From positions 1 to 22,763 of IMG/VR virus record IMGVR_UViG_3300008120_000598: a stretch of DNA of 22,763 bases; one strand, given 5' to 3'. The stretch comes from a virus. Shown here in pieces: positions 1-22,763 of this stretch. How positions within the stretch are numbered: the stretch's first letter is position 1; every line of letters starts with the position of its first letter. The position numbers were made by a program, and so were the translations under genes. The notes under the pieces were generated by a model, which was not told the DNA's origin, searched no databases, and saw only the letters and a program-made list of their open reading frames with translations.

Positions 1-328
1 CGTTAATTGTCAGTGCGGCTGTGCTTGTATTATCTGACCAAATATAAACACCAGCATTAACTGTTGCAGTAACAGATGATATACCGTTCCATCCAGCAGC
101 CAATGCCAATGTTCTTAAATTGGCTTCTTGTTGATTCGCTGAAATAGTAAAAGAAAACAAACTTGATTTACCATAAAAATCAGCAGCAACACGAATTGCA
201 CCTGAAGGTACTCCAGCCAATGCTCGTGGTGCTGTAGCACCTATCGATATCATTGATGTTGCTGTATTACCTAATTCAACACCAATATCAGCGCTCATCC
301 GTATTGCGCCATTTGCCGGTAATGCCAT
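1..328 (-). CDS. Phage fibre/structural protein, 3' end cut by window edge
   Basis: Begins at ATG 328 and runs off the window, giving 109 visible residues with no stop. The N-terminus MALPANGAIRMSADIGVELG, followed about 30 residues later by a second copy of the theme (PSGAIRVAADFYGKSS), is the short module that opens many phage tail and fibre-associated proteins. The later part is Thr/Ser/Ala-rich and looks like beta-structure. The gene starts one base after the TAA of the collagen-like gene, so it is the next cistron of the same minus-strand virion operon. The same N-terminal theme reappears on the Cys-rich protein at 19006-19908. It is probably a distal tail or fibre protein; the exact role cannot be told from the visible part. 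Confidence 0.75.
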   Translation of the reverse strand, partial: MALPANGAIRMSADIGVELGNTATSMISIGATAPRALAGVPSGAIRVAADFYGKSSLFSFTISANQQEANLRTLALAAGWNGISSVTATVNAGVYIWSDNTSTAALTIN

Positions 329-329
329 T

Positions 330-1133
330 TTACTTCAACCTTTTTTTTATTTCTTCTACATCATCAGCTAATTCGTTAATTGCTTGAATAATAATACCTG
401 CAAGTTTTTCATAACGAACTGCTTTGTATCCATCTTCTCTAACTGCAACCACTTCAGGTAATATCTGTTCAATTTCTTGTGCAATTACGCCTGTATCGTG
501 TTTGCGAACAAAATACTTATCTTCACCACCTCGTTTTTCAATGACTTCATCTTTCCAGTCAAACATAACACCACGAACTTTGCGTAGTTTGTAAAGAGCT
601 GCACCAATTTCTTTAATGTTTTCTTTAAGTCGTTCATCAGAAGAATAATAAGCAGTCACCTCATTTGTTGCACGAATCTCACCAGTTGTGCCTGATGCAG
701 GTGTGCCAATACCCAAAGAATTTAATTGAACATTTGATGCAGTTGTATATTGTGTTCCAGTTGCACCAGTTGGTCCTGTAGGTCCAGTTGGGCCTGTTGG
801 TCCTGTTGCACCTTGTATACCTGTGGCACCACCTGCAGGACCTGTAGGTCCTGTTGGTCCTGTGGAACCAGTTGCACCTAATGGACCGGTTGAACCAGTA
901 GCACCGCCGGCCGGTCCTGCTGGTCCTGTCGGACCTGTTGGTCCAGTTGGGCCTGTGGCACCAGTTGCGCCGTTTCCTCCTCCACTATTACTACCGCTAG
1001 GATATGGTGTGTAGTATGATGTTAAAGAAACACCATTAGCAAAACTAACACCACCACTAACTATAACAATGGTAGGACTATATTGATTTGCTTTTTGTAT
1101 TGATTCGGCAGGAACAGATATTGTGTAACTCAT
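330..1133 (-). CDS. Collagen-like tail fibre protein with C-terminal S74 chaperone domain
   Basis: 267 residues. Residues 1-50 are a short beta-rich head. Residues 55-126 are a Gly-X-Y collagen-like run dominated by GPT, GAT and GPA triplets. The register is broken twice by one extra glycine after a GPA triplet, near residues 77 and 102. Residues 160-267 match the intramolecular chaperone (Peptidase_S74) family of phage fibres: [10 protein letters not shown] at 164-173, then a Gly-Val-Ile-Ala-Gln-Glu-Ile motif at 215-221 and a helical end. In that family the chaperone trimerises the fibre and cuts itself off just before the Ser-Asp. The start ATG overlaps the upstream stop (ATGA). It is likely a trimeric receptor-binding or side fibre. 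The nearby 2OG oxygenases make proline hydroxylation conceivable, but the sequence does not show it. Confidence 0.9.
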
Positions 1134-1918
1134 GATAAATCTTCTTTTAATTTATCTGTGCCTATTAACTCAATCAATGAGTTTTGTGTAGCACCAAGAT
1201 TTGAGAATTGTAATACAGTAAAATATTCTTGCATTATTTCGTTTGAATTGGTGTAAAAAGTAATATCACCATTTCTTCTATCATCAATTAATGTCTGAAG
1301 TGTTTGTATATCAAAAATGATTGTATTCATTGTGGCATTTGAAACATTACTATTTGCACCAGAAAAAGAATTACTTAAAACAATATAATCATTGGCCAAA
1401 ACATTTGCCTGTGCAGACAAATCTGGACCAATATACAAACTTGTAAAATTACCAAGAATAGGAACGTTATTTTGAACACCATCACTCTTGTTTGTAATGT
1501 TCAACATTTGACGACCAACAGCTAAAGCTAGATTTAAATCAGGATATAAAGTTGCATCAGTAGAAACAGTTACACCAGAAAGATTATTGGTATGATTTGC
1601 AAAATTTTGTAGTGAACTGTAGGTAGATAAAGCGACATTGGCCATCGTATTGGCCAAATCTGTATTATTATAATTGTAATTTATTGTGTTTGCATATGAA
1701 GCAATACCGGTTACAAATACAGAAATTACTCCCAAATTATCGTTATGTGGATTTTGAAAATATCCGTAAACTGTATTTGATGAGATATCATCAATTTGCC
1801 ATTGAGATAAATTGATTGATGTATTTCCAAGAAAATTTAAAACTCCAGGTGAAAGAGTATCTGCACCATCAAATTTGGCAGTATCAAAATTAAAACCTAA
1901 TCTAGCGTATATACTCAT
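1130..1918 (-). CDS. Unknown structural protein of the baseplate/fibre operon
   Basis: I chose ATG 1918 (MSIYARLGF..., 262 residues). The frame extends 21 codons further upstream, but that stretch lies wholly inside the preceding gene, whose stop ends one base before this ATG. A weak GGAA lies upstream. The product is rich in Asn, Thr, Ser and Leu with long helix-like stretches and no recognisable catalytic motif, signal peptide or membrane segment. It sits between the beta-helix spike gene and the collagen-like fibre gene and overlaps the latter by ATGA, so it is probably a virion component such as a fibre connector or baseplate periphery protein. I do not recognise the family. Confidence 0.75.
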
Positions 1919-1919
1919 C

Positions 1920-2660
1920 TTAAATTTCCATTGGTTTGGTTGGTGGTGAAGTTGGGAAACCTCTATTACCAATATGCACATGAGTATTGACTTTCATGCG
2001 GAACATTTCTACTGAACCAAACATATCAGATACCATTGGTGCAAACATAGAAACACCTGCATTAATCGTAGTACCAGCAATCATATAACCAATCGTTTCA
2101 ACTGATTTGGTGGCCGACAATGAAATCTTAGCGGTAATATTACCATCAGCCTGTATTGACTGTGAACAACCAATATCACCACGAACCATTAAGTCTGCAT
2201 TGATATTGACTGTTGAGGCACCAAGATTAATGTCACCAGATGAATCGATATCAATGTCACCATTTACAATCAGGCGTGAATCGCCTTGCACGACCTGTTT
2301 AACACTACCTTTAATGTTTTCGTAAGCGTCACCATCAATCTGTGTATAGGCATCACCTTTTACATTCAAAACAGAATCACCTTCAATTGTAATGTTACAG
2401 ACACCTTTAATTAATACATTTTTATCTGAGGCAATGATTTCATAACCTTTACCAATAATCTTATGTACCTCATCACCATTTGGATGCATCTCAATAAACG
2501 AACCAGAACGGTGTTGTAGTCGAACCCGTTCACGAGTTGGTGTATCGTCCATTTCAAATGAATGACCACCTTCAGTTTGCTGAATTGTATTATACGGATA
2601 TATCGGTTGATAATCGGTATTAGCTGCTGATTCAGGTTCAGTCCATGCGTATATTGTCAT
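1920..2660 (-). CDS. gp5C-like beta-helix baseplate spike protein
   Basis: 246 residues from ATG 2660, which overlaps the stop of the upstream OB-fold gene (ATGA). A TTG one codon earlier is an unlikely start. Residues 40-75 carry the VgrG/gp5-type lead-in (Arg-Val-Arg-Leu-Gln-His...Gly-Ser-Phe-Ile-Glu-Met-His-Pro-Asn-Gly). Residues 85-175 are short Val/Ile-Gly-Asp repeats typical of the triple-stranded beta-helix needle of T4 gp5C and VgrG. The C-terminus has the HVHIGNRGF...SPPT motif common at spike tips. In T4 this needle is the C-terminal part of gp5; here it is a separate gene next to the OB-fold protein. It probably trimerises as the membrane-piercing spike under the hub. Confidence 0.88.
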   Translation of the reverse strand: MTIYAWTEPESAANTDYQPIYPYNTIQQTEGGHSFEMDDTPTRERVRLQHRSGSFIEMHPNGDEVHKIIGKGYEIIASDKNVLIKGVCNITIEGDSVLNVKGDAYTQIDGDAYENIKGSVKQVVQGDSRLIVNGDIDIDSSGDINLGASTVNINADLMVRGDIGCSQSIQADGNITAKISLSATKSVETIGYMIAGTTINAGVSMFAPMVSDMFGSVEMFRMKVNTHVHIGNRGFPTSPPTKPMEI

Positions 2661-3586
2661 CAAGGTCTCTCAAAAGTATTCACTGCTGGTACAATTTCAT
2701 TTTCAATAACTAACTGTGCATCTTGAGCAATCGCTAATTGGTCTTGTCGTATACCTTCAACTTCTTTGGCAATATCTTTACCAACATTAATTGCATCAGA
2801 AATACCTTGTGTAGCAGCACTTAAACATTCACTTAAAAACTTTGCAATACGAGCAGGTAATGTGGCAATATACTGTATTAATTCTTGTAGTGATTGTATA
2901 AATGCCTGTATATCTTTTAATGGCTCTAATTGGTCACGAATAAACTTTTGTATTTGTTTTACTTTTGCTTTGATTGTTTTGATGGCATTACGAATCTCAT
3001 CTGCAAAAGGTGAAGAAGCTGTAGAAGCCCATAGGCCTTCAATTGTTGTTCGTAATGTATTAATCAATCCACTTACTGATATTGTTAGTTTTGCAATCTC
3101 AAACTTAATGCCGGCAGGTATATCACACACATGAGCCAGATTAGAGTTTGCTTGTGAGATGGCTGTATTTGCAACCACACCTCGTGCCAATGGTGCCAAT
3201 GTTGGTTGACCAACTTGATACTGTATTTGACCTGACGGTGGTGTGGCAGGTTTTAATGAACTCTGTGGTGAGAAACCTTTTGATTTATCGTATGATGCTT
3301 CAAAACCAGGAAATACTGATAGTAATACTGGCGCCTGTGCTGATTCACCATCAGAGAAGAAACCCATTACATAATCACCTAGTCTTGGTGGACTAAATGA
3401 TTTAGAATTACTTGGTGATAAACCTGGTTGAGCCCATGGTAAATCTTTAGTTGGTAACTCTTGTAGATTATCAGTATGCCAACCAAATACACGCACACGA
3501 ACACGACCAGCTTTTAATGGGTCGTTTGTATCTTCAACGACACCATACCACCATGTGAATCCGTCTTTACCTAAAAAATTATCCAT
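2660..3586 (-). CDS. 5: gp5-type baseplate hub OB-fold protein lacking lysozyme
   Basis: I chose ATG 3586 (MDNFLGKDGF..., 308 residues); it overlaps the end of the upstream hub gene by 8 bases. A start 12 codons earlier is possible but lies inside that gene. Residues 7-95 match the N-terminal OB-fold of T4 gp5: a Tyr-Gly-Val-Val-Glu-Asp core, DPLKAGRVRVRVFGWH, then LPWAQP and a GDYVMGFF strand. After a Pro/Gln linker, residues 160-300 are long amphipathic helices, probably coiled coil. The T4 lysozyme domain and beta-helix are both absent. The helix is encoded by the next gene, and a muralytic domain occurs instead in the tail protein at 9139-10680. The product should link the gp27-like hub to the spike. 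Confidence 0.88.
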   Translation of the reverse strand: MDNFLGKDGFTWWYGVVEDTNDPLKAGRVRVRVFGWHTDNLQELPTKDLPWAQPGLSPSNSKSFSPPRLGDYVMGFFSDGESAQAPVLLSVFPGFEASYDKSKGFSPQSSLKPATPPSGQIQYQVGQPTLAPLARGVVANTAISQANSNLAHVCDIPAGIKFEIAKLTISVSGLINTLRTTIEGLWASTASSPFADEIRNAIKTIKAKVKQIQKFIRDQLEPLKDIQAFIQSLQELIQYIATLPARIAKFLSECLSAATQGISDAINVGKDIAKEVEGIRQDQLAIAQDAQLVIENEIVPAVNTFERP

Positions 3587-4961
3587 TGATTGCTTCTCTA
3601 AACTCAGGACTATTATTGTCAATTTGTGAGTATGCTGTTGGTGAACTATCTTTTGTAATTTCTAAAACTGTTTGATATGCACCACCAGATGTAATAATAT
3701 GTCTTACTGCTGTTATCAAGTATGTTCCCGAATAATATCTATCCAACTCTTTTTTACTTGTTGATGGCTTTAATGTTAGTAAATTAAAATCAATTGTTCG
3801 ACCAGCCGTGATACCAGGATCTCCAGGTATTGTAATCTTTACTACTGTGTAGTTTGCTAGACCAAGTTGTGCAGTTCGAAGTGGTATATAATTCTCAACG
3901 CCTACATCTTTTGCAACTGAACCAGGTCTTTCTTTAACATATGCCAAATCATTTTGTGTTGCATTAGAAGTCATAACCTTAATTCTAGATTCATACGCTT
4001 CATTTTGAGTTTTACCTACACGATTCTTTAATGGCACCAATACGTCATTCTTATTAAGAGAAGATGTTTTCTTTTTCTCAAAGTAATCTTTATAATTAAA
4101 ATCAGTTGTTTTATATGTTCGTGTCAATGTATCAATTGTAATTAACTTGTTTGCAAATGTACCAGCATTAATATCTTTAAGTGCATCATAGGTTTTAGCA
4201 AATTCATAATCCAACACGGTGACTGTTTTTTCTTGAAAATCTTGAATCGTATCTTCAATGTTTTTGGCCTGATAACGATATGTACCATAGATTGGGTCTT
4301 TAAACATAGATTGCAAAGACCTAAAATTAAAACCATCTTTAGTTTCAAAAAATAACATATCAGCACCAACTGTACCAGTTAGTTTGGGTCTGGCATACTG
4401 TGATATCCAGCTGATAGCTTCAAATGGTTTTAAACGAGGTACTATAAAGTTGTAGATACCTGTTGTTTCTTCTATTCTAGTATTTTTTTCTTTAACTTTT
4501 AATTTATCTACAAGAATGTCTTTGACTATCTCAGAGATTTTCATAGAATACGATTTACTAATTTTGATTTGTTCGGATAACAATAATTCTTCAGAACAAA
4601 AGTAAAGTGTAAAAACTTCACTATTCATGTTACCACTAGGTTTTCTATCACTTGTCTTATATACTCTAAACAACTGGTCGGTTGAGTTTGAACCAGTCCG
4701 TATTTTACCAAAATTGACCTCAATAAATTCATTACCACTTAATTGAAACAACTCCAAGAATCCTTGTGCATCTACGAGTGTAATATATCCTGAAGCTGCA
4801 AAACTATAAATGTCCTCATAATAAGACATTTCAACCAATAACTTTTTCAACTCAAACCGTTGGCCACTTGCGGTCAACAGATTGAGTGTCTGTATCGAAA
4901 AGTCTTGAGGGTAATATGCACCAGGAGATTCAACTACTGGAACTTGTTGATTATTTTCCAT
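3579..4961 (-). CDS. gp27-like baseplate hub protein
   Basis: 460 residues. It has the look and length of the gp27/gpD-type hub subunit of T4-like marine and freshwater myoviruses. An N-terminal beta domain opens with DFSIQTLNLLTASGQRF and is followed by VEMSYYEDIYSFAASGYITL. A helical segment with LKPFEAISWISQYARP sits near residues 200-215. Near residues 375-425 there is a second beta domain with IPGDPGITAGRTIDF and YLITAVRHII. The position immediately upstream of the gp5-type OB-fold gene fits, since gp27 and gp5 form the central hub complex in T4. The start is one base after the gp53 stop. Family assignment rests on pattern and position rather than a strict motif. Confidence 0.82.
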   Translation of the reverse strand: MENNQQVPVVESPGAYYPQDFSIQTLNLLTASGQRFELKKLLVEMSYYEDIYSFAASGYITLVDAQGFLELFQLSGNEFIEVNFGKIRTGSNSTDQLFRVYKTSDRKPSGNMNSEVFTLYFCSEELLLSEQIKISKSYSMKISEIVKDILVDKLKVKEKNTRIEETTGIYNFIVPRLKPFEAISWISQYARPKLTGTVGADMLFFETKDGFNFRSLQSMFKDPIYGTYRYQAKNIEDTIQDFQEKTVTVLDYEFAKTYDALKDINAGTFANKLITIDTLTRTYKTTDFNYKDYFEKKKTSSLNKNDVLVPLKNRVGKTQNEAYESRIKVMTSNATQNDLAYVKERPGSVAKDVGVENYIPLRTAQLGLANYTVVKITIPGDPGITAGRTIDFNLLTLKPSTSKKELDRYYSGTYLITAVRHIITSGGAYQTVLEITKDSSPTAYSQIDNNSPEFREAING

Positions 4962-4962
4962 A

Positions 4963-5562
4963 TTATTGTGACATCAATGATTTAAATTGTGATTCTAATT
5001 GGTCAACGTAGATTGAATTGAGTATGTTAATTTTTCTTTTTGATTCGTTTAATTCTAATTCATAATCATAGATAGTAACGATTCTTTTTGTGGTTGCAAC
5101 AGTTACAGTAGAGTTACCAATTGTATATGTCTGTGTATTTTCAATAATGCTGTTATATTCTGTTTGATTTACATCAATCGTATTAATTGTTATTGTATTG
5201 GTAGAATTATCTGTTTGAGTTAGTTTCTTTTCGTAACTATAAACTGTGGTTGTTGTATTACCTGACGGATACTTTTCTGCCATGTAAGCATCAAATACTG
5301 TAGAGTCCATTGGCCATGACCATTGTGGGTCTAGTAGTTCATTGGCAAATAAAACAATCCAATACCGATATGAATCACCATAATATTTGTATGCAATCGT
5401 TTCTGGTGTGTCACCTTCTTGTATATCATATGAGTAATAAACAAGAGGATTCTTTAATACATCAGGTATAATACTGGCTCGTGCTAAAAGATTAGTAAAT
5501 ACACGAGAGATACCGACATTATCGGTTTGAATTATTTTAGGTAATGTATCAAAGTATTGCAT
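4963..5562 (-). CDS. 53: gp53 baseplate wedge subunit
   Basis: 199 residues. The N-terminal part has the gp53 signature: a Tyr-Phe...Leu-Pro opening, then at residues 41-74 a LysM-like segment (IQEGDTPETIAYKYYGDSYR, then Tyr-Trp-Ile-Val-Leu-Phe-Ala-Asn), followed by a Trp-Ser-Trp-Pro motif near 81-84. The C-terminal half is Thr/Asn-rich and ends in a charged helix. In T4-like phages gp53 joins adjacent wedges to the hub during baseplate assembly. The ATG overlaps the gp48 stop (TAATG), so the two are translationally coupled. In T4 genes 53 and 5 are direct neighbours; here the gp27-type gene lies between them. Confidence 0.9.
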   Translation of the reverse strand: MQYFDTLPKIIQTDNVGISRVFTNLLARASIIPDVLKNPLVYYSYDIQEGDTPETIAYKYYGDSYRYWIVLFANELLDPQWSWPMDSTVFDAYMAEKYPSGNTTTTVYSYEKKLTQTDNSTNTITINTIDVNQTEYNSIIENTQTYTIGNSTVTVATTKRIVTIYDYELELNESKRKINILNSIYVDQLESQFKSLMSQ

Positions 5563-6463
5563 TAATAACCTGCCTTAATCTTATCTTTGTCAATGAGTTC
5601 GATTTCTTTAAAGTTCATCGTTAGTGTTGTCTGAACTGGTGCGCCATTATCATATGCAGCCCAACCATTTGGTGCATAGTTTACATCAATACTTTCAATA
5701 ACACTTTCAGCCACTCGTGTCACATTACCATTTCGTTGGCCATTGAAAAGAAAATCTAAATCAAATGTTGATGGAGGTACAAAGAACATACCAGCTGCAG
5801 CCGTTGTAATTTGTGGTGCGGCATGAAAACGAAACAGTTTGATAATTTCTTTTACAGTTTCAGCCTCTTGACGAGAATATGGTGTGAAAGTGAATGCCAT
5901 CTGATAGGTACGAAAATCAATACCTTCAAATAATAATTGTTGCTGAGGATTAATGGCAAGGCCTTGTGTTGATAATGCCAACTTGGCTGCATTAGATTGT
6001 GCAACTGTTAAACCTAAACTACCCATTCTACCTAAAGTATTTAAAATAGGATGTTTACGTTCACCGTTTTTATTTAATCCAGAAGTGGCAGATGTAAAAG
6101 CACCTGTGGCTTCTTTGGCCACATCCATCAAAGATAAATTACCATAACCAGCATTGTATTGAAAGTTTAAGGTATCTGGAATATATAATGATATTGTTGC
6201 AACTTTTCGTTTCTTTTTTCTTTGATACCTTCTAATGAACTTGATTTTGCAATGAACTTTTTGGCTTCTTCATAAGTAATAGGTTCAATCTCATTGACTG
6301 AAAACTGAACAATATGACCTTTTGTAGCTGAACCTAAATCTCTAGGATACTGTAAACTGTTTAGACCAAATTTATTACCAAACAATGCTCCAAGAGGACC
6401 ATTAATGATATTACCTGGAATTGATACACCACCGATGGATGTTGGTATTGAAATGATAGCCAT
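5562..6463 (-). CDS. 48: gp48 baseplate tail-tube cap protein, reading frame interrupted by a -1 shift
   Basis: Two abutting frames together make one gp48-type protein. The first frame runs from ATG 6463 to a stop at 6167 (98 residues; MAIISIPTSIGGVSIPG, Gly-Pro-Leu-Gly-Ala-Leu-Phe). It leaves homology after about residue 85. The second frame reads through to 5562 and contains KKRKVATISLYIPDTLNFQY, LLFEGIDFRTYQMAFTFTPY and a conserved helix Ala-Glu-Thr-Val-Lys-Glu-Ile-Ile. The break falls at a T6 run on the plus strand, 6214-6219 (A6 on the coding strand). One extra A there restores a 300-residue protein. It is therefore either a homopolymer error or mutation, or a programmed -1 shift. gp48 caps the baseplate and starts tail-tube growth in T4, which needs a full-length product. 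Confidence 0.85.
6214..6219 (-). other. Homopolymer at the gp48 frame break
   Basis: Six T on the plus strand (six A in the gp48 sense). Upstream of it the gp48 frame reads Glu-Gly-Ile-Lys-Glu-Lys. Downstream, homology continues in the -1 frame as Lys-Arg-Lys-Val-Ala-Thr. In the sense strand the incoming frame meets A-AAA-AGA. This permits P-site slippage, but it is not a textbook X-XXY-YYZ site, because the A-site Arg codon would mispair. A missing base is the simpler reading. Confidence 0.7.
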
Positions 6464-6500
6464 TAGGTTGTCCTAAAAAAGAATATACATATTATTTATG
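6464..6500 (-). promoter_or_regulatory. Divergent gp48/gp4 intergenic region with late-promoter-like motif
   Basis: Only 34 bases separate the divergent gp48 and gp4 starts. On the minus strand CATAAATAAT (6500-6491) resembles the T4 late promoter core TATAAATA. It lies about 30 bases upstream of the gp48 ATG, with AGGAC-type SD sequence in between. On the plus strand I see no clear SD before the gp4 ATG at 6498. Assignment is by motif resemblance only. Confidence 0.4.
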
Positions 6501-6932
6501 GCATATTCTGGACGATTTACACCCTCTAACCCTCAAAAATACATTGGGGATTATAACAATATCATCTACCGCTCATCATGGGAAGCAAAGGTGATGAACT
6601 GGCTTGACAAGAATCCAAGTATTATCTCGTGGGCATCTGAAGAATTGAATGTTCCTTATCTCTCACCAGTTGATGGCCGTTGGCATCGTTACTTTCCAGA
6701 CTTTATTGTAAAGATGAGAACCAGAGATGGTAAACTCAAAACAATGATGATAGAGGTCAAACCAAAGAAACAATCACAACCACCAGAACCACAGAAAAGA
6801 ATCACTAAGAAATATATTCAAGAGGTGGCCACATGGGGTGTCAATCAATCTAAATGGAAAGCCGCAACCGAATTCTGTTTAGACCGTGGTTGGGAATTTC
6901 AGGTTCTCACGGAAGACCATCTTGGACTGTAA
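6498..6932 (+). CDS. 4: gp4 head completion nuclease-fold protein
   Basis: 144 residues, close to T4 gp4 in length, and strongly alike along the chain: MAYSGRFTPSNPQKYIGD, Tyr-Arg-Ser-Ser-Trp-Glu, NWLDKNPSIISWASEE, IEVKPKKQSQPP, and a C-terminal Asn-Gln-Ser-Lys-Trp-Lys-Ala-Ala followed by LTED. A PD-(D/E)XK-type core is visible: Glu29, Asp68 in RYFPDF, then Glu86-Val-Lys88. In T4, gp4 (with gp50) acts on filled heads to make them competent for tail joining. It heads the plus-strand virion operon, 12 bases before the next gene. Confidence 0.95.
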   Translation: MAYSGRFTPSNPQKYIGDYNNIIYRSSWEAKVMNWLDKNPSIISWASEELNVPYLSPVDGRWHRYFPDFIVKMRTRDGKLKTMMIEVKPKKQSQPPEPQKRITKKYIQEVATWGVNQSKWKAATEFCLDRGWEFQVLTEDHLGL

Positions 6933-6943
6933 CTAAATAGTAG

Positions 6944-7528
6944 ATGGCATCTAAACTAACTCAACTCGCAAGACAAAAGACTGCTTCGGAACTTCAATCG
7001 ATGGGCCGAGATGCTTATCGTTGGATGACCAAGAAGATTAGTCAACTTGGTAATATTACAGGTATTGCTTCTACGATTGCACAAGAAAATAGAGGTAATC
7101 ATTTTCATAATGGTGGCCTGTATTTCTTCTATTATGATCCAAAAACAAAAGCAGACTTACCATATTATGACCGATTCCCATTGGTATTGGTATTAAACAT
7201 TGAATCAGATGGTTTTACTGGTCTGAACCTACATTATTTACCAATTCAGTATCGAGTCGCCTTTTTGGATAAATTGATGGATTTTGCGGTGGTTGACGGC
7301 AATAAAGACATACAGCGTATGAATGTCACCTATGATATATTAAACGCCTCCAGACGGTTTAAAGAGTTTAAACCATGCTTCAAAAAGTATTTGATGAGCC
7401 ATGTCCAGTCAAAAATACTTGCCGTGCAGCCAAATGAGTGGGATATTGCGGCATTCTTGCCAATACAACAGTTTAGGAAAGCTAGCGCCACCAAAGTGTG
7501 GCAAGAATCATTAGAACAGATACGATAA
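6944..7528 (+). CDS. Conserved T4-like phage protein of unknown function
   Basis: 194 residues, with no signal peptide or membrane span. The most family-like stretch is in the first half: GGLYFFYYDPKTKADLPYYD followed by Arg-Phe-Pro-Leu-Val-Leu-Val-Leu and GFTGLNLHYLPIQYR. I have seen similar runs in predicted proteins of T4-like phages of cyanobacteria and pelagic bacteria. The position next to gp4, where T4 has gene 2 (DNA end protector), makes a gp2-type role thinkable, but I cannot support it from motifs. The C-terminus (WDIAAFLPIQQFRKASATKV) is moderately basic. A CTAAATAG motif lies just before the start, too close to the ATG to be a convincing late promoter. Confidence 0.8.
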   Translation: MASKLTQLARQKTASELQSMGRDAYRWMTKKISQLGNITGIASTIAQENRGNHFHNGGLYFFYYDPKTKADLPYYDRFPLVLVLNIESDGFTGLNLHYLPIQYRVAFLDKLMDFAVVDGNKDIQRMNVTYDILNASRRFKEFKPCFKKYLMSHVQSKILAVQPNEWDIAAFLPIQQFRKASATKVWQESLEQIR

Positions 7529-7537
7529 GGAATCAAA

Positions 7538-8203
7538 ATGCCTGGTAATATTAACGACTTTAAGGCAAGTTTTCAAAAAGATTTATCACGCCCACATAAA
7601 TTTGATGTGAATATTCCTATTCCTTTGACATTGATACCTTATATTAAATCTGCAAAATCTCTCACCTATCGTTGTGAAAATGCACAACTACCAGGAAGAA
7701 CATTTGCTACGGCTGAACAAAAGACATATGGACCAATTGAAAAGTATCCATATCTCAACACATACACCGATATTGATATGACTTTTATTATTGATGATGA
7801 TATGAGTCAAAAGATTTTCTTTGACGCATGGTTAAACTTTATCAATCCTTTATACAATAACAATATGCGTTATAAAGGTGATTATTCAACAGTCATTACA
7901 GTCAACCAATATGATGTGACTAATCAAATATCATATTCGTGTAATCTATATGATGCCTATCCTATTTCTATGAATCAAATGGACTTAGATTGGTCATCTG
8001 ATGGTTATCATAAACTCAATGTAACATTTGCCTATACTTACTGGCAGAACAATTCTCTACAAGCACTTGGTATGGAATTGGTCGATGCAGGTATCAACGC
8101 AGTAAACAATATTGTGGGTGGACTTGGTGGCAATGCCGTTGGTGCTGCTGGCACAGGAATTAATAATGTTATAAATGATGTAGCTTCTACTTTCCGTAGA
8201 TAA
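7538..8203 (+). CDS. Tail tube protein, gp19/gp54-type fold
   Basis: 221 residues, with SD AAGGA before the ATG. Features of the T4 gp19-type tube family are present: Leu-Ser-Arg-Pro-His-Lys-Phe-Asp-Val near residue 16, then Tyr-Arg-Cys-Glu-Asn-Ala-Gln-Leu-Pro-Gly-Arg, then a TYTDIDMTFIIDDDMSQKIF strand-helix with FFDAWLNFI. The Leu-Tyr-Asp-Ala-Tyr-Pro...LDWSSDGYHKLNVTFAYTYW ending corresponds to gp19's Trp-Pro...Leu-Asp-Trp-Asp...Tyr-Trp. Beyond the fold, residues 170-221 form a Gly/Ala/Asn-rich tail absent from T4 gp19. Because it precedes gp26 and the long tail proteins, it may be the tube initiator (gp54-like) rather than the major tube subunit. Confidence 0.85.
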   Translation: MPGNINDFKASFQKDLSRPHKFDVNIPIPLTLIPYIKSAKSLTYRCENAQLPGRTFATAEQKTYGPIEKYPYLNTYTDIDMTFIIDDDMSQKIFFDAWLNFINPLYNNNMRYKGDYSTVITVNQYDVTNQISYSCNLYDAYPISMNQMDLDWSSDGYHKLNVTFAYTYWQNNSLQALGMELVDAGINAVNNIVGGLGGNAVGAAGTGINNVINDVASTFRR

Positions 8204-8227
8204 TTTTTAAAATGGAGTGAAAACACT

Positions 8228-8953
8228 ATGGCTTTACCAAAACTTGATATACCAACCTATGAAATTGAATTACCAATTTCTAAAAAGAAAATAAAATTTC
8301 GGCCGTTTCTTGTAAAAGAACAGCGTAATCTGTTAATGGCATTGGAATCAAATGAGACCAGCACCGTTCAACAAAACATTCGTGATATTCTTAACAATTG
8401 CACATTGACTGAGAATGTTGATATTGATAAGTTACCCATTATCGATATTGAATATTATTTTATCAACCTTCGTGCCAAATCAGTTGGTGAGGTTGTAGAA
8501 ACTCGTTATCGTTGCAACAATATTGTCAATGATACTGAGTGTAATAATGTTATGGAAACAAATATCAATCTACAGAATATTAAAGTATTACAAGATAAGT
8601 CAATTGATCCTGAGATTAAGGTAACACCTAAGATTACTATCAAACTGAAGTATCCAGAGTTTGGTGTTGTCAAAGATTCATTAAAGTATGACGATATTAA
8701 TCAAGTGACCTTTAACATGATTGCAAGTAGTATTGAATACATCTATGATGGCGAACAGTTCTACTATGGTCATGAAACATCACCAGAAGAAATGTTACAG
8801 TTTGTTGAAAGTCTTAATGCTGAACAGTTTAAGAAAATTGAAGAATTCTTTGAGAATTTACCAAAACTAAAAGAAAATGTTAATATCACCTGTGGTAAGT
8901 GTGGATATCACCACACGATAGAGGTGGAAGGGTTAGAGAATTTTTTCGGTTAA
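8228..8953 (+). CDS. 26: gp26-type baseplate hub/tail assembly protein
   Basis: 241 residues, SD GGAG eight bases before the ATG. It matches the T4 gp26-type baseplate family (T4_baseplate): MALPKLDIPTYEIELPIS, then FRPFLVKEQRNLLMALES and a conserved helical middle. Four cysteines, C96, C105, C222 and C225 (the last two in Cys-Gly-Lys-Cys-Gly-Tyr-His-His), could form a zinc site, which I infer. The frame ends Glu-Asn-Phe-Phe-Gly-stop directly after a T-TTT-TTC slippery heptamer. A -1 slip there would extend the protein to 303 residues through the following ORF. The gene lies directly upstream of the long tail proteins, the place where tail assembly chaperones sit in other long-tailed phages. 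Confidence 0.9.
   Translation: MALPKLDIPTYEIELPISKKKIKFRPFLVKEQRNLLMALESNETSTVQQNIRDILNNCTLTENVDIDKLPIIDIEYYFINLRAKSVGEVVETRYRCNNIVNDTECNNVMETNINLQNIKVLQDKSIDPEIKVTPKITIKLKYPEFGVVKDSLKYDDINQVTFNMIASSIEYIYDGEQFYYGHETSPEEMLQFVESLNAEQFKKIEEFFENLPKLKENVNITCGKCGYHHTIEVEGLENFFG
8941..8947 (+). promoter_or_regulatory. Canonical -1 frameshift slippery heptamer T-TTT-TTC
   Basis: In the gp26 frame the codons are AAT-TTT-TTC-GGT-TAA, so T-TTT-TTC is in exact X-XXY-YYZ register six bases before the stop. After slipping back one base, both tRNAs re-pair on TTT and TTT. An SD-like GGAAGGG (8926-8932) lies eight bases upstream, comparable with the stimulator of E. coli dnaX. A weak hairpin (AACGA-loop-TCGTT, about 8988-9002) lies downstream. 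Confidence 0.75.
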
Positions 8954-9138
8954 TATTTCGTCATGACAATCTGAGTAATTATTATAAAACGAATTTTTCG
9001 TTGATGCAGCACCATAAGTATAGCTTGACCGAACTTGAAAACATGATGCCTTGGGAAAGAGATATCTATATCTCTCTTTTGATACAATATATTGAAGATG
9101 AAAATCAAAAGATAAAAGAAAGACAAAAGAAGCGATAG
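8941..9138 (+). CDS. -1 frame extension of gp26 (possible gp51-like or chaperone segment)
   Basis: The -1 frame continues open from the slippery site to TAG 9136. It encodes about 63 residues beyond gp26: Arg-Leu-Ile-Phe-Arg-His-Asp-Asn..., LMQHHKYSLTELENMMPWER, Asp-Ile-Tyr-Ile-Ser-Leu-Leu-Ile, and a charged helical tail. The Tyr-Ser-Leu-Thr-Glu-Leu-Glu-Asn-Met-(Met)-Pro-Trp-Glu-Arg run is of the type seen in short ORFs after gp26 in related phages. No ATG precedes the likely conserved part. The first ATG (9004) would cut it, and the only earlier start is GTG 8899 inside gp26. Translation by frameshift, giving a gp26 fusion, is therefore the more economical reading. Independent GTG initiation remains possible. 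Confidence 0.75.
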   Translation, partial: FFRLIFRHDNLSNYYKTNFSLMQHHKYSLTELENMMPWERDIYISLLIQYIEDENQKIKERQKKR

Positions 9139-10680
9139 ATGGATTATCAAAAGGCCAAAGAAATAAGAGGCAAATCTCTTAGCTCTCTCATCACCGATAA
9201 GATTGTTGGTGGTGAAGGAGTTATGTCGTCCATTCGCCAGTCAATGTCAGAAAGAAGTAAGGCTCGTGCTACTGGTATCAAAGAAAAATTTGACCCACTA
9301 AACATAGTCAAAGCACTCACAGGTGGTTCTCGTGTTGCACCTGCCATTCTTGGTCGTTTAACTGGTAGAAGTCCAGAAGCCATTCGATATTTTGCTGGCG
9401 ATCCAAAGAAAAAACAAATGTCATCTGGTATCAGTTCTGAAGATTTACAAGGTGCCACCGAAACTCTTGGTTCCATTTATGCTCTCATGGTAAAAATAGA
9501 AGAAGAAAAAAAACAAGATGAAAAAAATAATGCTCGTAAACAAAAAACAGAGCAAAAAGAAGAAGATGACCGAAATAAAGTATTAATCAAAGCATTAACT
9601 GCACGAATGAAACCAAAGAAACGTGCCAAAGAAGAAAAGAAACAAGAACAAGAACAAAAAAACACCGAACAGAAACAAGAGCAGACACAAAAAAAGACCG
9701 AGAAAAAACAAGAAGGTCAAGAAAAGAAAAAAGAAAAAGAAGTAAAAAAAGAACAAGAAGTTAAAAAAGAAACAATTAAGAAGGCTGAAGAAAAAAAGCC
9801 TGAAATTGTTCCACCAAAAGAAGTAAAACCTAAACCTACTGCAAAGCCAGAAGCACCACCAGCTGTCAAACCTCCAACAGCCGCAAAGATTCCACCTGTA
9901 GTGGTGAGTGGTACAAAAGGTTTAGTTTTGGGTGCTTTAGTTGCTGCCGGTTATTCTAAACAAGCACAGGCCAATGTAATGGCCAATGTGGATAAAGAAT
10001 CAAATTTTAAACCAAGAAGTGAAGAACTTGGTAAATACTCAGCAAAAACATTATTCAAGTTATATGGACCTCCTGGTGTACCAGATGGCCAGCCAGCCGA
10101 TGGTAAAAATAAAGTTCGATTTCAATCTATGAGTGAAGCACAGGCGGTTGTGAGTAAAGGACCTGAAGCTGTAGGTGATGTTATCTATGGTGGTCGTATG
10201 GGTAATGATAAACCAGGTGATGGTTTTAAATATCGTGGCCGTGGTTTCATACAGATTACAGGTAAAGAAAACTATGACAAAGTTGGTAAATTGATTGGTG
10301 TTGATTTAGTAAACAATCCTGATTTAGCCAATGATCCCGAAGTTGCTGCAAAAATTGTACCGGCATTCTTTAAGTTACGATTAAAGAAACCAGAAGATTT
10401 AGAAAATATTGATGCAGTGAACAAAGCGGTAGGATCTGCTAGTGTGCAGTCAAGAGAAGATAGAAAAAAACTGGCTGTTGCATATGCCGCTGAGTTAAAT
10501 ACTGGTAATCAACTCAGTGCATCTTCTACTGAAAATAGAGAACTGAAAAAGAATATGACGGATTCTGCACCGGCTCCAGTTATTGTAAATAATAACAATA
10601 CAACTCAAACAAAGAAACAAACACCTATGCCACCACCTGCAGGTGATGATAGATCCGCATATGCAAAGAAAGTAAACTAA
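9139..10680 (+). CDS. Tail protein with GH19-type muralytic domain
   Basis: 513 residues, starting directly after the TAG of the previous ORF. Residues 1-88 are a conserved head domain (FDPLNIVKALTGG, LGRLTGR) shared with the next gene. Residues 115-235 are an extreme Lys/Glu/Gln-rich run, probably a coiled or extended linker, followed by a Pro/Lys stretch to about 255. Residues 258-455 resemble GH19 chitinase/lysozyme domains: Val-Met-Ala-Asn-Val-Asp-Lys-Glu-Ser-Asn-Phe with candidate catalytic Glu287, then KYRGRGFIQITGKENYDKVG (364-383) and NNPDLANDPEVAAK. The last 45 residues are Asn/Thr/Pro-rich. The location suggests a tail component that opens peptidoglycan during DNA entry, replacing the lysozyme missing from the gp5-type protein. 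It might be tape-measure-like. Confidence 0.85.
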   Translation: MDYQKAKEIRGKSLSSLITDKIVGGEGVMSSIRQSMSERSKARATGIKEKFDPLNIVKALTGGSRVAPAILGRLTGRSPEAIRYFAGDPKKKQMSSGISSEDLQGATETLGSIYALMVKIEEEKKQDEKNNARKQKTEQKEEDDRNKVLIKALTARMKPKKRAKEEKKQEQEQKNTEQKQEQTQKKTEKKQEGQEKKKEKEVKKEQEVKKETIKKAEEKKPEIVPPKEVKPKPTAKPEAPPAVKPPTAAKIPPVVVSGTKGLVLGALVAAGYSKQAQANVMANVDKESNFKPRSEELGKYSAKTLFKLYGPPGVPDGQPADGKNKVRFQSMSEAQAVVSKGPEAVGDVIYGGRMGNDKPGDGFKYRGRGFIQITGKENYDKVGKLIGVDLVNNPDLANDPEVAAKIVPAFFKLRLKKPEDLENIDAVNKAVGSASVQSREDRKKLAVAYAAELNTGNQLSASSTENRELKKNMTDSAPAPVIVNNNNTTQTKKQTPMPPPAGDDRSAYAKKVN

Positions 10681-11952
10681 ATGGATTACTATAAAGCACA
10701 ATCGATTCGTAAAACAGGTTTATCTGATTTAATTGCCAATGAAATCACTGGTGGTGGTAGCATTACTTCTTCTATTGGTAAAGGCATTTCACAAAAATCA
10801 TCAGCGGCTATGACTGGCCTTAAACAAAAGTTTGACCCATTAAACATTGCTAAGTTTGTAACTGGTGGTTCTAATTTAGCGCCTGCGATGTTAGGTCGTT
10901 TGACTGGTAGAAAAGAAAAAGATATTAAATTTTTTACTGGTAAAAAACAGTATGATACTGCATCAAAAATAAAACCAGTAGAATCTGGTGATGGCCTGAA
11001 TGATATTTTAGGTAAAATGTTGAACTTTATGCAAAGTATCAATGCAGCTGAAAAAGCAAGACGAGATAAAGCCAATCAGTTTGCAGAAGAAAATGCATCT
11101 GAAAAAGAAAGACGCCACAAAGAACTGATTGAAGCCATTACAGGCCAAAAATACACCGGTAAAACAGCTGCAAAAATACAAAATCCTGAATCACCTGGAG
11201 GTGGTGGTATAGTTGATGATGTTTTGTCAAGTTTAGGTTTAGCAAAGATTGCTAAATCTGCATTGAGTGGTTTAGGTAAATTGGCTACATTTGCTGTTGG
11301 TCCTGTTGGATTACCATTGCTTGCCGCAGCCGCTATTGGAGGATTTGGGTATTTCATATACAAAGCATTAAAAGAAGAACCTAGTTATGAAGCAGAACAA
11401 GAAGCCAAAGGCATAAAACAAGCAGAATCAGTTGGTGGATTGGCTGGTGTTGCTGATGAAAGAGAAAAACGCAAAGCAATGCCAGAGTATGATAGAACTA
11501 TGGCAGAGATAAAAGATTTTGAAACATATCAAAATGAAGGTGAGAAATTAACCAACAAACAACTAGAAGGATTTGGTAAAAGAGGACCAGGTGCCTTAGA
11601 GGCTGTTGAAGATTATAAAGTGGCTCGTGATAAGTATCAGAAGATTGTAGGTGAAACACCTGAGATGGTTACACCAGCATCACCGCCAGCTACTGAAAGT
11701 ATGACACCAACATCTTCACCAGCGAGTGAAGTACCAGCTACTGAACCGGCCGCAGGTGCAAAACTCAGCCAAGTTCAAAGTGAAAATATGAATCTCAATA
11801 TACCCGAAAGTAAAGAAGATCCATCTTCTATTATCAATAACAATTCAGTTAAAAGTTATGCAGAGGGTGGCGGAAAGATTCCAATGCCTGCGGTGAGAAA
11901 TCAAGAACCAACATTTCAAGATATGATATTATACAGTACCAGAGTTGTATAA
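10681..11952 (+). CDS. Paralogous tail protein with central membrane-like segment
   Basis: 423 residues, starting right after the stop of the GH19 tail gene. Residues 1-88 align without gaps to the head of that protein, with about half identical by eye (MDYxKAxxIR, KFDPLNIxK, LGRLTGR). The rest differs: a charged helix at 120-155, a Gly/Pro hinge near 170, then a hydrophobic Ala/Gly-rich stretch at about 202-229 (ATFAVGPVGLPLLAAAAIGG, then Phe-Gly-Tyr-Phe-Ile-Tyr), a second charged region, and a Pro/Thr/Ser-rich tail ending at 423. There is no enzymatic motif. A membrane-active stretch inside a tail protein fits a tape-measure or injected-protein role, which is inference. A strong terminator follows 11 bases after the stop. 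Confidence 0.82.
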   Translation: MDYYKAQSIRKTGLSDLIANEITGGGSITSSIGKGISQKSSAAMTGLKQKFDPLNIAKFVTGGSNLAPAMLGRLTGRKEKDIKFFTGKKQYDTASKIKPVESGDGLNDILGKMLNFMQSINAAEKARRDKANQFAEENASEKERRHKELIEAITGQKYTGKTAAKIQNPESPGGGGIVDDVLSSLGLAKIAKSALSGLGKLATFAVGPVGLPLLAAAAIGGFGYFIYKALKEEPSYEAEQEAKGIKQAESVGGLAGVADEREKRKAMPEYDRTMAEIKDFETYQNEGEKLTNKQLEGFGKRGPGALEAVEDYKVARDKYQKIVGETPEMVTPASPPATESMTPTSSPASEVPATEPAAGAKLSQVQSENMNLNIPESKEDPSSIINNNSVKSYAEGGGKIPMPAVRNQEPTFQDMILYSTRVV

Positions 11953-11963
11953 TAACCAATAAA

Positions 11964-11986
11964 AAACCCACCGTAAAGGTGGGTTT
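11964..11986. terminator. Bidirectional intrinsic terminator
   Basis: A perfect 9-bp stem, AAACCCACC / GGTGGGTTT, with a five-base loop (GTAAA) lies between convergent operons. It is followed by CTTTT on the plus strand and TTTATT on the minus strand. It ends the plus-strand tail operon and the minus-strand gp32/small-peptide transcript. Confidence 0.9.
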
Positions 11987-12004
11987 CTTTTAAGTGAGAA
12001 AAGA

Positions 12005-12136
12005 TTACTTCTTCTTTTCGTCTTTCTTAACTTCTGCTTTAGGTGCTTCTTTCTTTGGTTCTTCTTTCTTAGCAGGTGCCTGAGCAAATGCTGCAACAGC
12101 GAACATAGAAGCTACGAGTGCGGTAAGATACTTCAT
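12005..12136 (-). CDS. 43-residue secreted Lys/Glu/Ala/Pro-rich peptide
   Basis: A short ORF from ATG 12136 with a strong SD (AAGGAAG, four bases before the ATG), the same leader sequence as gp32 upstream. Residues 1-18 form a signal peptide: Met-Lys-Tyr start, hydrophobic core LTALVASMFAVAAFA, with a likely signal peptidase I site after Ala-Phe-Ala. The mature part of about 25 residues is almost only Lys, Glu, Ala and Pro (PAKKEEPKKEAPKAEVKKDE). It ends just before the terminator. Peptides of this style occur in betaproteobacterial genomes, so it may be captured from the host. Its role is unknown; it could be a periplasmic charged peptide. The signal peptide and SD make it a credible gene despite its size. 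Confidence 0.8.
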   Translation of the reverse strand: MKYLTALVASMFAVAAFAQAPAKKEEPKKEAPKAEVKKDEKKK

Positions 12137-12182
12137 TTTACTTCCTTTCAATCAAAGTTAAAAAATCACAAACAACTCATTA

Positions 12183-13067
12183 TCAATCTTCTTCAGCTAA
12201 CTTGCTGAAGTAAGCCATATCATCATCTTCAGAATCATCTTTAAATGGAGAATCTTCTGCTACTGCCTTAGGTGCAGGCTTTGCTTTGGCTTGTTCTACG
12301 GTTGTGCGTGGTGCTTCACCATTGAGACCGAGAACTTTGTCTAAACGTTGCTTCAAAGCATCATATGACTTGAACTCACCAGCTTTTAATAGTTCCTGTA
12401 GAGAATGTTCAGACTTCCAAATCTTCTCTAACTCATCATCATCACTCAACAAAGGTGCTGGTGATTCAAATTCAGACTTATCATAGTTCTGATAACCTTC
12501 AACCTTACGAATCTTTAACTTGAAGTTGGCACCTTTCCATAAATCAAATGGATTGATTGCCTGTTCATCTTCAAACTGAGGATTCATGGCTTCTGAAATC
12601 TTATCAAAGATTTTCTTACCAAACTTAAACAATTTGACCTGACCTTCATTTTCAGGATGTTTTGGGTCTGATACAATATAAACGTTGGCAATGTAATTTA
12701 GTTTACGTTTTTGCTTACGGACAATATCTTTATTTGCTTCAATACCAGAATTCCACAATGCAGAATTATGTTCACAAACAGGACATTTTTCATCTTTGGT
12801 TGTCAAACAATTATCGATTAACCAACCACCTGGACCTTGAAATCCATGTGAGAAGATTTTAACCCATGGTAAACCATCTTCACCATCTGCTGCCGAAGCA
12901 GGCAGAAAACGAATCGTAGCCATGCCGTTGCCAGCTTTGTCTACTTCTGGTCGCCAGTAGTTATCGGATTTATCGTTGCCCTCGGATGAGGTATTGAGTG
13001 CCTCGATTGCTTTAGATAGTTTGTCGAGGTTGCCAGATTGGCGTTTGAGGTTCGCAAATGAACTCAT
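12183..13067 (-). CDS. 32: gp32 single-stranded DNA-binding protein
   Basis: 294 residues, with SD AAGGAAG before the ATG. Domains follow T4 gp32. There is a basic N-terminal self-association segment (residues 1-20, Asn-Leu-Lys-Arg...). The OB-fold core contains a zinc site with His74, Cys87, Cys95 and Cys98, spacing very close to the T4 His-Cys-Cys-Cys set. A Lys/Asp-rich middle includes VKLFKFGKKIFDKISEAMNP. The C-terminal tail is strongly acidic (DSSEDDD-like, ending LAEED) and in T4 contacts other replication proteins. It coats ssDNA in replication, recombination and repair. Genes for gp59 and gp33 lie upstream in the T4 order. It is preceded by a consensus sigma70 promoter and a 60-base AT-rich leader. 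Confidence 0.97.
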   Translation of the reverse strand: MSSFANLKRQSGNLDKLSKAIEALNTSSEGNDKSDNYWRPEVDKAGNGMATIRFLPASAADGEDGLPWVKIFSHGFQGPGGWLIDNCLTTKDEKCPVCEHNSALWNSGIEANKDIVRKQKRKLNYIANVYIVSDPKHPENEGQVKLFKFGKKIFDKISEAMNPQFEDEQAINPFDLWKGANFKLKIRKVEGYQNYDKSEFESPAPLLSDDDELEKIWKSEHSLQELLKAGEFKSYDALKQRLDKVLGLNGEAPRTTVEQAKAKPAPKAVAEDSPFKDDSEDDDMAYFSKLAEED

Positions 13068-13136
13068 AATTTACTTCCTTTCGTATAAACGGATTATTAA
13101 CGGTGTATAAAAAAACGGCTTGTCCACATACTTCTC
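13068..13136 (-). promoter_or_regulatory. gp32 leader with direct repeats, possible autogenous operator
   Basis: The untranslated leader is AT-rich and contains a repeated CCGTTT(TTT)TATAC element and a third CCGTTAATAAT between the copies. T4 gp32 represses its own mRNA by binding an unstructured AT-rich leader next to a pseudoknot. A similar operator here is plausible but not demonstrated. Confidence 0.35.
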
Positions 13137-13165
13137 ATTATATAAGAATATTTATCCAATGTCAA
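13137..13165 (-). promoter_or_regulatory. Consensus sigma70 promoter for gp32
   Basis: On the minus strand TTGACA (13165-13160), a 17-base spacer and TATAAT (13142-13137) match the bacterial consensus at all twelve positions. The spacer also contains GATAAATAT, similar to a T4 late promoter core. The predicted transcript starts near 13130, about 60 bases before the gp32 ATG. The -35 box overlaps the stop codon of the HAD gene. Confidence 0.85.
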
Positions 13166-13647
13166 GTATACATTTTCAAAATACCGATGGTAGTTAAGGC
13201 ATCTGTGTGAAGTATACCAATACCACCATCTACTCTCCATTGGTCAATGTTTACGCCTGTATCATCAATCAATAGATGGTCTGGTTTGGCATAGGTTCGT
13301 TTTAACCTTTTGCCTGGTACTAAATTAATTGGATAATGAATACCATGTTTCAGTAACCATTCTGTCTTTTGTGGTGCAATCGCATCATGTCTTTTTTCAG
13401 AAGCTGTTGAAGATAAAATCTCAACAGGAATACCTGTGCTATCTAAAAATTGTAACAATAATTTTGCATCTTGGGTCATGTCTAGTTTGGCAAATTGTCC
13501 TGTTTCAATGAAGTTATCAAACAATTTATAAAACTCTTTCTTGTCGTCCGCTTCTTTTGGTGACATTCTATACAACTGTCTGTATTGTTTGTCAAAGTCA
13601 GCAATCACACCATCCATGTCCAAGTATATCTTGGTAACTCTACGCAT
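13162..13647 (-). CDS. HAD-family 5'-nucleotidase-like phosphatase
   Basis: 161 residues. The HAD motif I is Ile-Tyr-Leu-Asp-Met-Asp-Gly-Val-Ile-Ala-Asp-Phe at residues 7-18, with nucleophile Asp10 and acid/base Asp12. Motif II is Ile-Leu-Ser-Ser-Thr-Ala near 97-102. A Lys lies in the PGKRLKRTYAKPD stretch, and motif IV is HLLIDDTGVNI near 123-133. Size and cap resemble small phage and bacterial (deoxy)nucleotidases of the NT5C type, which dephosphorylate nucleoside monophosphates; substrate is not readable from the sequence. It overlaps the gp59 gene by 8 bases, so it is expressed with the replication genes. A role in nucleotide salvage or pool adjustment fits. Confidence 0.85.
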   Translation of the reverse strand: MRRVTKIYLDMDGVIADFDKQYRQLYRMSPKEADDKKEFYKLFDNFIETGQFAKLDMTQDAKLLLQFLDSTGIPVEILSSTASEKRHDAIAPQKTEWLLKHGIHYPINLVPGKRLKRTYAKPDHLLIDDTGVNIDQWRVDGGIGILHTDALTTIGILKMYT

Positions 13648-14248
13648 ATTCTTTAATCTTTTCTTTTAAAATCTGTTTAAACTTTTCTTTATCATAATGT
13701 AGAAATGCTTTATACTTTTGGCATTTCATTTTAAAATTTGGCCACACAATATCATCATAGATTTGTTTTTCCCACATCGGAAAGAAATTCATAATATCAT
13801 CTAAAATGATAAGTGTTTCAATTGTAATATCACCTTGTTGAGCACATTGCATTAATAATGGAAATTCATTCTTTCTAACCATTAATAATTCATTTGGTAC
13901 ATCAACTCTATCTAACAGTTTAATTATATCAGACTCAAAGGTATAAGTCAAGCTTTGTATTCTTTTCTGCCACTTCTTATAATTTTCTTCAGAATCAGGT
14001 CCTATTATATCACCGACCCATTGAATATCGCTTACCAAAAAGTTGGCAAGATAATAATCTTTTAATTCTGTCAATCCAAATTTACGAGATAAACGGTAGA
14101 ATGAATACTTGTCTTTTCTGGTAGAGAATGTGGTTTTGGTAACATTAGTCTTACCATTGTATTTGATATAGTCGTAACTATCGGATGTGAAATGCAACTT
14201 TAACGCATGAAATAATGCGTAAGCGGCAAAACCTGAATTTTCAATCAT
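13640..14248 (-). CDS. 59: gp59 replicative helicase loader
   Basis: 202 residues, near the 217 of T4 gp59. Matching stretches are Tyr-Asp-Tyr-Ile-Lys-Tyr-Asn near residue 26, then a Lys-Thr-Thr-Phe...RKDKYSFYRLSRKFGLTELKD run corresponding to T4 RRDKYFFQKLSEKYKLKEL, Asn-Phe-Leu-Val-Ser-Asp-Ile-Gln-Trp-Val-Gly-Asp-Ile, and LIILDDIMNFFPMWE. T4 gp59 is all-helical, binds forked DNA, interacts with gp32 and loads helicase gp41. Position between gp33 and gp32 repeats the T4 order. It is weaker in sequence than gp32 or gp4, but the pattern and context agree. Confidence 0.9.
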   Translation of the reverse strand: MIENSGFAAYALFHALKLHFTSDSYDYIKYNGKTNVTKTTFSTRKDKYSFYRLSRKFGLTELKDYYLANFLVSDIQWVGDIIGPDSEENYKKWQKRIQSLTYTFESDIIKLLDRVDVPNELLMVRKNEFPLLMQCAQQGDITIETLIILDDIMNFFPMWEKQIYDDIVWPNFKMKCQKYKAFLHYDKEKFKQILKEKIKEYA

Positions 14249-14254
14249 AACAAT

Positions 14255-14476
14255 TTAAAGAGGTAACTTTGAACTCTTTTTAATCAAATTTAATTCTTGT
14301 GCTTCTTCTTTAATCTTTGCTTTGAGAGCGGAAGAAATTAAAGTGGATGCCACTTCAACTTCTAATCCTGTTTCTTTGCAATGGTGTAGAATGGCATCCA
14401 TGTGATTACATTTCAATTTGGATGCCAACTCCTCAATCATCATACTAAATTCTTTAATCTCACCTTTTGTTGGCAT
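14255..14476 (-). CDS. 33: gp33 late transcription co-activator
   Basis: I chose ATG 14476 (MPTKGEIKEF..., 73 residues). It starts one base after the upstream stop; the 14-codon upstream extension lies inside that gene. The sequence reads as gp33 of T4-like phages: Phe-Ser-Met-Met-Ile-Glu-Glu-Leu-Ala, then MDAILHHCKETGLEVEVA, LISSALKAKIKEEAQELNLI and a hydrophobic C-terminal Leu-Pro-Leu. T4 gp33 bridges RNA polymerase to the sliding clamp and activates late promoters; its C-terminal hydrophobic/acidic tail is the clamp-binding motif. Presence of gp33 agrees with the TATAAATA-like late motifs seen in this window. Confidence 0.88.
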   Translation of the reverse strand: MPTKGEIKEFSMMIEELASKLKCNHMDAILHHCKETGLEVEVASTLISSALKAKIKEEAQELNLIKKSSKLPL

Positions 14477-14477
14477 A

Positions 14478-15020
14478 TTATATTTTACTTCTCTCTTTAT
14501 AAAAAATGTGGTTACCAATCTGTGTAATTTTTGGTAAATTCCAATTAGGCTTCACATAATTGGCATGATAATACATGGCCTTCTCTTTGTGTAGTGTAAC
14601 ATGAGCAACTTCAGATGTCAAGGCTTTCTTTGCAACAAGTACCGATTCTTCCCATTGGTATGGGTTACGAATCATACTGTATGCCTGATTACAGAACCAA
14701 GAGAACTGGCAGACCATTCTACCATTCACTTCATCTTTTTGTTTTACAACACCACAAACGGTCTTTGGAAATTTGCCAGAGTTTACACGATTGAGTGTTA
14801 CTTGTGCTACTGCCAGTTTACCTTCAAAGGACTCACTAGCAGATTCATAATAAATGTTTTCAGCAAGGCATTGTACCTCATTACTGAAATGATTGCCAAG
14901 GTTTGAAACAGTTACTTTGTTTGCTTGTGCCTTGGCTACGGGAATTAGTAGATTAACTGCAATAAGAGCTGTTGAGATTGCAATTAAAAATTTATTTGTT
15001 ACTTTACGGTTGAAATACAT
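14478..15020 (-). CDS. SleB-type cell wall hydrolase with N-terminal signal/anchor (endolysin candidate)
   Basis: 180 residues, SD AAGGAAG before the ATG. Residues 1-31 are a signal sequence: positive start, hydrophobic core FLIAISTALIAVNLLIPVAKA and an Ala-Lys-Ala site. Residues 47-178 are a cell wall hydrolase SleB-type domain (Hydrolase_2): Cys-Leu-Ala-Glu-Asn-Ile-Tyr-Tyr-Glu-Ser with catalytic-type Glu59, Glu-Gly-Lys-Leu-Ala-Val-Ala-Gln-Val-Thr-Leu-Asn-Arg-Val (66-79), Cys-Gln-Phe-Ser-Trp-Phe-Cys near 104-110, and a final HIFYKE. The family cuts cross-linked glycan as a lytic transglycosylase. A phage copy with a Sec signal is probably the lysis enzyme. Two small membrane proteins at 15707-15942 are possible partners. 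Its stop is one base from the gp33 start. Confidence 0.92.
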   Translation of the reverse strand: MYFNRKVTNKFLIAISTALIAVNLLIPVAKAQANKVTVSNLGNHFSNEVQCLAENIYYESASESFEGKLAVAQVTLNRVNSGKFPKTVCGVVKQKDEVNGRMVCQFSWFCNQAYSMIRNPYQWEESVLVAKKALTSEVAHVTLHKEKAMYYHANYVKPNWNLPKITQIGNHIFYKERSKI

Positions 15021-15040
15021 TTTTCTTCCTTATTGATTAC

Positions 15041-15062
15041 GGCGGCCAAACTTCTGACCGCC
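15041..15062 (-). other. GC-rich intergenic hairpin
   Basis: GGCGG / CCGCC (5 bp, 12-base loop) lies between the 90-residue gene and the SleB gene. There is no U-tract after it on the minus strand, so it is not a standard terminator. It may be an mRNA processing or stability element. Confidence 0.4.
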
Positions 15063-15073
15063 TTGGTCTCCAA

Positions 15074-15346
15074 TTACGAATTAGTTTTCGATTTTATTTT
15101 AACTTCAGGTTGTGGAGGGGTTTGAGAAACGAATAGATTGAGGGCTTCTGCCTTCTTAACTATATCTGTTTCTGTGGGGAATGGTGGCAATTCGGGGATA
15201 TCAGGTGATTCTAAACCGGCAATTTTTGCTGCCTCAACCTGTGTGTGCCATTGTTCTAGTTTAGCGCTTCTGTTATATGAATACTCATCAGATACTAAAC
15301 CTTGTGCCATTTTTAATAATTCTAGGCGAATTTCATATGGTGTCAT
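15074..15346 (-). CDS. Conserved short T4-like phage protein, function unknown
   Basis: 90 residues from ATG 15346. The opening MTPYEIRLELLKMAQGLVSD and the following charged helix with Gln-Trp (KLEQWHTQVEAAK) are typical of a small protein I recall from T4-like cyanophages and related phages, always without assigned function. A Pro-rich linker (residues 48-57) and a second helix (Thr-Asp-Ile-Val-Lys-Lys-Ala-Glu-Ala-Leu) follow, with a basic end. There is no membrane span or enzymatic motif. A GATAAATA late-type motif lies about 65 bases upstream, just after the tmRNA, and the SleB gene follows 53 bases downstream. Confidence 0.78.
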   Translation of the reverse strand: MTPYEIRLELLKMAQGLVSDEYSYNRSAKLEQWHTQVEAAKIAGLESPDIPELPPFPTETDIVKKAEALNLFVSQTPPQPEVKIKSKTNS

Positions 15347-15405
15347 ACTTTCACTCCTGTGTGTGTTAATGTGTGTAATGTATCAGCGGTTTGTGTGTTG
15401 CTGAT

Positions 15406-15417
15406 ATATTATTTATC
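15406..15417 (-). promoter_or_regulatory. Late-promoter-like motif GATAAATA
   Basis: GATAAATAATAT on the minus strand, 60-70 bases before ATG 15346, resembles the T4 late core TATAAATA. It follows the tmRNA coding piece directly and could start a late transcript for the 90-residue protein, SleB, gp33 and gp59. Motif evidence only. Confidence 0.4.
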
Positions 15418-15446
15418 CAGGTGATTCTGTTGCTAAGTTCACCTGG
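15417..15446 (-). other. Hairpin at the 3' side of the tmRNA coding piece
   Basis: CCAGGTGA / TCACCTGG, an 8-bp perfect stem with a 14-base loop, begins about 19 bases after the tag stop. It may be the terminal stem of the coding piece or a 3' end protector. No U-tract follows. Confidence 0.6.
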
Positions 15447-15464
15447 TGAAACTCCGCTTACCTA

Positions 15465-15497
15465 TCAGGCAGCAAGTGCAAACTTATTATCGTTAGC
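15465..15497 (-). other. tmRNA tag reading frame (ANDNKFALAA)
   Basis: GCT at 15497 is the likely resume codon. Eleven codons read Ala-Asn-Asp-Asn-Lys-Phe-Ala-Leu-Ala-Ala-stop (TGA at 15465). The Ala-Asn-Asp start and Ala-Leu-Ala-Ala end are the SmpB/SspB- and ClpXP-type recognition ends of bacterial SsrA tags. The phenylalanine-containing middle resembles betaproteobacterial tags. Confidence 0.93.
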
Positions 15498-15583
15498 GTT
15501 TAATTTAATTAGTGATTACGCCTTCTCTGGCGATTCTCCATTGTTCTAATTATTGCCATGTCGAATCTAGGCACCCCCATCAG

Positions 15584-15645
15584 AAGTATATTGCCACAAC
15601 TATAATGTGTGTTTGCTACCGATAACTCGGTTTGTCAATATACTT
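15584..15645 (-). repeat. Inverted repeat in the tmRNA intervening segment
   Basis: AAGTATATTG (15584-15593) and CAATATACTT (15636-15645) are perfect complements. They lie between the mature CCA end (15647) and the mature 5' G (15578). They would stack on the acceptor stem in the precursor and present both ends for tRNA-type processing. A small CCGA/TCGG hairpin lies in the loop. Confidence 0.9.
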
Positions 15646-15706
15646 TTGGTGGAGGTGGTGGGAATCGCACCCACGTCCACAACAACTTTGAAACAACTTC
15701 TACGAA

Positions 15707-15817
15707 TTACTTCAATACAAAAAGCATTGCAAACACAGCCAATGCAAAAGCACAGGCACCAGTATAAAATGCAAAACTTTTTACTTTAACTTGTCTTACA
15801 CAATCTTTGCTAGGCAT
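15707..15817 (-). CDS. 36-residue single-span membrane protein
   Basis: ATG 15817 overlaps the TAA of the preceding small ORF (TAATG), with an AAGGAT SD about eight bases upstream. The product starts MPSKDCVRQVKVK (basic, cytoplasmic side likely) and continues with a membrane span of about 21 residues (SFAFYTGACAFALAVFAMLF). Its stop lies at the start of the tmRNA acceptor piece, so it should be cotranscribed with the tmRNA. Function is unknown. Holin or another lysis or membrane peptide is conceivable because of the nearby SleB hydrolase. The same frame is open further upstream to an ATG at 15931, but that start overlaps the 41-residue ORF and lacks an SD. Confidence 0.6.
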   Translation of the reverse strand: MPSKDCVRQVKVKSFAFYTGACAFALAVFAMLFVLK

Positions 15818-15942
15818 TACAGGATCCTTTCTAGTAACCAAATAACAAAAAGAAAACTTAAACCACCAGCCAATATTTTTAAAGCTCCCAATTGTCTTTC
15901 GTTCTGCTCGGGAGTGCAGAGTTTTTTCCAATGCTTATTCAT
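15817..15942 (-). CDS. 41-residue single-span membrane protein
   Basis: ATG 15942 has an AGGAC SD four bases upstream. The N-terminal half is charged (MNKHWKKLCTPEQNERQLGA); residues 19-41 form a hydrophobic span ending Trp-Leu-Leu-Glu-Arg-Ile-Leu. It is coupled to the 36-residue ORF by TAATG. The sigma70-like promoter just upstream would start transcription only one or two bases before this ATG. Translation therefore probably relies on a transcript begun further upstream, for example from the overlapping late-type motif. Function unknown; small membrane partner for lysis is one option. Confidence 0.6.
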   Translation of the reverse strand: MNKHWKKLCTPEQNERQLGALKILAGGLSFLFVIWLLERIL

Positions 15943-15950
15943 AGAGTCCT

Positions 15951-15979
15951 ATTATAAGTGTTTATACTTATTTAGTCAA
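15951..15979 (-). promoter_or_regulatory. Near-consensus sigma70 promoter upstream of small membrane genes and tmRNA
   Basis: TTGACT (15979-15974), 17-base spacer, TATAAT (15956-15951): eleven of twelve consensus bases. A late-type CTAAATAA overlaps the -35 box. The sigma70 start would fall near 15944, giving an essentially leaderless first ORF but a tmRNA transcript. Confidence 0.75.
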
Positions 15980-15988
15980 GCCATTCAC

Positions 15989-16648
15989 TCAATGTTTACC
16001 ATTTTTCTCATAATATGAAATGGCATTGACTAGGCCTGTTATGTGGTCCTCAGTCTTTTGTTTGAACACGATAGGACTTGAATCCTCAACGGCCATGACG
16101 ATAACCAAGTCATGGATAGGTTCACCAATCAACTCCTCATACATCAAGGCATAGGCAGATGTTTGCCAGAAGTAATCTTCGATATCTTCGTGGCTCTTAA
16201 TCTTTTTGGATGTTTTAAAATCGATTACCGAAAGCACACCATCAAACTCAGCAATACAATCCACACGACCCGCCATCTTTAATTGTGTAGACCATAACGC
16301 CTGTTCTTGATAATGAATGTTGTTGATACGATTGAGATGTGGTTTGATTGATAAAAACATTTCATGTGCATCAGGCATTATATTACCCAATGATTCATTG
16401 TTTAAATATTTTTCACACAAAGTATGCACATTGGTGCCACGAGAGGTTGCTTTCTTTGTAATGGCATTGGCAACATCTTCACCCACTTTATTACGCCATG
16501 CTTGAAAGATATGTTTCTTTTGGGCACCAATTACTGTAGTAACCGATGGTAGTTTTGTACCATCAGGCAGTTTATAGAATCTTCGGCCATCAGGAAATGT
16601 TTCTGATTTCAGGTCTTGTAATTGTTTTGGTGGGCAGTAATTAAACAT
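15989..16648 (-). CDS. PD-(D/E)XK exonuclease (RecB/Cas4/MGME1-like)
   Basis: 219 residues. Core nuclease motifs are visible: a His in Thr-Asn-Val-His-Thr-Leu-Cys (His75), Glu115 in HYQEQALWS, Ala-Gly-Arg-Val-Asp-Cys-Ile-Ala with Asp130, Val-Ile-Asp-Phe-Lys-Thr-Ser with Asp143 and Lys145, and Gln162 in WQTSAYALMYEE. The N-terminus has the Leu-Pro-Ser-Val-Thr-Thr-Val-Ile motif seen in phage exonucleases of this type. The enzyme is expected to degrade single-stranded DNA ends during recombination, repair or host DNA breakdown. Its ATG overlaps the upstream oxygenase gene by 8 bases, so it is the last gene of the accessory operon. I see no Fe-S cysteine set of the Cas4 kind. Confidence 0.88.
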   Translation of the reverse strand: MFNYCPPKQLQDLKSETFPDGRRFYKLPDGTKLPSVTTVIGAQKKHIFQAWRNKVGEDVANAITKKATSRGTNVHTLCEKYLNNESLGNIMPDAHEMFLSIKPHLNRINNIHYQEQALWSTQLKMAGRVDCIAEFDGVLSVIDFKTSKKIKSHEDIEDYFWQTSAYALMYEELIGEPIHDLVIVMAVEDSSPIVFKQKTEDHITGLVNAISYYEKNGKH

Positions 16649-17300
16649 TTTCTCTCATTTTTAAAAAACTATTAGTCCAACTTTTTAACACCATGGCATT
16701 TGGTGCATTTCTATCTATCTTTTGTTTTATATCGGTTGATAATGAAATACGCAAATCATTTGATTTATTTGATTGAACTTCATGAACAATATATGCTGGA
16801 AAAAATATCAACATCCCTTCTTCAGGTTCAATGTGTATATGTTTTAATTCTGATTTATCATTATGAGCAAATGCACCTTTATCATCAATAATATTTTCTG
16901 TGCTGAGTAATACTAGGTCACCAGAATTTTCTTTTGCACGAATATAATAGGTGGCTGTGAGTGATGCATCATTGTGTGCGTGTGCTTCAATACTTTCACC
17001 TGGTTCTTTGATATTGGCCCATGCCATCACATAATCTGGTTCTATATTAAGTTGTTGTGCTTCTGATATTAAAGAGAATACGTGCTTCTTGACGGCCAAA
17101 TTTATAATACTCTTTAGATAATTTAAATGTGGTCGGTCATATTCCCATAAACTATCTTTGGGATTGCCATCACGACCTGTTGCAATATCTTTGGCAATCC
17201 AATAAAGTTCTTCTTCTAGTTCCCAATTGAATTGACTATTGAGGCCTGTTTGAACTGCCCAATATGGTGACACCCACCAATTACTTTTTACAATATCCAT
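16641..17300 (-). CDS. 2OG-Fe(II) oxygenase (2OG-FeII_Oxy_5-like)
   Basis: 219 residues. The double-stranded beta-helix signature is present: Ile-Glu-Ala-His-Ala-His-Asn-Asp (His109/Asp111 the likely iron pair, with His107 alternative), then SLTATYYIRAKENSGDLVLL, a Gly-Met-Leu-Ile-Phe-Phe-Pro-Ala-Tyr-Ile-Val-His-Glu-Val (His173), and Arg184 for 2-oxoglutarate in NDLRISLSTDI. This resembles the phage-common putative 2OG-Fe(II) oxygenase family whose substrates are mostly unknown. ATG overlaps the previous stop (TAATG). It is one of three adjacent oxygenase-like genes. Confidence 0.9.
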   Translation of the reverse strand: MDIVKSNWWVSPYWAVQTGLNSQFNWELEEELYWIAKDIATGRDGNPKDSLWEYDRPHLNYLKSIINLAVKKHVFSLISEAQQLNIEPDYVMAWANIKEPGESIEAHAHNDASLTATYYIRAKENSGDLVLLSTENIIDDKGAFAHNDKSELKHIHIEPEEGMLIFFPAYIVHEVQSNKSNDLRISLSTDIKQKIDRNAPNAMVLKSWTNSFLKMRENV

Positions 17301-18079
17301 TATTCTTTCTTTGTAACAAACTTCTCTTTAATCTTATCAAAGTATGCAATCTCATCTGGTGTAAGAGTTACTTCATCCATATTCTTACGATATGTAATGG
17401 CATCTTGTTCCATTAATTGTATATTACCAGTATACTTAAAATGATTTGTAATTTGTTTTGTATCGTAGGCATCCATAATGATGTGATAACGATCCTCATC
17501 CGAATCATTACGAATCTGGTGCCACAAATTTACCCACATAATATACACAGAACCGTCAGCAGGCAGATGTAATGATTTGCCTTGGCAGATATGCACACTT
17601 TTCTTATTAGTGATTAATGGAATGTGAATACGAGCCATGTAATTATTTGTGGCTGCATCTTTGTGTACCAAAGATTTAGAATGTGCTTGTAGGCATGAAA
17701 CTCTTGCTCGGCGTGGATAGAATCCCAATTCTTCTAATTGGTTCAATACTTCTTTAATATAACCTGTGCAACCTTGTGTTGGGTTTTTATGTTCAAATGC
17801 GTGAGATACATTGAGGTACTTCATGGCTCTATAGTTGTATTGACCATTAGGAAAAAACATATCATTTGTTTCTTTATCATCTGAGTGATATACTTCCCAA
17901 CCATCTCGCCAATCACCGGTACGAGATAATAATGTCCAACCACCAAAGCCATGATATTCTACAGTTTCAAATTCTTCACCTTGTATTTGTTGTTTACCAA
18001 GTGTAAATACTTTTTCTTCTACTTCTTTTCGTAGTCGGTCAATATCTACTTTGAAATCTAATTTTTCAATCCACATCAT
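17300..18079 (-). CDS. Aspartyl/asparaginyl beta-hydroxylase-like 2OG-Fe(II) oxygenase
   Basis: 259 residues. A DSBH core with Val-His-Lys-Asp-Ala (His139, Asp141), then Ala-Arg-Ile-His-Ile-Pro-Leu-Ile, Leu-Pro-Ala-Asp-Gly-Ser-Val-Tyr-Ile-Met, WVNLWHQIRNDSDEDRYHII with His187 and Arg197, resembles the Asp/Asn hydroxylase group. The N-terminal 125 residues are an alpha/beta region with TLLSRTGDWRDGWEVYHSDD, and the C-terminal 50 residues are charged helix. The overlap with the gene before (ATG 18079, stop 18076) means coupled translation. Substrate unknown; Asn-rich neighbour proteins, including the Asn-Cys-repeat protein, are candidates by context only. Confidence 0.85.
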   Translation of the reverse strand: MMWIEKLDFKVDIDRLRKEVEEKVFTLGKQQIQGEEFETVEYHGFGGWTLLSRTGDWRDGWEVYHSDDKETNDMFFPNGQYNYRAMKYLNVSHAFEHKNPTQGCTGYIKEVLNQLEELGFYPRRARVSCLQAHSKSLVHKDAATNNYMARIHIPLITNKKSVHICQGKSLHLPADGSVYIMWVNLWHQIRNDSDEDRYHIIMDAYDTKQITNHFKYTGNIQLMEQDAITYRKNMDEVTLTPDEIAYFDKIKEKFVTKKE

Positions 18080-18615
18080 AAGTTTCCTGTTTCGTGTAAC
18101 ATATTACATACATCATCATAATTATATGTATTCGTTGCCAAAGACAATCCTAATCGTTCTGTAATATCACCAATTGGTTTTACGCTGTGTGGTTGACTTA
18201 CATCAAGCACCCATGCATCATATTGGTTGGCAATAAAACTGCCAGCTGGCACTAAATCTATTTCATCAAATATAAAACCTTCTTTTTGATTTTCTATCTG
18301 ATATTTTTTAGGTTCACCTTTAAATTTATAAAAGTGTGTGGTACAGTTACTTGTTTCAATATAAAAATTAATTGTTACCATAATACCTGTATCGGTATGT
18401 GGAGGTATTATAGTATTAATTTTCATTAATGTCAAGCAAAAGTTCTCTCGATATTGGTTAGGTACCAAACTAAAGAGAGAATCAGTATTTGAGTAGTTGA
18501 TGTTGAAGTATTCGATGCCTTTAAATTGGCCGTCTACCTGTTCACCAAATTGTATGCGAGAACCAGTTATATCAAATGGTTTTGGATTGAATTTGTTTTT
18601 TAGTTTTAAGAACAT
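18076..18615 (-). CDS. 2OG-Fe(II) oxygenase-like DSBH protein
   Basis: 179 residues. Iron-binding motif Pro-Pro-His-Thr-Asp (His73, Asp75), followed by Val-Thr-Ile-Asn-Phe-Tyr-Ile, a late Val-Pro-Ala-Gly-Ser-Phe-Ile-Ala, VLDVSQPHSVKPIGDITERL (His143) and Arg154. The order and spacing fit a compact 2OG oxygenase of the type often found in phages. It is distinct in sequence from the two oxygenases that follow. It starts 16 bases after the EF-hand gene and overlaps the next gene by four bases (ATGA). Confidence 0.8.
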   Translation of the reverse strand: MFLKLKNKFNPKPFDITGSRIQFGEQVDGQFKGIEYFNINYSNTDSLFSLVPNQYRENFCLTLMKINTIIPPHTDTGIMVTINFYIETSNCTTHFYKFKGEPKKYQIENQKEGFIFDEIDLVPAGSFIANQYDAWVLDVSQPHSVKPIGDITERLGLSLATNTYNYDDVCNMLHETGNL

Positions 18616-18631
18616 GACGAATCATAATATA

Positions 18632-19009
18632 CTAAGCCTTAGAGGCTTTCCATTCTTCATAGGCACGAATAATTGGGCAATCATAATCCCAATTAATGCC
18701 TTCGTGTGGATTGGCATTGGCTGCTGCAAAGCGTTTACCTTGGACGTGTTCAATGATATCGATACCAGGATGTAGTATTTTTTCTAAAATATCAGCATAC
18801 TGTTCAATCATTTGAAAGAATTGAACTTTATCTTCTGGTGATAAATTCAATATGTCATTACCTAATTGATTATCAAAGTAATGAACAATGTGTTTTCTAT
18901 AAGCATTGAGTTCTTCTTCGGTTACTGTACCATCACGATTTAAATCAGCATCAGCCACACCATCAGCATTGAGGTCGATATCTTTTAAGTTAATGTTAAT
19001 GTCTGTCAT
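18632..19009 (-). CDS. EF-hand calcium-binding protein
   Basis: 125 residues. A canonical EF-hand loop lies at residues 22-33 (Asp-Leu-Asn-Arg-Asp-Gly-Thr-Val-Thr-Glu-Glu-Glu: ligands 1, 3, 5, 9 and 12 all suitable). A second, weaker DxNxDG loop at residues 12-20 lies just before, a dockerin-like tandem. The rest is helical (residues 35-90), with a C-terminal NWDYDCPIIRAYEEWKASK. There is no signal peptide. The ATG overlaps the stop of the Cys-rich gene (ATGA), so the two are translated together. It may bind calcium and bridge or stabilise a virion component; a direct partner cannot be read from sequence. Confidence 0.85.
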   Translation of the reverse strand: MTDININLKDIDLNADGVADADLNRDGTVTEEELNAYRKHIVHYFDNQLGNDILNLSPEDKVQFFQMIEQYADILEKILHPGIDIIEHVQGKRFAAANANPHEGINWDYDCPIIRAYEEWKASKA

Positions 19010-19908
19010 TTAGCAAATCCTTGAACAAATTTTGTTTTTACATACATTTTAATTTTATTTAATTTATTAGTTGTTTTAACGTATGTTGTGGCGTAAAAAT
19101 AACTACCTAAACACAAGAACCACATCATCCATGATCCAAATAAACCTAATTTATATTTCTTAGGTAAACTAAACACAAATTTACAAATTGGTCGGCCGAT
19201 ATTCATTAATATTTTACCAACTTCATTGTCATTCTTAACAGCACCCATAAGATATGCCATGTGTTCCGACCAAGGTGTAGCTATTTTATAAGCCCATTTT
19301 GTTGTTGCTTCTTTTTGTTTTTGGTTTCGTTCTTCTTTATTAACCCAAAACATAAAGTTAGGACCTGTGCCATCCATCCAAGCAGTTACAGTTTTTGCCC
19401 AGCGTATGTAACCACGATATACTACTTTATCATTTTTCTTTAACCATTCACCATATTGTTGGTCAGCAGCAAATATTGAATATGGCATCATTCCAAATTG
19501 ATGTAATTTTGTGCAAATAATTTTAGAGCAGTTGCAAGCACAATTACAATTATATGATGTTTCTGATGTGGTACAATTGTAAGGTGTTGTTACACAATTA
19601 CAGTTTGTTTGTAACCAGTTTTGTGTATCACAGTTGGTACAGTTTACAGAACCTGAAATGAGGCAGTTATTACACTGGATATTACCACAGTTACAGTTAC
19701 TTGTGCAGTTACCATTGTTGCAATTGCCTTGTGTGTTATTCTGAAAGAAATTTAAATTATAAAAATTATTCATGGCCGGTGTGGCTGGCCGTTGAGTAGG
19801 TACAATCTGGTCGTTTAGAAATTGTAGGCTGGATGAGAAGGTAGGTGCTTGACCTATCTCACTATTTACGTCAGCAAAACTAATTGTTCCAGATGATGGT
19901 AATGTCAT
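19006..19908 (-). CDS. Cys-rich Asn-Cys-repeat protein with phage-fibre N-terminus
   Basis: 300 residues in three parts. Residues 1-55 are the phage fibre-type module (MTLPSSGTISFADVNSEIGQ, later Asn-Asn-Phe-Tyr-Asn-Leu), as at 1-328. Residues 60-132 hold 16 cysteines, 13 of them in Asn-Cys pairs (for example NCTSNCNCGN and YNCNCACNC), with almost no hydrophobic residues. Residues 133-300 are a helical domain beginning LHQFGMMPYSIFAADQQYGE with Trp-Ser-Glu-His-Met-Ala-Tyr-Leu-Met-Gly near 213-222 and a hydrophobic segment at 255-275 (WMMWFLCLGSYFYATTYV). It starts 12 bases after the radical SAM gene. The repeat could bind metal, be disulfide-rich, or be the substrate of the radical SAM enzyme; the last is inference from context. 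Confidence 0.88.
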   Translation of the reverse strand: MTLPSSGTISFADVNSEIGQAPTFSSSLQFLNDQIVPTQRPATPAMNNFYNLNFFQNNTQGNCNNGNCTSNCNCGNIQCNNCLISGSVNCTNCDTQNWLQTNCNCVTTPYNCTTSETSYNCNCACNCSKIICTKLHQFGMMPYSIFAADQQYGEWLKKNDKVVYRGYIRWAKTVTAWMDGTGPNFMFWVNKEERNQKQKEATTKWAYKIATPWSEHMAYLMGAVKNDNEVGKILMNIGRPICKFVFSLPKKYKLGLFGSWMMWFLCLGSYFYATTYVKTTNKLNKIKMYVKTKFVQGFAK

Positions 19909-19920
19909 GGTTATTACTCT

Positions 19921-21390
19921 TTAATTGGTTACTTCTGTATTTATACCATCGGCCAATCGTGACTTTCCGTAGACTTCCACACCTTCAATCTCGCCAATTT
20001 TTTCACTTACTACTTTGATTGGTATAATCTTTTTCTTTGGTTCTTCTTTGTGTTCATATACGGTACCCCAAATATCTTGGCGTTCCAATGGTAATTCTGG
20101 ATGTTTGATTAATACAGGAATATAACCTGTCATACGAGCCAGAGCTACAGCAAAGAGAGCCACATTGTCTGAATAGGAGTTGGCACATGATATATCCCAA
20201 AACTTTTTATCTAAGAACATACAGGCACCTTTACACAGGTGCAATACAGGACATTTAGGACATTCTTTACGATTTGACCAATGGGTTGAGGTTTTAATCT
20301 CAACCTTATCGAATTCTTTTAGATTACCACCATGATGTGATTCACCATTTTTACCTATCTCTAGAGCACTTACGTTCTGACAGGTCATTACATTACCACG
20401 CAAATCAACTGCCATAACGTGTTCATCATCCATGCCACATTTTTGTCCAAGATATTTTGATTCTGAGTGAGATAGAACTGCCTGAGTAAAACCATCTATC
20501 TTACCTAATTGACCAAAGAAACCAATTTGACCATTGGTTACATAAATGTCTGAGAAGGCTGTTTTGCGGTAATCAAAGTGTTCAGCTTTGGTCTGTAAAC
20601 TATTCTGCATACCATCTTCATCATAACTATCTACAATACCACCTTCACCAAGTTTAATATCAGGATCACCGGTAAGATTGACGAACCACTCATAGATTTC
20701 TTTACGAGATTTGTTTTTAGAATTCATCATTGGATTAAAACTGATACCTTTACCCAAACGGGACATAGCACGATAGAAATCTAAAATGATTTTCTTTTGG
20801 TCTGGATCATCAAACGGATCAGGACCACGAACTGATTGACCAGGTCCATCATGTGAGATTGATACAGAAAAATCCATCATCATCAACCAATCACAAATAT
20901 CTGGTGTAAGAATAGAACCATTAGTAATTACAGAGAATCGTGGTTTATTTTCCCAATGTTCAAATCGGTCACGAATGGTCTCTGCCAATGGTTTCATGGT
21001 TTTCCAATAAACAAATGGTTCACCACCCCAAAACTCAATTGAGAGTCCTTTCTTTTCATCAAACTCTAATGTATCAAACATTTCCATGAAAGCATCAATG
21101 TCTTTCTTAGATGTTTCAGGCATACGTTCAACAAACTTCTGTGAACAATAATCGCATGAGTAATTACAACTCAAACCCATTTGAATTTTGAGTATTTGAA
21201 CCTGTTTAGATTTTTTAAGTGGGTGGTCTTTGTCGAATGGACGATATGGTGTGAGATTGTGGTCGTGAATTGTGCCTTCAGGAAATTGAAAGGTAATTCC
21301 ATCTTCACTCTTTAGTATGTTTGTTTCATTATCATAATAAAATATTTTTTTATCGTTTGCACTTCGTTCAGAGTGTATTTCAAATATCAT
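19921..21390 (-). CDS. Radical SAM enzyme with SPASM domain (anSME-like)
   Basis: 489 residues. The radical SAM CX3CX2C is Cys75, Cys79, Cys82 (LSCNYSCDYCSQ), with Gly-Gly-Glu-Pro-Phe at 122-126 and a Ser-Val-Ile-Thr-Asn-Gly-Ser strand near 153. A C-terminal SPASM set fits the consensus exactly in its core: Cys318, Cys337, then Cys377-x2-Cys380-x5-Cys386-x3-Cys390, and Cys402, for two auxiliary 4Fe-4S clusters. The last 90 residues are a charged extension. This family (anaerobic sulfatase maturases, sactipeptide and related maturases) modifies residues in proteins or peptides. It is preceded within a base by a 52-residue basic protein and followed by the Cys-rich gene, which suggests a dedicated substrate. 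Confidence 0.93.
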   Translation of the reverse strand: MIFEIHSERSANDKKIFYYDNETNILKSEDGITFQFPEGTIHDHNLTPYRPFDKDHPLKKSKQVQILKIQMGLSCNYSCDYCSQKFVERMPETSKKDIDAFMEMFDTLEFDEKKGLSIEFWGGEPFVYWKTMKPLAETIRDRFEHWENKPRFSVITNGSILTPDICDWLMMMDFSVSISHDGPGQSVRGPDPFDDPDQKKIILDFYRAMSRLGKGISFNPMMNSKNKSRKEIYEWFVNLTGDPDIKLGEGGIVDSYDEDGMQNSLQTKAEHFDYRKTAFSDIYVTNGQIGFFGQLGKIDGFTQAVLSHSESKYLGQKCGMDDEHVMAVDLRGNVMTCQNVSALEIGKNGESHHGGNLKEFDKVEIKTSTHWSNRKECPKCPVLHLCKGACMFLDKKFWDISCANSYSDNVALFAVALARMTGYIPVLIKHPELPLERQDIWGTVYEHKEEPKKKIIPIKVVSEKIGEIEGVEVYGKSRLADGINTEVTN

Positions 21391-21391
21391 T

Positions 21392-21550
21392 TCAATTCCA
21401 ATTTGTTTTTAATGATTGTATATATCTTGTTACTTTTTCATGTTCTATTGTTTGTTTACTGTATTCAGCCAATTCTTGCCTTACTCTTTCCTTGTTGGCT
21501 GATTCGTAGTATAGCCGCTGTTGTTTTGACATCATTCGCTTCTTGCTCAT
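21392..21550 (-). CDS. Small charged helical protein upstream of radical SAM
   Basis: 52 residues from ATG 21550, chosen for its very good SD (AAAGGAG, five bases before ATG); the frame is open 12 codons further. The product is highly charged and helical (MSKKRMMSKQQRLYYESANK, ending in a Thr-Asn-Trp-Asn tail), with no cysteine or membrane span. Its stop is one base from the radical SAM ATG. A small charged protein directly before a SPASM enzyme could be an accessory or binding partner, but it lacks the winged-helix RRE look, so I claim no function. Confidence 0.72.
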   Translation of the reverse strand: MSKKRMMSKQQRLYYESANKERVRQELAEYSKQTIEHEKVTRYIQSLKTNWN

Positions 21551-21674
21551 CCGTTCTCCTTTGGTCTTTATTATATTTTCGGACACGCTGAGCTTTTACT
21601 ATGGGGACAATTTTATCATTGACACCTCGCCGTTTGGTTAATAGAATAGGGGTTTGAGTATTGAATACTACCAT
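21465..21674 (-). CDS. Possible small basic protein, overlapping
   Basis: 69-codon frame from ATG 21674, which overlaps the stop of the preceding gene. The product is basic (Arg/Lys-rich, KRRGVNDKIVPIVKAQRVRK) without a recognised motif. Its last 86 bases overlap the 52-residue gene in another frame. It fills the otherwise empty stretch 21551-21667, but there is no clear SD. It may be real or merely open. Confidence 0.4.
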   Translation of the reverse strand: MVVFNTQTPILLTKRRGVNDKIVPIVKAQRVRKYNKDQRRTDEQEANDVKTTAAILRISQQGKSKARIG

Positions 21675-21949
21675 TCTCTAGGCAACTTTGTCTTGTGTGA
21701 TTTGTGTAAGGTATTTCCTGGTACTGTATCTTTGATTCTTTGTATGACACCTTTCTCAAAGGCAGAATCGGCAGTCTTGGTACCTGGTACAGACATACGA
21801 CCAACATCACCGAAAACTGGTAGGTTCTCGGCTGAGTGGTATCGTTGTAAATGTGGATTATTTTGTATGAATTCGTCTAACACCGTGTAAGACATACGGT
21901 GTTCTTCAATTTGTTTGGTTTCTTTATTCAAAAAATCATAGGTTGGCAT
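21668..21949 (-). CDS. Conserved small phage protein (FmdB-like opening without zinc cysteines)
   Basis: 93 residues. MPTYDFLNKETKQIEEHRMS with EFIQNNPHLQRYHS recalls a family of short phage proteins starting Met-Pro-Thr-Tyr that look like FmdB-type zinc ribbons whose cysteines have been lost. The second half (RMSVPGTKTADSAFEKGVIQ) is basic and disordered-looking. It starts directly after the 196-residue gene (stop 21949, shared base), so is cotranscribed. Function unknown. Confidence 0.75.
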   Translation of the reverse strand: MPTYDFLNKETKQIEEHRMSYTVLDEFIQNNPHLQRYHSAENLPVFGDVGRMSVPGTKTADSAFEKGVIQRIKDTVPGNTLHKSHKTKLPREW

Positions 21950-22539
21950 TAACTATACTCATGGGCAAGTGATTCATTCATTTTTCGGAACCATTCTTTC
22001 ATAAAGACTGGCACTTCTCTTTTATTTATCTTACCTTTCCATGACCAAAGGTGTGATTTATTCATACGATAATAGTTATGGTAAGATTGTAATGAATTGC
22101 CTGGTACTTTACAGTCATCTGGCATGGCAGGTGTAGGACCAGTAAACGAACCAACTGGACAATTATCTGGTACCCGAGCCAAGTCAGGTATCAATCGTGC
22201 CGTGGCATGAACCTTACCATAACGATATGTAAACTCTTTGAGTAATTCACACCACATATTATAGAGCCAAGTATAGTTTGCTTTGCTTTGGCGAACCCAT
22301 ATGGCTGATGGATGATTCATCATTGTGGGTTTCATCAATCGTTCTTCACGCTCATCTGGTAGTCGCCACCGTTTAATATTACGATTATTGGTTGTTTTAC
22401 CAAGGTACATCTCACCATCAAGCACACGGTGTGCAGTAGAGAGTAACTGAGCATACTCAATCACCATTTTACAAACATGGCGGTCAACGTGCATTTCAGC
22501 ACACTTCACAGGATCATTATCAAGATAAAATATATTCAT
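21949..22539 (-). CDS. Conserved T4-like phage protein of unknown function
   Basis: 196 residues. The N-terminus (MNIFYLDNDPVKCAEMHVDR-His-Val-Cys-Lys-Met-Val-Ile-Glu) and the middle (NHPSAIWVRQSKANYTWLYN; Glu-Phe-Thr-Tyr-Arg-Tyr-Gly-Lys-Val-His) form a pattern I know from many T4-like phages of aquatic bacteria. Conserved His, Asp, Arg, Lys and Tyr residues suggest an enzyme or nucleic-acid-binding protein. The C-terminal part has AMPDDCK, then a Tyr-His-Asn-Tyr-Tyr run and a Trp-Ser-Trp-Lys-Gly-Lys motif. I cannot name the activity. The start overlaps the upstream membrane protein stop (ATGA). Confidence 0.85.
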   Translation of the reverse strand: MNIFYLDNDPVKCAEMHVDRHVCKMVIEYAQLLSTAHRVLDGEMYLGKTTNNRNIKRWRLPDEREERLMKPTMMNHPSAIWVRQSKANYTWLYNMWCELLKEFTYRYGKVHATARLIPDLARVPDNCPVGSFTGPTPAMPDDCKVPGNSLQSYHNYYRMNKSHLWSWKGKINKREVPVFMKEWFRKMNESLAHEYS

Positions 22540-22763
22540 AGCATTCTAATTAAACCGATTGTATCAATAGTAGTTAACAAGATGTAGTTAGCAAGCATCC
22601 CAAATGATTTCCTAGTGTAACTAGCCCAAGCATACATAGCACAGCCAAGAATCCAAACAGGATATAAAACAAGTAACGGTGGGTTCGGAACGGTAAGTGC
22701 CATAGTAATAGAGCAACCAATACTAATAGCCCAAGCCAACAACTCAACAATAAAACGGAAACG
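22536..22763 (-). CDS. Small multi-span membrane protein, 5' end cut by window edge
   Basis: At least 68 residues are visible from TTG 22742, but the frame stays open to the window edge, so the true start probably lies outside. Two or three hydrophobic spans are present (LAWAISIGCSITMALTV; LLVLYPVWILGCAMYAWAS; MLANYILLTTIDTIGLI). A Gly-Met-Leu-Ala-Asn-Tyr motif and an Asp in the last span (Thr-Thr-Ile-Asp-Thr-Ile-Gly) look like small phage membrane proteins with a loose resemblance to PnuC-type transporters. Function unknown. It leads into the accessory operon through an ATGA overlap. Confidence 0.75.
   Translation of the reverse strand, partial: RFRFIVELLAWAISIGCSITMALTVPNPPLLVLYPVWILGCAMYAWASYTRKSFGMLANYILLTTIDTIGLIRML

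Follow-up and report, generated by a model that had tools for sequence, protein, structure and literature searches.

The gpG/gpGT pair of phage lambda arises by a -1 frameshift near the end of a chaperone gene located 5' of the tape measure gene, which adds a short C-terminal domain, and the slippery heptamer of lambda is GGGAAAG. T4 genes 26 and 51 are reportedly named as tail assembly chaperone (TAC) genes in the abstract of a 2022 study by Vladimirov et al. PMC3004832 classes T4 gp26 and gp51 as chaperones of hub assembly, with gp51 absent from the finished particle, and according to a 2016 review (PMC5009743) G-T frameshifting is a conserved trait of long-tailed phages "except T4". In a 2010 comparison, cyanophage gp51 had only ~20% of the usual length and gp51 was absent in Aeh1 (PMC3037559). 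Two papers that cite the 2022 study (Vladimirov, Gautam & Davidson, Virology 2022;566:9-15) credit it with identifying the TAC genes in T4-like phages: PMC12846349 refers to it for -1 slippery sequences of poly-T type in "TAC-N genes of T4-like phages", and PMC10274946 for separate short and long TAC genes in some T4-likes. The sequence-only reading of the DNA analysed here had known of no description of such a frameshift for T4-type gp26, a statement contradicted by these citing papers. On their account, the frameshift principle in T4-like phages was already published in 2022, and the site described below is a further example of a known device because that study identified the T4-like TAC genes. 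The phage carrying it is uncultivated.

The window (the whole 22,763-nucleotide stretch that was analysed, a 22.8-kb virus record) contains a gene 26 homologue that starts with ATG at 8228 and whose 3' end reads GAG AAT TTT TTC GGT TAA (Table 1). The -1 frame from 8947 begins CGG TTA ATA TTT and remains open for 63 codons up to a TAG, as the sequence-only reading had claimed, so that the frameshift fusion, join(8228..8947, 8947..9138), has a predicted length of 303 aa. That reading had also placed the T-TTT-TTC heptamer in exact register, which was correct, and six bases before the gp26 stop, which was not: three bases (GGT) separate the end of the heptamer from the stop. Judged by conservation, a programmed -1 frameshift at the end of gp26 is very likely, and in all probability the heptamer yields a short gp26 form and a long gp26-gp51 form of a tail assembly chaperone.

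Table 1. Positions and supporting evidence for the gp26-gp51 junction and its neighbours in the window.
Feature	Position	Strand	Evidence
Gene 26 homologue, TAC-N form, 241 aa, zero frame	8228..8953	+	PF12322 T4_baseplate E=5.7e-62; PHROG_150 E=2e-65
GTG, -1 frame, possible independent gp51 ORF start; not conserved	8899..8901	+	upstream -1-frame start only in 15/81 clade members
GGAAGGG, SD-like string, 8 nt 5' of heptamer; probably incidental	8926..8932	+	encodes conserved Glu-Gly
Slippery heptamer T-TTT-TTC, X_XXY_YYZ register	8941..8947	+	in-frame T-TTT-TTN in 188/194 relatives; codons synonymously invariant
-1 extension, gp51-like TAC-C domain, 63 aa, stop 9136-9138	8947..9138	+	PHROG_634 (gp51 "hub assembly catalyst" domain) E=2e-29; -1-frame-only purifying selection; hhalign T4 gp51 residues 200-244 E=5e-5
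Zero-frame stop TAA, one codon past heptamer	8951..8953	+	sequence
Next ORF, 513 aa, GH19/tail-lysozyme domain, putative tape-measure/hub position	9139..10680	+	domain and PHROG matches

The bare presence of TTTTTTC in the window is no more than chance (17 copies versus 12.8 expected from shuffles); the conservation of the heptamer is more than chance. When the gp26 junctions of related phages were compared, a check that the sequence-only reading had proposed, all 80 of the closest IMG/VR relatives (70-100% protein identity) retained NNT TTT TTC before the gp26 stop, and the in-frame T-TTT-TTN was kept at 188 of 194 junctions spanning identical to distant relatives. The heptamer occurs in cyanophages, a pelagiphage, Vibrio schizoT4 phages, Aeh1, rhizobial phages, and Desulfovibrio phages; it is present in P-SSM2, S-PM2, S-WAM1, HTVC008M, phiM12, Mendera, phi-Grn1, Aeh1, EniLVp02, RL2RES, and SRB7757. 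In a set of 66 representative junctions sharing <80% nucleotide identity, the codon preceding TTT ended in T in every case (AGT, TCT, AAT, GAT, or GCT, encoding four amino acids), and the first Phe codon was always TTT. Elsewhere in the gene, T-ending codons make up 36-75% of the codons for those amino acids and TTT makes up 64% of Phe codons; the naive log10 P of the combined pattern is about -35, which is overstated since the lineages are related. Among 40 representatives of the window's clade, the mean synonymous identity of gp26 codon columns was 0.59, and only four columns were fully synonymously invariant, three of which were the heptamer codons.

The extension itself carries the signature of a coding sequence. 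In its -1 frame, 9497 synonymous and 2061 non-synonymous single-change codon differences were counted, with no stops, whereas in the other two frames the ratios were reversed and 214-240 stops appeared. The synonymous excess and lack of stops argue that the extension is a protein, and by these counts it evolves as one in the -1 frame only. It could be a small gp51 gene of its own, with ribosomes re-initiating or being coupled at the gp26 stop, or starting internally in an overlap with gp26; the T-run would then be incidental. Most records do give gp51 a separate annotation wherever a start is available, TAATG or TGATG junctions occur in some lineages (e.g., Vibrio K355/K469 and Mendera), and in the window the GTG at 8899 opens a 79-aa ORF in the -1 frame. 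Few relatives share that GTG, however, and in 66 of the 81 members of the clade the -1 frame lacks any ATG, GTG, or TTG 5' of the gp26 stop; the first start 3' of the stop mostly lies 51-54 nt in, within the conserved domain and beyond its conserved LxNYYKTNF stretch. The earlier view that the extension has no good start of its own therefore stands, the GTG being without an equivalent in most relatives. Separate initiation thus appears in general to be impossible, as most clade members have no usable start, and re-initiation leaves the invariant in-register heptamer unexplained. We consider a separate gp51 gene highly improbable.

An altered run length in a subset of mRNAs, produced by the polymerase slipping on the six-T run, would also give a fusion, with no ribosomal slippage involved. 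A run of T6-T8 is indeed found at every canonical site among the junctions analysed, but a polymerase would have only a short stretch to slip on with six T, and the run keeps strictly to the X_XXY_YYZ register, in most cases with a C at its end. PMC12846349, moreover, reports slippery -1 sites of poly-T type for T4-like TAC-N genes, and transcriptional slippage is extremely improbable in our estimate. A -1 ribosomal frameshift is the best route because it explains both the register of the heptamer and the absence of starts.

The programmed -1 frameshift in a lambda G/GT-like chaperone gene proposed by the sequence-only reading is thus strongly supported by comparison: the conserved heptamer, the open -1 frame with few starts, selection on both, and homology to gp26 and gp51 all point to it. 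From here on we infer slippage itself, its efficiency, and the chaperone role of gp26. Most ribosomes would terminate at the TAA at 8951 and release the 241-aa short form, TAC-N. A minority, with tRNA-Phe on TTT in the P site and on TTC in the A site of 8941-8947, would slip back by one base; both tRNAs would re-pair on TTT, and translation would resume at CGG 8947. The slipped product would be a 303-aa TAC-NC whose last 63 residues form the helical gp51 domain. If lambda gpG/gpGT is a guide, the common N-terminal part would cover the tape measure or the core of the hub, the rare C-terminal domain would recruit the tail-tube protein, and neither form would remain in the virion.

Two candidate stimulators of slippage were rejected. 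The SD-like GGAAGGG does lie eight bases upstream of the heptamer, as had been noted; it does not behave as a conserved stimulator, since its GGG codon varies, being swapped for GGC, GGA, or GGT in relatives, with a synonymous identity of 0.29 versus the gene mean of 0.59. A downstream hairpin was discarded because this region of the window folds worse than most shuffles (z = +1.0), and no compensatory pair was detected in the alignment fold downstream of the heptamer.

By anatomy, the pair corresponds to lambda G/GT-type tail assembly chaperones, with gp26 as TAC-N and gp26-gp51 as TAC-NC. As in lambda, the -1 frameshift would fall close to the 3' end of the chaperone gene and append a short C-terminal domain, 5' of a putative tape measure position; the heptamer of lambda differs from the T-TTT-TTC found here. 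A tube-like gene lies upstream of gp26 (PHROG_45 E=4e-40), and the tape-measure matches of the downstream ORFs were weak (E=6e-5 and 0.003). The predicted model of gp26 had a pLDDT of 87, and Foldseek paired it with the HK97 TAC 2ob9 at E=3.2 (prob 0.25); no significant match to solved proteins was obtained for the gp26 model or the gp51 domain in the structure search. The ORFs at 9139-10680 and 10681-11952 on the plus strand are consecutive and have paralogous N-termini (MDYxKAxxIR...FDPLNI...GRLTGR); the first carries the GH19/tail-lysozyme domain and the second has a weak tape-measure match.

T4 gp26 aligned over the entire TAC-N of the window (hhalign E=3e-16). T4 gp51 consists of a gp26-like part (PF12322, residues 1-201) followed by a C-terminal domain shared with the -1 extension (residues 200-244), and T4 gp26 and T4 gp51 matched each other by BLASTP (E=2e-6). 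Because the gp26-like part runs to 201 and the domain begins at 200, the domain boundary coincides with the slip site, and T4 gp51 is, as judged from these alignments, the same gp26-gp51 fusion made in frame. Unlike in the window, the two forms in T4, RB49, and Aes012 are divergent paralogous separate genes with no slip site, and Campylobacter phage F379 has a single-frame long form. An apparent +1 frameshift in Campylobacter phage CP21 (our locus L097, positions 1500-1540) was rejected: its relative F379 carries the gene in a single frame and CP21 departs from this by one base, which makes a mutation or a sequencing error the likelier cause.

Two related lineages have no canonical heptamer. 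In the kutterviruses (Ackermannviridae, Det7 and its relatives), the -1-frame gp51 domain is conserved, the junction reads GAG ATT TTC ATT TAA, and there is no start codon near the beginning of the gp51 domain; in Limestonevirus, too, the -1 frame that follows gp26 keeps the domain, at ATT TTC ATT TAA. The gp26-gp51 fusion could conceivably be made by more than the two known routes, with a single tRNA slipping in the P site on T-TTC, or some other unusual junction, in the kutterviruses, a possibility that we put forward tentatively and regard as rather doubtful. In the second lineage, Vibrio phages K355 and K469, CTT TTC or CTT TTT stands at the slip site and the gp26 stop overlaps an ATG in the gp51 frame (TAATG), which suggests coupled initiation instead of tandem slippage; a search of viral contigs for relatives of the K355 type found none. 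Only the kuttervirus and Vibrio K355 junctions may fall outside the explanation given above. Another deviation, T5 in place of T6 in a relative of Mendera (L199, 1945-1965), differs by one base from L198 and is probably an assembly or sequencing error or an isolated mutation.

The site provides a clean case of recoding, with deep conservation, in an environmental group of T4-like phages that is abundant, and it corrects routine annotation: the two frames are left unjoined in every record inspected. In several of them (S-WAM1, Aeh1, and ORM_20), gp51 is missing from the annotation, and Aeh1 has both the heptamer and a -1-frame gp51 domain. For the cyanophages, the short "gp51" noted in the 2010 comparison (PMC3037559) makes better sense as a -1 extension of gp26.

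Two further features of the window lie on the minus strand. A permuted two-piece tmRNA of betaproteobacterial type occupies 15402-15756 (RF04321, 119 bits; RF01850, 97 bits), with the tag ANDNKFALAA according to ARAGORN; its type may hint at a betaproteobacterial host. A 489-aa ORF at 19921-21390 has cysteine motifs that, by eye, resemble those of a radical SAM/SPASM-type protein.
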